From the NCBI GenBank assembly GCA_016200005.1, contig JACQFP010000006.1, forward strand, positions 1 to 61,081: a stretch of DNA of 61,081 nt, given 5' to 3'. Origin of the DNA: Verrucomicrobiota bacterium (lineage in GTDB: Bacteria; Verrucomicrobiota; Verrucomicrobiia; Limisphaerales; PALSA-1396). Positions 1 to 61,081 of the stretch are shown here, piece by piece (within the stretch, counting starts at the first letter, position 1; each line of letters starts with the position of its first letter). Made by a program: the position numbers and the translations under genes. Under the pieces are notes generated by a model. It saw only the letters and a program-made list of their open reading frames with translations. It ran no database searches and was not told the origin of the DNA.

Positions 1-6
1 ACTGGC

Positions 7-81
7 TCAGCGCCGCCGGCGCCGAGCCGAAAATAAAAAACAGAAAACCGCCAGACCAATAACAAAAAACAACATAACCAT
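7..81 (-). CDS. possible 24-residue membrane peptide with an arginine tail
   Basis: Reading the minus strand from an ATG at 81 gives a 24-codon frame ending in TGA at 7-9. The product has about 17 hydrophobic residues (MVMLFFVIGLAVFCFLF), then SA and five arginines, which is the arrangement of a single-pass small membrane protein with an inside-positive tail. A purine-rich AAAGGGG lies about 5 nt upstream of the ATG and could serve as ribosome-binding site. I do not recognise a family. A frame this short can occur by chance, and the window edge hides what lies downstream. Confidence 0.25.
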   Translation of the reverse strand: MVMLFFVIGLAVFCFLFSARRRRR

Positions 82-158
82 GACCGCCCCTTTGTAGTGT
101 AATTAAACCGCGGCTGAGGTCATTGATTCAAAAACGCGCCGGAAGACCAGTTCTGAAA

Positions 159-297
159 GCACCAATCACCAAGCTCCAGTATCCAGAGAAGCTCCAAGCA
201 TCAAGCTCCAAGGCTACACGCCCACTGAGTCACAGCGGACTTTGAGGTTCGACGTTTGAAGCTTCTCTGGAGCTTGGAGGTTGGTGCTTGGAATTTT
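159..297. repeat. palindromic repeat, AAGCTCCA/TGGAGCTT family
   Basis: The left arm (159-212) contains several CAAGCTCCA-type units and the right arm (258-297) carries the inverse, CTTCTCTGGAGCTTGG and GGTTGGTGCTTGG. The arms can fold on each other. The same units recur at 20015-20148. The right arm sits just upstream of the ceramidase-like gene, so frames opened at 256 include repeat-derived residues (LWSLEVGAWNF) that are unlikely to belong to the mature protein. Confidence 0.75.
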
Positions 298-357
298 TCC
301 CGTGCGCCTTCGGTGTCTTTCTTGCCAAAACTTCGCGCGCCAGCCACTCTGAAGCAC

Positions 358-1737
358 ATGACCAACGTTCTCAGCCGGCTCACCTGGTTCGTCACGCTTG
401 CTCTGACGCTTGATCTCGCGGCTGTCGAACCGAACGAAACCCGCCCAATCGGCGTCGCCAAGATCGACATCACGCCTGACTATCCCATTCGTCTCAGCGG
501 CTACGGCAACCGGCGAAAGGAGTCAGAAGGGGTCGCGCAAAACATCTTCGCCAAGGCATTGGCGATGGGCAGCGACAAGGAAGGCCCGGCCCTGCTCATC
601 ACCGTGGACAACTGTGGTGTCCCTGTCAGCGTCCGCGACGAAGTTGTCCAGCGCCTGATCAGGAAGAAAAAAATAAACCCTGATCGCGTCGCCATCTGTT
701 CCTCGCACACACATTCCGCCCCGTGCCTGACGGGCATATTGCCGAATCTTTTCAGCGAACCGATCCCGCCGGAGCATCAGGTCAAGATCGATCGCTACAC
801 GCGAGAATTGATCGACAATCTGGAAAAAGTTGCGCTTGCGGCGTTGGCCAATCGAAAACCTGGAAAACTGTCATGGGGTCAGGGCACAGCCGGTTTCGCC
901 AAAAACCGCCGCCCGCAAGGCGGCCCGGTCGATCATGATTTACGAATTCTTGTTGTCACTGACGCCAAAGGCAAACTGCGCGCCGTCGTGGCGAACTACG
1001 CCTGCCACTGCACGACCGTCACTGGTGAGTTCAATCAAATCTGTGGCGACTGGGCCGGCTACGCGCAGGAATTTCTGGAGCGAGATCATCCCGGCGCAAT
1101 TGTTCTTACTCCCGTCGGTTGTGGCGCGGACTCCAATCCTTTTCCCCGACCCGGTTTCGACCTCGCCAAGCAGCATGGCCAGGAAATCGCGACACAGGTC
1201 AACCGTCTCCTTGCAAATCCGCTCACTCCGATTCGCGGCCAACTTCAATGTCGCACCAAGCAGATTGAACTTCCCTTCGACACGTTGCCAACCCGCGAGC
1301 AATGGGAACAGCGCGCGAAACAATCCGGCGCCGTGGGTTATCACGCGAAGATCAATCTTGTCCGGCTCGATCGTGGCGAAACATTGCCGACCAAACTACC
1401 TTACCTGGTGCAGACCTGGAATTTCGGCAACAATCTGGCGATGGTTTTCCTCCCCGGCGAAGTCGTCGTTGATTACTCGCTGCGTTTGAAAAAAGAATTC
1501 GACACCACGCGCCTCTGGGTCAACGCCTACGCCAACGACGTTCCCTGCTACATCCCGTCCCGGCGCATTCTCAAGGAAGGCGGCTACGAAGGCGGCGACG
1601 CGATGGTCTATTACGACCGCCCCACCAAATTGGCGATGGAAACCGAAGACCTGATCATCGGCGGCGTTCACGACCTGATGCCCAAAGAGTTTTTGTTCGA
1701 GGATAAGAAGGCCAAGTTCCCACCGGCGAACCGCTGA
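358..1737 (+). CDS. secreted neutral/alkaline ceramidase-like protein
   Basis: This is a 459-residue protein with an N-terminal signal peptide (MTNVLSRLTWFVTLALTLDLAA). The mature part begins with the IGVAKIDITPDYPIRLSGY pattern typical of the neutral/alkaline ceramidase N-terminal domain. SSHTHSAP (about residue 120) matches the zinc-binding H-x-H segment of that family, and NYACHCTT followed by GDWAGY lies further along. Family members hydrolyse amide-linked lipids, but PVC-group homologues are mostly uncharacterised, so the substrate is unknown. I chose ATG 358 because it opens directly on the signal peptide; the longer frame from 256 runs through a palindromic repeat. A second, diverged copy lies at 37731-39119. 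Confidence 0.85.
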   Translation: MTNVLSRLTWFVTLALTLDLAAVEPNETRPIGVAKIDITPDYPIRLSGYGNRRKESEGVAQNIFAKALAMGSDKEGPALLITVDNCGVPVSVRDEVVQRLIRKKKINPDRVAICSSHTHSAPCLTGILPNLFSEPIPPEHQVKIDRYTRELIDNLEKVALAALANRKPGKLSWGQGTAGFAKNRRPQGGPVDHDLRILVVTDAKGKLRAVVANYACHCTTVTGEFNQICGDWAGYAQEFLERDHPGAIVLTPVGCGADSNPFPRPGFDLAKQHGQEIATQVNRLLANPLTPIRGQLQCRTKQIELPFDTLPTREQWEQRAKQSGAVGYHAKINLVRLDRGETLPTKLPYLVQTWNFGNNLAMVFLPGEVVVDYSLRLKKEFDTTRLWVNAYANDVPCYIPSRRILKEGGYEGGDAMVYYDRPTKLAMETEDLIIGGVHDLMPKEFLFEDKKAKFPPANR

Positions 1738-1935
1738 TCATCGGCCCGGTGGCGAAGAGTCAGCGCTGATTTCGAGGGCGCCAATGCAACCACCAAAGCC
1801 GCGAACCACGCGAACACTTTTGCCGCATTGTGTTCTTTTGCGGCAATTGAATCTGCGTTCATCGTCGTTTATCTGCGGTTAAAAACAAATGGCTGACGTT
1901 TTCACCAAGGCGAAGCGGGCGCGACGGGACAGAAT

Positions 1936-2802
1936 TCAAGGCGCGGCAGGTTCGGCGCGGATCAGCGGCTTCAGCCGTTTAAGCATCACCACGCCGATGC
2001 CCGGGACTTTGCCGAGGTCGTCCGTGATCTTGTAAGGCCGGTGGGCCATGATGCGCTCGGCCAGCTTCGGGCCGATGCCGGGCAGCTTTTGCAATTCCTC
2101 GTAAGTGGCATTGTTGATGTCCACCAACGAAGCAGCGATCGGGGTGTTGGTTGGCGCGACGCTGACTGCAGCGGATCCGACCTGGCGCGGAAATTTGGTT
2201 TCGTCCCAGATGCCGCGTTTCTTTTCGCGCGCGATGAGTTCGAGGTTTTTGAGTTTGTTGATGAAGGTGGTGGAGCGCGGGCCATCCGGCCAGTTGGCGC
2301 GCAGGCCGTAGATGCGAGCGTGTCCATGGGCGACCAGTTCCTCGGCGAGGTTTTTGCCATTGACGAGCACGACGGCGTAGAAACGAGCCAGGGTGCTGCG
2401 GCCCATCGCATTTCGCCACCGGGTGATGACCGTGATGTCTGCATCGGAAAGGGTCGCGCGCGTAAATTGCGACGCGGCCGTGCCCGCACGCGAAATGTCG
2501 TTAGGCGAAATTCCGAAATAGGCGGCCTGATCTTGGGCACGTTCCGTGAGAGTGGCATCGCTCTCCGGCGCGTCCACGAAGTAGAGGCGGAAGACGTATT
2601 CGCGTTCTTTGTGGGCCACATGAAAACTGTCACCGTCCACGATGGCATTGGCATTGGTGATGAGGTGACAGCCAGCGAGGACTTCCCATGCGTCGGCGCT
2701 TTTTTGCTGGGCGAGCAGGCGCGGCGTCGGGCACAGGACCAGTCCAAGGAGACAGGCCAGCACGATTCGCTTCGGGACGACGACGGGACGTGCTTTGGCC
2801 AT
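1936..2802 (-). CDS. secreted thermonuclease-like protein with helix-hairpin-helix tail
   Basis: The protein has 288 residues. A hydrophobic N-terminus (IVLACLLGLVLCPTPRLLAQ) suggests export. Residues of about 45-190 form a staphylococcal-nuclease-like (SNase) domain: DGDSFHV, then RLYFVDAPESD carrying the catalytic arginine and the metal-binding aspartate, then HGHARIYG. The C-terminal 60 residues are a helix-hairpin-helix pair of the ComEA type (DINNATYEELQKLPGIGPKLAERI and VPGIGVVMLKRLKP), which binds DNA without sequence specificity. The combination suggests an exported or periplasmic nuclease for DNA degradation or uptake. That role is inferred; no competence genes are adjacent. Confidence 0.88.
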   Translation of the reverse strand: MAKARPVVVPKRIVLACLLGLVLCPTPRLLAQQKSADAWEVLAGCHLITNANAIVDGDSFHVAHKEREYVFRLYFVDAPESDATLTERAQDQAAYFGISPNDISRAGTAASQFTRATLSDADITVITRWRNAMGRSTLARFYAVVLVNGKNLAEELVAHGHARIYGLRANWPDGPRSTTFINKLKNLELIAREKKRGIWDETKFPRQVGSAAVSVAPTNTPIAASLVDINNATYEELQKLPGIGPKLAERIMAHRPYKITDDLGKVPGIGVVMLKRLKPLIRAEPAAP

Positions 2803-2954
2803 AAAGGCACTATGGCACGCTCGCTCGCGAATGCAGCATTAAATTGAGGCGGAGAAGGTGTCGCTAGGAGACGCGTCGCGCCCGAAACGGAGAGCGACTC
2901 TGTGGCGCGAGATGCGACTTGTGCGGCGGATTCAAAGGGTCTGGCGGCAACTCG

Positions 2955-3575
2955 TTAAGACGCGGACGAGTGCGGCCCGAATTCCGTTTGCGCCACCGTC
3001 GAGACCTCAAACACAAGATGATCGACATCACCGATCTGCCGCGTGCGGCTGTGTTCCGGTGCCAGCTTCATGAACAGGTTCAGCATTTTCTGGTTGGAGG
3101 TCATTACGTCGGCCTCGAACCAGCGAATCCCGTCCGCAACGGCCAGGCGCGCCAGGAGTTGCAGGAGAAAGGTACCCAGCCCGCGGCGTTGAAAATCATC
3201 ATGCACGGTAAAGGCGACCTCGGCGGCGCCGGGCTTGGGCAGCCGCACGTAGCGCGCGCCACAGACGATGCGAGTGGCGTCATTCGCCGACACCACACCC
3301 ACGACGCACAACTCGTCCGTCCGATCAATGGCAAGCATCCGGCGGAGTTGGTCGGGCGCGACGCTGCGGATGGGACTGAAGAAGCGGTGCAACAAGGTCT
3401 CGCGCGAAGCGGTGCGGATGGCTTCGGTGATGAGGGGTTGATCGTCCGGCCGCACATGCCGGAAGCGCACCAGTGGTCCACCGGCCAGCGGCCATTCGGC
3501 GAGCCACTCGGGGTCGCTGGCGCTGGGCAGTTTATATTGTGCCGTCGGATCGTCCACGTGTTCAATATGACTCAT
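2955..3575 (-). CDS. GNAT-family acetyltransferase
   Basis: This 206-residue protein has a GNAT fold. An early strand (VRFRHVRPDDQPLI) is followed by a helix pair, a central sheet (ELCVVGVVSANDATRIVCGARYV) and the acetyl-CoA pyrophosphate loop QRRGLGTFLL in the R/Q-x-x-G-x-G/A form. It resembles the acetyltransferase half of Pat-type protein lysine acetyltransferases, including the LLHRFFSP segment and the late VMTSNQKMLNLFMKLA segment. No cyclic-nucleotide or acyl-CoA synthetase domain is attached. The substrate may be a protein lysine or a small amine; this cannot be settled from sequence. It stands alone between two minus-strand genes. Confidence 0.82.
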   Translation of the reverse strand: MSHIEHVDDPTAQYKLPSASDPEWLAEWPLAGGPLVRFRHVRPDDQPLITEAIRTASRETLLHRFFSPIRSVAPDQLRRMLAIDRTDELCVVGVVSANDATRIVCGARYVRLPKPGAAEVAFTVHDDFQRRGLGTFLLQLLARLAVADGIRWFEADVMTSNQKMLNLFMKLAPEHSRTRQIGDVDHLVFEVSTVAQTEFGPHSSAS

Positions 3576-3626
3576 CCGGGTTAAACGATGCAGAAAATCT
3601 TGGGCTGACGAAGCTCTTTCCCACCT

Positions 3627-5078
3627 TCAGTGGGCGCTGGGCTGAACCGTTGTTTTGGAATAATCGAAGGTAAACAATTCGGCGTCGGTCAGACGGAAAA
3701 CGATGCGCATCTCATTCAACGTCGCTTCGCAGACCGAGCGGCCTTTCCAAGTAATCTCCTTGCCAAAGCCCGATTCAGTGACGAGGTCGCAGTCGGCGAA
3801 GGAAAAGCCGGGCAGGACTTTGTTGTCGTCGCCGCGAAGCTCGGCGCGCAGTTCTTTCCGAATGATGGCGTTGACAACGAGCGTGGATTTCTTTGGCGGA
3901 GTCAACAATGGTCGCGTCATCAAGAATCCCGGAGCGCTTGAGTTGGGCCGCACGCCGATCAAACGATCGCGTTCACAGACGGCGAGGCCAATCGAGCCGA
4001 CGTTTTCCTGCTTGGTGTCGTGCGGGAGGGGAAAGCCGCCGTAATAAAATCGCAATTCGTCGCCGACTTCGACGGGGCTTTCCGCCGCCATGACCATGCC
4101 GGCTTCCCACGAACCGGCCGCGCCGCGCTCCAGAAACGGCGGGTGCGTGGGGATACGGTCCCAGACTTGTCCGTCGCCGCTCCAGGCCAGTTCAGAGTGC
4201 ATGAAGCCCGTCCCGCGATCGTAGGTCTGGAGTTGGCCGAACAAGAGATCGCCGCGCCGGAAAACGGTCATGCCGTAGAATTCCGGTTTATCGGTTTCGG
4301 TCGGCACAAGGATGTTGCGCTCGTGCGTCCAGTGTTGGAGGTCGCGACTTTCCTGGACGGAGACGCGGCGTTTGTGGTCGCCGGCGTAGGCGCGCGGTCG
4401 GCAGAACAGCAGCCAGCGATCGCACACTTCGTCATAGACGAAATTGTTGTGCGTATCGCTGTGATACGAGATGGCCGGAGTCTGCCACGTGAACTTGAAT
4501 GACTTGCCATCGTCGGATGAGGAAACGAACACGCCGCCCTTTTGATTGTGGATGGCGAGAAATTTTCCGGTGAACGCGCGTGGTTTCGGGTTGAGGCACA
4601 CGTCGATGTTCTGGGTTTTGTCCGTGCCGAGGCGGATGACATTGTTGTCCTTGCTGCCGGCGTAATCGAACAGACCCAATGACGGTTTGCGCCAAGTGAT
4701 GCCGTCGGGCGATTCCGCATAGCAGACGTTGTAGGAGAACGGGAGTTTGTTGTAGTAGGCGTTGCTGCTCCAGATCGAATACCACATCTTGAACAAACGG
4801 TCCTGGGGATCGAACAGCACGGAGCCGCCCAAATGCGGGCCGGTGCCTTCCCACGGATGCTCGCGGACGATGAGCGGATTTCCCGGATGGCGTTTGGGCG
4901 GGACAACAAAACGTTCGAGTTGCCAGCGGTCCTCCACGACGCGGCTGTCGCACACAAAGTACGGACCTCTTGCTGCCGACACTTTGTAATCGGGAGCCGG
5001 AAGCGTCACGGCTGCCAACGCAAGCGGCGGCGCCAGAATGAAAACGAAAGCGCCGTAACTCTTAAGGCGGAAGGGCAT
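3627..5078 (-). CDS. secreted beta-propeller protein, glycosidase-like
   Basis: The protein has 483 residues and a signal peptide (FVFILAPPLALAAVTLPAP). The body shows repeated blades with aromatic and acidic motifs: LFDPQDRLFKMWYS, VCYAESPDGITWRKP, DKPEFYGMTV and LRFYYGGFPLP. These resemble the five-bladed GH32/GH43/GH130-like glycosidase fold and the sialidase-like hypothetical proteins common in Planctomycetes and Verrucomicrobia. I cannot point to a certain catalytic triad, so enzymatic activity is inferred. A role in using external polysaccharide would suit the nearby sulfatase, deacetylase and secreted hydrolases. It ends 51 nt before the acetyltransferase on the same strand. Confidence 0.7.
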   Translation of the reverse strand: MPFRLKSYGAFVFILAPPLALAAVTLPAPDYKVSAARGPYFVCDSRVVEDRWQLERFVVPPKRHPGNPLIVREHPWEGTGPHLGGSVLFDPQDRLFKMWYSIWSSNAYYNKLPFSYNVCYAESPDGITWRKPSLGLFDYAGSKDNNVIRLGTDKTQNIDVCLNPKPRAFTGKFLAIHNQKGGVFVSSSDDGKSFKFTWQTPAISYHSDTHNNFVYDEVCDRWLLFCRPRAYAGDHKRRVSVQESRDLQHWTHERNILVPTETDKPEFYGMTVFRRGDLLFGQLQTYDRGTGFMHSELAWSGDGQVWDRIPTHPPFLERGAAGSWEAGMVMAAESPVEVGDELRFYYGGFPLPHDTKQENVGSIGLAVCERDRLIGVRPNSSAPGFLMTRPLLTPPKKSTLVVNAIIRKELRAELRGDDNKVLPGFSFADCDLVTESGFGKEITWKGRSVCEATLNEMRIVFRLTDAELFTFDYSKTTVQPSAH

Positions 5079-5087
5079 CAGCCGTTA

Positions 5088-5564
5088 TTAATCCCAAATC
5101 CGGTACGGGAGCAAGGTTCTTTCCAGAAAGACGCCGCAGCGCGGACACTTGCCCGGTTCCTTCCACGGTCGTGTCCGATGCAGTTTAGACACCGGACAGG
5201 CCGGTGTCACCACGGACCATTTTATTTGGGTCAATCCAGCAATCAACATTTTATCGGCCAGGACGGAATAAAGCGAAGGGTCGCCTCCACCGGCAATCGT
5301 CGTGAATGGCTTCTTTCCCAAGCTATTCTTTCGCGCACGAACTTCGGCGTCCGTGACGCGAACACGGATCGGCACGTCGTGCAGGTCACGGCAATCGCAA
5401 CACTCGATGGTTTGGGTGATGCGACCAAATCCGTCATCGACGCCGCCACTGACTTTCGCCCGGTAACCGCAGCGTGGACAATCGAACAAGTAAGCTTTGC
5501 CCATGAAACAATCTAAGTTCGCCTGGGATTGTTCTTCGACCTCTGAGCCGAGGTCAGATTTCAC
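5088..5564 (-). CDS. zinc-ribbon protein coupled to a HigA-like antitoxin
   Basis: The 158-residue frame starts with GTG overlapping the HigA stop (GTGA). An alternative ATG lies at 5504 and gives MGKAYLFDCPRCGYRAKV; no clear ribosome-binding site decides between them. It carries three metal-binding pairs: CPRCGY, ECCDCRDLHD and a C-terminal CPRCGVF. This layout suggests one or two zinc ribbons. I do not recognise a named family. Its overlap with the antitoxin gene implies co-transcription and possibly translational coupling, so it may be a passenger or third component of the toxin-antitoxin locus. Confidence 0.7.
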   Translation of the reverse strand: MKSDLGSEVEEQSQANLDCFMGKAYLFDCPRCGYRAKVSGGVDDGFGRITQTIECCDCRDLHDVPIRVRVTDAEVRARKNSLGKKPFTTIAGGGDPSLYSVLADKMLIAGLTQIKWSVVTPACPVSKLHRTRPWKEPGKCPRCGVFLERTLLPYRIWD

Positions 5565-5878
5565 GCCATAGCTGGTTGCAAGTCCCCCAGCGGTTCAACG
5601 TCCCGTTCGATTTGTTTTTCCTTTTCGTAACGCGCCAGACGCAAGTCGTAATCTGCCTGCAATCCCGTCCACAGTTCCGCCGTTGTGCCAAAGTAACGCG
5701 CCAGCCGCAGGGCCGTGTCTGCTGTGATGCTTCGCTTCTCCATCACAATCTCGTTAATCCGGCGCGGCGGGACATTCAACGCCCGCGCCAGCGCGTTTTG
5801 CGACAGGTCGCGTGGCTTCATAAACTCCTCGCGGAGAATTTCACCCGGATGTATCGGGGGCAATTTCTTTGCTTTCAT
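5561..5878 (-). CDS. higA: HigA-family antitoxin, XRE helix-turn-helix
   Basis: This 105-residue protein begins IHPGEILREEFMKP, the hallmark of HigA antitoxins. An XRE helix-turn-helix follows (LSQNALARALNVPPRRINEIVMEKRSI), then TADTALRLARYFGTTAELW. HigA binds and neutralises the HigB mRNA interferase and represses its own promoter. ATG 5878 is preferred over an upstream TTG at 5884. It lies 2 nt after the natural end of the higB reading frame, the usual toxin-first HigBA order. The antitoxin is intact although the toxin partner is frameshifted. Confidence 0.92.
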   Translation of the reverse strand: MKAKKLPPIHPGEILREEFMKPRDLSQNALARALNVPPRRINEIVMEKRSITADTALRLARYFGTTAELWTGLQADYDLRLARYEKEKQIERDVEPLGDLQPAMA

Positions 5879-5880
5879 AA

Positions 5881-6164
5881 TCAATGGTAGTCCACAATTT
5901 CCACGTCGAACGCATCCTCACCAAGCCTGCAGAAAAGCAAATGCGCCATTGATCGTTCACGCGTATGCTGTGCTGTCCCTTGCGGTCGCCCTTCAACGCT
6001 TCCAACCGATTGCCATACGGCGAGCGCAAGTCCTGCAAATTCCGCGCTTGATGCAACAGCAACAGTTTCCGTCGCGCCACCCGTTGAATCTGTGTCGGCG
6101 GTCGTCTGGACGATTCATCGTTAAACAGCCGCTCGGTTTCCGGGCAGGCGAAGCTGCGTATCAT
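5881..6164 (-). pseudogene. higB: HigB-like toxin broken by a frameshift
   Basis: From ATG 6164 the protein reads MIRSFACPETERLF, LEALKGDRKGQHSIRVNDQ and WRICF, a clear RelE/ParE-superfamily HigB toxin. After about 5935 the open frame diverges (SAGLVRMRSTWKLW) and runs on into the antitoxin gene, ending at 5841. The neighbouring frame reads EDAFDVEIVDYH and then TGA at 5881-5883, which is exactly the expected HigB C-terminus. One missing base near 5920-5935 explains this. It may be a real inactivating mutation, an assembly error or, less likely, frameshifting. If real, toxin activity is probably lost because the final strand is part of the RNase fold. Confidence 0.85.
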
Positions 6165-6344
6165 CTATCCCAACCATAATGTTCGGCGTCATGCTGTGTC
6201 AAGAAACGCGCCTAACTCACCCAATCCGCCATAAGTTTTGCGCTTTGCTCTAAGGGCGACTCTCGACGATTGTTTTGACTTACGATTATTCGTCGGCATT
6301 CTTGGACCGCGAGAAACACATAAAACCATTGATTTCATTTGGGA

Positions 6345-6419
6345 TGGTGCGCGCTGCAGGTTTCGAACCTGCGACCCCTACCGTGTGAAGGTAATGCTCT
6401 ACCACTGAGCTAAGCGCGC
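6345..6419 (-). tRNA. tRNA-Val, anticodon CAC
   Basis: The minus strand folds into a full cloverleaf. The 7-bp acceptor stem is GCGCGCT/AGCGCGC, perfectly paired. The D arm is GCTC...GAGC, the anticodon stem TTACC/GGTAG encloses TTCACAC with anticodon CAC, and the T arm is GCAGG-TTCGAAA-CCTGC. The discriminator A is followed by a genomically encoded CCA. The anticodon CAC reads the valine codon GUG. Confidence 0.96.
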
Positions 6420-6490
6420 CACCGGCCAAAAACTAACGGAGCGCCCGGACATTTCAAGATTTTCTTCGATGGTTCAAGGCATTGCCACCG

Positions 6491-6561
6491 TTAGGAGTTC
6501 CGCCTTCCGGCGGTTCTTGCTTTAACACACGTTCTGACCGCCTGAAGGCGGAACTCCAAAC
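6491..6561. repeat. palindromic repeat, GGAGTTCCGCC family
   Basis: The left arm (6491-6516, AGGAGTTCCGCCTTCCGGCGG) and right arm (6535-6561, CCGCCTGAAGGCGGAACTCC) are inverted copies around a loop of about 18 nt. It is the same family as the element inside folP at 25054-25121. Confidence 0.85.
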
Positions 6562-6609
6562 AAAGTGTCCATGCAACTCTGACTGGTTCGGATTTCGGAT
6601 TTCGGATTT

Positions 6610-6747
6610 GGGCTATGCACTTAATTCCCCTTGGCCCATCGGACACGCGAGAGCGTGAACTCCAACGCCGTGCGAGGGCCGTTTCCGTTGGAGTTCAACC
6701 TTTAGGTTGTCCCCCGGTTGTCTGAAGGAGAATCAAGTGCATAGCCC
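6610..6747. repeat. nested inverted-repeat element, MITE-like
   Basis: Terminal arms 6610-6627 and 6730-6747 are inverted copies matching at 17 of 18 positions (GGGCTATGCACTTAATTC and its inverse). Inside lies a TGGAGTTCAACCT-type half-palindrome with an inverse half at 6657-6668. The stretch 6420-6863 between the tRNA and the next gene holds no ORF I can support. Besides these repeats it carries GCCTCCGCACGTCTGCGGCTAC-like sequence near 6768-6790. Confidence 0.65.
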
Positions 6748-6863
6748 TATTTGGGATTTCAGAATCCGCCTCCGCACGTCTGCGGCTACATTCACTTTGC
6801 GGCTACACCTCACGCGCCAATGATTGCTTGGCGATGTGATGTCGCCTTGTTTAACTGGCATCG

Positions 6864-7862
6864 TTGAACTCACTGGCATCAACCATTGAAAGCACAACTG
6901 GGGCATTGAGTCCGTTGGGGTTTCTCGGTTTATTCGTCGCGGCCTCGGTCTTGATGATCTGGCGGCTGGAGCACATGACGGAAAAAGGCGTGGAGGGGAC
7001 GGTGCTGGGCACGCTGGTCATGCCGTACTGTTCGGGTCTGCCCAATTTGATTTTTGTTTTCGTGCTCGCGAGCAAGGGCGGCAGTGGCAAAGAGGTGATG
7101 ATCAACTGCCTCGTCAACAATGTCACGAACATGACGTTCTTGATCGGGCTGCCGGCGATTTTCTGGGGCATGAGTGTGCTGCCCGCGCGTAAAGGGAAAA
7201 AGAAAAAGAAGAGCGAGGAGACCCATCGCATCAACCGTCTCTCGCTTCTGTTGACGCTGACGGCGGTTTTGTTTTTTACCGGCGCGGTGTGGGCTTTGGG
7301 ACGCGACGGCAAACTGGATTTCGGCGATGGTCTGGTGTTGGTCGGCCTGTTTCTATTCTGGCAATGCTTTCACATCTTTGACGTGTTGAAGAACAATGTC
7401 CGGCAGAACAAATCGTTCCATTGGACTCTGTTCCTGGACCTGGCGCTGCTGGCGGTCGGTGCTTATGGCATCTACGTCAGCGTGAACTGGCTGGTGGACT
7501 GGGTTTCCCACATTCAGACCGGCTTCATCAGCGCCAAGCGGCTGGGCTGGTTGAGCGGCTGGCTAATGGTGCTGCCGAATGCGTTGCTGGCGCTCTATTA
7601 CGGCTGGCGAAAACGGCCGGAGGTCATCTACAGTTCGCAGGTGGGCGACGGACACATCTGCATTCCGCTGTGCGTTGGTATTTTTGCGTTGTATCGGACG
7701 ATCGTCGTACCGAACTTCTTTGACGCCGGGATTCAGATGCTGGTCGGAGCGACGCTCGTCCATTTCTTCTTCGTGGCCATTTTCGGTCAACTGCCCCGCT
7801 TCATGGGATGGATTCTGACCGGTGTTTACGGGGTGTTCCTCTACAAGGGACTGATTGAATAA
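6864..7862 (+). CDS. cation exchanger-like membrane protein (CaCA family)
   Basis: This is a polytopic membrane protein of about 332 residues with eight or more hydrophobic helices. Two segments resemble the alpha repeats of sodium/calcium exchangers: GLPNLIFVFVLASKGG followed by CLVNNVTNMTFLIG, and, in the second half, LSGWLMVLPNALLALYYGW followed by DGHICIPLCVGIFAL. A lysine-rich cytosolic loop (KGKKKKKSEE) separates the halves. Acidic residues are sparser than in canonical exchangers, so ion specificity is unsure. The start is uncertain: no ATG precedes residue 31, and a TTG at 6864 without an obvious ribosome-binding site is used here. It is probably monocistronic. Confidence 0.7.
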   Translation: MNSLASTIESTTGALSPLGFLGLFVAASVLMIWRLEHMTEKGVEGTVLGTLVMPYCSGLPNLIFVFVLASKGGSGKEVMINCLVNNVTNMTFLIGLPAIFWGMSVLPARKGKKKKKSEETHRINRLSLLLTLTAVLFFTGAVWALGRDGKLDFGDGLVLVGLFLFWQCFHIFDVLKNNVRQNKSFHWTLFLDLALLAVGAYGIYVSVNWLVDWVSHIQTGFISAKRLGWLSGWLMVLPNALLALYYGWRKRPEVIYSSQVGDGHICIPLCVGIFALYRTIVVPNFFDAGIQMLVGATLVHFFFVAIFGQLPRFMGWILTGVYGVFLYKGLIE

Positions 7863-8045
7863 GGCGAATCTCAGCCTGACAGGACGATGTGCCGAGTCAG
7901 TGATGCGCCAAAACAAAAAATAACTTGTCTCCCGCTCAAGGTGAGCCTTAATTCCCATATCATGCACAATCGAATCCGGCCGAACACCGGCAGGTGCCAG
8001 ACCAAAGCTAGGTTTGGCCTGCTCAATATTAGGTGTCATCGTCAC

Positions 8046-8372
8046 GTGACTGTCAGAGCAAAGCCCATCTTCGTTGTCGGTGGTTGGTTAGCGGTTGCTT
8101 TGGCTGTTTTGCTTCCATTGTTCGGTTGCGAGCGTGAGCCGGGAATGAGGCCCAGATGCATTGACAACTTACTCCAGATACAAGGGGCTAAAAATCAGTG
8201 GATGACAGAAACTAAAAAGGCCACCAACGACGTTCCGACGTGGGATAACATTCGGCCTTATCTGTATCGGTCGCGCGAGCTGCACTGCCCAAAAGGTGGA
8301 GTTTACACAATTGGGAGGCTGGATGAACGGCCGAGATGCTCTATTGGCGGAAAAGTTCACACACTGCCATGA
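8046..8372 (+). CDS. short membrane-anchored protein with pseudopilin-like C-terminus
   Basis: From GTG 8046 the product has 108 residues. One hydrophobic segment (FVVGGWLAVALAVLLPLFGC) ends in a cysteine that could be a lipobox-like site. The rest reads CIDNLLQIQGAKNQWM, VPTWDNIRPYL, LHCPKGGVYTIGRL and CSIGGKVHTLP. This matches the C-terminal region of many verrucomicrobial type II secretion/prepilin-like proteins (NL-Q-I-GAK-W ... CP-GG-Y). The usual N-terminal FTLIELL helix is replaced by an ordinary transmembrane segment. I do not know its role. Frames opened further upstream, at 7887, show no protein-like composition. Confidence 0.6.
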   Translation: MTVRAKPIFVVGGWLAVALAVLLPLFGCEREPGMRPRCIDNLLQIQGAKNQWMTETKKATNDVPTWDNIRPYLYRSRELHCPKGGVYTIGRLDERPRCSIGGKVHTLP

Positions 8373-8462
8373 AACCTCCTCTGAGGTTACATGCGTCACG
8401 TAGAGAATATTTTTTGCTGAAGGATGGGGGGATGTGAGCGCACGGAGCGCACCAGACTTGAT

Positions 8463-8888
8463 TCAAGTCGGAAGCTTGACCGGGTTGGAGCGGAATTTCT
8501 CGCTCAGATCGACGAAGGGCACTTGCGCGCTCAACCAACGCGTGTTCTTCGTAATCTCGTTCATCGACTGGCCAGTGTGGTTGCAGATCAAAAACATCCC
8601 GTCGCCCAAAACCATGAAGGCGTCGAAGCGCGTGCCGCCGCCGTGACGGGCAAATTCAAAATCGCCGCAGCCGTGTTTCAAGGACATCAGTTCTGATCGC
8701 AACGCCTCGACATCCGACAGGAAGTTTTTTTGAAAGTCCTCCTTGCGCGGCCCGGTGTAGGACAGGATTTTCCCCTTCTTGACCGCCAGTTGAACAATCG
8801 TCCACTCATCGAAGACGACGCCTTCGTACACGTCGTTCATCCGGCTGGCGCAGTCTTTGATCGATTTAATTGCTTCATCAAGGGTCAT
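8463..8888 (-). CDS. hypothetical protein, mixed alpha/beta
   Basis: The protein has 141 residues, starting MTLDEAIKSIKDCASRMNDVY at ATG 8888; the upstream extension to 8954 looks untranslated. It is soluble with no signal peptide. Visible blocks are VVFDEWTIVQL, ILSYTGPRKEDF, GGGTRFDAFMVLGDGMFLICNHTGQSM and FVDLSEKF. The alternating helix and strand order and the small-GTPase-regulator-like MVLGDGMFLICN strand pair faintly recall roadblock/LC7 domains, but this is only an impression. The gene lies downstream of nadB on the same strand, 181 nt away and separated by a palindromic repeat. Confidence 0.65.
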   Translation of the reverse strand: MTLDEAIKSIKDCASRMNDVYEGVVFDEWTIVQLAVKKGKILSYTGPRKEDFQKNFLSDVEALRSELMSLKHGCGDFEFARHGGGTRFDAFMVLGDGMFLICNHTGQSMNEITKNTRWLSAQVPFVDLSEKFRSNPVKLPT

Positions 8889-8997
8889 AGCACGATTCGT
8901 ATTTAATCCGCCGTGAGCAAAACAATTTTGTGAGACGGAAACAAGGTAAATCAAACCGTCCTGATATTTGCTGTCCGGCTACCAGCCCGTTCAAAAG

Positions 8998-9073
8998 GTA
9001 GCCGCCGACGTGCGGAGGCGGACAACACGATTGGATTTCCGCGCCCATTCCGCCTCCTCACCTCGGCGGCTAC
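8998..9073. repeat. palindromic repeat, GTAGCCGCCGACGTG family
   Basis: The left arm (8998-9021, GTAGCCGCCGACGTGCGGAGG) and right arm (9049-9073, CCGCCTCCTCACCTCGGCGG then CTAC) are inverted copies. The right arm reaches into the nadB 3' end, and the nadB stop codon TAG is read from its terminal GTAGCC. Related copies lie near 18840-18896, 27253-27265 and 47993-48070. Confidence 0.8.
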
Positions 9074-10671
9074 GCGGGCTTGCGCAGAATCGTGTTGCGC
9101 TGCGCCCAGTCGGGATTTGGGTTGGGATAATCCAGGTTGTAATGCAGCCCGCGACTCTCCGGGCGTTGCAGCGCGCTGTGGACAATCAGTTCGGCCACGG
9201 TCGCGATGTTGCGCAACTCCAACAAATCATTGGTGACGATGAAGTCCCAATAAAACTCCAGAATCTCCTGTTGCAGGTTGGCGATGCGCGACTTCGCGCG
9301 TTGCAGGCGTTTGTTCGTGCGGACGATGCCAACGTAATCCCACATCAGGCGTCGGATCTCGTCCCAGTTGTGCGAGACGACGACGAGTTCGTCGGGATTG
9401 TGCGCGTGGCCGGATTGCCAGCCGGGGATTTCTATCTTCACGTCCGGCGACACATGAGTGAGAGCATGATGGGCGGCACGATTCGCCAGGACCAGCGCTT
9501 CGAGCAGGGAATTGCTGGCCAGCCGGTTCGCGCCGTGCAACCCAGTGCAGGCCACCTCCCCCACGGCGTAAAGGCCGGGGATTTCGGTTTCGCCGTGCAG
9601 ATTGGTCAGCACGCCACCACATTGATAATGCGCGGCCGGAACGACGGGGATCGGCTCTTTTGCAATGTCGATGCCGTATTGCAGGCACGTGGCATAGATG
9701 TTGGGAAATCGTTCCTTGAGGAAACTCGCCGGCTGGTGCGTGATGTCGAGCAGGACATGATCGGCGCCGCTCTTCTTCATTTCGCTGTCGATGGCGCGGG
9801 CCACGATGTCGCGCGGCGCGAGCGATTTGAGCGGATGATGCTTGTTCATGAATTCCGCGCCCTCCACCGTTTTGAGAACGCCCCCCTCGCCGCGCACCGC
9901 TTCGCTGATGAGAAACGATTTCGCTTTGGGATGGTAAAGACAGGTCGGATGAAACTGGATGAACTCCATATTGGCGACGGCCGCACCGGCGCGATAGGCC
10001 ATCGCCACGCCATCTCCGGTGGCGATGTCGGGGTTGGTCGTGTAAAGGTAAACCTTGCCGCAACCACCGGTCGCCAGCAGCACGTTTCGGGCGATGAAAG
10101 TCTCCACCTGCCCGCTGATTTTGTTCAGCACATAAACGCCGAGGCAACGGTTTTCTCCAACGTAACCGAGTTTCTGGCTGGTGATGAGGTCGATGGCAAA
10201 ATGGTCTTCAAAAATTTCAATAGTTGGTTGGGTAGCGATCGCCGCCAGCAGAGCGCGCTCAATTTCGCGACCGGTCACATCTTGGGCGTGCAGAATGCGG
10301 CGCTTCGAGTGACCGCCTTCCTTGCCTAGATCAAGTTCTTTCACGCCGTGGGAGCGGGGAATTTCGCGTTCGGAAAAACGCATTCCGAGTTCGATCAACT
10401 CGGCGATGCGCGCCGGACCTTCTTCGATGATGGTGCGGACGACATTTTCGTGACAAAGTCCGGCGCCCGCTTCCAACGTGTCACGCACGTGCAGTTCGAA
10501 CGAGTCTTCCTTGCTCGTGACTGCGGCGATGCCGCCCTGGGCGTAGTTCGTGTTCGACTCGGCGCGTTGTTTCTTGGTGACAATCCCCACGCGCCCGCGT
10601 GGTGCCACCTTCAGAGCGAAAGAAAGCCCCGCAATGCCGCTGCCAAGAACCAGGAAGTCGAAGTGTTTCAT
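9070..10671 (-). CDS. nadB: L-aspartate oxidase
   Basis: This 533-residue flavoenzyme oxidises L-aspartate to iminoaspartate, the first step of de novo NAD synthesis. The N-terminus has the FAD-binding [12 protein letters not shown] motif, followed by [10 protein letters not shown], both typical of Nad[19 protein letters not shown] and [10 protein letters not shown] surround the active site. [17 protein letters not shown] and [14 protein letters not shown] follow, and a C-terminal helical domain closes the protein. Length matches the family. nadA and nadC are not adjacent. Its last codons and TAG stop fall in a palindromic repeat. Confidence 0.96.
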
Positions 10672-10745
10672 TGCGCGCCCAATTCAACACAGTCGAGGCG
10701 CCTTGTCCAACGAAGTGTTTCTCCCCGGTTCAGTCGGTCTGTGGA

Positions 10746-13004
10746 CTACGGCACGACGGCGGCGCGGTAGAAGCGCCGGGATGGGTTCGCTCCCAGAGGA
10801 TCGCTGTACGTCACCGTGCCAAACGAGTTCGTGACCGTCGCGAGCACACTCCAGGTCAACAAGTTCGTGGAGGCTTGCAGCTCCAGCCGCGCGCCGGGCG
10901 GGCCGTGCACCACCAACTGCATCGAGCCATTCGTGGGCCGATCGGGTTTTTCGAACCACACGGAACTGGCTGGCACTTCGCGCAAGCGATAAAAGCACGC
11001 GCGGGAATCCGGGGCCGGATCGACGAAGGGCATGGCCGTGTTCGTGGGCGAAATGACACCCAACGAGAACCAGATCAGTAAATTGGTCGAGGCCAGAACC
11101 TCGTAAACTTTGCCCGGGATGACATGCAGGAGAAGCTGGCATTGGCCGTTGGTTGGCGGTCCACTGAGTTCGAGCCAACTCAATGGAACGAAGGTGACTT
11201 GATCCAGCCAGGCGGCATCCGAGCCGCTGCTGACCGCCCGATCTTTGGCATAGCGCCAGCGAAGGGTGTGGACACCGCGAACGAGGTTGACCCCCACCTG
11301 CCGCCAGTTGACTTCGCCGGAGATGCGGTTGGTCTGCAACACGCCATCGATGTAGAATTTCAGGAAGTCAAAACCTGTCTCCGAGGAGACCTTCCACCAG
11401 AAGCTAAGAATCCCCGGTCCCGTCACGGTCGTTTCCAACCAGGATTCCTGATTGTCGCCCAGGCTGCCGCTCCGGGCCGCCGAGACGCCATCGCGAGAAC
11501 CATTCGTCTGGCCAAACCACGCCGCATTGCCTCCGGTTTGCCAGACCAGATCCGTGGAGTTGCACAACACGCCCTCCAGCGGCAGCGGGCTTACGACGGT
11601 GACCGGGATCGTTACGCGATTGGTCAAGCCCGCGTCATCCGTAGCGTTCAAAGTGATCGTCGCGGTGCCGGTTTGATCGGAGGTGGGTGTCCCTGTGAGC
11701 AGCCAATATGTATTTTTGACGTAACTTACGGCTAGGTCCGCCGCGGGCATCAGATTGGTGTCTGAAGAACTTGCCGTGACCGTAATCAAATCGCCGGACG
11801 GCCCATCATCCAACACACTGAAGCCCAACCAGGAGGTCGTGTCCGCGGCAACGAGCCAGTTCGTAAGCACCGAAAAGGTCGGCGGCCTTCTTTGTGGCAG
11901 GTGACCCACGAGGACACCCCGAGCTTGCAAGCCATCGACGGCTGTTCTGTCGGGTGAGCTGGAGTTCACATTGAGCAAGTTGAGCGTAAGATTTACGTAC
12001 GACAATTGCGGCAGGTCCTGGATAGGCCCAATGTTGGTCAACAGGTTTTGCCGGAGAGAAAGGAATTCAAGATTCATCAGCCCGGCCAGTGGCGCCAGGT
12101 CGGTAATGCGATTGGTTTCCAAGCTCAACCAGGTCAGTTGCGACATGCTCTGCAGGAAGGTGAGGTCGTTGATGGCATCCCCATGCAACCCTAACCCGGT
12201 CAGGTTCGTCAGCGCCGTCAAGGATGAAAGGTCGGCGACGCTATTATTGTTGAGGCTGAAAAACCTCAGCCCGGGCAGAGCCGGCAACACGCTCAGGTTG
12301 CTGATTGAGTTCCCGTTCAGAAACAGGCTCGATAGATTGGTGGCCCATTCCAAGCCGGACAAGTCGGCGATATTGGTATTGTAAACGTAGAGATAAGTCA
12401 GCGACTGGAGCTCCAGACTGGTGAGATCGCCGGCGGGCCGGCCGAGGGTTTGCTGGATGGCGGTTGCCAGATTCGGATCTGGAAACGTGACCACTTCGGG
12501 TATCATGACGCTGACCAGCACGTCCACACTGGTGATCAGCCCGGCGTCATCGGTCGCGGTGAGAGTGATGGTGGTTGTGCCAGTCTGGTCGGCTGCAGGA
12601 GTCAGCGTCAATGTCCGGTTTTCATTGGTGCCCGTAATCGAAAAGCCTTGGTCCGGTATCAAACTCGTGTCCGAGGAACTGGCCGTTATCAACAACTGGT
12701 CGCCCGGCGTGATGTCATCGTAAACGTAGAAGGCGTGCGACGAAGCGAGATTCGTGGCAATGAACCAGCGGGTGGGAAGCGAGAGATTGGGCGGCTGGTT
12801 TTGCGGCTGGTAGGCCACACTGACTTGCCGGCTTTGCAGGTTTTGGATCACGGCGCTGACTGGAGAATCGGTGCTGAGATCGAGCAGGTTGCCGACCAAT
12901 CCAGCCCGTGACAGATGCGGCAGGTGCTCGAGGTCGGCGATGTCTTTCAGCAGGTTGTAGTCCGCTTCAACGGAAACCAGATTGGTCAGCCCGCCCAACT
13001 CCAC
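10746..13004 (-). pseudogene. C-terminal part of a leucine-rich-repeat surface protein, cut off by TAG
   Basis: This open frame (752 residues from a GTG at 13004) is in the same frame as the gene upstream and separated from it only by one TAG codon (13013-13011). It has no signal peptide or credible start. It carries LRR units (LTNLVSVEADYNLL, LEWATNLSSLFLNGNSISNLS), cadherin/Ig-like segments (GTTTITLTATDDAGL, GTATITLNATDDAGL), a concanavalin-like segment near LSFWWKVSSETGFDFLKFYIDG, and C-terminal modules ending FYRLREVP and RRFYRAAVVP. Such modules are common in verrucomicrobial secreted proteins. It is probably the second part of one gene of about 1,247 codons. Confidence 0.8.
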
Positions 13005-13010
13005 CGTGTC

Positions 13011-14489
13011 CTAAAGCCGATTGTTCCGCAGGTTGAGCGACACCAGTCGGCTCAACCCTTGGACAAAACTCAGGTTGCTGAGGGACAGGCCATCCAGCTT
13101 GAGGTGAGTCAGATTGGTCAGCGCGGCCAGCAGGGTGTGGTTGGTGATCGGGTTATGGCCCAGCTCCAGGCAGTTTAGATTCGTCAATCCGGTCAGTGGC
13201 GACAGGTCGGCGATCCGGTTGTCGTCGAGGAGGAGATGTGTCAATCGCTTCAGGCCATCAAGAAAAGTCAGGTTGCTCACGGAGTTATGGTACAACCAAA
13301 GACCGGTCAGATTGGTCAATCCAGATAGCTCCGTAAAGTTGGTGATCGGATTGCCGGTCAGTACCAAAGCGGTTAAATTCGTCAGCGTCGCCAGCGGCAA
13401 CAGATCACCGACACGGTTGTAGGCCAGATCAATGTAGCTGAGCCGGCTCAAGCCGGACAGGAATGTCAGGTTGCTGATGGCATTGCCGCGCAACTCAAGA
13501 TTGACCAGCTCCGTCCAGCCGGACAGCGCGGAGTAATTGGTGACGGGATTTCCGCTCAGCACCACGTAGCTCAAGTTGGCGAGCGTGGTCAACGGCGACA
13601 GGTCGCTGATCTGGTTGTCGCCGAGGTTCAAGAAATTCAAACGGATCAGATGCTGCAGGAAGGACACGTTGCTGATGGAATTACCGCCCAGATACAAGGT
13701 GGTCAGGTTGGCGGCCGCCGCCAGCACCACGTCGCAGTTCGTGATCGTATTCCATCTGAGGTCCAGGCTGTTCAGGTTCGTTAATCCCGCCAGCGGAGAA
13801 AGATCGGTGACGAGGTTTTTGTAGAGGACCACCGAGGTCAACCGCCACAAATCCCGCAGCACGGCCAGATTTGTAATGCCGCCGTCACACAGCGCGAGAT
13901 TGGTCAGACCGGTCAAGCCGGACAGCGTCGAGTAGTCGCCGATTGGATTTCCGCCCAAGGCCAGCGAACTCAGGTTTGTCAAAGTGGACAGAGGTGAAAG
14001 TTCGCGGATGCGGTTCTTTTCAAGTTCCAGCGAAGTAAGCTTGTTCAAGCCCTGTAGAAAGGTCAGGTTGCTGATCGAGTTGCCGTTCAAGCAAAGACGG
14101 GTGAGGTTGGTCAAGACGGACAGTTCGTCGCCGGTGGGAATCAAGTTATCTCCGATATTCAATTCCGTGAGGCTGAACAGCGCGGCGAGCGGTGAAAGAT
14201 CGCTGACGGCATTTCCGGCCAGTTCGAGACGCGCCAGGTTGGTCGCCCATTCCAAACCGGACAGGTTGCCGATACTCGCGTTGTAGGCGGAAAGCGAGGT
14301 CAGCGCCTGGAGATCCTCACTGGTGAGTCGGCCGGTTGGTTTGTCCAACGCGGCGCGGATGGCGGCTTCGAGGTTCGGGTCAGGAAAGGTGACCTCCGTT
14401 TGGGCGTAGGCAGCGCTGGCGGACAGCCCTGCAGCAAGAACCACAGACCAGACAGCAACAGATTTTCGAACGGCTTTCACTTTCACCAT
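13011..14489 (-). CDS. secreted leucine-rich-repeat protein, N-terminal part
   Basis: From ATG 14489 the product has a signal peptide (KSVAVWSVVLAAGLSASAAYAQ). A TFPDPNLEAAIRAAL head module follows, then at least 18 LRR units of about 22 residues, consensus LTNLTxLxLxxNxIxNLxxL, close to internalin-type repeats. Such proteins usually bind other proteins at the cell surface. Translation stops at TAG 13013-13011 inside the repeat LNLRNNRL; the next residues after the stop (DTVELGGLTNLVSVEADYN) continue the repeat in the same frame. CAG to TAG would explain this. As written, the protein lacks the anchoring and Ig-like modules in the downstream part. Confidence 0.88.
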   Translation of the reverse strand: MVKVKAVRKSVAVWSVVLAAGLSASAAYAQTEVTFPDPNLEAAIRAALDKPTGRLTSEDLQALTSLSAYNASIGNLSGLEWATNLARLELAGNAVSDLSPLAALFSLTELNIGDNLIPTGDELSVLTNLTRLCLNGNSISNLTFLQGLNKLTSLELEKNRIRELSPLSTLTNLSSLALGGNPIGDYSTLSGLTGLTNLALCDGGITNLAVLRDLWRLTSVVLYKNLVTDLSPLAGLTNLNSLDLRWNTITNCDVVLAAAANLTTLYLGGNSISNVSFLQHLIRLNFLNLGDNQISDLSPLTTLANLSYVVLSGNPVTNYSALSGWTELVNLELRGNAISNLTFLSGLSRLSYIDLAYNRVGDLLPLATLTNLTALVLTGNPITNFTELSGLTNLTGLWLYHNSVSNLTFLDGLKRLTHLLLDDNRIADLSPLTGLTNLNCLELGHNPITNHTLLAALTNLTHLKLDGLSLSNLSFVQGLSRLVSLNLRNNRL

Positions 14490-14769
14490 ACCCCAGTTGA
14501 CCTGCCCATGCGCGCGAGACGCACCGCCTCGGCGCGCAGACACCCCTTGCTCTCAACACTCAACGAATCGACGGCTTCCGGGGCACAACCTCCCCTGCCC
14601 TCACGGCGCTCGCAAAGAAAATCACCTGAACAAAACGCACGCGCGCCTGCGTCGCCATTTCGGACTTTAGAGTCAGGATCACCTTGGCCGGAAGCACTCC
14701 CCCATTGCAAGCTGATTTCCAGCCCTGAAACGAGCTGTGGAAATCAGGCGGCTGGAGCAATCTTTGCGG

Positions 14770-15630
14770 TCAAAGCCGCGCGTTGTCGATGAGCCGCGTT
14801 CTTCCGACAAACACCGCCAGCGCCAGATGCGTGCCGCGCGTTGCCTGGGTTACCGGCTGCAAAGTGTCCGGCTCGAAAACCTCCACATAATCGAGCCGCG
14901 CAGCCGGTTGGCTGGAAATCAAACGCTTCAATTGCGCTTTCAAACGGGTCGAGGAGACGGCGCCTGCTCTCACGGTTTGGCGGGCCAGCCCGATGGCCCG
15001 CCACAAAATGGTCGCCTGCCGCCGTTCTCCCGGAGCCAGGTAATTGTTGCGCGAACTCATCGCCACGCCATCAGTCTCCCGCGCAATCGGAGCGATCACG
15101 ATTCTTACCGGAAAATTCAAATCGCGCACCAAGCGTCGGATGATTGTCGCCTGCTGAAAATCTTTTGCGCCGAAAACCGCGACGTCCGGCTGCACGATGT
15201 TGAAGAGCTTGGCCACTACCGTCGTCACGCCGCGGAAATGCGTGGGCCGCGACTTGCCCTCCATGACCTTCGACAAATCCTCCTCGACCACAAACGTGCT
15301 GAACTTTTCACCGCGGTCCGGCGGGTACATCTGTTTGTCGTCCGGCACGAACATCAGATCGACACCCTCAGCGCGGCAGAGTCGCGTGTCCCGCGCTAAA
15401 TCGCGGGGGTAGCGGTTGAGGTCTTCCTTCGGCCCGAACTGTGTCGGGTTGACATAAATGCTGAGGACTACTTTGCCGCTTTTGCCGACCCGTTGCCGCG
15501 CGCGTTTGATCAGACCCAGATGCCCCACGTGCAAATAACCCATCGTCGGCACGAAGCTGATGCGGACGCTTTCTCTCTGCCAACGGCGCGCCAACTTTTG
15601 CATGGCGGCGATCGACGTAATGATTCGCAT
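14770..15630 (-). CDS. panC: pantothenate synthetase
   Basis: This 286-residue enzyme joins pantoate and beta-alanine with ATP, the last step of vitamin B5 synthesis. The nucleotidyl-transfer motif is seen as VPTMGYLHVGHLGLI (HxGH), followed by VLSIYVNPTQFGPKEDLNRYPR, the pantoate-binding VFGAKDFQQATIIRRLVRDL, and the KMSKS-like MSSRNNYL. ATG 15630 gives the family-standard start MRIITSIAAMQ; upstream sequence in that frame is not protein-like. panB and panD are not in the window. Confidence 0.96.
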   Translation of the reverse strand: MRIITSIAAMQKLARRWQRESVRISFVPTMGYLHVGHLGLIKRARQRVGKSGKVVLSIYVNPTQFGPKEDLNRYPRDLARDTRLCRAEGVDLMFVPDDKQMYPPDRGEKFSTFVVEEDLSKVMEGKSRPTHFRGVTTVVAKLFNIVQPDVAVFGAKDFQQATIIRRLVRDLNFPVRIVIAPIARETDGVAMSSRNNYLAPGERRQATILWRAIGLARQTVRAGAVSSTRLKAQLKRLISSQPAARLDYVEVFEPDTLQPVTQATRGTHLALAVFVGRTRLIDNARL

Positions 15631-15707
15631 GGCGGAAAAAATGGGACAGCTCCGATCAAGTATCAACCTTAATGTCGAGACAAACGAGCCGCAGGTGTTG
15701 AACAAGA

Positions 15708-15733
15708 AACGCGAAGGCATTCACCTTCGCGTT
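15708..15733 (-). terminator. intrinsic terminator-like hairpin
   Basis: AACGCGAAGG-CATTCA-CCTTCGCGTT forms a perfect 10-bp stem. It lies 22 nt beyond the end of the glutaredoxin gene on the minus strand, followed on that strand by a mixed T-rich TCTTGTTC. On the plus strand it is followed by ATTTGTTTTT, a better T tract, so it could act in either direction. Confidence 0.45.
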
Positions 15734-15754
15734 ATTTGTTTTTCAAATCTCCGA

Positions 15755-16093
15755 TCAACGATGGAATTGAATCGGCGCTCCTGCCGGCATCTCGTGAGCG
15801 CACGGCTGGTTGGTTGGCGCATCGGCTTCACGCTCAGTCGAACCCACTAGCCGGTTGGCCAACAGGTAGGCTTCCACTTCCTCACCACTCACGTCAGCCA
15901 GCAGGCGACCGTTGATCTCAACGCACGGGCTGAGCATCTGACCGCTCCTTTCGATCATCTCCTGGCGTTGGACAGGGTCGTTGATGATGTCGCGGTCTTC
16001 GTACGGCAGGTCGTATTTGCGCAGGACGGCGCGCACACCCTGGCTCCAACCACAGGACGGTTTCAAGTAAGCAATTATTTTCGGTTTGTTCAT
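15755..16093 (-). CDS. monothiol glutaredoxin-like protein
   Basis: The 112-residue protein starts at ATG 16093 as MNKPKIIAYLKPSCGWSQGVRAVL. The thioredoxin fold carries a CGWS active site in place of the dithiol CPYC, so it is monothiol. EDRDIINDPVQRQEMIERSG and SPCVEINGRLLADVSGEEVEAYL provide the expected cis-proline region and C-terminal helix; the usual TVPQ is replaced by LSPC, which leaves a second cysteine beside the cis-proline. Likely roles are thiol exchange or Fe-S handling. The extra 42 codons upstream in the open frame are not part of the fold. Confidence 0.82.
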   Translation of the reverse strand: MNKPKIIAYLKPSCGWSQGVRAVLRKYDLPYEDRDIINDPVQRQEMIERSGQMLSPCVEINGRLLADVSGEEVEAYLLANRLVGSTEREADAPTNQPCAHEMPAGAPIQFHR

Positions 16094-16221
16094 AATATAA
16101 GATTTCGCTCCTAAACTGCCACAGCCGCACAAAAGTTCAAAGGTTAAAGTTTTGCCCCTCCAATCCGGCTCCAGAGAGATGACTTGATCCCTGAATCCTG
16201 AAACGGGAAAGTCAGGCAAAC

Positions 16222-17334
16222 ATGCCGCTGAAAGTTCTAATCGTTCCCGATAAATTTAAAGGCACGCTCACCGCCCAGGCCGCCGCCGCCGCCATCGCCA
16301 AAGGTTGGCGCCAAGCGCGTCCACAAGATTCCCTGGAATTGTTGCCGATGAGCGACGGCGGCGACGGTTTTGGCGAGGTCATCAGCCAGCTCGTTCATGC
16401 CAAGGCGCAAACCGTCTGGACACTTGATGCGGCCGGTCGCCGCGGTCGCGCCCGCTGGTGGTGGGAGAAGAAAACGAAAACGGCCATCATCGAGTCCGCC
16501 GACGTCATCGGCCTCGCCATGCTTCCGCAAAACAAATTCCACCCGTTTCAACTCGACACGTTTGGTTTGGGCCTGGTCCTTCGAGCCGCATCCGCCAAGG
16601 GCACCAAACGATGTCTGATCGGCATCGGTGGCAGCGCGACGAACGACGGCGGATTTGGTTTGGCTCGCGCACTGGGCTGGAATTTTCTGGATCGAAACGA
16701 CAGGCCGATTGAGCATTGGACCGATCTGGCACAACTCGCGCACCTCCACGCACCGCGAAGAACACGATGGTTTGAGAGTTTGATCGTTGCGGTGGACGTG
16801 CAGAATCCGTTGCTCGGCGCAAGCGGAGCGACCAGGATTTACGGTCCGCAGAAAGGTTTGCGGCCGGAAGATTTTCCACTTGCTGAAAAGTGTTTGCGGC
16901 AGTTGGCGCTGGCCACCCGCAAATCTTTGAAGCGTGACCTTGCAAAGATTCCCGGCGCCGGCGCCGCTGGTGGACTTGGATTCGGTTTGCTGGCTTTTCT
17001 CGGCGCGCAGCCGCAAGCGGGGTTTGATCTCTTCGTCCGCACCGCGAGGCTGCAAACGAGGCTACGCTCAGCGGATCTGGTCATCACCGGCGAAGGCGCC
17101 ATCGACAAATCGACGTTGATGGGCAAAGGCGTCGGCGAAATCGCGCGTCGCTGCCAGCAACTCAACGTACCGTGCATCGGACTGGCCGGTGTGGTCAACG
17201 ATTCCCGTTCGATGCAAGGTCGCTTCACCATGACGTTTGGGCTGACAGAATTAACGGCCGCTGCGCAGGCAAAAACAAAACCCGCCTATTGGCTGGAACA
17301 ATTGGCGATGCGCGTGGCGCATCAATGGCCATAG
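16222..17334 (+). CDS. glycerate kinase (GlxK/GarK family)
   Basis: This 370-residue protein starts MPLKVLIVPDKFKGTLTAQ, the signature of type I glycerate kinases, followed by LLPMSDGGDGFGEV. IGIGGSATNDGGFGLARALGW forms the nucleotide-binding loop, and PGAGAAGGLGFGLLAF and ITGEGAIDKSTLMGKGVGEIA lie in the second half. The enzyme phosphorylates D-glycerate to 2-phosphoglycerate, feeding photorespiratory-type or glyoxylate-derived carbon into glycolysis. Its end overlaps the start of the HTH-MBL gene by 10 nt, so the two are probably translated together. Confidence 0.93.
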   Translation: MPLKVLIVPDKFKGTLTAQAAAAAIAKGWRQARPQDSLELLPMSDGGDGFGEVISQLVHAKAQTVWTLDAAGRRGRARWWWEKKTKTAIIESADVIGLAMLPQNKFHPFQLDTFGLGLVLRAASAKGTKRCLIGIGGSATNDGGFGLARALGWNFLDRNDRPIEHWTDLAQLAHLHAPRRTRWFESLIVAVDVQNPLLGASGATRIYGPQKGLRPEDFPLAEKCLRQLALATRKSLKRDLAKIPGAGAAGGLGFGLLAFLGAQPQAGFDLFVRTARLQTRLRSADLVITGEGAIDKSTLMGKGVGEIARRCQQLNVPCIGLAGVVNDSRSMQGRFTMTFGLTELTAAAQAKTKPAYWLEQLAMRVAHQWP

Positions 17335-18308
17335 CGTTGGAGCTCAATCTTCAGGTTGTTCCGCAAATCAGTATCCAAAGTGACAAGCTAAAGCTTGAAC
17401 TCCAACTTGGCCACGCTAACGTTGCGACCGTGAATCTGGAAGATCATCTGGGCGATGTGATTCGCAAGGCTCGCGCGATGTCGGGCGTGTCCGCTGACGC
17501 AGCCGCCAAGGCCGCGGGATTGACGACCACAGAATTGGCCGCCTTGGAAGAATCGGGGAACGCAGTCGAGCGACTCAACTTTGCCGCGCTCGCTCCGTTG
17601 ATCGGTCTCCACGCGGGCAAACTTGAGGCGCTCGCCCACGGCTGGCGTCCGGCCATACCCGACCTCGGTCGCTGGCGCGAGTTGCGGCAGATCAGCACCA
17701 CGCGCGGCGGCAACACGGTGAATTGCTATCTCGTCTGGGACGAGGTTTCGCGCGAGGCGGCGGTTTTTGACACTGGCTGGGAGGCGCAACCGGTTCTAAC
17801 ATTGATCGAAGAAAACCAATTGCAATTGCGGCATCTTTTTCTGACTCATACGCACGAGGATCACATTGCTGGTCTCGCCGGCATTCGTGAGAAGTTTCCG
17901 AAGGTCCGGTTGCATTCGAGTTCCAAAAGTGCGCCGGTCGAGCAGCGCAACCGGGCAAATGATTTCATCCATCTCGGAAGTCTGCGCATCACCAACCGCG
18001 ACACGCCCGGTCACGCCGAAGACGGCGTAACCTACGTGATCGGCAACTGGTCGGAGGATGCGCCGCACGCGGCGATAGTGGGCGACGCGATTTTCGCTGG
18101 TTCGATTGGGCGTGGCAATCAATCGTGGGATCTGGCGAAACAAAAAATTCTCGAACAGATTTTCACTTTGCCGGCGGAAACGTTGATTTGCCCGGGACAC
18201 GGGCCGTTTACGACGGTGGCGGAGGAGACATTACACAATCCGTTTTTTGTGCGGACGTTGACGCCAGGAGGCGAAAAGCGCTCCGGGCACCATCCGTCCG
18301 CCGCCTGA
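17325..18308 (+). CDS. HTH-domain/metallo-beta-lactamase fold hydrolase
   Basis: The 327-residue product starts at ATG 17325 inside the glycerate kinase stop region. Residues 1-27 are encoded by a palindromic repeat. Residues of about 35-80 form an XRE-like helix-turn-helix (LGDVIRKARAMSGVSADAAAKAAGLTTTELAALEESG). From about 115 a metallo-beta-lactamase domain follows with the metal ligands HTHEDHIAG, later DTPGHAEDGVTYV, VGDAIFAGSIGR and the final CPGHGP. This resembles glyoxalase II-like or persulfide dioxygenase-like hydrolases. The HTH could make it a metabolite-sensing regulator, or be only a protein interaction surface. Coupling with glycerate kinase suggests a shared C2/C3 metabolite theme, by inference. 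Confidence 0.82.
   Translation: MAIALELNLQVVPQISIQSDKLKLELQLGHANVATVNLEDHLGDVIRKARAMSGVSADAAAKAAGLTTTELAALEESGNAVERLNFAALAPLIGLHAGKLEALAHGWRPAIPDLGRWRELRQISTTRGGNTVNCYLVWDEVSREAAVFDTGWEAQPVLTLIEENQLQLRHLFLTHTHEDHIAGLAGIREKFPKVRLHSSSKSAPVEQRNRANDFIHLGSLRITNRDTPGHAEDGVTYVIGNWSEDAPHAAIVGDAIFAGSIGRGNQSWDLAKQKILEQIFTLPAETLICPGHGPFTTVAEETLHNPFFVRTLTPGGEKRSGHHPSAA
17337..17406. repeat. palindromic repeat, TTGGAGTTCAAGCTT family, at a gene start
   Basis: The left arm TTGGAGCTCAATCTTCAGGT (from 17337) and right arm ACAAGCTAAAGCTTGAACTC (to 17406) are imperfect inverted copies. The element lies in frame over codons 5-27 of the HTH-MBL gene. Related copies are at 35817-35846 (half element) and inside the sigma factor at 55824-55894. 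Confidence 0.8.
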
Positions 18309-18440
18309 CGTCGGCTATAATCTCCGTGAAGCTTCCCGGAACAGCAAAGGTTCAAGCCGCGCCTGAGGGCGGTTGATGAAATTGGAAAACTGCTTGCCAT
18401 TTTTTCACCGGCGACGTACCACCACTGAAGTTCTTTGAAA

Positions 18441-18620
18441 CTGGATGGACGTTCGTCCATCCGTGTCGCAGTCAAACATCTGGGAACCCCGTGAGAATCG
18501 GGGACGGTTACGCCACTGTAACGGACTACAAACTCCCATCGCCACTGGCCGCGCAAAGCGGACCGGGAAGGCGGGAGCGAGGTTAAGCCCGAAGTCAGGA
18601 TATCGGTTTGGCTGTGCTCG
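18441..18620 (+). promoter_or_regulatory. cobalamin riboswitch aptamer
   Basis: The core consensus is clear: GGGAACCCCGTGAGAATCGG, then GGGACGGTTACGCCACTGTA, and further on CCCGAAGTCAGGATATCG. This matches the cobalamin (B12-box) riboswitch, including the P4-P6 junction and the B12 box. A perfect hairpin with stem GGATGGACG (18443-18462) precedes it. The next gene on the strand starts at 18976 and encodes a secreted LamG-like protein, not a B12 transporter or biosynthesis enzyme. Between aptamer and gene lie a palindromic repeat (18630-18720) and a hairpin CCTGTCG...CGACAGG (18747-18769) that could be part of the expression platform. Confidence 0.9.
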
Positions 18621-18629
18621 TCATGCTGA

Positions 18630-18720
18630 GGAAGTTGAGAGTTGAAGGTTGATTGTTGATAGGACGCAAGCGCGTTTCCATCAACCATCAACTAAAAACT
18701 ATCAACCATTCAGCAACTTC
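18630..18720. repeat. palindromic repeat, GTTGAGAGTTGA family
   Basis: GAAGTTGAGAGTTGAAGGTT on the left is answered by ATCAACCATTCAGCAACTTC on the right, with inner GATTGTTGAT/ATCAACCATC pairing. It lies directly downstream of the cobalamin aptamer. From 18721 to 18975 I see a hairpin (CCTGTCG, 18747-18769) and an inverted pair of the GGCGG/GTCGGCTAC type (about 18834-18896), but no convincing gene. Confidence 0.75.
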
Positions 18721-18975
18721 TCCGTAAAGAGAAGGATGAGGCCAGCCTGTCGGACTGTTTTCGACAGGGTTCGTTGAATGCCTTCATTCCCCGTCTTGCG
18801 GAGTTTGAAGGTTTTTTGTTTTGTAACCGCCGAGGTAACGAGGCGGACGGGTGAAGGCATCGTCACGTCATCCGCCTCCTCACGTCGTCGGCTACAGCTT
18901 TCAAACTCCGCGCTGGTCTCTCAATCGTCAACCGCTCCGCAGCGAACCTGCGGTGCATCATTGAAAGATCAGTCT

Positions 18976-20010
18976 ATGTTCAAAACACATTTATCGGCGC
19001 TGGCGTTGGCCGGTGGGTTACTCATTTCTTCCTATCCGTCCGGAGCAGGAACGTTCTCGGAAGATTTCTCCGGCGATCCGGCGGCGCGCGGCTGGCAGGT
19101 TTTTGGCGACACAAATTTATTTCACTGGGACGCCACGAATAACCACCTGGCCGTCACCTGGGACTCGTCGCAACCGAACAGTTACTTCCATCGTCCGCTG
19201 GGCACGATCCTGACTCGCAGCGATGATTTCAGTCTCGCCTTCGACCTGCGTCTGGACGACATCGTCAGCGGCAATGAGTCGAACAAAACGGGCGGATTGG
19301 AAATCGCGCTGGGCTTTCTGAACCACGCGACCGCCACCAGCACGAACTTCATGCGTGGCGCTTTTGGCAGCGCGCCGAGTCTGGTCGAGTTTGATTATTT
19401 CCCGGCGGGCTACTACGACTTCGGCGGTTCGATTTTTGACGTGGCTGCGACCACGACGCCGACCTTTATTTCCACCAACAGTTTTCATTTTGCGCCCACC
19501 GTTTTTGCGCCCTACACATTTGAACTGCCGACCAATCGCGTCGTGCACGTGGCCATGACTTACACGGCCAGCAACCAGACCCTCATCACGATTTTGACCA
19601 CGAACGGCGCACTGCTTTTCCAACCGCCGAACGTCGTGTTGACCGATACCAACAGCAGCGGCTTCAACGCCTCCGACGATTTCCGCGTGGACACATTTTC
19701 GATCAGCAGCTACAGCAGCGCGGGCGATGACTTCGATTCAGTTCTCGGCCACGGCGTCGTGGACAATTTCGTCGTCACAACGCCGCCTCCGCCGGTGACC
19801 AATTTGACCGGCGAATTCACCAACAACATCTGGCAGGTGCAATTCATCAGCCGCACGAACTGGCTATACACGTTCGAACGCACGGTGGATTTCTCCGCCT
19901 GGACAAATGTTTCCGCGACCTTTTCCGGCAACGCGACCAATCTGTTTCTGCAAGACACCAATCCACCACCGGACAAGGCGTTCTATCGCGTGCATGCGGA
20001 GAGACCATGA
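18976..20010 (+). CDS. secreted LamG/concanavalin-like protein under a cobalamin riboswitch
   Basis: The product has 344 residues with a signal peptide ([26 protein letters not shown]). The body is a concanavalin-like jelly roll: [66 protein letters not shown] and [13 protein letters not shown]-terminal module ([16 protein letters not shown] ... FYRVHAERP) matches the last module of many verrucomicrobial secreted proteins. No catalytic motif is seen. ATG 18976 is chosen because it opens the signal peptide; codons from 18778 are low-complexity, repeat-derived sequence. The stop overlaps the next start as ATGA, so the two genes are probably translationally coupled. Confidence 0.78.
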
Positions 20011-20894
20011 ACCCAAGAAGCTCCAAGGTCCAAGCTCCAAGCTCCAGAGAAACTTCACATCTCAAACACCAAGTCGTCGCGAGGCGCAGGAGTTTGAAAT
20101 TTGGTGCTTGGAATTTCCCTGGAGCTTGGAGCTTGGAATTTGGTGCTTCGCGCCGCGCCTTCACCCTCGTTGAGCTCCTCGTCGTCATCGCCATTATCGC
20201 AATTCTGGCGGCGTTGTTGTTGCCAGCGCTGACCCGCGGCAAAGCCTCGGCTCAACGGATGCGATGCGGGAGCAATCTTCGACAACTCGGCTTGGCCACG
20301 CAGATGTATTGGGACGACAACAGCGGAAATTGTTTTCGCTATCGCGGCGCGGCCACCAACGGTGGCGACATCTATTGGTTCGGCTGGCTAGGCGGCGGCA
20401 TCGAAGGCCAGCGGCCCTTCGATGTGACACAAGGGGCGCTTTGGCCTTACTTGCAAGGTCGCGGCGTGGAGCTTTGTCCGTCGCTGAATTACGCGCTGGC
20501 GCAGTTTAAATTGAAGGCGGACGGCGCGGCTTATGGTTATGGCTACAACATCTATCTCTCTTCCACCGCCAATCTGCCGCCGGTGAACGTGAATAACATC
20601 CGCCGGCCCACCGAGCTGGCGCTTCTCGCCGACGCCGCGCAGGTCAATGACTTCCAGTCACCCGCCTCGCACGACAAGCCGATGCTCGAAGAATTTTATT
20701 ATGTGGACAACCCCACGAATTATCCCAGCAGCAGCTATTATCCTCACGGCCATTTCCGCCATTCGCAACGGGCGAACGTCGTTTTCTGCGATGGCCATGT
20801 CGCGCCGGAAAAATTCCTGCCCGGCTCCATTGATCCAAGGATGCCGGGCCAGCTCGTGGGAAGGTTTCGCCCGGAAATCCTCAATGTACCGTAA
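20007..20894 (+). CDS. prepilin-like protein with H-X9-DG type C-terminus
   Basis: The N-methylation motif [22 protein letters not shown] starts near residue 53, after a long leader ending in SRRA, where a prepilin peptidase would cut. The body contains [20 protein letters not shown] and ends with [21 protein letters not shown], typical of the DUF1559-like family. Such proteins may form pseudopili or surface fibres. The leader is unusually long (52 residues) because a palindromic repeat (20015-20148) is read through in frame. Coupling to the upstream LamG protein and the shared riboswitch suggest the two are made together. Confidence 0.88.
20015..20148. repeat. palindromic repeat inside a prepilin leader
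   Basis: Left units AAGCTCCAAGGTCCAAGCTC and CAAGCTCCAGAGAAACTTC are matched on the right by TTTGGTGCTTGGAATTTCCC and TGGAGCTTGGAGCTTGGAAT. It is the same family as 159-297. Translated, the right arm gives [18 protein letters not shown], close to LWSLEVGAWNF from the other copy. Confidence 0.85.
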
Positions 20895-21065
20895 GCGAGC
20901 CAGGCTGTTTGCTAGCCTTCGCTCTCGGGTAACCGGGGCTTGTCATCGAAACAGGAACCAAGCTGGACAAAAACGTACGTCCACAATACAGTTCAGCCAT
21001 GAACCGAGACGGAGTGCAAAGTTTGTGGTTAACCTACTGTTAAACCCAGCAGCGATGCGGTGGAT

Positions 21066-21461
21066 ATGGACGTGAAAACCAGAGGAGAATTGATCGAGCA
21101 GGAACGACAGAATCGACTGAACACGGTTTATCAATTGGCAGATCGACTGGCTACACTTGCCACAGGCGCTCTTACCCTCATAGTTGCATTTCGGAACGAT
21201 TTGACACCTGCGTCCGCGTGCGGACTGTGGCTTCTTCGCGCTTCCCTGATTTGCCTTATACTAACCATAGTTTCCTTCGTGTTCATTCATGTGAGTAAGA
21301 TGGAGCTCCACAAGCGTACTATAGTAGCCATCGGGACAAACGACACATCCTCGGAGATAATTGAGCCTCCTCGATATTTCCATGTTGCGCGCTATGGCTT
21401 GATCGGTGGATTCACGCTCGGAATGGTTTTGCTCGGTATGTTTGGTGTAAGTGTTCGTTGA
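21066..21461 (+). CDS. small membrane protein with three predicted helices
   Basis: The 131-residue product begins MDVKTRGELIEQERQNRLNTVYQLADRLA, an amphipathic helix that runs into the first membrane segment (TLATGALTLIVAF). A second segment is LLRASLICLILTIVSFVFIHV and a third YGLIGGFTLGMVLLGMFGVSV. The middle loop is charged and probably cytosolic. I recognise no family. A GTG six bases upstream is an alternative start. Base composition looks less GC-rich than the flanks, as does the next gene, which may mark a small transferred block. Confidence 0.6.
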   Translation: MDVKTRGELIEQERQNRLNTVYQLADRLATLATGALTLIVAFRNDLTPASACGLWLLRASLICLILTIVSFVFIHVSKMELHKRTIVAIGTNDTSSEIIEPPRYFHVARYGLIGGFTLGMVLLGMFGVSVR

Positions 21462-21508
21462 GTCTATGATTAACTGGCCCCAAGTGTATACAGGCCGCCT
21501 AATGCCGT

Positions 21509-21799
21509 GTGAATACTGAAAAGAATCATTTCGCTCTCAATTTCGACGACAAGACGTTGACGATTCATGTTAACGGCAAGCGCGTAGTTGCATATCCCAC
21601 GAGCGAGCTTGCTCATAGTGTGCTCGAAGTTATATTCCTCCGTTTGGAATTACTAATTCGAAGGCCAGATAGGAAGGTATCATTCGAGGATATGGTTGTC
21701 GGTTTCCAAATTCCCAGCCGTGGGCCGTGCACGATTTGTGGCCGACAAGCTAATTTACTTGGCGGACTTTGCCACGCATGCTTCCACCAAGAGGCTTAA
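21509..21799 (+). CDS. small protein with a C-terminal zinc ribbon
   Basis: The 96-residue product starts with GTG 21509. The first 70 residues (NFDDKTLTIHVNGKRVVAYPTSELAHSV) look like a small beta-alpha domain. The end carries CTICGRQANLLGGLCHACF, a C-x2-C-x10-C-x2-C zinc-binding knuckle. No family is recognised. Its 3' end lies 62 nt from the convergent glmM gene. Composition is similar to the membrane protein before it. Confidence 0.5.
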   Translation: MNTEKNHFALNFDDKTLTIHVNGKRVVAYPTSELAHSVLEVIFLRLELLIRRPDRKVSFEDMVVGFQIPSRGPCTICGRQANLLGGLCHACFHQEA

Positions 21800-21861
21800 T
21801 ACCCAGATCGGCTACATTCTGTGCCGGTTTCAAATGCACCGCTGGACACCTGTGTCACCGT

Positions 21862-23244
21862 TCAAGCGCCAATCTGCTTCTTAATCGTCTCACCGATTTT
21901 CTGCGACCACTTTTCGAGCGCTTTGGCGTCGCGGCCTTCAAGCAAGAGCCGCGCTTTGGGTTCAGTGCCAGAGTAACGCAGCAGGAGGCGTCCACCGTGG
22001 GACTTCATTGCAGCTTCGGCTTCAGCGACGAGTTGCGCCACACCGTCAAGCTGGTCGAACGGTTTCTTTTCGCGCACCACGATGTTGGTGACCAGTTGCG
22101 GGAAACGCGTCCAGCATTTCGCGAGCTGGCTGAGCGGTTTGCCCGTCGCGCGCATGATGCGGAGCAATTGCAACGCGGCCACCAGACCGTCGCCGGTCGT
22201 GCTGTGGTCGCGGAAAATCAGGTGGCCGCTTTGCTCGCCGCCAAAGTTGAATCCGCCGCGCAGCATTTCATCAATTACGTTCTTGTCGCCCACGGCGGTC
22301 CGGATGAGGTTCCCGCCCGCCGAGGCAATCGCCGCACCAAGCCCCGCATTGCTCATCACGGTGCCGACGAGGGTGTTTTTGGCGAGCGCGCCTTGCGCCA
22401 GCAAATCCAGCGCGGCGATGGCCATGATGTCGTCGCCGTCAACCAGATTGCCGCTCTCGTCGCACATCAGCACACGATCGGCGTCGCCGTCATGCGCGAT
22501 GCCCACGTCGGCGCGAAATTCGCGGACCTTCGCGCAGAAATGTTGCGGATGCATCGAGCCGCAGTCCTTGTTGATGTTTTTCCCATCGGGCTGATTGCCG
22601 AAAACGATGACGTCCGCGCCCAGTTCGCGCAGGACGCATGGGGTGGATTTGTAGGCCGCACCGTGCGCGCAATCCACGACGACGCGCATCTCATCGAGCG
22701 TCATGCCGCGCGGGAAACTGGCCTTGGCGAACTCGATGTAGCGGCCCAGCGCGTCGTCAATACGCACGGCCTTGCCAACGTCCTCGGCCGTGGGGCGGAT
22801 GTCTTCGATGCGGCCGCTGAAAACCAGGTCCTCGACCTCGGCTTCGATCTTCTCGTCCAGCTTGTAACCATCGGCGCGGAAAAACTTGATGCCGTTGTCG
22901 GCGTAGGGATTGTGCGACGCGGTGATGACGATGCCGGCATCCGCGCGCAAGCTGCGAGTCACGTAGGCCACGCCCGGCGTGGGCAGCGGCCCGATGAACA
23001 GCACGTCCACGCCCATCGAAAGAATGCCGGAAGAGAGCGCGTTCTCGATCATGTAACCGGAGAGGCGTGTGTCTTTGCCGATGACGATTTTGTGTCGCCC
23101 GTGGCCGCGCGCCTGAGTTTCGATGTTTTTGAAAACGTGGGCGGCCGCGCGGCCGAGCTTCAACGCGGTTTCCGCAGTGACGGGTTCGATGTTGGCGATG
23201 CCCCGGACGCCGTCCGTGCCGAAGATTTTTTTTGAGACACTCAT
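21862..23244 (-). CDS. glmM: phosphoglucosamine mutase
   Basis: The 460-residue enzyme converts glucosamine-6-phosphate to glucosamine-1-phosphate for UDP-GlcNAc and peptidoglycan synthesis. It opens with KKIFGTDGVRGIANIEPVTAE. The phosphoserine loop is ITASHNPYADNGIKFF, the metal loop is AHDGDADRVLMCD, and the sugar-binding GGEQSGHLIFRDHSTTGDGLV and RYSGTEPKARLL phosphate loop follow. Length fits the family. It overlaps the YbbR-like gene by ATGA and is the last gene of the folP-cdaA-ybbR-glmM cluster, the classical cda-ybbR-glmM arrangement. Confidence 0.95.
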   Translation of the reverse strand: MSVSKKIFGTDGVRGIANIEPVTAETALKLGRAAAHVFKNIETQARGHGRHKIVIGKDTRLSGYMIENALSSGILSMGVDVLFIGPLPTPGVAYVTRSLRADAGIVITASHNPYADNGIKFFRADGYKLDEKIEAEVEDLVFSGRIEDIRPTAEDVGKAVRIDDALGRYIEFAKASFPRGMTLDEMRVVVDCAHGAAYKSTPCVLRELGADVIVFGNQPDGKNINKDCGSMHPQHFCAKVREFRADVGIAHDGDADRVLMCDESGNLVDGDDIMAIAALDLLAQGALAKNTLVGTVMSNAGLGAAIASAGGNLIRTAVGDKNVIDEMLRGGFNFGGEQSGHLIFRDHSTTGDGLVAALQLLRIMRATGKPLSQLAKCWTRFPQLVTNIVVREKKPFDQLDGVAQLVAEAEAAMKSHGGRLLLRYSGTEPKARLLLEGRDAKALEKWSQKIGETIKKQIGA

Positions 23245-23693
23245 GGGTTGACGGTTCTTGGGGTCGTGGCTGTTTCCGGAGGTGCGATTGGTTCCACGTC
23301 CACTTTATCGGGGTCCACGCTGACGACGATCACGCCGTCGGGAACGCGAACCTGAACGTCCTTGCGGAGGCGGATTGCACTTTGGTTGCGGGTTAAATTG
23401 ACAAACACCCCAATCTCTTGAGGAAGCAAGGTGGCCAATTTTTCTTCTTTGCCAATGACTTTCACGAGCACCTGCTCGGGACTGATTTTGAAGCCGCGCG
23501 CGTCGGACGCCGCGGTCATGATCGTGATGGGCATTGCGGGAAAAACGCGGGTCTTCACCGTGCTGATGGGGGAATCCTGCAACTTCTGGTCACGGTTCAA
23601 TGCCGTGTGAATCGTAAACCACGTCAAGGTGGCCAATAGCAATGACACCAGCTTCCACCAGTGATTGTTCTGAATGTAATCGCGCAGGGACAT
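23241..23693 (-). CDS. YbbR-domain protein, likely regulator of the c-di-AMP synthase
   Basis: From ATG 23693 the 150-residue product has an N-terminal signal anchor (WWKLVSLLLATLTWFTI) followed by one YbbR-type domain (FPAMPITIMTAASDARGFKISPEQVLVKVIGKEEKL). Canonical CdaR proteins have three or four YbbR repeats; this one is short. In other bacteria CdaR binds CdaA and adjusts c-di-AMP synthesis, and its location between cdaA and glmM supports the same role. The open frame extends upstream to 24005, but that part is shadow sequence over cdaA. Confidence 0.85.
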   Translation of the reverse strand: MSLRDYIQNNHWWKLVSLLLATLTWFTIHTALNRDQKLQDSPISTVKTRVFPAMPITIMTAASDARGFKISPEQVLVKVIGKEEKLATLLPQEIGVFVNLTRNQSAIRLRKDVQVRVPDGVIVVSVDPDKVDVEPIAPPETATTPRTVNP

Positions 23694-23695
23694 TT

Positions 23696-24583
23696 TTATT
23701 TCGCGTCTGATTTCTGGTTCGATGCCGCCGTTGGCATGACCCGCTCGCCCAACAGACCGCGAATCCATTCCAGAAAGCTCCGCGCCCGCGGACGCTTGAT
23801 GAGCAGCGACGTCAAGAACGCGCGCAATTCCTCCAGCGTGATGCCGCGCACCAACTGGCCTTTGTAAGCGTAGGAAATCGAGCCGGTTTCTTCCGAGACC
23901 GCCACGACCACGGCGTCGGTTTCCTCCGTCAAGCCAATCGCCGCCCGATGGCGCGTGCCGAGCGATTTGTTCAAATCCTGCCGCTGCGTCAATGGAAAGA
24001 TGCATGCGGCGTGCGTGATCCGATCACCCTTGATGATGACGCCGCCGTCGTGGATGGCGTTGTTCGGGAAAAAAATCGTCTCCAGCATTTCGGGCGTCGC
24101 CTCGCAGTTGACGACGATCCCCGACCCGACCACGTCCCACAACGGAGTGGTTTGCTCGATGGCGATGAGCGCGCCGATGCGGACATCCGCCAGCCGCTCG
24201 ACGGTTTGAATGATGATCTCGATGTTTTCACGTTGCTCCCGCGCCGTGCTCCGCAGGATTGGCTCGACGGTTTCCACCGTTTCACGCGCGGCGATGAACA
24301 GCGGCAGGCTGCCCAATTCGGCGAGCAATCGGCGGAGCTCCGGTTGGAAAATAATGAGGATCGCCAGGGCTGAGAACGCAAAGAATGTTTTCAGCAACCA
24401 TGACAGGACTTCCAGTTTTAGCGCGAGGGTGATGAGCGTCAAGGCGAGGATCACCAGAAAACCGATCACCACCGGCCAGCCGCGCGTGCCGCGAACGAAC
24501 ATCAGGGCATAATAAATCCCCACCGTGAGGAGCACGATCTCCAGCACGGGTCGCCACAGGTTTTGCAGGATACTTAAGTCCAT
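23696..24583 (-). CDS. cdaA: diadenylate cyclase, c-di-AMP synthase CdaA
   Basis: This 295-residue protein makes c-di-AMP from two ATP. Three N-terminal helices (VLEIVLLTVGIYYALMFV, PVVIGFLVILALTLITLAL, FFAFSALAILIIFQP) anchor it in the membrane. The DisA_N/DAC domain then shows IHDGGVIIKGDRITHAACI (DGA motif as DGG) and the catalytic RHRAAIGLTEETDAVVVAVSEE. c-di-AMP controls potassium and osmotic balance and cell-wall homeostasis. It overlaps the folP stop as TAATG and lies 2 nt before the YbbR gene, so all four genes are probably one transcript. Confidence 0.95.
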   Translation of the reverse strand: MDLSILQNLWRPVLEIVLLTVGIYYALMFVRGTRGWPVVIGFLVILALTLITLALKLEVLSWLLKTFFAFSALAILIIFQPELRRLLAELGSLPLFIAARETVETVEPILRSTAREQRENIEIIIQTVERLADVRIGALIAIEQTTPLWDVVGSGIVVNCEATPEMLETIFFPNNAIHDGGVIIKGDRITHAACIFPLTQRQDLNKSLGTRHRAAIGLTEETDAVVVAVSEETGSISYAYKGQLVRGITLEELRAFLTSLLIKRPRARSFLEWIRGLLGERVMPTAASNQKSDAK

Positions 24584-25503
24584 TATTTCCGGCGCGCCAG
24601 AATGCCCTCGGCCATTCGCACCGCTTGCACCGTTGCCAACACATCATGTGTGCGGAACATTTGCACTCCCGCCTGCACCGCCAGGGTGGTGCACGCCAGC
24701 GATGCGGGCAATCGCTCGGCGACGGGTGTTCCCAGCAATTTACCGATAAAAGATTTGCGCGAAACCCCAAGCAACATTGGGCGCTTCAACTTTGTAAAAC
24801 TCTCCAGCCCCGCGAGCAACTGCAAATTGTGTTCGAGCGTTTTGCCGAAACCAATCCCCACGTCCAAAATCACCTGCTCGGCGCTGACTCCCGCCGCCGC
24901 CAGTCGCTCCAGTCGCTCATCAAAAAACTCGCCGACCTCGCGCACCACATCGGCATAGGTCGGATTGGACTGCATCGTCTGCGGCGTCCCTTGCATGTGC
25001 ATACAGACGTAACCCGCACCTGCCTCGGCAACCACGCGCCACATGGCATCAGTTTGGAGTTCCGCCTTCAGGCGGTCGGGCGCGGTTGATGACCCGGACC
25101 GCCTGAAGGCGGAACTCCCAACGGAATCGCCCGCGCGCTGAATCGCCGCCACATCATTCACAATGCTGGCGCCGGCTTTCAGCGCGGCCCGTGCAACGGA
25201 CGGTTTGACCGTATCAATCGAGATCGGCACTTTGACCAGGCCGGCCAATTGTTCGATGACCGGCAGCACCCGGCGCAATTCCTCCGCTTCACTTACCGGC
25301 GTGGCGTTGGGTCGGGTGGATTCGCCACCGACATCGATGATCTCTGCCCCCTGCTCAATCAACTGCAGCGCGTGCGCCACAGCCGCCGCCGGGTCGAGAA
25401 ATTGTCCGCCATCGGAAAATGAATCGGGCGTCACGTTGATGATCCCCATCACCAGCGCCGGGCGCGGAAAATGGAATTCAAATTGGCGGGCGCGCAAAAT
25501 CAT
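24583..25503 (-). CDS. folP: dihydropteroate synthase carrying a repeat-encoded insertion
   Basis: The enzyme condenses the pterin diphosphate with p-aminobenzoate in folate synthesis. Motifs are MGIINVTPDSFSDGG, IIDVGGESTRPNA, ISIDTVKPSVARAAL, GASIVNDV, YVCMHMQGTPQTMQ, LDVGIGFGKTLEHN and LGVSRKSFIGKLLG. Between NDVAAIQRAG and DAMWRVVAEAGA, where relatives have a few residues (GGxxDPxML), there is an extra stretch of about 25 residues (SVGSSAFRRSGSSTAPDRLK and following) encoded by a palindromic repeat at 25054-25121. The frame is preserved on both sides, so the gene is probably functional. It heads the cdaA-ybbR-glmM overlap. Confidence 0.93.
   Translation of the reverse strand: MILRARQFEFHFPRPALVMGIINVTPDSFSDGGQFLDPAAAVAHALQLIEQGAEIIDVGGESTRPNATPVSEAEELRRVLPVIEQLAGLVKVPISIDTVKPSVARAALKAGASIVNDVAAIQRAGDSVGSSAFRRSGSSTAPDRLKAELQTDAMWRVVAEAGAGYVCMHMQGTPQTMQSNPTYADVVREVGEFFDERLERLAAAGVSAEQVILDVGIGFGKTLEHNLQLLAGLESFTKLKRPMLLGVSRKSFIGKLLGTPVAERLPASLACTTLAVQAGVQMFRTHDVLATVQAVRMAEGILARRK
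25054..25121. repeat. palindromic repeat in frame inside folP
   Basis: The left arm (25054-25077) TTGGAGTTCCGCCTTCAGGC is answered by the right arm (25097-25121) GCCTGAAGGCGGAACTCCC with near-perfect complementarity and a GC-rich 19-nt loop. It is the same family as the intergenic copy at 6491-6561. Confidence 0.92.
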
Positions 25504-25582
25504 CGGGAGTTTGATTTGTCTTGATCTGTCTTCGTTTTCGAGTTACCGGCTGACGACACATCCTTAACACTGTTTGCCAATT

Positions 25583-26530
25583 ATGAACAAATTCAAATTT
25601 CCCTTCGGCAACCTCCTCATCTTCGCCTTCACGAGCGCTGCCGCGCTTTCGGCAGTTCGCGCGACGGCGGCAGAACCAACCTCAAAGCCTGCCGTTCCAC
25701 CGGACGATGGCAAACTGCGCATCATCTGTTTCGGCGCGCACCCGGACGATTGCGAATTGCAGGCCAGCGGCACCGGCGCGATGTGGGCGCGCAAAGGTCA
25801 TCACGTCAAGTTCGTCTCCGTGACCAACGGTGATATTGGTCATTGGCGCGAAGCGGGCGGACCGCTGGCGTTGCGAAGGAAACGAGAAGTCGCCCAAGCC
25901 GACGGAATGCTGGGCATCCAAAGCGAAGTGCTGGACATTCACGACGGCGAACTGGAACCGACGTTGGAGAACCGCAAGAAAATCACGCGCCTCATCCGCG
26001 AGTGGCAGGCGGACATTGTGATTGCTCCGCGCCCAAACGATTACCATCCCGACCATCGTTACACCGCTGTGCTGGTGCAAGACGCGGCTTACATGGTCAC
26101 GGTGCCATTCATCGTGCCGGAAGTGCCGCCGTTGAAAAAGAATCCCGTCTTTCTTTATTACACCGACCGTTTCCAGAAACCGACGCCGTCGCAGCCGGAC
26201 ATCGCCGTCTCGATTGATTCGGTGATTGAAAAGAAACTCGACGCGCTCGCGGTCATGGAGTCGCAATTCCTTGAGGGCGGCGCGAATGGGAACGAAGGGC
26301 TGCTGCCAAAGACGCCGGAACAACGGACCAAGCGCGTCCAGGAAGTCCGCAACGCTTTCGACGGTCGTGACAAGGCGCTGGCAAATCGGTTTCGCGACAA
26401 GCTGCTTGAATGGTACGGCGAGGAAACAGGTAAACAAATCAAACACGCCGAGGCATTTGAAATCTGCGAGTACGGACGGCGACCTGACAAGGAGGAGTTG
26501 AAACGGCTGTTTCCGTTCTTTGGAGAATGA
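25583..26530 (+). CDS. exported PIG-L family deacetylase
   Basis: The product has 315 residues with a signal peptide (MNKFKFPFGNLLIFAFTSAAALSAVRATA). The PIG-L/LmbE zinc site is seen as CFGAHPDDCELQASG near residue 50 and NDYHPDHRYTAVLVQDAAY near 160. FVSVTNGDIGHW and RKREVAQADGMLGI are also typical. The family removes N-acetyl groups from GlcNAc-like sugars. Export suggests action on extracellular glycans, in keeping with the nearby secreted hydrolases. ATG 25583 is preferred over a TTG nine bases upstream. Confidence 0.92.
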   Translation: MNKFKFPFGNLLIFAFTSAAALSAVRATAAEPTSKPAVPPDDGKLRIICFGAHPDDCELQASGTGAMWARKGHHVKFVSVTNGDIGHWREAGGPLALRRKREVAQADGMLGIQSEVLDIHDGELEPTLENRKKITRLIREWQADIVIAPRPNDYHPDHRYTAVLVQDAAYMVTVPFIVPEVPPLKKNPVFLYYTDRFQKPTPSQPDIAVSIDSVIEKKLDALAVMESQFLEGGANGNEGLLPKTPEQRTKRVQEVRNAFDGRDKALANRFRDKLLEWYGEETGKQIKHAEAFEICEYGRRPDKEELKRLFPFFGE

Positions 26531-26758
26531 GCCATGGTTTGGCGAAGAGCAGCACGCCGCCATCCGTGTCCCGTCGTCAGCCAAATCCATAACCCAGTGT
26601 AGCCGGAGCAGCTTTGCGAGATGCGTGGCGCGCTTGCGCGCCGATACTACGAGGACTGACGATGGGGTGGACCGCGATTCGTTTGGGATGGAAAGTGGAA
26701 GCACGTCCGACGACGATGCGGGGACGCGTTGCTTTTCCAGCGTCAGGTTTTCCGAAAC

Positions 26759-27205
26759 TCACCGCCGACGCCGATTCCTGCCTTTCCCGCCTGGCAGCGC
26801 AATGCCAAGGCGGTTGCGGCGATGCTGCACCGCCTGTTTGCTGATCTCTCGGAGCATTGAGACCTGCGTGTCCGGGCGTTCGCCCAGCAATTTGTCGGCG
26901 GCGGGTTTCCACCGCTGCTTTTTGGGATTGAAGATGGGAATGCCCTTGGCGGCCCGGCGCGCGGCCACACTCTCGACGCTTCGCTTCAGCCACCGCGCCT
27001 GCCGTGGGTCCGGCATCGTGCCCAGCAACTCTTTTTCCCGCCGGTTCCAAGGCTGGCGGTGAGGCTGAAACGGCGGGATGCGGAGTTTGCGCCGTCGCTC
27101 GGTCATCGCCTGCCGCGATCGACCAAGACATTGTGCAACGTCCCGATCCGTCATGGTGCCCAGGAGTCGATCCTGGTCAGCCGTCCACAAGGTTGTCCGC
27201 GCCAA
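26759..27205 (-). CDS. triple Myb/SANT-like repeat DNA-binding protein, start uncertain
   Basis: The protein reads as three tandem units of about 40-45 residues, each with a tryptophan, LLG, an aspartate and a final RR-x-LGI-like helix: LWTADQDRLLGTMTDRDVAQ...RKLRI, PWNRREKELLGTMPD...RRAAKGI and RWKPAADKLLGERPD...RRNRLGI. This is the pattern of Myb/SANT-like helix-turn-helix repeats and suggests DNA binding. No ATG is present; the only candidate start is TTG 27205, and the open frame continues upstream to a TGA near 27250. It may be an intact TTG-started gene or the remnant of a longer one. The C-terminus is strongly basic (GKGRNRRRR). Confidence 0.6.
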   Translation of the reverse strand: MARTTLWTADQDRLLGTMTDRDVAQCLGRSRQAMTERRRKLRIPPFQPHRQPWNRREKELLGTMPDPRQARWLKRSVESVAARRAAKGIPIFNPKKQRWKPAADKLLGERPDTQVSMLREISKQAVQHRRNRLGIALPGGKGRNRRRR

Positions 27206-27423
27206 GAGCCGGCGCCCAGCTCGAAACCGAAGATGAGTAAAGCCGGATCAGGCGGATGAGTTGAGCCGCCGACGTCGAGCGCGACGGGCCAGTCTGGTAC
27301 GGGCACAAATACCCATTGACTTGCCAATGGAGCCAAAGCACTTTTGCGCATCAGCCGTTCCAAAGGGTGCCAATGGATTGGTTTCTCTGGAATGGCTACA
27401 AACAATACTGACCAAGGATACCT

Positions 27424-27864
27424 ATGCAAAATAAACAGCCGTTGACATCTCTCATCAAATACGCCGCCTGCGCCACGCTGTTGCTCGGTGCCGTGGTCCT
27501 GGCACAGGCCGAGGACAAGAAAGTTGACCCCACCGGCAATTGGATGTGGATCACGCCGGGTCGCAATGGCGGCCCGGACCGCACGAACACTGCCAAGCTC
27601 AAGCTGGACGGCGATAAAGTGACCGGCACCATCACCTCCCCCGCCCGCGGCGGTACCACCACGGACACGACCATTGAAGAGGGTAAACTTGCGGGGAGTG
27701 ACATTTCATTCAAGGCGACCCGGGAATTCAACGGGAACAAGTTTACCCTCAAGTATTCCGGCAAGGTCACGGCGGAGACCATCAAGGGCAAAGTCGAATT
27801 TGAACGCAACGGCGAACCCCAATCGCGTGACTGGGAAGCCAAGCGACAGGCGGAGAAGAAGTAA
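27424..27864 (+). CDS. secreted small beta-barrel-like protein
   Basis: The 146-residue product has a signal peptide (LIKYAACATLLLGAVVLAQAED). The mature part is a run of short strands with turns: GNWMWITPGRNGGPDR, AKLKLDGDKVTGTITSP, TTIEEGKLAGSDISFKATREF, GNKFTLKYSGKVTAETIKGKVEF and an end rich in charge (SRDWEAKRQAEKK). The KLKLDGDKVTGTI/GKVTAETIKGKVEF pattern is shared by many small PVC periplasmic proteins of unknown function that resemble lipocalin-like folds. No catalytic residues are evident. Confidence 0.7.
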   Translation: MQNKQPLTSLIKYAACATLLLGAVVLAQAEDKKVDPTGNWMWITPGRNGGPDRTNTAKLKLDGDKVTGTITSPARGGTTTDTTIEEGKLAGSDISFKATREFNGNKFTLKYSGKVTAETIKGKVEFERNGEPQSRDWEAKRQAEKK

Positions 27865-27914
27865 TACGGCCTGTTGAAGATTCATCGTCGCGATCGACGG
27901 CGGCCGGGCGGCTT

Positions 27915-30629
27915 TTATTTGACCGAGCTTCCGGTGTCTGGTTCGCCGCCGAATTGCTTCCAGTAAAGTTCCTTGAACGGATTTACCTTCGGGCCGATGG
28001 CATTTTCATTTTCCAGCGCCGGGAGGATTTCACTCCACCACTGGTCGTAGGCCGCGCGCATTTGGGACACGATCTCGGGATGTTCAACGATGACGTTGTT
28101 GGTTTCGCCAGGGTCGGCTTTGAGATCAAAGAGTTCCGTATTGTTAACGAGGTGGAAGCGGGCGTTGCGCACGGCGCAGTTGACGAACTTTGACTGTTCG
28201 GCCTTCCCGCGTTGCCACCGACCGACGTGCGTGAAGAGGAAGCGATCGGGCCAATTGGCCTGCGGATCTTTGAGTAACGCCAGGAGGCTGCGTCCGTCTA
28301 GGTTGACCTGCTCCGGCACTTTGGCCTGGGCGATTTGGGCCAGCGTCGGAAATATGTCAATGTGCGCGGTCAGCGCCGCGCAGTCGCGTCGGCCTTGAAA
28401 TCCGGCGGGCCAGCGCCAGAATGACGGCACGCGCGTGCCGCCTTCGTAGGGCGTCACCTTTTGACCGCGCATGCCCGCGTTGAAAATCTTCACGCCAGCC
28501 GTGCCACCGTTATCCGTCATGAAAATGACCAGCGTATCGCGCGCGATGCCCCACTCATCGAGTTTCGCGAGCAACCGTCCGAAGTTGTCATCGATGTTTT
28601 CAATCATCCCGTAGAACTTCGCGACGGTCATGTCCACCTTGCCTGCGTATCGACTCGCGTAGTCTTCGGGACACTGGAGCGGAGCGTGCGGGGCGTTCGG
28701 CGTAATGTAGGCGAAGAACGGTGACTTCTCCTTGCGCTTCGCATCCATCCAGTTCAATGCCTGGCCAAAAAATAAATCCGTGCAGTAACCTTTGGTTTTC
28801 TCGAAACGACCGTTGTGCAGGATCGCCGGATTGAAGTAAGTGTTACCCGGCGCGTCGCCGCAACTGCCCGCATAAGTCTGTCCGATCCCGCCCGCGCCGT
28901 GGATGAACACCTCATCGAAGCCGCGCTGGTCAGGCTGATACGCCGCCTCGTCGCCGAGATGCCACTTGCCGAAAATACCGGTCGTGTAGCCCGCCGATTT
29001 GAGAACTTGTGCGATGGTAGTCGACTTGAGGCTCATTCGCTCACGTTCGAAGATTGTGTGCGTGACGCCGGACCGAAATTCGTGGCGTCCGGTCATCAAC
29101 GCGCAACGCGTGGGCGCGCAAGTCGGACTTACGTGGAAATCGGTGAAGCGCAGGCTCTCTTTGGCAAACGCGTCGATGTGCGGCGTTCTGAGGATGGGAT
29201 TTCCTGTGAAACCCAAATCGCCGTAACCCTGGTCATCGGTCATCACAAGCACGATGTTCGGACGCGGCGGTGACATTGATTTGGGCGGCACCGTGGCCTC
29301 TGCAACAACGACCCGACTTGCCTCAAAATCCACCGGGTCGCCGAATTGTCTTCGTGCCGTAAGCATCAACTTTTCAAGCCGTGCGCGCTCGCGGTCGTGC
29401 TTCGGGTTGGTGGCGATGTCGTGCGCTTCATCCGGGTCGTTTTTCAGATCGAAAAGCTGCGCGTTCTTCACGCCGTTCGCGTTGTATTTGATGAGTTTCC
29501 AGCGGTCATCACGAACCATGCGCTGAGAATCGCTGAAGGCGCCAAACAGCCAGTCGCGAATGTTCCGCTGCCGCCCTTGAATGATCGGCTGAAGGCTGTG
29601 CCCTTCGATGATATCGGGTATGCGTGCACCGGCGAAGTCGCAAATGGTCGGAAACAAGTCGTAAAGATAAACCAGCGCATCGCTTTGTCCGTGCCCGACG
29701 CCCGGACCGACAAAGATGAGTGGCGGTTTCACATGCTCGTAAAGATTCTGCTTGCCCATGAGACCATGACGCCCGCCCACGGCGAGGCCCTGATCGCTGG
29801 AGTAAATGATGATCGTGTCATCAGCAAAGCCGCGTTCCTTGAGCGTATCGAGGACTCGACCGACTTCATGGTCCAGATGTGAGATTGTCGCGTAGTAATC
29901 CGTCAGATGCTGTCGCATGACTTCCGGCGGGCGCGGATGCGGCGCGAGTTCTTCATCGCGTCCATGCAACCACCCATTGTCGAAGGGATGCTGCGGCAGG
30001 AAATTCTTCGAGAGCGCCAGTTTCGCCGGGTCGTAGAGCTTGACGAATTGTTCGGGCGCGAGGCGCGGGTCGTGCGGCACCGGCGGCGCGAGATAAATGA
30101 AGAACGGTTTTTTGCCGTCGTGGTTTTTCAGAAATTCGATGGTTTTGTCCGCATGTTCCGTGGCGGACAGCGCCGTACGGCCTTGCGTGGCAAGGTTGAT
30201 GTCGAACGCCGCGAGGCCAAAGGTGCAGGTGTTGCCCGCCTTGCCACAGTGAAAAGTGACGTAACCGGCCTCCTTCAAGAGATTGGGCAGCAGCGGCACA
30301 CCGGACGGCGCAGTCTTGGCGGCCGGATTGGCCGGGATGTGCCAGAGCGAGCGACCCGTGATGAGCATGGTGCGACTAGGCGTGCACACGGCACCGATCA
30401 TCGACCCCATGCAGTAGGCGTTGTTGAAATGGAAGCCGCGCTGAACCAGTTGGTCGAGGTTCGGCGTTAGGATTTCCGGATTGCCAAGCGCGTGGATGGT
30501 GTCCCACCGCTGGTCGTCACTCAAAATGAAGAGGATGTTGGGAGGCGTTGTGGCGAGCGGGGCAGCCACAGCCGGTGTGATGAGAAGGAGGCTCGTCAGC
30601 CAACTGGCGATCCACAGAAACCGCGTCAT
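27915..30629 (-). CDS. secreted double-domain sulfatase
   Basis: The 904-residue protein has a signal peptide (MTRFLWIASWLTSLLLITPAVA) and two complete sulfatase domains. Domain 1 begins PPNILFILSDDQRWD and carries VCTPSRTMLITGR, a C-x-P-S-R site where cysteine would become formylglycine. Domain 2 begins near residue 455 as RPNIVLVMTDDQGYGDLG with TCAPTRCALMTGR, using C-x-P-T-R. Metal ligands DDQ and later DNGG are seen in domain 2, and SSDQGLA in domain 1. Each domain ends with its own KLI/HLVNNTELFDLKADPGE tail. Sulfatases of this class act on sulfated polysaccharides. Two catalytic domains in one chain are unusual and suggest fused neighbours. No anaerobic-type maturase is in the window. 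Confidence 0.93.
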   Translation of the reverse strand: MTRFLWIASWLTSLLLITPAVAAPLATTPPNILFILSDDQRWDTIHALGNPEILTPNLDQLVQRGFHFNNAYCMGSMIGAVCTPSRTMLITGRSLWHIPANPAAKTAPSGVPLLPNLLKEAGYVTFHCGKAGNTCTFGLAAFDINLATQGRTALSATEHADKTIEFLKNHDGKKPFFIYLAPPVPHDPRLAPEQFVKLYDPAKLALSKNFLPQHPFDNGWLHGRDEELAPHPRPPEVMRQHLTDYYATISHLDHEVGRVLDTLKERGFADDTIIIYSSDQGLAVGGRHGLMGKQNLYEHVKPPLIFVGPGVGHGQSDALVYLYDLFPTICDFAGARIPDIIEGHSLQPIIQGRQRNIRDWLFGAFSDSQRMVRDDRWKLIKYNANGVKNAQLFDLKNDPDEAHDIATNPKHDRERARLEKLMLTARRQFGDPVDFEASRVVVAEATVPPKSMSPPRPNIVLVMTDDQGYGDLGFTGNPILRTPHIDAFAKESLRFTDFHVSPTCAPTRCALMTGRHEFRSGVTHTIFERERMSLKSTTIAQVLKSAGYTTGIFGKWHLGDEAAYQPDQRGFDEVFIHGAGGIGQTYAGSCGDAPGNTYFNPAILHNGRFEKTKGYCTDLFFGQALNWMDAKRKEKSPFFAYITPNAPHAPLQCPEDYASRYAGKVDMTVAKFYGMIENIDDNFGRLLAKLDEWGIARDTLVIFMTDNGGTAGVKIFNAGMRGQKVTPYEGGTRVPSFWRWPAGFQGRRDCAALTAHIDIFPTLAQIAQAKVPEQVNLDGRSLLALLKDPQANWPDRFLFTHVGRWQRGKAEQSKFVNCAVRNARFHLVNNTELFDLKADPGETNNVIVEHPEIVSQMRAAYDQWWSEILPALENENAIGPKVNPFKELYWKQFGGEPDTGSSVK

Positions 30630-30778
30630 TCGCACTATCGAACTCAAGTTCACTTCAAGGTCGAACCCAGAGCGCATTTCCAGATTCGGTTGGGCTGAGT
30701 TCTACATGAAGAGGCGGGAGGCGGGCAATCTCGAGTTCGGCACCGTTTGCTTGCGCCAGAGCCGGGCGGCGGACTGCG

Positions 30779-31219
30779 TTACTTCAGGATTTCCACTTTC
30801 ACCTGTGCGAGGCCGGCGCGGACCATCTGCAATTCCTGCGCGGCTGCCAGCGAGAGATCAATTATGCGGCCCTGAAGGAACGGCCCGCGGTCGTTGATTC
30901 GCACAATGACGGAGCGTTGGTTGCCGAGGTGAGTCACTTTCACGCGCGTGCCGAATGCCAGCCGGGGATGGGCCGCCGTCAGTTGATGCATGTCGAAAAT
31001 CTCACCGCTCGCCGTCGGATTGCCTTGATACCGGTCCGCGTAAAATGAAGCAACGCCAAGCTCCGCCGAAGTAGTGACGCGAACAGTTTCGCCCAAGCCT
31101 GCGTTTACCGGGCGGCTGGAATCGCCATGGGCGGAAGGCCAGCCCAGGAGGAGCACCGTGACCAAGACGCTGGTCGCTGTTGCCTTGTCGCGGTTGAAAT
31201 TCCGTCGCGTATCGCGCAT
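30779..31219 (-). CDS. rlpA: RlpA-like double-psi beta-barrel protein
   Basis: From ATG 31219 the 146-residue product has a signal segment ([20 protein letters not shown]) without a clear lipobox cysteine. The double-psi beta-barrel follows: [39 protein letters not shown] and the hallmark RINDRGPF, then [16 protein letters not shown]. RlpA proteins are septal lytic transglycosylases that cleave denuded glycan strands. The SPOR domain found in many RlpA proteins is absent here. Sequence upstream of ATG 31219 in this frame is not protein-like. Confidence 0.88.
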
Positions 31220-31462
31220 ACGCCGGAATAAGCAGTCTCCAGTCCAAGCGCTGTAACTCGGGCTGCCGGGGACTTGCGGTCGCCGCGCGGGTCGAGTCTG
31301 GCCAGGAACCTGACACCGATATTCCGGATGCAAGACACTTGTCCGCAGATGCCCCCAGCTCCTGGCTGCAGATGGAATTCCCGTGGAAGAATCAGATGCG
31401 CCGTTCCGCAAAGCGGCGGTGGTGTCCACCAGTCGGGAAGTAACGGCGGCGGTGCGAGAACC

Positions 31463-33175
31463 TTAATTCGGCCGGTCTTTATCTTTGCCGGAGCGCGAAG
31501 CAGGAGAATCCTGACGGTCATTAGACTGAAATCTCGGCGAAGCTTCCTGGCGCTCATACCCCTTCGAACGGGACCTGCCTTCGGAACTCTGGTAGAAGCC
31601 TTTGGGATAGTACTGCTGGTTCTGCCTCCAGGAGTCTTTCAGGCCGGAGTTCGCCCGGCCTTGACCGTAAGCCTGCACGGGATTCGGTGTCGGTCCCGCT
31701 TCCGACCTTTCGGCCGGGCCTGAGCGCGTCGGTTGCTTGCGCTCTTCCGAAGGTCGCGATGGCGTCGGAGCAGAGGGAGCGTTTCGCGGCGGCTGATAAT
31801 TCCGCCGGCCGGGTTGGTTTTGAGGTGACGCCGGTGATTTCGCACCTCTTGAGCGTTGCTGCGGAGCACCCGGAGTTTCCGTTTGGGATTTCCGCGGAGT
31901 AAATACTGAAGTCGTTCCACTGTTTCCAGTCTCCGATTTCCGCTCTATTTTCGTCGCAGCGATGGCGGTATGCTGAATGACCGGGTGCCGAGCATCCAAT
32001 TTTTGCGCCACCACCTTTACCGGTCTTTCAGGCGCTTTAAGTTGCGGGCGATAGATGATCGGCGCGTTCTTATCTGAAGCCTGCATCCTCAACCCTTTAC
32101 CGGCGCCGGCGGGCATTTCGCGGATGCTGGCTTTTCGGATTTCCGTATGACTGGCCGCCGACACTTTTTCCACAGCTACGCCGCGATTGACGATGGTGTT
32201 GTTGTTCACGACCGTCGTGTTATTGATGATGGTTGTGTTCTTGTAAACGTTTTTGACTCGAGTCACCGGATAACAGCGCCTGCGAATATCGCGGTCACAA
32301 AAATCTCCCAACCCGATGAAAACGAAATGGTCGAAGTGCAGACCGAAATCGAAGTTCACGCCCACGTGGACACCATTGAAGCGCCAACCTACTCCGACAT
32401 CGAAGGTCGCGTGCGGCGGCAAGGGTGCCCAGCCACAACTGTCACCCGCCACGCGCCAGGTCACCCAGGCCGGCGCCCAGACCCGGTCCGGCAACCAGAC
32501 CCAGCCGCACCGGGCGTCCAGATACCAGCGACCGTAGTGAAATGGTGCCCAACCCCAGGAATAATCCGACGCCCAATACCATCCCGCGTCAGAGTAAATC
32601 CAGTGGCCGCCGTCGCAGTAAGGCCGCCAGCCGCGATTGATCACCACCGCCCGCGGTTGCCAGCACCAACCGTATCCATCAATGACAACCCAGGTGCCGT
32701 AGGGTGAAAGATCATTGTAGAAATAATTCACCTCGACGGGTGGATTGCTGACATAAGTTGGCGCGGGAGCCGCGGGTGGTGTTGCTGGCGCTTCCACGGC
32801 CGCCGGTGCAGCGGGCGTTTGAAGTGTCGGCGCGTATTGCTGGGATTGATTGCCCAGCGCTTTGTCGTGGTTCAACATCGCCGTGATGACCGGGGACGAC
32901 AGCCCGACATCCTTGAGGTAGAAAACATCATCCGCCGAAAGGTCGTAAGTTGATTTTGAATTCTGAATGAAAGACAGGATTACATCCTCGCCGACTCCCG
33001 ACTCAGCGAGCTTGATCACCTCGGCCACGCTTGGGGAGACGTTGGTTGGGGCCGTTCCAGTGGGCGGGGACTGCTCCGGGCCAGTCGGAGCTTGGGCCAC
33101 CGGCGCTTGACTGTATCCCGCCAGCAGTGGCAGCGCCACTGACGCGATCAACGCGAACCATTTCATATTTTTCAT
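31463..33175 (-). CDS. DUF6600-type tryptophan/tyrosine-rich envelope protein
   Basis: The 570-residue protein has a signal peptide (WFALIASVALPLLAGYSQ), a proline/threonine linker and a helical segment (SVAEVIKLAESGVGEDVILSFIQNS). A long W/Y/G-rich domain follows: VNYFYNDLSPYGTWVVIDGYGWCWQP, GHWIYSDAGWYWASDYSWGWAPFHYGRW, WAPAWVTWRVAGDSCGWAPLPP. FYNDLSPYGTWV is the DUF6600 hallmark. After NTTIINNTTVVNNNTIVNRGV the last 200 residues are basic, disordered and rich in R, S, P and Q. The function is unknown; family context suggests an outer-envelope or FecR-associated role. Confidence 0.82.
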   Translation of the reverse strand: MKNMKWFALIASVALPLLAGYSQAPVAQAPTGPEQSPPTGTAPTNVSPSVAEVIKLAESGVGEDVILSFIQNSKSTYDLSADDVFYLKDVGLSSPVITAMLNHDKALGNQSQQYAPTLQTPAAPAAVEAPATPPAAPAPTYVSNPPVEVNYFYNDLSPYGTWVVIDGYGWCWQPRAVVINRGWRPYCDGGHWIYSDAGWYWASDYSWGWAPFHYGRWYLDARCGWVWLPDRVWAPAWVTWRVAGDSCGWAPLPPHATFDVGVGWRFNGVHVGVNFDFGLHFDHFVFIGLGDFCDRDIRRRCYPVTRVKNVYKNTTIINNTTVVNNNTIVNRGVAVEKVSAASHTEIRKASIREMPAGAGKGLRMQASDKNAPIIYRPQLKAPERPVKVVAQKLDARHPVIQHTAIAATKIERKSETGNSGTTSVFTPRKSQTETPGAPQQRSRGAKSPASPQNQPGRRNYQPPRNAPSAPTPSRPSEERKQPTRSGPAERSEAGPTPNPVQAYGQGRANSGLKDSWRQNQQYYPKGFYQSSEGRSRSKGYERQEASPRFQSNDRQDSPASRSGKDKDRPN

Positions 33176-33290
33176 AATCTTAATATGCAGCCACCAACGT
33201 CTTCATTCAACCTTTTAGACCAGATCGGAAATCGTTTATTCAGCCCGTCCCGCGCGGCTGGTTTTCGAGCAGAACTCCACGCCAGGCGAG

Positions 33291-34706
33291 TCAAATACGC
33301 CCCAAGCGTGCCAGCAATTTCCGGTGAATCCCGCCAAAATCGCCGTTGCTGAACACACAGACCACGTCGCCGCCTTGAACATTCTTCGCGGTGTGCTCCA
33401 CAATCGCGTCCACATCCGGCAGATACGCGGCACCTTTCCCCGCAGTCTTCAAATCCTGCATCAACCGCGCCGGATCGAGACGTTCGCTGGGCGACAACAA
33501 TTCCAACCGCGCAACCTGTGAAACCACCACGGCGTCGGCATCGGCGAAGGCAGTCACGAGTTCCTGTTGAAAAACATTTCGTCGCGTCGTGTTGCTGCGC
33601 GGCTCGAAGATGGCCCAGATTTTTTGGCTCGGATATTTGATTCGCAACGCGCTCAACGTCTCGCGAATCGCCGTCGGGTGATGCCCGAAATCATCCACCA
33701 CCGTCACGCCGCCGCTGATACCGCGCACTTCCATCCGCCGCTTGATCCCCTTAAACGTATCGAACGCCGACTGGATTTGTTTGTTCGACAGCCCGCAATG
33801 CTTCGCGCACGCCACCACCGCCAGCGCATTACGCACATTGAGTTCCCCAACCAAGTTCGTGTGGAACTTGAAGCTGGGAATCTCGAACTCAGTCGCGGTC
33901 GGACCGTACCGGATGTTGAAGGCTCGAACGGCGTTGCCTTCGCCCAGGCCAAAACGTTTCACCGGGCAATGCGTCACATTCAACAGCGGCGCGAGGTTGG
34001 CATCATCGCCGTTGGCGAGCAGAAGACCGTTCCGCGGGATCAGCCGGATGAAATGTTTGAAAGAAGTCTGGATTGCAGCGAGATTTTCAAAAATGTCCGC
34101 GTGATCGAACTCCACATTGTTGATGATCGCGACCTCCGGCAGGTAATGAACAAACTTGCTACGCTTGTCGAAGAACGCCGTGTCGTATTCGTCGCCCTCA
34201 ATGACAAACCACTCGCTGCCCGCTCGCGATTTATCGGAGTCGGTGAAACGCGCCCCCTGCCGCAGGTTCAGGGGAATGCCCCCGATGAGAAAACTTGGAT
34301 TCAAACCGTTGTGCTCGAAAACCCACGTGAGCAGCGAAGTCGTGGTCGTCTTGCCATGCGTGCCAGCAACGACGATGGAGCGTTTACCACGAATGAAGAA
34401 TTCCTTGAGCAATTCCGGCAACGAGCAATAGCGCAGTTTGTGATCCAGGGCGAACTCAGCTTCGGGATTCCCGCGCGAAATGGCGTTGCCGATGACGATG
34501 AGGTCGGGCTTGTGCGCGAGGTTGCGCTCAGCGTAACCGGACATCACCTCGATCTTCCGCTCGGCGAGGAAGGTGGACATCGGCGGATAGATTTTTTGAT
34601 CTGAACCGGTGACGGAAAAGCCTTTCTCTTGCATCGCTGCAGCCGTCGAGGCCATGGCGGTGCCGCAGACGCCGATGAAGTGGACTGATTTGATTTCGGA
34701 AAACAT
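33291..34706 (-). CDS. mpl: murein tripeptide ligase Mpl
   Basis: This 471-residue Mur ligase reattaches the recycled tripeptide L-Ala-gamma-D-Glu-mDAP to UDP-MurNAc. The N-terminal Rossmann part shows HFIGVCGTAMASTAAAMQEKG, then GSDQKIYPPMS. The ATP site is VVAGTHGKTTTTSLLTW, followed by GGIPLNLRQGARF, IEGDEYDTAFFDKRSKFVHY and NNVEFDHADIFENL. The C-terminal domain has VVDDFGHHPTAIRETL and FEPRSNTTRRNVFQQEL. GVCGTAM and the dispersed SKFVHYLPE segment favour Mpl over MurC, and the length fits. It indicates diaminopimelate peptidoglycan with recycling. Confidence 0.93.
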   Translation of the reverse strand: MFSEIKSVHFIGVCGTAMASTAAAMQEKGFSVTGSDQKIYPPMSTFLAERKIEVMSGYAERNLAHKPDLIVIGNAISRGNPEAEFALDHKLRYCSLPELLKEFFIRGKRSIVVAGTHGKTTTTSLLTWVFEHNGLNPSFLIGGIPLNLRQGARFTDSDKSRAGSEWFVIEGDEYDTAFFDKRSKFVHYLPEVAIINNVEFDHADIFENLAAIQTSFKHFIRLIPRNGLLLANGDDANLAPLLNVTHCPVKRFGLGEGNAVRAFNIRYGPTATEFEIPSFKFHTNLVGELNVRNALAVVACAKHCGLSNKQIQSAFDTFKGIKRRMEVRGISGGVTVVDDFGHHPTAIRETLSALRIKYPSQKIWAIFEPRSNTTRRNVFQQELVTAFADADAVVVSQVARLELLSPSERLDPARLMQDLKTAGKGAAYLPDVDAIVEHTAKNVQGGDVVCVFSNGDFGGIHRKLLARLGRI

Positions 34707-34836
34707 CGCGGAGGAACGATAGGGAAACGAGCAAAACAGAAAAGCCGAATCTGCGGACCGTGGAACTCCGCGTGTCCAAAAGCCGACGAAAAAAAATCGC
34801 AGAATTCCGCGCTCCTGGTTGCAGCCGCTGACGTGA

Positions 34837-35064
34837 TCAGTGGACTTTAGTCCGCGCGGATTTCGGCCCGACGCTCACGACTTGGGCGGGGTCAACAATT
34901 CGGAAGCTGCCATCAGGCAAAACGACGATGAACTCGGGGTTCTTGGGCATGAACAGAAGATGATCGGTTGTGACCACCGGCAACACCCGTCCGTCCGACA
35001 AATGAATATCAAACGGCTTGAACGGTGCGACATCCCGCATTTCTCGCAGTGTTCTGAGCGTCAT
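34837..35064 (-). CDS. small conserved protein, likely beta-rich
   Basis: From ATG 35064 the 75-residue product reads MTLRTLREMRDVAPFKPFDIHLSDGRVLPV, TTDHLLFMPKNPEFIVVLPDGSFRIVDPAQV. The layout, a short helix, FxPFxIHLxDGR and PDGSFxIVD, is common in small orphan proteins of Planctomycetes and Verrucomicrobia. The function is unknown. It lies on the same strand as mpl but in front of it by 130 nt. Confidence 0.68.
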   Translation of the reverse strand: MTLRTLREMRDVAPFKPFDIHLSDGRVLPVVTTDHLLFMPKNPEFIVVLPDGSFRIVDPAQVVSVGPKSARTKVH

Positions 35065-35218
35065 ACGGGGATACTGTGCTTGCACCTTGCAGCACCGTCA
35101 ACATTGGCCGCGCCGTGCCGCACCCGCGCTGGTCGCAAGCGACGGAACGTATGATCGACAGCGGCGACCGTGTCCGGACGCAGCCTTTCAATGATTATGG
35201 CAGCTACCTGCCGCAACG

Positions 35219-35629
35219 ATGAAAGCTAGAATGGGGCGACGAGGTTTCTTAAGTCTTCAACAGATTAGAAAGCTGGCGGACGATTGCGACGCCAGCTTAC
35301 AGGCTTCGGCATTTCGCTACACTCGCTTTACCCCTGAGCCGCACCTAGCTGTAGTTTCTGAGGACGAAAGCGTCCTCTACTACTTCGTTTCTGACGAAGC
35401 GCGCGCCATCGGATTTGGATACCTTGGCAACCGGGAAATACCGGAACGAAGCCCAACCCAAAAAGCAATTGCTCACACGTTCCCCACAATCGAAGAAGGC
35501 GCAACGCAAACCGAGCTTTGGTTTTCTGAACGGCAGGCTCGCGCCGAACTTTGGGAAGAAGCGATCCGACTCGGCTCTTCGAATCGCGTGATTACTCTCT
35601 TGTCTTGGCAAAAATATAACACGCACTGA
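35219..35629 (+). CDS. ImmA/IrrE-like C-terminal remnant
   Basis: The 136-residue product starts MKARMGRRGFLSLQQIRKLADDCDASLQASAFRYTRFTPEP and continues HLAVVSEDESVLYYFVSDEA and GYLGNREIPERSP. The segment LADDCDASLQASAFRYTRF matches the helix that follows the metallopeptidase core in ImmA/IrrE-type proteins (LAxxFxVSxxAxxxRY). No HExxH zinc motif is present, so the catalytic half is missing. It may be the remnant of a regulator or toxin gene, or a standalone partner. Codon and base use are less GC-rich than in neighbouring genes. Confidence 0.55.
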   Translation: MKARMGRRGFLSLQQIRKLADDCDASLQASAFRYTRFTPEPHLAVVSEDESVLYYFVSDEARAIGFGYLGNREIPERSPTQKAIAHTFPTIEEGATQTELWFSERQARAELWEEAIRLGSSNRVITLLSWQKYNTH

Positions 35630-35639
35630 TGCGAGGATT

Positions 35640-35974
35640 CGACACCCCGGCCCTCTCTCCGTTCGAGGCGGAGAGGGAGAAATCTTTTGCGCCCTTTGCG
35701 CCTTTTAGTGGCGAGAAAATATTGCATGTTCAGCGGCGTTCGCGGTTGATTTCGACTGCTTTGATTCCACCACGAGCCAGGCGATGAGCCAGCCCGGATT
35801 CAGCTTATGCAGACGGGAACAAGCTAAAGCTTGAACTCCAACTCGCGGACAAGGCGAGACTGTCTCAAAACTCGCGAGCGAATTTTCGTTAACGTTCCAT
35901 TTTTCGATATGGCGCACTTTGATGAAGTAGCCAGGCGGATTCGATGGTTCGAAAATGAGTTTTGAGACGGTCTC
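35640..35974. repeat. intergenic repeat cluster with a 118-bp inverted-repeat element
   Basis: The 364 bp between the ImmA-like gene and gatB hold no gene. From left to right I see a CCCTCTCTCC...GGAGAGGGAG palindrome (about 35651-35675), a TTTGCGCCCTTTGCGCCTTT stretch (35688-35707), a half copy of the AAGCTTGAACTCCAA family (35827-35842), and an element bounded by inverted arms at 35856-35873 and 35957-35974 (GAGACTGTCTCAAAACTC and its inverse, 17 of 18 matching). Confidence 0.75.
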
Positions 35975-35993
35975 AGGCTGTCCGCGCTCCGAC

Positions 35994-37469
35994 TCAACCC
36001 TTCAACTTCCGCTCCAGAATCTCGCCCACGAGCGCGGGGTTCGCCTTGCCCTTGCTCAACTTCATCACCTGGCCTTTGAGGAAATTCAGCGCGGCGGCTT
36101 TGCCAGATTTGAAATCATTCGCCGGGCCGGGATTCGCGGCAATGACTTCGTCGCAGAATTTTTCAATCGCGCCGGTGTCGCTGACCTGGGCCAGACCCTT
36201 CTCCTGAACAATGGCGGCCGGAGATTTTCCGGTGTCGAACATTTCGGCAAAGACTTGCTGCGCGGCGGAACTGCTGATGGTTTTGTTTTCCACCAAGCCG
36301 ACCAGTTCGAGCAATGCGTCCGGTTTGAATTTGAGGTTGAGCAACCCCTCACCCGGCTTCGCCACCCTCTCCCCATCCGATGGGGAGAGGGACGGGGTGA
36401 GGGCAACTTCTGCCAGCATTGCACGCAGGTTGTTGATGACCCAGTTCGCGACGGCTTTAGGGTTCTTCGCTGGCTTCGCAATCCCTTCAAAATAATTTCC
36501 CAGCGCCACGTCCCAAACAAAAGTCTGCGCGTCGCCGGCTGGCAATTGGTAATCGCGCATGAACCGTTGCTTGCGCGCCATCGGCAGTTCCACCACGCGC
36601 GTCCTCACTGCGGCCAGCCACTCGTCGCTTGGCTCGAAGGGCATCAGGTCGGGATCGGGGAAATAACGATAGTCATGCGCGTGCTCCTTGGTGCGCATCT
36701 CTTCAGTGATGCCGCCCACGTCGTCCCAGCGACGGGTGGACTGGTGCAGCTCTCCGCCTTTCTTTAACACCTCGAGCTGGCGGGGGATTTCGTACTCCAA
36801 CGCCTTCCGCACGCCGCTGAAGCTGTTCATGTTTTTGATCTCGATCTTGGCGCCGAGTTCTTTCGTGCCCTTGGGTCGCACGCTCACGTTCACGTCGCAG
36901 CGCACCATGCCTTTCTCCATATCGCAATCGCTAACTCCACCGTAGATCAATATGTCCTTGAGCGCGTTGAGATATTCGTAGGCCATGTTCGCGCTGGTGA
37001 TGTCCGGCTCGGAAACGATCTCCATGAGCGGCACGCCGGCGCGGTTGAAATCGACACCGCTGTTGCGCTCGAAATGAATGTTCTTGCCCACGTCCTCTTC
37101 CAGATGCGCGCGAGTAATCCGCACGCGCGAAATGCCGCCGTTGAATTCGAAATCCACGTAGCCATTGATTGTGGACGGTTTGTCGTATTGGGTGATCTGG
37201 TAATTCTTCGGCATGTCCGGATAGAAGTAACTCTTCCGATCGAATTTGGCGAAGCGGGGAATCTGGCAGTTAAGCAGAAGGCCTGTCAGCGCCGTCAGGC
37301 GCAGCGCCTCGTCGTTGGCCACCGGCAACACGCCGGGCATTCCCAGACAAACCGGGCAGACGTTTGTATTCGGCGGCGCGCCAAACGCATTGGCGCATCC
37401 GCACCACATTTTTGATTTGGTTTTCAACTGGACGTGGGTTTCCAGTCCGATGACAGCTTCGTAGTCCAT
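35994..37469 (-). CDS. gatB: aspartyl/glutamyl-tRNA amidotransferase subunit B with a repeat-encoded insertion
   Basis: GatB is the tRNA-binding and kinase subunit that converts Glu-tRNA(Gln) or Asp-tRNA(Asn) to the amide form. From ATG 37469 it reads MDYEAVIGLETHVQLKTKSKMWCGC, NVCPVCLGMPGVLPV and YFYPDMPKNYQITQYD. GVPLMEIVSEPDI, VRCDVNVSVRP and EIKNMNSFSGVRKALEYEI follow, and a YqeY-like tail ends the protein. In the helical domain, after NNLRAMLAEVA, an extra LTPSLSPSDGERVAKPGEG is encoded by a CCCTCACC/GGGAGAGGG palindrome (36345-36403) in frame. gatA and gatC are not adjacent. Sequence upstream of 37469 in the same frame is not GatB. Confidence 0.94.
   Translation of the reverse strand: MDYEAVIGLETHVQLKTKSKMWCGCANAFGAPPNTNVCPVCLGMPGVLPVANDEALRLTALTGLLLNCQIPRFAKFDRKSYFYPDMPKNYQITQYDKPSTINGYVDFEFNGGISRVRITRAHLEEDVGKNIHFERNSGVDFNRAGVPLMEIVSEPDITSANMAYEYLNALKDILIYGGVSDCDMEKGMVRCDVNVSVRPKGTKELGAKIEIKNMNSFSGVRKALEYEIPRQLEVLKKGGELHQSTRRWDDVGGITEEMRTKEHAHDYRYFPDPDLMPFEPSDEWLAAVRTRVVELPMARKQRFMRDYQLPAGDAQTFVWDVALGNYFEGIAKPAKNPKAVANWVINNLRAMLAEVALTPSLSPSDGERVAKPGEGLLNLKFKPDALLELVGLVENKTISSSAAQQVFAEMFDTGKSPAAIVQEKGLAQVSDTGAIEKFCDEVIAANPGPANDFKSGKAAALNFLKGQVMKLSKGKANPALVGEILERKLKG
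36345..36403. repeat. palindromic repeat in frame inside gatB
   Basis: CCCTCACCCGGC and ACCCTCTCCCCATC on the left are matched by TGGGGAGAGGG and GGGGTGAGGG on the right, giving a nested hairpin of 59 bp. A CCCTCTCTCC half copy is found near 35651. Confidence 0.9.
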
Positions 37470-37613
37470 AAGGCGGGAAGATTTAACCACGGATGAACAC
37501 CGATGAACACGGATTTTTCCGCACCGCCAAATATGTCGGGTCTGGCTTTTCGCAAAGTAAACACATCGCAGGATTAAACTTGTTGCCAGGAGTGAGGGCC
37601 TGTTGACCAATTC

Positions 37614-37712
37614 CCGGAGCGCGGACCGCCGAGTCCGCGTGTTTCCATCTCGCAAGCGATTCAAAGGATTTTCGGCAGCCGGTCTTCGCGCGGACTCGGC
37701 GGTCCATGCTCC
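37614..37712. repeat. palindromic repeat, CGGACCGCCGAGTCCGCG family
   Basis: GGAGCGCGGACCGCCGAGTC (from 37616) is inverted as GACTCGGCGGTCCATGCTCC (to 37712), with a further inner CCGCG/CGCGG pairing. It lies between gatB and the second ceramidase-like gene. Next to it, at 37484-37515, are two copies of GGATGAACACCGATGAACAC-type direct repeats. A diverged copy (GCGGACCGTGGAACTCCGCG) lies near 34754 upstream of mpl. Confidence 0.8.
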
Positions 37713-37730
37713 TTTATGTTGGCAATCAAT

Positions 37731-39119
37731 CTAATTCTTTAGCAGCTTGCGGATCGCGCCGAGCAGCACGCCTTCAACTTCCGGAGCGACGTTCGATGAA
37801 CTCGGACTGGTTTCGTAACCGCCCTGCTCGTAGGCGATCGCGGTGCCGATGTATCCCGGCGCATAATCACCGTAAGCGGCCATGGTCACAAACAAGTCCT
37901 TGCGCTCCGCTTTGGCGGCGAGCTGATACTCCACAAACAGTTCGCCCGGCAGATGCAGGATGCGCGCGCGCCCAACTCGGAGACACGAAACGTCGATCCG
38001 GTGACCTGACTGGCAACGTCGCAGCCACGCCAGTTTGGCGACTTCGCCTTGCGCAATAAATGCGGGATCTTTGGCCTTGAGTTGAGCTTCAAGTTTCTCA
38101 ATCGACAAATACTTCGCCGGCGGCAGCGCCACCGACTCGACCGTCCAACCCACATCCGTAGCGCTAATCACTTCACGCTTGGTGTTTTCCCATGCGCGCC
38201 GCAGGCCGTCGGCTAGACGTTCGGCGAGCACGAGGCGATTGGTCGGCGAGCCATCGTTGTATTTTCCCGCGCCAATGTTGCCTCCCGCACCGTTGAAATG
38301 GACGTGCAGCGCCGCCGGTACCGCCAACTGCCGCAGGAAGCGGGCGATACCGGGAAAATCCGGATTCGGGATGCCCGTCCGATAATAACTCTGGGGATGC
38401 GTTGCGTAGTAACTCAGCACCGCCACGGGACGCTCCCCGTTCCAAAAACTGATCAACGAAACCATCGGATCAATCGTGCCTTCGGGTTCGGCGCGCACTG
38501 CCGGATCGGTGGTGGCCGTCCACCTCACGGCGCGAACTTTTCCATCTGAACCGAGGATGCGCCGGTTCGACGCCACCTTTTCCACGCGCGCTTCACCCAG
38601 CCCGAGATGAGTTATCGGCTGTGCGCGCGGCAAGGTCTCGCGGATGGCGACTTCGAGGTTGGTGATCACCTGACGTTGAAAACTGCCCTCGTACTGTCGC
38701 GGCTCAAGTCCGGCTTCCTTGAGGATTCGTTCCGCCGAAAAATCGCAGTCCGGCGCATCGTGCTGATGCAAGACGTGCACGGTGACTCGCGCAGGCGTGG
38801 TTCCGGCGGCGCGTGCCAGGGCGGAACGAAACGCATCGTGCCCTTCATTGCCGATGCCGATCCAATCCACCGCGCACAACACGATCGGTTCGCCGGCACC
38901 CAGGATCACGATACCGCGCGCCCGCAGGCCGAGGTCCCATTTGTTGGTCACGGGATCGTAAGCCATCATGCTGCCCACCGGCGGCGTGGCATCGACATCG
39001 AAGGTGGCCACTTGCAAGGCGGCGGCTTGGTTCGTGCCCGGCGGCGTGGGTTCAGCGGCCTGCAAGTCGCTCAAACCAATCAACAGCAAGACTACGCAAA
39101 GGAGAAATCGCGCGAGCAT
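37731..39119 (-). CDS. secreted neutral/alkaline ceramidase-like protein, second copy
   Basis: The 462-residue product has a signal peptide ([24 protein letters not shown]). It reads [40 protein letters not shown] and [17 protein letters not shown], where HQH replaces the HTH of the first copy. [48 protein letters not shown] and [21 protein letters not shown] follow. The overall order of motifs matches the copy at 358-1737, but identity looks low, so the two probably have different substrates. Family knowledge predicts a zinc-dependent amidase or related hydrolase outside the cytoplasm. Confidence 0.82.
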
Positions 39120-39365
39120 GGAACTATGTTGACCACGTCGAGGTTCTCAAAGCCAGCCTTCTTCAAACAAAAATTGATCGATTGTGAAATCTGGGGAGCG
39201 CGCCCGCCCCGGGCGCGGCCGACGATGTCCTCGTCGTTGGCATCCGGGTGCTTTTGGAGCCAAGCATTTGCTACTGAAGCCACGCGAAGCGTTCGGTGCG
39301 AGGGCGCGCCGAACCACAGCCGGGGCGGCTGTGCTCCCCACGTAACACCCTGAGCGAGCACTTGG

Positions 39366-40274
39366 TCATTTCCGCAAATATTTGTCGAACCAGTCGGCGC
39401 ACAACCGGAAATCCCAAAACATCGTCAGCCAGCCATGTTGTTTGCCGGGACGAATAATGAGTTCCACGTTGCGTCCGATGGCGCGCGCCTGCGTCTGAAA
39501 ATGTTCGGATTGTTCCAACGGCACCAACGTGTCCGCGCCACCGTGGATGATCAGCGTGGGCGGCAGATTCGTCGTGATGTAGTAAATCGGCGACACCTCC
39601 CGCCCGATGACTTTCCAGACGGCCAGATTGGTGCCTTGCGGCCCAAACGCTTTGAGGAAACTTTTTGGCGGCCCGCCGTCGCCGAGATTCTCCGTCGAAG
39701 GGCCGAGATTGAGCAGATCGGTTACTGGATAAAAAATGGCTGCCGCCTGGACTGCGCTGCTTGCGCGATCCACCGGATCGGCGGCGTCGCTTGGACCGGA
39801 GCCACCGCGCGTGGCGAGCATCAAACTCAAGTGTCCGCCCGCGCTGCCGCCCGTCACGCCGATGCGATCCGGGTCGATACCGTACTCCCGCGCATGAAAC
39901 CGGATAAACCGCGTCGCCCGATTCACATCCTCCACGATCTCCATGACTGTGGCCTTCGGTTGGGAAAGATGCGAAACCGCGAACACCGTGTAGCCGCGAC
40001 GAATCAACGGTGCCGCCATGAACGGACGAAAGTCATTTGTTGAGGAATGCCAGCCGCCGCTGACCATCAGCAGGATGCCCAAGCCGTTCGGATGCGCAGG
40101 GCGGACGATGTCGAAACTGAGTTTGTGACCGTGCCGTTCGGTGTAAACGATCCCGTCGGTGCGCGTGACGGCTGGATGGAAATACCACCACACACTGCCG
40201 ACACTGATGCCGATCAATAGGACCACTGCCAACAGGCTCAAGAGAACCAGGCGAACGAAGCGACGTAATGTCAT
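39366..40274 (-). CDS. membrane-anchored alpha/beta hydrolase
   Basis: The 302-residue protein has an N-terminal anchor (LVLLSLLAVVLLIGISVGSVWWYF). The alpha/beta-hydrolase core follows: LLMVSGGWHSSTNDF, a DPDRIGVTGGSAGGHLSLMLATRGG nucleophile elbow with the catalytic serine, LIIHGGADTLVPLEQSEHF with the acidic residue, and RPGKQHGWL with the likely catalytic histidine. This is the BD-FAE/esterase-lipase type often linked to carbohydrate ester removal. The substrate is unknown. It ends 246 nt upstream, in transcription sense, of the ceramidase-like gene on the same strand. The gap between them holds low-complexity GC-rich repeat sequence but no clear gene. Confidence 0.85.
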   Translation of the reverse strand: MTLRRFVRLVLLSLLAVVLLIGISVGSVWWYFHPAVTRTDGIVYTERHGHKLSFDIVRPAHPNGLGILLMVSGGWHSSTNDFRPFMAAPLIRRGYTVFAVSHLSQPKATVMEIVEDVNRATRFIRFHAREYGIDPDRIGVTGGSAGGHLSLMLATRGGSGPSDAADPVDRASSAVQAAAIFYPVTDLLNLGPSTENLGDGGPPKSFLKAFGPQGTNLAVWKVIGREVSPIYYITTNLPPTLIIHGGADTLVPLEQSEHFQTQARAIGRNVELIIRPGKQHGWLTMFWDFRLCADWFDKYLRK

Positions 40275-40372
40275 GGGTCAAGCTTGAGGAGCGACGCCGT
40301 GGAAATCAAGCAGACTGGAAATATTTAACCACAGATAACCTCCCAGCCATCCTCGAGATTGCAGCACCGCCA

Positions 40373-41548
40373 TTATTTTACCAGGTTCTTGCAGAAGCGT
40401 TCCAGCCGTTCCAATCCCTTCTCAATGTTCGCCATACTGGTGGCGTAGCTGATGCGCAGGTAATCGTCGGCGCCAAACGCGATGCCAGGCACAGCGGCGA
40501 CTTTTTCCTGTTCCAACAGTCTTGCGCAGAACTCGGTGGATTTGAGGCCGAGCTTGGAGATGTTCGGGAACAGGTAGAATGCACCTTTGGCATTGACGCA
40601 ACTGATGCCGGGAATGCTGCTTAACTTTTTCCACGCGTAGGCGCGGCGCCTCGCGTACTCCGCCAGCCAGACCGGCAAATGATCCTGCGGGCCGTTGAGC
40701 GCGGCGACGGCACCCTTTTGCGCAAAGGAAGTGGGGTTGCTCGTGCTGTGGCTTTGAATGGCGTCGATGGCTTTGGCGATCGGCTCCGGCGCGGCGAGGT
40801 AACCGAGCCGCCAGCCGGTCATCGAATACGCCTTGGCGAAACCGTGAACAACGACGGTATGTTCGTAATGTGCCGGTGAAAAACTTGCGACGCTCGTGTG
40901 GGTCGCGCCGTCATAGACGAGTTTCTCGTAAATCTCGTCGCTCATAATGAGCACGCCTTTCTCGACGCAGATGTCGCCGAGGGCTTTGATTTCGTCGCGG
41001 GTGTAGAGCGAACCCGTCGGATTGCTGGGCGAATTCAAAATGAACAGGCGCGTGCGCGGAGTGATGGCGGCGCGCAGTTGGTCGGCTGTGACTTTGAATT
41101 CGGTTTCGTCGCTGGTGGGCACGATGACCGGCGTGGCACCGGCGAGCTTGACCATTTCCGGGTAACTCAACCAGTAAGGCGAAGGGATGATGACTTCGTC
41201 GCCTTCTTCACAGGTAGCGAGGATGACGTTGAAACAGGAGTGTTTGCCACCGCATGAGACGATGATCTGCGACGGTTTGTAAGTGAGGCCGTTGTCGCGT
41301 TTGAATTTGTCGGCGATGGCCTGGCGCAACTCCGGGATGCCGGCGGCGGGCGTGTATTTGGTGAAGCCGTCGGCGAGCGCCTTGGCACAGGCGTCCTTGA
41401 TGTGTTGCGGCGTATCGAAGTCCGGTTCGCCGGCGCCAAAGCCGACGACGTCAATGCCGTCCGCCTTCATCTGCTTGGCCTTGGAATCAATGGCCAGTGT
41501 GAGCGACGGAGTCAGCGCCGCGGCGCGATGCGAAATTTTATAGTTCAT
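40373..41548 (-). CDS. pyridoxal-phosphate aminotransferase, aspartate aminotransferase-like
   Basis: The 391-residue class I/II aminotransferase starts at ATG 41548: MNYKISHRAAALTPSLTLAIDSKAKQMK. It has GFGAGEPDFDTPQHI, GGKHSCFNVILATCEEGDEVI, PSPYWLSYPEMVKLAG, LNSPSNPTGSLY, MSDEIYEKLVYDG and the cofactor lysine in GFAKAYSMTGWRLGY. The prokaryotic type (subgroup I-gamma) is likely, transferring amino groups between aspartate or similar and 2-oxoglutarate. Exact substrate range (aspartate, prephenate, aromatic) cannot be told. Confidence 0.93.
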   Translation of the reverse strand: MNYKISHRAAALTPSLTLAIDSKAKQMKADGIDVVGFGAGEPDFDTPQHIKDACAKALADGFTKYTPAAGIPELRQAIADKFKRDNGLTYKPSQIIVSCGGKHSCFNVILATCEEGDEVIIPSPYWLSYPEMVKLAGATPVIVPTSDETEFKVTADQLRAAITPRTRLFILNSPSNPTGSLYTRDEIKALGDICVEKGVLIMSDEIYEKLVYDGATHTSVASFSPAHYEHTVVVHGFAKAYSMTGWRLGYLAAPEPIAKAIDAIQSHSTSNPTSFAQKGAVAALNGPQDHLPVWLAEYARRRAYAWKKLSSIPGISCVNAKGAFYLFPNISKLGLKSTEFCARLLEQEKVAAVPGIAFGADDYLRISYATSMANIEKGLERLERFCKNLVK

Positions 41549-41631
41549 AAAATGGCCGGAGAGAAATAGCATCCGCGCATGGAGGCGCAAGTGGAATTCT
41601 GGAAGAAATCAACGCCAGCGGTTCCTGTCTG

Positions 41632-42498
41632 TCAATCATCGGACCATTGCTTCATGGCATTTTGGATGCGGCGATAATCCGGCATTTCGTCCGGGTCGGG
41701 TTTCTGACCGAGAAAACGGAATACCTTCGGGGCTTTCCAACGCCAACGTTCGGCATGACCGTCAGCGAATGAAAAGTTGCAGCCCTGATTATGCCGGTCG
41801 GCGGGCATATCAAACCAGATGTCTTGCGGGAAATAAATCGAGCCAACGGGCGGGTTACCAAATTGAGCGTCGAGCAAGGTGTCGGCATGTTCATCGATGA
41901 ACACGAAAAGTTGGGTCGGGGAAGGCTTGCGGATTTCCGAAAACTTTTTCCAGGCTGGAATGTTGGCGATGACGTTGAAGGCGTCCTGAAATTCTGGGAA
42001 TCCATTGACGGATTGGCTCATGTTGTAACTGCGGTTGCGAAGCTGGGAGAGGAGCTGGCCGGAGGAGGTTTCGATCTTCGATTGGTCAGCGGGACAATGG
42101 TAGATGGCCACGGAGCGATTGTATTTGAACAGCACGCCGCTCTCCAGATCGACGGTGTTGGTGTCGGTGCGCGCGTGGTCCGGACACCAGGAGATGTCTT
42201 TGGCGATGACGCCGCCGCCCATCGACATGACCGAGTCGTTCGGCGGAAGGACGTCATGATTGTCGAGCACGTAGAGTTGCCAGCAGGTTCCCAGTTGCTT
42301 GAGATTGCTCAGGCAGGCGATGGCGCGGGCCTTGTCCTTGGCTCGGGCGAGAGCCGGCAACAACAGCGCGGCGAGGATGGCAATGATGGCGATGACCACG
42401 AGGAGTTCGATCAACGTGAAAGCCATTCGCATTTGGTGGCCGTGGGAACGGCGAATTTGCGAAGCTGCCTCTGGGTTTAACAGCTCGATCACCTTCAT
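41632..42498 (-). CDS. prepilin-like protein with H-X9-DG type C-terminus
   Basis: The 288-residue product has a short leader ([25 protein letters not shown]) and the prepilin helix [50 protein letters not shown] and [11 protein letters not shown] follow, and the C-terminal signature is [18 protein letters not shown]. It belongs with the proteins at 20007-20894 and 50345-51208. Alanine rather than glycine precedes the phenylalanine at the expected cleavage site, as in the other two copies. The role is probably a pseudopilin or surface filament subunit. Confidence 0.9.
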
Positions 42499-42582
42499 AC
42501 CCGCTCATCGTGGTCGGTTGACTCAACGATGATAACAGATATCAGCATATCCGCCACCTGGATTTTGGGCGGTCGCCTCAAA

Positions 42583-43614
42583 CTATGGGGTGGTCAACAG
42601 TTCCAGCAGATGCATCCCTTGATTGCTCAACTCCCACCGCCTGCCTTTCTTCGTGACCAATCGGCCGCATGGATTTTTCTCGTGTTCGGCTTCATTGACC
42701 GAGAGGAGTTGAAATCTGCTCCGGCTTTTGATTTCCGAAGCGGAACGTGGGATGAGTTCAAAGGCCAGACCGTTAAAGTTGAGCGCGATTTCATAACCGA
42801 TCACGCCTTCTTTTTCCGCAGTCGGATTGTGGCGGATCAACGCGCCGTAGCGCTTCAGCCAGGGAAAATGCGTTGCCCGCACGAACACCCGGCAGAGTTC
42901 AGTTTGATGGCGGATGAAATCGAGCGTGCTGAATTTTTTCCATTCGGATTGCTGAGCCAACAGGATCAATCGCGGATCAAGCCCGACGAGATTGCGGCCA
43001 TTCCAGTCGCCATGATCGTTGCGCTCGCCGGGAAAGGCTTTTTTGAACCAGCTCGCAAAGTGGTCGTTAAGGAATAGATCCAGTTCAAAGTGAACGTGCG
43101 CGCGATCTTTGGAAATGCCCTCGTGCGTGTTGCTCGTCCGTCCCAAGATGGCGATGGTTTCGCTGGCTTTGACGGTCTGCCCGATTTTCAATCCCTCGCG
43201 GATGCTGCGTAGATGGGCGTAAGTGGAATAAATTTCCAGTCCATCAATCTGATGCCGCAAGATAATGTAATTTCCAAAGTTGGAGAGTGAAGGTTTCCTG
43301 TTGATGTAGGCGACAGTGCCATCGGCGGTGGCCATGACCGGGTCGATGGGTTCGCCGCGCTTGTCGCGTTGCAAGCAGCGGATGTCCAGTCCTTCGTGGA
43401 ATTGCGCGCCGCCGCTCCGGACGCAGCCGAAGGTGCCGCTGGTCCAGGGTTTGCCGACGACCCCGACAAAGAATTTTTCTTCGCTGCCTTTTTCAAAGAG
43501 TGAGTGGTTGGCCGTGGGTAATTGAAAGGTTTGGGCTGGAGCGTAAGCGGCAGTCAGGGAAAGCAGAAGGATGACCACTCCGCCTCGGGTGTGACTCGCA
43601 GCGCGGGTTACCAT
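42583..43614 (-). CDS. secreted M23-family metallopeptidase
   Basis: The 343-residue product has a signal peptide (GGVVILLLSLTAAYAPAQT). The LytM/M23 zinc site is visible as FHEGLDIRCLQ (H-x3-D) and RAHVHFELDLFLN (H-x-H). VMATADGTVAYINRK, NYIILRHQIDGLEIYSTYAHL and GQTVKASETIAILG are typical. A less conserved C-terminal 120 residues follows. Such enzymes cut peptidoglycan cross-links. The gene overlaps the upstream lipoprotein gene by 7 nt, so the two are likely co-translated and may act together at the cell wall. Confidence 0.92.
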   Translation of the reverse strand: MVTRAASHTRGGVVILLLSLTAAYAPAQTFQLPTANHSLFEKGSEEKFFVGVVGKPWTSGTFGCVRSGGAQFHEGLDIRCLQRDKRGEPIDPVMATADGTVAYINRKPSLSNFGNYIILRHQIDGLEIYSTYAHLRSIREGLKIGQTVKASETIAILGRTSNTHEGISKDRAHVHFELDLFLNDHFASWFKKAFPGERNDHGDWNGRNLVGLDPRLILLAQQSEWKKFSTLDFIRHQTELCRVFVRATHFPWLKRYGALIRHNPTAEKEGVIGYEIALNFNGLAFELIPRSASEIKSRSRFQLLSVNEAEHEKNPCGRLVTKKGRRWELSNQGMHLLELLTTP

Positions 43615-44129
43615 TTGGATCGCTTCTTGATTTCCCCGGCCACATTATTCAATCCAGCAACGATGCGCTCGGCTTCGTCACGCGAGGCATCGGGTGTAAA
43701 GGTGAACAGGCCATCGGCGATGCGTTGAGAGATCACCGGCGCGGCGAGCCAGCGGACTTCGCCGAACTGGCTGAAGATGGCGATGTGTTTCCCTTTGTTC
43801 GCGGTGGTGTATTCCTCGAGCAACCAGGTGCCTTGACGGTCAAATTGGACCTGAATGGCGAAACCACCCAGGACATCAATGACCGCGGCTTTGGCCACAT
43901 GCCCTTCGTCAATGAAAGGCTTTTTATCCACGTTTACCAAGGATGGCTTTGCGCGGTAGATCGGGACTGGCTCATTATGCTGGGTGCCGTCCGGGTTCAC
44001 CTCGAGGTGCAGACGCAGCGTAGTGAGTTCGTGTTTCCGTTTGCTTTCGGCTGTGCGGCAGCCGCCGGTCAACGACACACACAGCGTCAGCAACAAATAG
44101 GTGTTGAACCGTTGCGAGCGAATCATCAT
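43608..44129 (-). CDS. lipoprotein with a SecD-like domain
   Basis: From ATG 44129 the 173-residue product has a lipoprotein signal (FNTYLLLTLCVSLTGGC). The mature part reads LRLHLEVNPDGTQHNEPVPIYRAKPSLVNVDKKPFI, AIQVQFDRQGTWLLEEYT, GKHIAIFSQFGEVRWLAAPVIS and DASRDEAERIVAGLNNVAGEI. The order strand, LVNV, QFDRQGT, GKHIAIF, A-P-V-I, DEAERIVAGLN resembles the SecDF P1-head domain, here as a free lipoprotein. Its function is unknown; overlap with the M23 peptidase gene implies a shared task. Confidence 0.75.
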   Translation of the reverse strand: MMIRSQRFNTYLLLTLCVSLTGGCRTAESKRKHELTTLRLHLEVNPDGTQHNEPVPIYRAKPSLVNVDKKPFIDEGHVAKAAVIDVLGGFAIQVQFDRQGTWLLEEYTTANKGKHIAIFSQFGEVRWLAAPVISQRIADGLFTFTPDASRDEAERIVAGLNNVAGEIKKRSKW

Positions 44130-44174
44130 AGTCTTGATAAACAAACTAAGTGCGTTGGCATTGTAAAGATACTT

Positions 44175-44273
44175 ATGGGCAAACAATATAACAAAGTTGA
44201 AAAGCGGAAACGTCGGGCGGCCTACCTGAAGCGGAAAAAAACCGCGGCCAAGATCAAACCGGTCAAAGCCTGA
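44175..44273 (+). CDS. 32-residue highly basic small protein
   Basis: ATG 44175 to TGA 44273 encodes MGKQYNKVEKRKRRAAYLKR followed by KKTAAKIKPVKA. Sixteen of the 32 residues are lysine or arginine. The codons are regular and the frame is closed by its own intrinsic terminator 18 nt later, which supports a real gene. I recall similar very short basic proteins annotated only as small basic protein in Verrucomicrobia. Ribosome or nucleic-acid binding is a reasonable guess. It is divergent from the lipoprotein gene, with 45 nt between them for both promoters. Confidence 0.7.
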   Translation: MGKQYNKVEKRKRRAAYLKRKKTAAKIKPVKA

Positions 44274-44291
44274 AGTTGCGGTTGATGGATT

Positions 44292-44319
44292 CAGACCACC
44301 TTAACCGGTGGTCTTTTTT
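44292..44319 (+). terminator. intrinsic terminator of the small basic protein gene
   Basis: AGACCACC-TTAACC-GGTGGTCT forms an 8-bp stem and runs straight into TTTTTG. It lies 18 nt after the stop codon. Confidence 0.9.
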
Positions 44320-44379
44320 GTTGTGCGATGACCGCGAAGATTTCATCGCGCAGATTTTCTCACTTTGGCGTTGTTAAAC

Positions 44380-44519
44380 TTGTTCACCATTCCCGATTTT
44401 TCAGCAAGAGCGGCTGTGAATAAGTTTTAGAGACGCGCGCCGGCCCTTGAATTTATTGGTGGGATTGAGTTGTGCACATTTTGTTCACCAAGTGATCTCG
44501 GTTAACAAGTTGTGCATAA
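44380..44519. promoter_or_regulatory. cluster of DnaA-box-like 9-mers
   Basis: Two sites match TTATNCACA exactly on the minus strand: 44415-44423 (TTATTCACA) and 44511-44519 (TTATGCACA). Three near-matches lie with them: TTGTTCACC at 44380-44388 and 44481-44489 and TTGTGCACA at 44470-44478. The stretch 44320-44540 is AT-richer than its surroundings and has no ORF. It could be a DnaA-regulated promoter for the RNA that follows, a DnaA titration site or part of a replication origin. Confidence 0.4.
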
Positions 44520-44549
44520 GAAATCGTTGTCGAAGTCGAGAAATTTGTT

Positions 44550-45430
44550 AGTCTAGCTTCAGTTCATTGAAAGAACTGAGAAGGTCGGTGACAGACGAAA
44601 GAATGAAGCTGGACGTCTCAGGGATAATCCCAGGTGACTGGGGAAAGGTTGAGTCAGGCTGGTTGGTTCAACCCCTCTTAAGGCGGATCGTGAGGTTCGT
44701 TGGCCGAGGCAGAATTCACCAGTTCCTTTGACGACGTTCGCGCGTCGTCAGTAACGCGAAGTAGGAACTGAGCGGCGAGGAACGATTAGAAACCGTTCCA
44801 AGTCGGGTCAAGTAGCTCAGGCTGGTTTCGGGCTTGAGTGAATCGCAGTTACCCAGAGGGTAAATGGTTGCTACTGTGCATCAGCACGGAGCGAGCGACT
44901 CTGGCGGTCTCCGAAAGGAAAATCCGCCAAACGAAAGACGCTGAAAGGCGGGACAAAGTGAGCGTTCGTGCCGGGAAGTCAACGGGGTCTGGCAAGGCCC
45001 GTCAAACTTCTGAAACGTCGGCGATGTTACAAACGACACCGCTGGTTTGTGAGCGAAAAGCAACCTGAGAGGTAAGAGGTCAGACCCGTGGCACTGGGCC
45101 AACGCACTGTTAAAAGCGGTGGCCGACCCAGCGCTAACTGGTGAAGACGCGGAGCTACAATCACAAACGTGTCTTTACCTGGTTCGTAAGCCGGCGTCCG
45201 CAAACGCCAGTTGAAGCGAGCTAAGAGGCCTCACTCGAAATCTTGTGACCGCAAGGCTCAGGACGGCCCTGCTATGAGGCCGAAGACTCCGCTTGCCGTG
45301 GAGAATGGCGTCGGGAAGCTGGCAGCCAATTTGGCGCCAAATGTCAGCGCGGGAAAGAGAGCGTGGCGAACTCCCATCCCCCATTTGGTCCCTGCTTGAC
45401 CGCAAGGTTGGGCAGGGGCTTTTTGTTTTT
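44550..45430 (+). ncRNA. candidate large structured RNA of unknown class
   Basis: About 880 nt without a plausible ORF, closed by a strong plus-strand intrinsic terminator. Many local hairpins can be read. TCAGTTC/GAACTGA is at 44559-44579. TGACGACG-TTCGCG-CGTCGTCA (44729-44750) is nested in AGTTCCT/AGGAACT (44721-44769). GGAACG/CGTTCC is at 44779-44799, TTACCC-AGA-GGGTAA at 44849-44863 and GTGC-ATCA-GCAC at 44876-44887. TGGCGG/CCGCCA with an inner TCC-GAAA-GGA is at 44902-44929. The start is estimated from the first hairpin, with TTGTCG and TAGTCT upstream as weak promoter elements. It does not fit tmRNA, SRP RNA or 6S RNA. Partial RNase P look-alikes do not hold up. It lies between a small basic protein gene and cysK. 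Confidence 0.6.
45390..45430 (+). terminator. strong intrinsic terminator of the large RNA
   Basis: CCCTGCTTGACC-GCAA-GGTTGGGCAGGG forms a 12-bp stem (with G-U pairs) capped by a GNRA tetraloop, followed by GGCTTTTTGTTTTT. Confidence 0.92.
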
Positions 45431-45433
45431 ATT

Positions 45434-45527
45434 CCTCTTAATCTTAATCGTAATCTCACTCTTAATCCTCGGAGTGATGGGGGGACTCCAGAAGATTAAG
45501 ACGAGGATTAAGAGTAAGACTTAAGAA
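45434..45527. repeat. palindromic repeat, CTCTTAATCTTAATC family
   Basis: CTCTTAATCTTAATCGTAAT and CACTCTTAATCCTCG on the left are inverted as CGAGGATTAAGAGTAAGACT and GAAGATTAAG on the right. It lies between the RNA terminator and cysK. Confidence 0.8.
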
Positions 45528-45623
45528 TTGGTGGAGAAAAGTACTTGCCCTCCACGCGCTTTTGGCCAAAATCCCGCCCACAAGATTCAAGCTAAACCCG
45601 AACGCGCAAATTTTAAAACTCTT

Positions 45624-46607
45624 ATGGGACGCATTTACAATAACATCATCGAAACCATCGGTCGCACGCCCCTCGTCAAATTAAACCGCGTCACCGATGG
45701 CGCACCCGCCACCATTTTGCTGAAGTGCGAGTTCTTTAATCCGTTGGGCAGTGTCAAGGACCGCATCGGCATGTCGATGATTGAAGACGCCGAGAAGCGC
45801 GGCGTGCTCAAGAAGGAAACGGTGATCATTGAGCCGACCAGTGGCAACACCGGCATCGCCCTGGCATTTGTGGCCGCGGCCAAGGGATACAAACTGATCC
45901 TGACGATGCCAGAGACGATGTCCTTGGAACGGCGCACGCTGCTGGCCATGTTGGGTGCGAAGCTGGTGTTGACTCCGGGAACGGAGGGTATGAAAGGCGC
46001 CATCGCCCGTGCGGAGAAACTGGCGAAGGAGACGCCGAACTCCTGGATTCCGCAACAGTTCGATAACCCGGCCAACCCCGAAATTCATCGTAAGACGACC
46101 GCTGAGGAAATCTGGGAGGATACCAACGGCAAGGTGGACATTCTCATCTCAGCAGTGGGGACGGGCGGCACGATCACCGGTTGCTACGAAGTCATCAAGC
46201 CCCGCAAACCGTCGTTTGAAGCCATCGCGGTAGAACCGAAGGATTCCCCGGTGATTTCTCAAACTCTGGCTGGGCAACCCCTCAAGCCCGGTCCGCATAA
46301 GATTCAAGGCACGGGCGCAGGGTTTGTTCCAAAAAACTTGCACCTGAAGGATTCCAAGGGCAATCCCCAGATCACCGAATGCATTCAGGTAACCAATGAC
46401 GACTCGTTTTCCATGGCTCGCCGTCTGGCCAAGGAAGAAGGAATTCTGGCGGGCATCTCGACCGGCGCCAACGTCGTCGCCGCCATCGAAGTGGCTAAGC
46501 GCCCTGAAAACAAAGGCAAGATGATTGTCACCATAGCTTGTTCCACTGGTGAACGTTACCTGAGCACTCCGCTGGCAGCCGAAGCCAGAGCGGAAGTGGG
46601 TGGCTGA
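45624..46607 (+). CDS. cysK: cysteine synthase (O-acetylserine sulfhydrylase)
   Basis: The 327-residue PLP enzyme makes cysteine from O-acetylserine and sulfide. It starts [22 protein letters not shown]. The cofactor lysine lies in [17 protein letters not shown], the substrate loop is [20 protein letters not shown], and the phosphate loop is [23 protein letters not shown] and [23 protein letters not shown] complete the fold. ATG 45624 gives the family-standard N-terminus. cysE is not adjacent. A palindromic repeat and the RNA terminator precede it, so it has its own promoter. Confidence 0.95.
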
Positions 46608-46852
46608 TTTGAATGAATGCCCGCTGACGGCGTCAATACCTCTGGATTTCTGATTGCTTGAGGAAAAAGCAAAATAAATGTTGCGTTAAAGGGGATTTGC
46701 TCGTAATTGTTTCTGTGTCGCAGGTCTGAATGGCCGTGCGCGGTGAATTGAGTTTCTTCACTCTTCGAGCGCAGCAGTTTCCCAAAATTCAAAGTTCATA
46801 GCGGTTTTCGGGGATGGTTTTCCAGGCCCTTTGATGAGTACGACAAATAATT

Positions 46853-47977
46853 ATGAGTAATACGACCAATTCCACGTCGGAGATCGGCTCCGGCTATTTG
46901 GAAATCTCCGAGAAAGGCTTCGGCTTTCTCCGTTCGCCGGAGAGCCGTTTCCAACCCAAACCCACCGACATCTTCGTCACGCCCGACACCATCAAACGGA
47001 ACTTCCTCCGCGAAGGCTGCCTCGTCGCCGGGCCAATCCAGCCGCCGCACCGGGGCAACAGCCCGCAACTCAAATCGGTCGATCTGGTCAACGAAATGCC
47101 CTTTGGCGACTACACCAAAGCAGTCCGGTTTGAAAACCTGACGACGATCGACCCAGTCGAGAAGTTCAACCTCGAAACCGCGCCCGACCTGCTGGAAACC
47201 CGCATCATTGACCTCGTCACACCAATCGGCAAAGGCACACGCGGTTTGATCGTCGCCCCGCCCCGCACGGGTAAGACGACGATTCTCAAACAAATTGCCA
47301 ACGCCATTACCGCGAACCATCCCGACGTTCATGTTATGGTTCTACTGATCGACGAGCGTCCCGAAGAAGTCACCGATTTCCAGCGCTCCGTCAAGGCCGA
47401 GGTCGTCGCGTCCTCCAACGACCAGGACCTGGAAACCCACGTGCGCCTCTCGCGCTTTATGATTGAACGGTGCCGCCGCATGGTGGAATCGGGAAAGGAC
47501 GTGTTTGTGCTGCTCGATTCCATCACCCGCGTGGCGCGCGCCTACAACAGCGTGCATGGCGGCAGCGGCCGGACGATGTCCGGCGGCGTCGATGCCCGCG
47601 CGTTGGAAATCCCCCGCAAGATGTTCGCGTCCGCCCGCAAAATTGAAGAAGGCGGCTCGCTGACGATCATCGCCACGGCCCTCGTGGACACTGGCTCACG
47701 CATGGATGAACTGATTTTCCAAGAGTTCAAGGGCACGGGCAACATGGAGTTGATCCTCGACCGCAAGCTGTCCGATCGCCGCTTGTTTCCCGCGATCGAT
47801 ATTCCGAAAAGCAGCACGCGCAAAGAGGAAAAACTTTTTTCGGCCAAACAAATCGAGTCCGTTCGCAAGTTGCGCCGCATGATGGTGGACCTCAATCCGG
47901 TCGAAGCCATGGAAACTTTGCTGGCCGCGCTCAAGAAGCACAAGACCAACGAGGAGTTGCTGGCCAAGCTGGTGTAG
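46853..47977 (+). CDS. rho: transcription termination factor Rho, short form
   Basis: This 374-residue RNA helicase terminates transcription. The cold-shock-like RNA-binding domain is seen as SGYLEISEKGFGFLRSPESRFQPKPTDIFV. The ATPase has VAPPRTGKTTILKQIANAI (Walker A), VLLIDERPEEVTDF and DVFVLLDSITRVARAYN (Walker B). The Q-loop and R-loop follow: SGGVDARALEIPRKMFASARKIEEGGSLTIIATALVDTGSRMD. Typical Rho proteins have about 420 residues. Here the N-terminal helical Rho_N domain is missing, and the protein starts directly at the OB fold. Confidence 0.95.
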   Translation: MSNTTNSTSEIGSGYLEISEKGFGFLRSPESRFQPKPTDIFVTPDTIKRNFLREGCLVAGPIQPPHRGNSPQLKSVDLVNEMPFGDYTKAVRFENLTTIDPVEKFNLETAPDLLETRIIDLVTPIGKGTRGLIVAPPRTGKTTILKQIANAITANHPDVHVMVLLIDERPEEVTDFQRSVKAEVVASSNDQDLETHVRLSRFMIERCRRMVESGKDVFVLLDSITRVARAYNSVHGGSGRTMSGGVDARALEIPRKMFASARKIEEGGSLTIIATALVDTGSRMDELIFQEFKGTGNMELILDRKLSDRRLFPAIDIPKSSTRKEEKLFSAKQIESVRKLRRMMVDLNPVEAMETLLAALKKHKTNEELLAKLV

Positions 47978-47992
47978 CATCCCGTTCAAGAA

Positions 47993-48070
47993 GTAGCCGC
48001 CGTCGTGAGTCGGCGCTAATCGTTCATCCGTTTCCGCAGGAAATTTGCGCCGACTAACGTCAGCGGCTAC
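47993..48070. repeat. palindromic repeat, GTAGCCGCCG family
   Basis: GTAGCCGCCGTCGTGAGTCG and GGCGCTAATC on the left are inverted as GCGCCGACTAACGTCAGCGG then CTAC on the right. It lies 15 nt after the rho stop codon. Confidence 0.8.
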
Positions 48071-48171
48071 GAGATAAAGGTTTTTTGACGGGCTGTTAAC
48101 CATTTTACCTCTCCCTCCCGCCCGAAAACTTCTGCCGTGCCTTCCTTTCCGCCTTGTGGTAGGAAAGCGAT

Positions 48172-50265
48172 ATGCAAGCTGACGGCAAGAACGCGATTCC
48201 AAGCGCTCCGTCTGCTTTCCCTCAACTCTCAACCCTCAACCCTCAACCTCCTCAGATTCCCGATCACGAATTGTTGTGTCTGATCGGGCGTGGTGCTTAC
48301 GGCGAAGTCTGGCTGGCCCGCAACGCCATCGGCACGATGCGCGCGGTGAAGATCGTCCACCGCCAGAGCTTCCAGCGCGCCGAGCATTTCGAGCGCGAGT
48401 TCAAGGGCCTGCTCAAATTCGAGCCGATCTCCCGTTCCCACGACGGCTTGGTGGATGTTCTGCAAATCGGCCGCCGCGATGACGCCGGCTATTTCTACTA
48501 CGTCATGGAACTGGCGGACGGGGAGGAAATGCAAAATGAAAAATGCAAAATGAAAAATGAGGCCGCATCTAATCTGACCGCAAGCGACCGCCAACAATCC
48601 ATTTTGAATTTTGAATTTTACATTTTGAATTACCGCCCAAAGACCCTCCGCAGTTTGCTCCGCGCTGACTCTCAACCCTCAACTCTCAACCCTCAACTAA
48701 CCGCCGCCCGCCTCCCTCCCGCCGAATGTATCACCATCGGCCTCAAGCTCGCCTCCGCGTTGGAGCATCTGCACGCGAACGGCCTCGTGCATCGCGACAT
48801 CAAACCCTCGAACATCATCTTCGTGGACGGCGAACCGAAACTGGCGGACATCGGCCTGGTGACGGCAATTGATGAAGCGCAATCGTTGGTCGGGACCGTG
48901 GGCTACATCCCGCCGGAAGGCCCGGGCACGCCGCAGGCCGATCTTTACAGCCTCGGCAAGGTCCTCTACGAAATCGCCCTCGGCAAAGACCGCCAGGACT
49001 TCCCGCAACTGCCGCCGGATTTGCAATCTCATCCCGACTACACTGCGTTGCTCGAACTCAACGAAATCATTCTCAAAGCGTGCGAATCCGACCCGCGCCA
49101 ACGCTACGCTAGCACGGAGGCGATGCGGGCGGACCTTGGTACCCTGCAAAGCGGCCAGTCAGTCAGGCACAAGCGGACACTGCAACGCCGCTGGTTGGCC
49201 GCCAGCAAAGCCGGTTTGGTGGTTGCATTACTCTGGGCGATCGTAGTGGGCAGCGTTATGCTCGTGCACCGCCGTCGGGACACCTACGTGCGTTCGGCGA
49301 CACCGGAAGTCAATGAGCTGGTTGACCAAGGGTTTTATTGCGTCCGCGACCCGCTACGACTTCCTCACGCAGTGGATCTCTTTAAGAAGGCCGCTCAACT
49401 CGATCCGACTCATGTGCCCGCTTACTGGGGTTTATTCCAAGCCGCCATCTGTCGCGGGGAGGAGGAGTGGAACGCGCCGACCGCCGATCGCCAACACATT
49501 CGTTCAGTCGCAGCCAAGCTCAAAGAGATCGCCCCCGATCGCGCCGAGGCGCTGGCTGCCTCATCCCTGATCAAATGGATGGATTGGAAGTTTGCTGAAG
49601 CCCTAGCTGACGCTCGGTCCGCCACGCGCCTGCGCGCCGATTCCAGAGTGGGCGGCTCGGCAGCGCACATTTTATATGGATACTATCTGCTCATGACCGG
49701 CCAACCGGCCGAAGCGCTCAAGGAGTATCTCATTGGCGAAAAGATTGATCCGGCCAGTCCCATTTCGCTCTACCATCTCGGCCATCCTTACTTCGTCTGG
49801 CGTCAGTTCGACCAAGCGATGAAATACTACCAGGCAGCCGACGATCTGCAGCCCGGATCCAGCCGCCACTTCAAAGGGATGGTTTACGAAGAGAAGAAGG
49901 ATTTCATGGCGGCCATCCAGGAATTCGAGGCGCACGCTCTCTTTCAGGGCAAGAGAGAAGACCAAGTGAAGGGATTTTGTAACAGCCTGCGCGAAGCGGT
50001 CAGGCAAGGCGGCGAAAGGGGTTATTGGAGCAAACGCCTCGATCTTGCGTTGAGCCTTTCGCCGGCAGACGTGTATTACATAGCCACCCTCTACGCGCGT
50101 CTTGGGGACAAGACCAACGCCTACTGCTTCCTTAGAAAGGCTTGCGAGCAAAAAGCATTCACCGCCGGCCCGCTCTTCGATCAGTGCTGGGACAAGAATG
50201 ATCCGGAGTTCCGATCCATCGTCAGGAACATCAGTCTGCTTCAGCCCAGCGAGCGTCACAAATGA
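48172..50265 (+). CDS. membrane Ser/Thr protein kinase with TPR-like domain, containing repeat-encoded insertions
   Basis: The 697-residue protein has a Hanks-type kinase domain: LIGRGAYGEVWLARN (glycine loop), MRAVKIVHR (ATP lysine), GLVHRDIKPSNIIF (catalytic loop) and PKLADIGLVTA (metal site, DIG for DFG). GTVGYIPPEGPG stands where APE is expected. A transmembrane helix (AGLVVALLWAIVVGSVMLVH) near residue 350 separates it from a C-terminal TPR-like region (VDLFKKAAQLDPTHVPAYWG, PASPISLYHLGHPYFVWRQFDQAMKYYQAADDL). Between strand 5 and helix D the domain is interrupted by about 35 residues (EEMQNEKCKMKNEAASNL...) encoded by a palindrome, and by a shorter SQPSTLNPQLT. Similar STLNPQPP residues occur near the N-terminus. 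Confidence 0.9.
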   Translation: MQADGKNAIPSAPSAFPQLSTLNPQPPQIPDHELLCLIGRGAYGEVWLARNAIGTMRAVKIVHRQSFQRAEHFEREFKGLLKFEPISRSHDGLVDVLQIGRRDDAGYFYYVMELADGEEMQNEKCKMKNEAASNLTASDRQQSILNFEFYILNYRPKTLRSLLRADSQPSTLNPQLTAARLPPAECITIGLKLASALEHLHANGLVHRDIKPSNIIFVDGEPKLADIGLVTAIDEAQSLVGTVGYIPPEGPGTPQADLYSLGKVLYEIALGKDRQDFPQLPPDLQSHPDYTALLELNEIILKACESDPRQRYASTEAMRADLGTLQSGQSVRHKRTLQRRWLAASKAGLVVALLWAIVVGSVMLVHRRRDTYVRSATPEVNELVDQGFYCVRDPLRLPHAVDLFKKAAQLDPTHVPAYWGLFQAAICRGEEEWNAPTADRQHIRSVAAKLKEIAPDRAEALAASSLIKWMDWKFAEALADARSATRLRADSRVGGSAAHILYGYYLLMTGQPAEALKEYLIGEKIDPASPISLYHLGHPYFVWRQFDQAMKYYQAADDLQPGSSRHFKGMVYEEKKDFMAAIQEFEAHALFQGKREDQVKGFCNSLREAVRQGGERGYWSKRLDLALSLSPADVYYIATLYARLGDKTNAYCFLRKACEQKAFTAGPLFDQCWDKNDPEFRSIVRNISLLQPSERHK
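48528..48632. repeat. palindromic repeat in frame inside the kinase domain
   Basis: AATGCAAAATGAAAAATGCA and AAATGAAAAATG on the left are answered by CATTTTGAATTTTGAATTTT and ACATTTTGAAT on the right around a 38-nt GC-richer centre. Separate CTCAACCCTCAACTCTCAAC-type runs lie in frame at 48226-48252 and 48668-48697. Confidence 0.88.
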
Positions 50266-50344
50266 TTGCGCTGCGCCATGAGCCGGCCTACAAGGGACTG
50301 CAAGTCGAGCGCCGGCACGCGGCTTGGCTGCTGCCACCGATAGT

Positions 50345-51208
50345 TCACTTCAGTCCCGTCGTCCGCTCCTGTAACCAAGCCACATCCGAGTTGTTCGGGG
50401 AGGCATCGACCGTCACCCCAAGGTTCAACCCTGTGCGCATGGGCGGGTTGGTCCGTGGATCACGCCATTTGTGACTCTCGCCGTGGCCATCGGCAAAAGC
50501 AAGATTTCCCAAGCCGTTGTGGTAGCTTGCCGGAAAATTGATTAGGGCTGCTGCCGCTCCCTTGAGGTACATGAACACGGCAAAGTAGGCGTCATTGATG
50601 GAATCCGCACGCTCATCGACAAAGACAAAGGTCTGGCTGGGCGGGGGGGCCGTCATGTCAGAAGTGCGCCGGATGATCCTGAAAACCGGCGGCAGCGACA
50701 GGTGGCCATCGGGAGTTAGATAGCAATTGAGCCAGGAGTTCATTGACACCGAGCGGACCAGGGCGCTCCTGTTCGCTGGACAGCGCCAGATCCCGAGCAT
50801 GTTGCCCAAATACGGCGCAAGAAGGCTTCCGGTCAGATAAAGTGTGTTGGTGTTATCCGTTCTGGCCGTCCAAAGATCCAGCCAACCTCGGACCCACGTG
50901 TTCGTGGCAAACAACTGATTCCCAGTATTGTTTGGATTCCCGTCGTTGTTTGGCGGTACTCGGTCGCTGTTGTCGCCGTTGTACATTATCCAGGCGAGAC
51001 CGAACTGCTTGAGATTGTTCAGGCACTGCGTATTCTGGGCCTTCGCTTTCGCTCTGGCGAGGGCGGGCAGAAGCATCGCGGCCAGAATCGCGATGATAGC
51101 GATGACGACCAGGAGTTCGATCAGAGTGAAGGCGCTGCCGATGCCCTTCCCGGTCGAGGCTAAAAGTGCCTTCGGCGGCGCTGAACTTGGGTTCCGCGTG
51201 GTGCGCAT
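50345..51208 (-). CDS. prepilin-like protein with H-X9-DG type C-terminus
   Basis: The 287-residue product has a leader of about 26 residues ending KGIGSA, then [56 protein letters not shown] and [10 protein letters not shown] follow, and the C-terminal signature is [21 protein letters not shown]. It is the third member of this family in the window. The gene is convergent with the kinase gene, with 79 nt between their ends, and lies downstream of the Calx-beta/esterase gene on the same strand. Confidence 0.9.
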
Positions 51209-51265
51209 GGCTGGGCGTGGTTACGTTTTAATTCTACTCGTTAGCGTTTCTTTTGCAAAGCCCGT

Positions 51266-53665
51266 TCACGGTTTAGGATGGGCGAGAAGCCAGTCGATGA
51301 CTCGCGGCGCAAACTCCGATGAAACGCCGTTTGTGTAGAGGGTCGGGACATGGGCGCCAGGGTTCATCGTCCACAACTCGACGGCCCCGCCCGGCGGGGA
51401 GTTCGAATAGCGCGTGATGACCGTGTCCAGGCCAGGCGTATCCAGATCCAAATGCATTGAGGGTGTGGGATCAGTGACTGGGTCAGTGGCGTCGTTGTAC
51501 CCGGCCCAGGCTCGGACAGTCTGTAGCGCGCCGGGATACGCGGGCATCACATGCACTGTGGCGCCGCCGGCGTAAAAAATGGTGTCATCACCGGTGCCGT
51601 GGATGTGGAGGATGTTAACCGGCTGGGAAGGTTGGCAGCGGCTAGGGTCCAGGAACGTCGTGCCAGCCAAGCTGGCGATACCAGCGACGATGTCCGCGAA
51701 CTGGCAGGCCATCCTGTAGGCCATAAAGCCCCCGTTCGAATGCCCAATCAGATAGACCCGCTTTCGATCCACGGCAAACTGTCGCTCAATCTCTTGGATC
51801 AAACTGCGCAGGTAGCCCGCGTCATCGACGCCGCTGTTATAGAAATCGCCCAACGCGTCCGTGGCGTTCCAGAACTCGGTGCCAGAAGGGTCGGCGGTGC
51901 TCTCAGGGTAGCAGTACAAGAACCCCCTGGCTTCCGCCAAAGGCCGAAACTGCATGTACGCTTCAACCTGCACGCCGTTATAGCCATAGCCGTGCAGCAG
52001 GATTAAGAGAGGAACCGGCGTTTGACCGTCGTAGATGGAAGGAACATAGAGGTTCACCGGCCTGGGGCGTGTGACCCGGTAAAACGTCGTCGGGAGCGGA
52101 GACTGAACTGTGTACGGATTAGTGGCAGTCGTAAGCGTCTGCCATGGTCCCGTCGGGCCGTCCGCTCTCTGAAGCAGCCCACCGCCGGTCCAGGTAAGGG
52201 TATTTAAGCCGCCTACGCTTTGAATGGTCAGCGCCGTATCAAACGGGGGCGCAACGCTGAAATAAGCGCCCACAATTTTCACGGTGGTGGATGCGGTCCC
52301 CAATGTCGCTCCGCCTGTCGCGTTGCTCAGGGTCACTCTGAAGGTCTTCGGTCCGCCGGCGGCTCTGGGCTGGAGGAGAGGGACCGTGAGGGTCTTGACC
52401 GTTTCGTTCTGCTGGAACGCAATCGTGCCCGAGACAGCTTGGTAATCTATTCCCGCCACGGCGGTCAAATTGCTGGTGGCATAATCCACCGTGATCGGTC
52501 CCAAGGCGAGATCGTTGCCGCGCAAAATGGTCACACTAATGCCGCCCGCATTCCCCCACTCGTTCGTATATTGCGTTCTTTCAAAGCCCACCCCCGGATC
52601 GTTGTCCACAATGGCTACGGTGGCCGTGGTTCGCGACCCGAGCACGGCCCCACCAGTCGGGTTGCTCAACGTCACGCGAAAGTTCTTGTTCGGTTCCTTA
52701 ACCTCGTCATTGAGGATCGGAACCGTCACCAGTTTGACCTTCTCTCCAGGTTCGAACGAGAGCGTGTTGGTGATGCCAGTGTAATCCAGCCCATTCGTCG
52801 CAGTCAGATCAGTCGTCGCGTAGTCAACGGTTGCGGTGGAGTTCGTATCGTCGGTGCCCCGCAGCACGCGGATTTGCACCGCGCCGGCATCTTCGGCGAC
52901 GGAATAACTGGCGGACTCAAAAGCAAAGCCCTGGTCGTTATCCACAATCGTGACGGTGGTCGTCTTCTGGCTGCCGAGCGTGAGACCCACCGGATTGCTC
53001 AAGGTGACACGGAACGTCCGATTCGCCTGCCTGTTGGTGTTGTTGAGAATCGGGATGGAGACAAACCTCAACCGTTCTTGCGGCGCAATGGCGAGCGTGT
53101 TGGTTACGTCCGTGTAGTCCGTTCCGCTGGTCCCGGTCAGGTTTGACGTCGTGAAGTCCACCGCTACTGCATTGGTTCCATCGTCGCCGCGCACGACGCC
53201 GATGAGAACCGCCCCTGCGTCTTCAGCCACGGAGTAAGTGGCGAACTGCAATTGAATTCCCACGTCGTTATCGGTGATGGATACGGGGACGTTTGTGCGA
53301 GTACCGAGAATCGCTCCATTAGTAGGATTGCTCAAGATGACCCGGAAGTTCTTGGTAACCTCAACAAAGCCTTCGTCCAAGATCGGCACCACAATGGTCT
53401 GGTTGGTTTCGCCAGCACCGAAGGTCAACGTTCCTAAGACCGCCGTGTATTTGAATCCGTTGGTTGCCGTCCCATCGGTGGTGGCGTAATCCACGCCCAC
53501 TTCCGTGTTGGTGTCGCCAGTGCGCTGGACGGTGAGGGTGACACTGCCCGCGCTCTCGGCCACGGTGTAGCTGCTTGCGGAAAATTGGAGACTAGGCTGG
53601 CTGAAGCCGTTGAACAGGGACGCGAGAAGAAGGCCGCAGAGCAGGAGTGTAGATTTTGTTTTCAT
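51266..53665 (-). CDS. secreted Calx-beta repeat protein fused to a PHB-depolymerase-type esterase
   Basis: From ATG 53665 the 799-residue product has a signal peptide (STLLLCGLLLASLFNGFSQP). Four Calx-beta domains follow, each with a SYSVAEDAGAVQIRVLR-like start and a FRVTLSNPTGGAVLGS-like end, the usual calcium-binding surface modules. After a WTGGGLLQRADGPTGPWQTL linker comes an esterase of the LpqC/PHB depolymerase class. It has LLILLHGYGYNGVQVEAYM (oxyanion), the nucleophile elbow YLIGHSNGGFMAYRMACQF, NILHIHGTGDDTIFYAG with the acidic residue, and NPGAHVPTLY with the likely histidine. It probably hydrolyses polymer or carbohydrate esters outside the cell. Confidence 0.92.
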   Translation of the reverse strand: MKTKSTLLLCGLLLASLFNGFSQPSLQFSASSYTVAESAGSVTLTVQRTGDTNTEVGVDYATTDGTATNGFKYTAVLGTLTFGAGETNQTIVVPILDEGFVEVTKNFRVILSNPTNGAILGTRTNVPVSITDNDVGIQLQFATYSVAEDAGAVLIGVVRGDDGTNAVAVDFTTSNLTGTSGTDYTDVTNTLAIAPQERLRFVSIPILNNTNRQANRTFRVTLSNPVGLTLGSQKTTTVTIVDNDQGFAFESASYSVAEDAGAVQIRVLRGTDDTNSTATVDYATTDLTATNGLDYTGITNTLSFEPGEKVKLVTVPILNDEVKEPNKNFRVTLSNPTGGAVLGSRTTATVAIVDNDPGVGFERTQYTNEWGNAGGISVTILRGNDLALGPITVDYATSNLTAVAGIDYQAVSGTIAFQQNETVKTLTVPLLQPRAAGGPKTFRVTLSNATGGATLGTASTTVKIVGAYFSVAPPFDTALTIQSVGGLNTLTWTGGGLLQRADGPTGPWQTLTTATNPYTVQSPLPTTFYRVTRPRPVNLYVPSIYDGQTPVPLLILLHGYGYNGVQVEAYMQFRPLAEARGFLYCYPESTADPSGTEFWNATDALGDFYNSGVDDAGYLRSLIQEIERQFAVDRKRVYLIGHSNGGFMAYRMACQFADIVAGIASLAGTTFLDPSRCQPSQPVNILHIHGTGDDTIFYAGGATVHVMPAYPGALQTVRAWAGYNDATDPVTDPTPSMHLDLDTPGLDTVITRYSNSPPGGAVELWTMNPGAHVPTLYTNGVSSEFAPRVIDWLLAHPKP

Positions 53666-53876
53666 AGCTGGTTTATGTGTTATCAAGCTATTCACGGAGG
53701 GAGCAGGCCCGATTTAACAAAGAAAGAAAGCTTTTCTGTCCGTGGTCAGTAGTTTGTAGTTCCTGATTTGTAACCTGTGGCTGAAGGCCGTCCTGCCGCA
53801 GTCCCGAACGAAACTGAAAATCGAGTTGGCGGACGACGCCAGACAAGGTATATGAGTTCTAACGAGTGACAAGATT

Positions 53877-54080
53877 ATGACTATCGCCGAAAAGCTCAAC
53901 ACGTTGCCGCCGCGGTTGCGACGGGAGGCGGAGGACTTTATCGAGTTCCTAGCCCAAAAGCAGTTTGCACCCAAGCGAACGCACTTGCGGATGAAGTGGG
54001 CCGGGGCGCTGCGCGATCAGCAGGATCAGTTCACCGCCCTCGAGTTGCAGAAAAAATCGCTCGACTGGTGGGGAGACTGA
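53877..54080 (+). CDS. VapB-like antitoxin (DUF2281 type)
   Basis: The 67-residue product reads MTIAEKLNTLPPRLRREAEDFIEFLAQKQ, then LRMKWAGALRDQQDQFTALELQKKSLDWWGD. The first half, EKLxxLPxxxxxEVxDFIEFL, is the DUF2281 signature; the second half (a helix ending L-x-x-K-x-L-x-WW) resembles the toxin-binding tail of VapB-type antitoxins. Its stop overlaps the PIN toxin start as TGATG, the standard arrangement of an antitoxin-first type II module. Confidence 0.88.
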   Translation: MTIAEKLNTLPPRLRREAEDFIEFLAQKQFAPKRTHLRMKWAGALRDQQDQFTALELQKKSLDWWGD

Positions 54081-54502
54081 TGTACTTGGTGGACACGAAC
54101 GTCTGGCTGGAATTGCTGCTGGAGCGCCAGCACGCCAATGACGTCCGTGAGTTTTTTAGAACCGTCGAAGCACGGCAGTTGGCCATTTCTGATTTCACAA
54201 TCTACTCGATGGGCATCATCCTGACGCGGCTGGGAAAGCCGCAAACGTTCGATGATTTTCTCTCTGACACGCTCGAGGATTCGGGCGTGGCGGTGATGCG
54301 GCTGGAACCGGGTGAATTGCGCGAAGTGCTGGCAGTGCAGAAGCAGCATCGGCTGGACTTCGACGACGGCTACCAGTACGTGACCGCCGAGAAACACAGC
54401 TTCACGCTTGTCAGCTTCGACGGCGATTTTGACCGAACGAAACGAGGCCGGAAAACTCCGACAGACGTGTTGCAGGCGCTCAAGACTGCGGGAAGCTCGT
54501 AA
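54080..54502 (+). CDS. PIN-domain toxin (VapC-like)
   Basis: This 140-residue ribonuclease-type toxin opens MYLVDTNVWLELLLERQ with the first metal-binding aspartate. ISDFTIYSMGIIL follows, then the central acidic cluster RLDFDDGYQYVTAEKH and the final FTLVSFDGDFDRTKRGRKTP. Together these provide the PIN-fold acidic residues. VapC-type toxins cut tRNA or rRNA; the target here is unknown. The open frame extends upstream to 53996, but ATG 54080 is the coupled start. Confidence 0.9.
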   Translation: MYLVDTNVWLELLLERQHANDVREFFRTVEARQLAISDFTIYSMGIILTRLGKPQTFDDFLSDTLEDSGVAVMRLEPGELREVLAVQKQHRLDFDDGYQYVTAEKHSFTLVSFDGDFDRTKRGRKTPTDVLQALKTAGSS

Positions 54503-54566
54503 GTCTGACTGCTACCACGACCGCCCTACACTTCCCATGCGGGGCGCTTTGGGGTAAACTGAAGTC

Positions 54567-54821
54567 ATGCGAACATTGGCTGAAGACACCCATCCCGACG
54601 CGGAACGTGTGCTTATTGAATTGCTGCGCGGCGCCTCGCCCGCCCGCAAGATGGCCATGATGCTCGACGCCAACCGCACCGCGCGCACGCTCGCATTGAC
54701 CGGCCTGCGGGAACGCCATCCGAACGACTCTCCGGCGCGGCTCCGGCGGCGTTTGGCAGACCTGTGGCTTGGCCCCGAACTCGCCGCCAGGGCCTACGGC
54801 CCATTGCCCAGCGATGAGTGA
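54567..54821 (+). CDS. small partner protein of a nucleotidyltransferase
   Basis: The 84-residue helical product (MRTLAEDTHPDAERVLIELLRGASPARKMAMMLDANRTARTLALTGLRERHPND) is a type often found just before an AbiEii-like nucleotidyltransferase in Planctomycetes, Verrucomicrobia and Chloroflexi. Its stop lies 8 nt inside the next gene. The function is unknown. It may act as an antitoxin or as a structural partner; no DNA-binding motif is evident. Confidence 0.78.
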   Translation: MRTLAEDTHPDAERVLIELLRGASPARKMAMMLDANRTARTLALTGLRERHPNDSPARLRRRLADLWLGPELAARAYGPLPSDE

Positions 54822-55419
54822 GGCTGATACAGAACTGCTGGCGGCGGTTGCCCGCGTCGTGGCCGCGTTCGAAGCGCTCGACGTGGATTATCTCGTAGGC
54901 GGCTCGGTCGCCAGCAGCTTTTTCGGCGAGCCGCGTCAGACGGTGGATGCCGATTTGGTGGCGCGGCTCCTTGGCCGACACGCTGAACCGCTGGTGGCGC
55001 GACTTTCCGGCGACTTCTACGCCGACCTCCCGGCCATCGTCACCGCCATCCAAACACAAGGCTGTTTCAATCTCATTCATCTGGAAACCATGACGAAGGT
55101 GGACGTCTTCGTTCACTGGCGCGACCCGTTCGGCCAATCCCAATTCGCCCGGCGACAAAAGAAGTCCGTGGGCCAGGCCGCGCCGCTGGAATTGTTCTTC
55201 GCGACGGCGGAAGACACCGTGCTGGCGAAACTCGATTGGTATCGCAAAGGCGGCGGCGTCTCGGATCGCCAATGGCGCGATCTGCTCGCGGTGCTCAAAG
55301 TCCAGGCTGGTGCGCTCGACCGGGCTTACCTCGTCCACTGGGCAGGCGAGCTGGGCGTCACGGACTTGCTTCGGCGTGCGTTGGACGAAGCTGGTTTGAC
55401 TGAAAGCGGGATCGGCTAG
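54814..55419 (+). CDS. nucleotidyltransferase fold protein, AbiEii/MNT-like
   Basis: From ATG 54814 the 201-residue protein has the minimal nucleotidyltransferase signature YLVGGSVASSFFGEPRQTVDADLVARL (G-G-S then D-x-D) near residue 35. FNLIHLETMTKVDVFVHWRDPFGQSQFAR with the third acidic residue follows, then ATAEDTVLAKLDWYRKGGGVSDRQWRDL. The last segment is typical of AbiEii/AbiGii-type and DUF6036 proteins. Such proteins are toxins of type IV-like or MNT systems that add nucleotides to tRNA, or relics of them. Overlap with the small upstream gene implies they form a pair, directly after a PIN module. Confidence 0.85.
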   Translation: MSEADTELLAAVARVVAAFEALDVDYLVGGSVASSFFGEPRQTVDADLVARLLGRHAEPLVARLSGDFYADLPAIVTAIQTQGCFNLIHLETMTKVDVFVHWRDPFGQSQFARRQKKSVGQAAPLELFFATAEDTVLAKLDWYRKGGGVSDRQWRDLLAVLKVQAGALDRAYLVHWAGELGVTDLLRRALDEAGLTESGIG

Positions 55420-55520
55420 GAAGGTGCAACGTGCATCTCATTCAATTTTGTTTGTTAGAACTCCACCGGCCTTCTCGTGTATAGCTTGTGCAGGCCCTTT
55501 CACTATCAGCACCGCCGCGT

Positions 55521-56195
55521 ATGCCGGACAAATCGTTCGACCCAATTCCCACGCGCCACAGTCTGCTCAACCGGCTCAAGGATTGGGGCGACCAGACGAG
55601 TTGGCAGGATTTTTTCGATACGTACTGGCAATTGATTTACAACGTCGCGGTCAAGGCCGGGCTGTCGGACGCCGAGGCGCAGGAGGTGGTGCAGGAAACT
55701 GTCATCGCGGTGGCGCGGAAAATCGGGGAGTTCAAAGCCGACCCGGCGCATGGCTCCTTCAGCGCGTGGCTGATGCAATTGACGCGGTGGCGCATCGCGG
55801 ATCAATGGCGGAAGCGTGCGCAGGCTGGAGTTCAAGCTTCAGCTTGTCCGCCGGGATTCGCAGCCCCAGGCACGCTCAAGTGTGAACTCCAACGGGACGA
55901 CACCGGCTCGACCGCCGACATCGAGCGTATCCCGGACCCGGCGAGCAGGGCCCTCGACACGGTGTGGCAGGAGGAATGGGAAAGGCACTTGATGGCCGCA
56001 GCGTTGGAGCGGGTCAAGCAACAGGTCAGCCCGCGGCAGTTCCAGATGTTCGACCTGCATGTGCGGCAGAAGTTGTCGGTGCAGGAGACGGCGCGCACGT
56101 TGCAAGCGAGCATGGCGTCGGTGTATATGGCCAAACACCGCGTCGCACGGCTGGTGAAGAAAGAGGTTGATCGGCTAAAGACGAGTGAAGCGTAA
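55521..56195 (+). CDS. ECF-type RNA polymerase sigma factor with a repeat-encoded linker
   Basis: The 224-residue sigma factor starts at ATG 55521: MPDKSFDPIPTRHSLLNRLKDWGDQTSWQDFFDTYWQLIYN. Region 2 continues AGLSDAEAQEVVQETVIAVARKI and FSAWLMQLTRWRIADQWRKR. Region 4 is QVSPRQFQMFDLHVRQKLSVQETARTLQASMASVYMAKHRVARLV. The linker between them contains AQAGVQASACPPGFAAPG and TLKCELQ, encoded by a palindrome (55824-55894), followed by the usual ERIPDPA segment. It is of the type abundant in PVC bacteria and likely paired with FecR-like or kinase-based signalling. No anti-sigma gene is adjacent. Confidence 0.92.
   Translation: MPDKSFDPIPTRHSLLNRLKDWGDQTSWQDFFDTYWQLIYNVAVKAGLSDAEAQEVVQETVIAVARKIGEFKADPAHGSFSAWLMQLTRWRIADQWRKRAQAGVQASACPPGFAAPGTLKCELQRDDTGSTADIERIPDPASRALDTVWQEEWERHLMAAALERVKQQVSPRQFQMFDLHVRQKLSVQETARTLQASMASVYMAKHRVARLVKKEVDRLKTSEA
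55824..55894. repeat. palindromic repeat in frame inside the sigma factor linker
   Basis: The left arm GCTGGAGTTCAAGCTTCAGC (from 55824) and right arm AAGTGTGAACTCCAAC (to 55894) are inverted copies of the TTGGAGTTCAAGCTT family, the same as 17337-17406. Confidence 0.88.
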
Positions 56196-56409
56196 GCGAC
56201 ACATTATTTTAGACTAGACGGTGCCACTTTTTCCGAAATCAAGTTCCGCTACGAAGCTCCCCTGCCCCTCTTGTCCTCGGAGGAAATGCCGCGAATTCAT
56301 CAGCCCTGCTAACGACGGCGATTCCAGGTCCGATTGATTGCGAGTTCACGTCAACATCATCGTCTTCGGTTACACTCTCGGCATGGAAAAGGCTTTGTGA
56401 GACCGCATA

Positions 56410-56910
56410 ATGAAAGAAAAGAATATGTTGCCATCAAAGCCAATCAATAGGGCGCACAATTTCAACGCAGCAATTCTGCTGTCCCTGTTCGGCGTTTTGC
56501 TGTCCGGTTGCTATACACCGCCGAAACAGACCGTTTACAACGGACCACGTTTTCAGGAGGAAGCGTATGTGAACGTGGTATTGCAGTTCATGACATGGGA
56601 TTCCATTTTGATCACCCGGCCCGAAATCCGGGACAACGGTTTTCTCCAGCTCTATTCGCGCGACAACCTCTCACCAATGCTCACAGGTCCGCAAGTCGGT
56701 CACGAGATGGCCGTGGTAATGATCGGCTGGACGTATCAGGATGAACAACTGGCCCAGGTGGTCACCGATTGGAAAACTCTCCTGAACGGTTGTGGATTCA
56801 AGCGTGTGGTGTGTTTGCGGGCGGGTCCGGATAACAAGATTGACGGATTGCCGATTATCGACGACACCAGTCTGCCTGTTGACGCCACGAAAAAAACCGC
56901 CAGCCTCTGA
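56410..56910 (+). CDS. hypothetical lipoprotein
   Basis: The 166-residue product has a lipoprotein signal (AAILLSLFGVLLSGC) after a polar leader. The mature part reads YVNVVLQFMTWDSILITRPEIRDNGFLQLYSRDNLSPML, EMAVVMIGWTYQDEQLAQVVTDWKTLLNGCGFKRVVCLRAG. I recognise no family. A single small alpha/beta domain with two cysteines is visible. The 214 bp in front of it hold no gene. The next gene starts 56 nt later on the same strand. Confidence 0.7.
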   Translation: MKEKNMLPSKPINRAHNFNAAILLSLFGVLLSGCYTPPKQTVYNGPRFQEEAYVNVVLQFMTWDSILITRPEIRDNGFLQLYSRDNLSPMLTGPQVGHEMAVVMIGWTYQDEQLAQVVTDWKTLLNGCGFKRVVCLRAGPDNKIDGLPIIDDTSLPVDATKKTASL

Positions 56911-56965
56911 CCTAGCGGGACAACAACTCCCGCACCTGCCTGGTTCGCGTCCGCCCTTGGAGCGC

Positions 56966-57916
56966 ATGTTGCGAATTCATCAGGCCATCCAGTCCGGCAG
57001 TCATCCCAACGCCTCCACGCTCGCGGGCGAACTCGAAGTCAGCACCAAATCCATTCATCGCGATCTGGAGTTCATGCGCGACCGTCTGGAGTTGCCGCTC
57101 GAATACGACCACGCGCGCAACGGTTATCGTTACACCGAGCCGGTCAGTTCCTTCCCCACCATTCAGATCACCGAAGGCGAATTGTTCGCGTTGCTGGTCG
57201 CGGAAAAAGCGCTTCAGCAATATCGCGGCACGAATTTTGAGAAGCCCCTCCTGAGCGCCTTCAAGAAAATGGCGGCGTCATTGCCGGACACCGTCTCGCT
57301 CAACCTCGCCGATTGGGAGCAAACCATTTCGTTCCGGATGCGCGCCGAGCCAATTTTGAATCTGGAAATCTTCGATGCCCTCGCCAAGGCCACCGCGCAG
57401 CGCAAACAACTGCAACTGACCTATCGCAAACCCGGCCAACAGCAGACCGAGCCGCGCATTGTCGATCCCTATCACCTCGCCAACATCAACGGTGAATGGT
57501 TTCTGTTTGCCTACTGCCACCTGCGCCGTGACATCCGCACCTTCGTGCCCGCGCGCATCCAGGCCGCCGAGCCGACTGGGAAAACGTTTGAACGGCCGAA
57601 GAAGTTTTCCTTGGAGAAACGGTTGAAGGACAGCTTCGGCGTCCATTCCGGTGAAGGTGAATATGAAGTGGTCATTCGTTTCAATGAACTTGTGGCCGAA
57701 TACATTCGGGAAAAACGCTGGCATGATTCCCAGCACTTGCGCGAGTTGAAGGACGGTGGTGTGGAATTGCGCCTCAAGTTGTCGAGCCTCGTGGAGATCG
57801 AGCGTTGGGTGCTGAGCTGGGGCGGAGACGCCGTCGTGCTTAAACCGCCTGAACTGGTGGCTGCGATTCAGCAGGCTGCAAAAAACATTTTGCGAACCCA
57901 GTCACTTGGAAGCTGA
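56966..57916 (+). CDS. HTH-WYL transcriptional regulator
   Basis: The product of about 316 residues has an N-terminal winged helix (MLRIHQAIQSGSHPNASTLAGELEVSTKSIHRDLEFMRDRL) and a WYL domain: LQLTYRKPGQQQTEPRIVDPYHLANINGEWFLFAYCHLRRDIRTFVPARI. A C-terminal WCX extension follows (EYEVVIRFNELVAEYIREKRWHDSQ). WYL domains bind nucleic acids or nucleotides and often control defence or DNA-damage genes. The true start may lie upstream: relatives begin with RPPLERM, and RPPLER precedes ATG 56966 here without a standard start codon. The last 15 nt overlap the convergent dehydrogenase gene. Confidence 0.88.
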   Translation: MLRIHQAIQSGSHPNASTLAGELEVSTKSIHRDLEFMRDRLELPLEYDHARNGYRYTEPVSSFPTIQITEGELFALLVAEKALQQYRGTNFEKPLLSAFKKMAASLPDTVSLNLADWEQTISFRMRAEPILNLEIFDALAKATAQRKQLQLTYRKPGQQQTEPRIVDPYHLANINGEWFLFAYCHLRRDIRTFVPARIQAAEPTGKTFERPKKFSLEKRLKDSFGVHSGEGEYEVVIRFNELVAEYIREKRWHDSQHLRELKDGGVELRLKLSSLVEIERWVLSWGGDAVVLKPPELVAAIQQAAKNILRTQSLGS

Positions 57917-60900
57917 TGTCTTTTCGCTTTGCAGATAACCGAACAGGTCGCGCAGTTCCTGCGGCTTGAGTGTTTTCAACAGATTTTCGGGCATCAGGGA
58001 GACGGCCGATTCTTGAAGACTCTTGATTTTGTCCCGGTTGATCGTCGCCCGTTCGTTGTTGGCCATCAGGATCGTCACGCTGCTCGGCGACTGTTCGCCA
58101 ATCAGTCCGGAGAAGAATCGCCCGTCGGTAGTCTCGACGTTGTAGCTCAAAAACTCTTTTCGGATGACCGCGCTGGGATCAACGATGCTGGCCAGCAGAA
58201 AACTCTGGTCCTTGCGATTGGCGTGCGTCAGGTCCGGGCCAATCTGTCCGCCTTCATCAAAGAGCCGATGACAAACGGCGCAGGTGTTCTTGAACACTTC
58301 GCGTCCTTTGATTGGATCGCCACTGCCGGCCCGCAGGTCATTATTTAGCCGCCGCATCTCCGCGAGTTTTTCTTCGGGTGTGCCGCTGCTGATGTTCCCC
58401 CAAAGTTTGCGCACCAGATCGTCCAATTGCCTGTCTTGATACAGCGAAATCTCCCGCAACTGCTCCACCGGCACCTCGCTCGCCGGACATTTGCCGCCAT
58501 CCACTTCCTGAAGAAACGCCCTCGCCCAATCTTTGCGGCTCAAAAGTACTTCACGCGTCCGCGAGCGAAGCCGGCCATTCATCGCGGGGTATTGGCGCAA
58601 CAGTTCAACCGAAATGTCTGACTGATCAAAACTTTGCAACGCCGCCAACGCCGCCAGCCTAACGCCTTCCGGTTCACTGCCCGCCACCAACTTCAAGAGC
58701 GCGGGAACGCAATCGGGCCGGCCCAATTCTCCCAGCAATTGAAGCGAGGCGGTGCGCGCCTCGACGGCGGCGTGCTTATCCACCGCCAGATTCAACGCGC
58801 GGGTCAAGGCGGATGGTTTCCCGAAGCTCGCCATTAACCGGATCAAAGTCAGGTCTGTAGTGTCGTCGCTCCACAAGGCGCTGAGTTGTTTCTCCAGCGA
58901 TGCCGGAATTTTCTCAACACTTGAAGTCTTCGCGACCGGTTTGAGTTCGACCACGGCTTGGTTTTCGAAGAGGCCGCCTTGGTTGGGGCCGGTATCTCCG
59001 CTGGGCCGGTCGCGCAAACCCTGCTCCAGCGCGGCGAGCATCCGGCTGCGGTCTTTCGCCTCAGGAGCGGATTCCAGCAACTGCGCGCAAGCTGAATAAC
59101 CCAGCTCCGTCCCTTCCGCCGCGTAACGTCGCATCAGCCGCTCCAGTATGACGTCGCGGATAATTGGCGTTTGCCAGGCTGAAGCTGTGCCAAATAATCT
59201 GAGAACCTGTTCGCGGTCCGCCATCGCATGGCGTTCCACCGCCCACCAAAGCAGGAGTGGGATGTAGGCATCCTGTGCGTCGAGGTTGCGCACTGCGAGT
59301 TGCTGCACGATGGGCAGGGCGACCTTCGCGGGCAATCGCTTGGCGGTGGCCGCGAGCTGGCTGCGCAGGTGGACGTCAGCGTCAGTCGCGGCGAGTTTGA
59401 TCAACTGCAGTTCCATTTCCGGGACCGTCTTTCCTTCATCACCCAACCACCGGACCATCCATTCCCGCACATGGGCGTTGGGATGACTCAGCAGTCTTGT
59501 CACCAGGTTTTTGTTGACCCCGCCGCTGACGTAGAGTGCCCACAATGCTTCCAGCGTCAGATGTTCATCCTTGTTTTCAAAAACCATTTTCCGCAGCGCA
59601 GGAATCATCGTTCGATCGCGCCGGTCGGCGAGAATTCTTCGCGCCTTGCGAACGTACCAATCATTCTTGCTGCTCAACAGCGCGATCAGCTCTCTGCTGG
59701 TAAGTCTGGTGAGGTCGGGCACCGAAACCGGCTTCGTTCCTTTGGCTTCGATTTTGTAGATGCGCCCGTTGCTGCGATCCCAATCAGCGTCGGGATCAGG
59801 GTGAGCGGTGCGTTTGTCAAACCAATCGGCGACATACACCGCGCCATCCGGCCCCATGGTCACGTCGCTCGACGCAAACCAGTTGTCGTTGGCCACCAGC
59901 AACTCGCCGCCGTGGCTCGACTTGAACGTCGATCCCCACGGTTCCATGTTGTGCCATTGAACGCCATGACCGAGCAGATCGCCGACGATGTACTTGCCAC
60001 GGAATTTCTCCGGGAACGAATCGCCTTGATAAATGATTCCGCCCACCGTGACATGGCCGCCCGTAAAATTGGCATGCGGCACATGGTCAAAATATCCGAA
60101 GGCAAACGGGTTGTGCAGCGCGCCGTGCTTGCCGAAGCTTTTCCAGTAGTACGCGCCTTGGACGCCGTGAAACATCCGGTAGCCACCGAAGTTCGTGCTG
60201 TAAATCAGATTGCCATCTTCGTCGAAGTCCAATCCCCAGGAGTTGCCGCCGCCCTCGCAAAATAATTCGAAGGTATGAGTGATGGGATGATAGCGCCAGA
60301 CACCTTGTTGGAACTCAATGCCGCGAATCTTCGCGGTAACGGTGCTGCCCTGGCAACCGTAGAGCCAGCCGTCCGGACCCCACGTCAGCGAGTTGGCGAC
60401 GGAGTGTGCGTCCTGCATCCCAAAACCTGTGAGCAGAACCTCCGGATCGGAGTCCGGCACGTCATCGCCATTTCGGTCGGGATAAAAAAGCAGATAGGGA
60501 ACTTGCAGAACAAACACGCCGCCGTGACCGAATGCAATTCCCGTGGTAAGATTCAATCCGCTCACGAAGTCTTTCGCTTTTCGCGCGTGACCGTCGGCAC
60601 CGAAGTCTTCCAAAATCGTGATGCGGTCGGCACCTTTTGGACCGCGCGGCGGCGGCTCCGGGACTTTGTCATAGACCGTCCGTGACCAGCGATCCACCTT
60701 CGCGCGTTGCAATCCCGCCGGGTTCGGATACTGAAGATACTGAATGACCCAGAGCCGACCGCGGTCATCAAACTCGATCGCGACCGGCTGTGCGATCATC
60801 GGTTCGCTGGCCACCAGCTTCACTTGAAAACCATCCGGCACGGTCATGTGTTGGGCCGCTTCACCGGGCGCGTAACCTTGCGCCAGCCCTGCCGCACACC

Positions 60901-60976
60901 AAAAGAGAATGGCAATGGTCGCCAACAGAAATGGTATTCCAGTGAAACCGCAGGATACAGCGCACTTGCGGAACAC
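57902..60976 (-). CDS. PVC-type membrane-bound dehydrogenase with HEAT repeats and cytochrome c domain
   Basis: The 1,024-residue protein has an N-terminal export signal (GIPFLLATIAILFWCAAGLA). The first 400 residues form a beta-propeller of the GSDH-like PVC dehydrogenase family (FQVKLVASEPMIAQPVAIEFDDRGRLWVIQYLQYPNP, NSLTWGPDGWLYGCQGS, SSDVTMGPDGAVYVADWFDKRTAH). Some 400 residues of HEAT-like helices follow. The last 130 residues are a haem domain with CAVCHRLFDEGGQIGPDL and a C-terminal IKSLQESAVSLMPENLLKTL segment. These large redox proteins are a hallmark of Planctomycetes and Verrucomicrobia and are thought to oxidise sugars or alcohols. Substrate is unknown. Confidence 0.95.
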   Translation of the reverse strand: MFRKCAVSCGFTGIPFLLATIAILFWCAAGLAQGYAPGEAAQHMTVPDGFQVKLVASEPMIAQPVAIEFDDRGRLWVIQYLQYPNPAGLQRAKVDRWSRTVYDKVPEPPPRGPKGADRITILEDFGADGHARKAKDFVSGLNLTTGIAFGHGGVFVLQVPYLLFYPDRNGDDVPDSDPEVLLTGFGMQDAHSVANSLTWGPDGWLYGCQGSTVTAKIRGIEFQQGVWRYHPITHTFELFCEGGGNSWGLDFDEDGNLIYSTNFGGYRMFHGVQGAYYWKSFGKHGALHNPFAFGYFDHVPHANFTGGHVTVGGIIYQGDSFPEKFRGKYIVGDLLGHGVQWHNMEPWGSTFKSSHGGELLVANDNWFASSDVTMGPDGAVYVADWFDKRTAHPDPDADWDRSNGRIYKIEAKGTKPVSVPDLTRLTSRELIALLSSKNDWYVRKARRILADRRDRTMIPALRKMVFENKDEHLTLEALWALYVSGGVNKNLVTRLLSHPNAHVREWMVRWLGDEGKTVPEMELQLIKLAATDADVHLRSQLAATAKRLPAKVALPIVQQLAVRNLDAQDAYIPLLLWWAVERHAMADREQVLRLFGTASAWQTPIIRDVILERLMRRYAAEGTELGYSACAQLLESAPEAKDRSRMLAALEQGLRDRPSGDTGPNQGGLFENQAVVELKPVAKTSSVEKIPASLEKQLSALWSDDTTDLTLIRLMASFGKPSALTRALNLAVDKHAAVEARTASLQLLGELGRPDCVPALLKLVAGSEPEGVRLAALAALQSFDQSDISVELLRQYPAMNGRLRSRTREVLLSRKDWARAFLQEVDGGKCPASEVPVEQLREISLYQDRQLDDLVRKLWGNISSGTPEEKLAEMRRLNNDLRAGSGDPIKGREVFKNTCAVCHRLFDEGGQIGPDLTHANRKDQSFLLASIVDPSAVIRKEFLSYNVETTDGRFFSGLIGEQSPSSVTILMANNERATINRDKIKSLQESAVSLMPENLLKTLKPQELRDLFGYLQSEKTSASK

Positions 60977-61034
60977 GGTTTTCCCTGCCCACGAACCGCG
61001 ATGCTTTCCAAGTCGCCGGATACGCGCGGAGCGT

Positions 61035-61062
61035 TTGGAGTGCGGCGACTTGTCGCCGCTTT
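61035..61062. repeat. palindromic GC-rich repeat, GTGCGGCGACTTGTCGCCGC type
   Basis: GCGGCGAC-TTGTCGCCGC forms a short near-perfect palindrome after TTTGGAGT. It lies upstream of the PVC dehydrogenase. The window ends 19 nt later, so whether a full element is present cannot be seen. Confidence 0.55.
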
Positions 61063-61081
61063 CGGAATGTGCCGACTCCAG

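Follow-up and report, generated by a model that had tools for sequence, protein, structure and literature searches.

The structured element in the window, a 61,081-nucleotide stretch of a Verrucomicrobiota genome to whose numbering all positions below refer, belongs to the catalogued family MISL RNA (Rfam RF03079), an assignment that leaves practically no room for doubt. Just upstream of MISL, an array of paired DnaA-box-like sites is conserved across several families and extends to two genomes from outside the class. From these comparisons, the best overall reading is that of a stand-alone structured RNA whose transcription is probably coupled to replication by DnaA. The features of the locus are collected in Table 1.

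Table 1. Positions of the MISL RNA, its helices and pseudoknots, and the predicted control sites around it. Pairing percentages refer to the 97 aligned loci; two-sided, pairs with changes on both sides.
Feature	Position	Strand	Basis or support
DnaA-box-like site, exact TTATTCACA	44415..44423	-	motif
DnaA-box-like site, one mismatch (TTGTGCACA)	44470..44478	+	motif
Double DnaA-box-like site	44500..44519	-	44511-44519 exact (TTATGCACA); 44500-44508 three mismatches; 2 bp apart
Possible promoter, TTGTCG, 16 nt, TAGTCT	44527..44554	+	weak, 7/12 consensus letters
Likely full MISL transcript, from 5′ hairpin through terminator	44560..45420	+	predicted ends, from 5′ hairpin, loop-core contact and terminator
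Conserved 5′ hairpin, outside Rfam model	44560..44578	+	81.6% paired (5 pairs, most of them invariant), two-sided 1/5
Helix P0, outside Rfam model	44578-44583 with 44614-44619	+	75.5% paired, two-sided 6/6
MISL RNA, full Rfam model RF03079 (1-751)	44622..45374	+	cmscan
Pseudoknot A	45047-45052 with 45161-45166	+	94.4% paired, two-sided 6/6
Pseudoknot B	44866-44871 with 45060-45065	+	96.7% paired, two-sided 6/6
Pseudoknot C	44737-44742 with 44755-44760	+	88.8% paired, two-sided 4/6
Pseudoknot D	44659-44663 with 44880-44884	+	99.4% paired, two-sided 4/5
Pseudoknot E, 5′ hairpin loop to core	44568-44571 with 44715-44718	+	97.9% paired, two-sided 1/4
Pseudoknot F	45270-45274 with 45306-45310	+	100% paired, two-sided 2/5
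Helix extension	45018-45023 with 45040-45045	+	91.3% paired, two-sided 4/6
Terminator-like stem, 15 pairs, GCAA loop, then T tract	45387..45420	+	sequence

Identity and fold of the MISL RNA

A cmscan search of Rfam matched RF03079 on the forward strand over the whole model, with 619.2 bits against a cut-off of 274.6 and an E-value of about 1e-187; no other Rfam family matched 44300-45600 at E up to 1. A sequence-only reading of the window had proposed an undescribed element here, which this significant, full-length match refutes, and a new RNA family is thereby ruled out. The same reading had set the element apart from OLE, GOLLD and ROOL, in agreement with RF03079 being the sole family matched (RNase P and tmRNA did not match either), and had described a large, independent structured RNA gene, which the Rfam match and the covariation over 97 loci support.

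The 97 MISL loci were aligned with MAFFT and are 51-94% identical to the window (median 73%); they are unevenly sampled, with an effective number of 67.4 at 85% identity, and the partial matches of three genomes (G013, G022 and G119) were left out. Over these loci, the 171 base pairs that the Rfam alignment assigns to the window are kept in 86.1% of cells, and 156 of the 171 have two-sided changes, so that homologues do carry the compensatory changes expected of a conserved fold. Sliding the pair partner by 1-3 columns lowered pairing to 36-42%. The folding energy of 44560-45426 is -351.5 kcal/mol, below that of 20 shuffles (mean -311.8, sd 8.5; z -4.67), and together with the base pairs this bears out the well-formed hairpins noticed from the letters. 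The claim that the element holds no credible open reading frame (ORF) also stands: ORFs of at least 40 aa inside or reaching into it do not exceed 94 aa, and each of the six reading frames has a median of 5-7 stops across the 97 homologues, although long stop-free runs in single homologues count against non-coding status (over the 97 loci, the longest run has a median length of 142 codons and reaches 249 at most).

When 292 candidate stems were scanned for covariation, the highest ranks went to helices of the model together with stems absent from its nested structure, among them the pseudoknots of Table 1. Pseudoknot E is the weakest of the accepted stems: its score of 39 is not far above that of the next stem (33) and depends on one variable pair. 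The conserved hairpin lies about 60 nt upstream of the start of the RF03079 model, with P0 between hairpin and model; because its loop contacts the core through pseudoknot E and because P0 occupies the intervening stretch, the functional RNA probably starts near 44560 and would be about 860 nt long. It thus shares the nested structure of RF03079, but seems to be longer at the 5′ end by those 60 nt and to contain pseudoknots that the nested structure of the model lacks. Of the extent first proposed, about 880 nt (44550-45430), the large size holds, whereas the model covers 44622-45374 and the likely RNA runs from about 44560 to 45420. The plus-strand terminator with a GNRA loop is present as described, except that it has 15 pairs and not 12 bp, and the isolation from the upstream neighbour is corroborated by a terminator-like site of the upstream gene at 44293-44314. 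Five MISL copies (L182, L183, L184, L189 and L191) need about 840-945 nt to cover the model, where about 755 is usual, and therefore hold insertions.

No functional study of MISL RNA was found among the matches listed in the literature searched, where the name mostly denotes things unrelated to RNA, such as a Salmonella autotransporter. The only paper on the RNA that was found is Ribonanza, in which, according to the available part of PMC10925082, a segment of MISL was mapped chemically. The 5′ domain and the pseudoknots described here define a construct for structural or biochemical work.

MISL might act as an RNA-only multimer or scaffold, a reading that concerns its mode of action and is compatible with control by DnaA. 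It falls in the size class of OLE, ROOL and GOLLD and has a similarly ornate, pseudoknotted fold, and all three form homo-oligomers (PMC12286853, available part). However, MISL shows no relationship to them in sequence and no match to their models, and we consider a multimer rather unlikely.

Paired DnaA-box-like sites upstream of MISL

The DNA upstream of MISL homologues contains recurrent TTATNCACA-like 9-mers. One of the 97 loci had too little upstream DNA and was dropped from the counts; in the other 96, positions -260 to -90 relative to the model start hold 239 boxes with no more than one mismatch (52 exact), and 79 loci have at least two. Dinucleotide shuffles of the same stretches, which ignore the relatedness of the loci, gave 11.6 boxes (sd 3.1, maximum 20), 0.32 of them exact, and the flank from -1200 to -300 holds 24 boxes in 81.9 kb. 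Sixty letter-shuffled patterns reached 52 at best (median 9), and the box pattern written backwards yielded 24, against 239 for the box itself. A motif-free count returned GTGAATAA as the commonest 8-mer, present in 70 of 96 loci versus 2 of 92 flanks.

Spacing between boxes on the same strand peaks at 11 (19 pairs) and 12 (17 pairs), which leaves 2 or 3 bp between the boxes; every other spacing between 9 and 30 is represented by 2 pairs at most. When a degenerate partner is allowed, double boxes 2-3 bp apart occur in 86 of 96 loci versus 1/93, 0/92 and 0/91 control stretches; that of the window combines one exact box with a three-mismatch partner. Box pairs 2 or 3 bp apart are bound preferentially by the DnaA of E. 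coli, as stated in the available part of PMC11317965. The enrichment recurred in 32 further loci, with 13.2 boxes per kb in a 180-bp stretch versus 0.16 per kb further up and at least one box in 30 of the 32. These were the usable remainder of 120 loci (L216 and above), from which 60 that shared a 60-mer with the first set, 23 without the hairpin anchor and 5 that were too short had been removed. Among 20 sites lacking MISL, 14 had no box and none had two boxes within 250 bp. Boxes are missing from -330 to -60 in 4 of the 96 loci (L180, L186, L093 and L194). In both genomes with two copies of MISL, one copy has the box array (L193, L092) and the other is boxless in this stretch (L093, L194).

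In 14 of 16 dnaA loci, such boxes, often exact TTATTCACA, are separated from the downstream DnaA_C domain by more than 1,050 nt, which places them around and upstream of the gene start. The other two loci are that of G244, whose record begins at the dnaA region and has a perfect box just across the record start, and that of G463, in which no box was found before dnaA. Perfect boxes precede dnaN and mraZ in G236; others lie near rpsL, clpB-like and phoH-like genes, which have no evident link to replication, and at the 3′ end of a Mur ligase gene. Five complete genomes contain 21, 11, 7, 8 and 20 perfect TTATNCACA sites versus 29, 18, 23, 27 and 37 of the reversed pattern. In each of these (G163, G463, G244, G419 and G236) the perfect site is the rarer one, as if stray DnaA boxes were avoided.

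The boxes at dnaA and elsewhere support DnaA as the ligand, short of proof, and we consider it very likely that DnaA binds upstream of MISL. The identification draws on motif and spacing only, and the commonest form of the box, TTATTCACC (69 instances), departs from the textbook box in its last letter, as might be expected if another regulator with a similar recognition site controlled MISL. Both the double-box spacing of 2-3 bp and the occurrence of the same boxes at 14 of 16 dnaA loci argue against such a regulator, which we regard as improbable.

With DnaA as the ligand, the array could still be mainly a titration or reactivation site, similar to datA or DARS, at which the DNA would matter and the MISL RNA would have a linked but separate function. 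Many boxes within about 150 bp would suit such a site, and the DARS loci of E. coli also bear double boxes (PMC11317965, in the part available). Against this, the array keeps its position directly before the RNA in lineages whose neighbouring genes differ, the box cluster is missing where MISL is missing (20 of 20 sites), and the RNA itself is strongly conserved; we regard a role chiefly in titration or reactivation as improbable.

Clustered boxes could further suggest that the locus is a replication origin and MISL an origin transcript, which is scarcely tenable given the GC skew. Sampled in 20 stretches of 20 kb per genome, the skew of G163 becomes positive near 4.0-4.3 Mb/0 and negative again near 2.05 Mb, whereas MISL is at 2.45 Mb; that of G463 changes sign near 2.55 Mb and near 5.1 Mb, and MISL is at 4.09 Mb. 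In G097, whose whole-genome profile is noisy, mostly negative values were seen to either side of MISL over 180 kb. None of the three has a negative-to-positive change at the locus. The local profiles of G125 and G000 showed no clear switch, and the distance from dnaA to MISL ranges from 0.15 to about 2.2 Mb in eight single-contig genomes.

Distribution and gene neighbourhood

In the order of the window, 68 of 146 sampled genomes have a MISL match (65 over the cut-off), as do 45 of the 87 with a completeness of 90% or more and a contamination of 5% or less. Across a phylum sample, 31 of 387 genomes matched, 28 of them over the cut-off, from several families of the class and from two genomes outside it; none of 14 control genomes did. 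A pattern scan of one sequence collection returned at least 119 MISL-like stretches, and the 80 titles listed are Verrucomicrobiota lineages. Matching genomes have one MISL each, except for two copies in G300 and G474; G022 has one copy in two pieces. Three records titled Akkermansia muciniphila (L233, L238 and L295) carry MISL, and their likely counterparts (G065, G008 and G103) belong to the order of the window, so that the titles may be wrong. While ROOL and GOLLD occur in phages and prophages (PMC12286853, available text), blastn against plasmid and phage collections gave no MISL match, and on this basis we reject a phage or plasmid element. One 2.3-kb IMG/VR contig contains the MISL core pattern.

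MISL in the window is preceded by a 32-aa basic ORF, a SecDF_P1_head-domain protein and an M23 peptidase, and is followed by the gene of a pyridoxal-phosphate (PLP) enzyme and then by Rho. Homologues occur near MISL in 40 (SecDF domain), 35 (M23), 21 (PLP enzyme) and 13 (Rho) of the 97 loci, whose flanks often comprise only 1.5 kb. In the loci of family f66, the flanking genes are instead those of a helicase and an EF-Tu/EF-G-type GTPase, and no neighbour gene is common to the MISL loci of all lineages. Of the 78 genomes of the order without a match, 20 were examined. The SecDF-domain gene was at the site in all 20, and in three (L340, L351 and L355) the PLP-enzyme gene follows the small ORF at a distance of 46-191 bp with no MISL between them. 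Since many relatives do without it, and since the same neighbours adjoin each other in 3 of the 20 MISL-lacking relatives, MISL is, on this comparison, a free-standing, discrete and dispensable gene. The window also holds a match to the cobalamin riboswitch aptamer (18482-18604, +) and a tRNA gene (6348-6419, -).

The very basic 32-aa ORF (44175-44273, +; MGKQYNK..KRKRR..YLKRKK) has no Pfam match. It adjoins MISL in 40 of 97 loci, two weak matches (E 0.38 and 0.99) having been set aside. Single matches to it occur in 129 of 146 genomes of the order, versus 68 of 146 for MISL, and it was also found in 13 of 20 other genomes. In seven complete MISL-bearing genomes of other families (G163, G244, G236, G267, G416, G419 and G463) it lies away from MISL on the chromosome. 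Because of this wider occurrence and separate position, we reject it as a dedicated protein partner of MISL and treat it as a neighbour only; that its product is a small ribosome-associated protein is a guess.

The PLP-enzyme gene lies downstream on the same strand in the window (at 45624), and a homologue does likewise in 21 of 97 loci, but the 15-pair terminator that separates it from MISL and the different downstream gene in family f66 speak against a cis-regulatory leader of the PLP-enzyme gene, an explanation to which we give almost no credence.

Possible promoter and proposed role of MISL

The possible promoter of Table 1 was not reported by a promoter scan with a threshold of 9/12. In the window, the exact box at 44511-44519 is 8 bp from the possible -35 (44527), and the distance from the start of the nearest upstream box to the 5′ hairpin is 41-60 nt in 47 of the 82 anchored loci; seven of the 82 had no scorable promoter. 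A box just upstream of the -35 is in a place more typical of activation. Behind the boxes of family f66, the promoter of L079 is an unconvincing -10/-35 pair (4/12 letters) and that of L082 scores 7; promoters such as that of L079 might need an activator.

Because DnaA-box-like pairs precede MISL in most of the relatives examined, a tie between MISL and chromosome replication is suggested. DnaA would bind the double boxes and, perhaps as the activator of a weak promoter, would couple MISL transcription to the replication cycle; we consider control of this transcription by DnaA likely. The product would be a stand-alone, tightly folded RNA of the length given above, ended by the terminator, which may then work in trans, either as a structured RNA or as part of an RNP, in processes tied to replication or to the cell cycle. 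We propose a function in replication or the cell cycle only tentatively. With similar reserve, we suggest that DnaA directly times MISL synthesis across Verrucomicrobiota and that the RNA, as a ribozyme, RNP or multimer, could feed back on initiation, nucleotide supply or division.

The proposed arrangement resembles that of nrdA in E. coli, a DnaA-controlled promoter with tandem double boxes 2-3 bp apart upstream of the gene (PMC11317965, in the part available), with the difference that the product of the MISL gene is a large structured RNA and that its binding of DnaA is predicted from motifs. If the DnaA reading is true, MISL also has in common with CcnA, a cell-cycle noncoding RNA of Caulobacter, a tie to the replication cycle; however, CcnA has only 182 nt, is located at the origin and presumably has CtrA as its activator, according to the accessible text of PMC8959179, whereas MISL has about 860 nt and lies off the origin.

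Although the family itself is already catalogued, no earlier mention of the box array or of a link between DnaA and MISL was found among the matches listed in the literature searched, which does not establish absence. The conserved double-DnaA-box promoter provides a testable lead on the role of MISL, as it predicts both the controlling protein and the timing. If this prediction is true, the DnaA regulon would include, in MISL, a noncoding RNA that is large and pseudoknotted.
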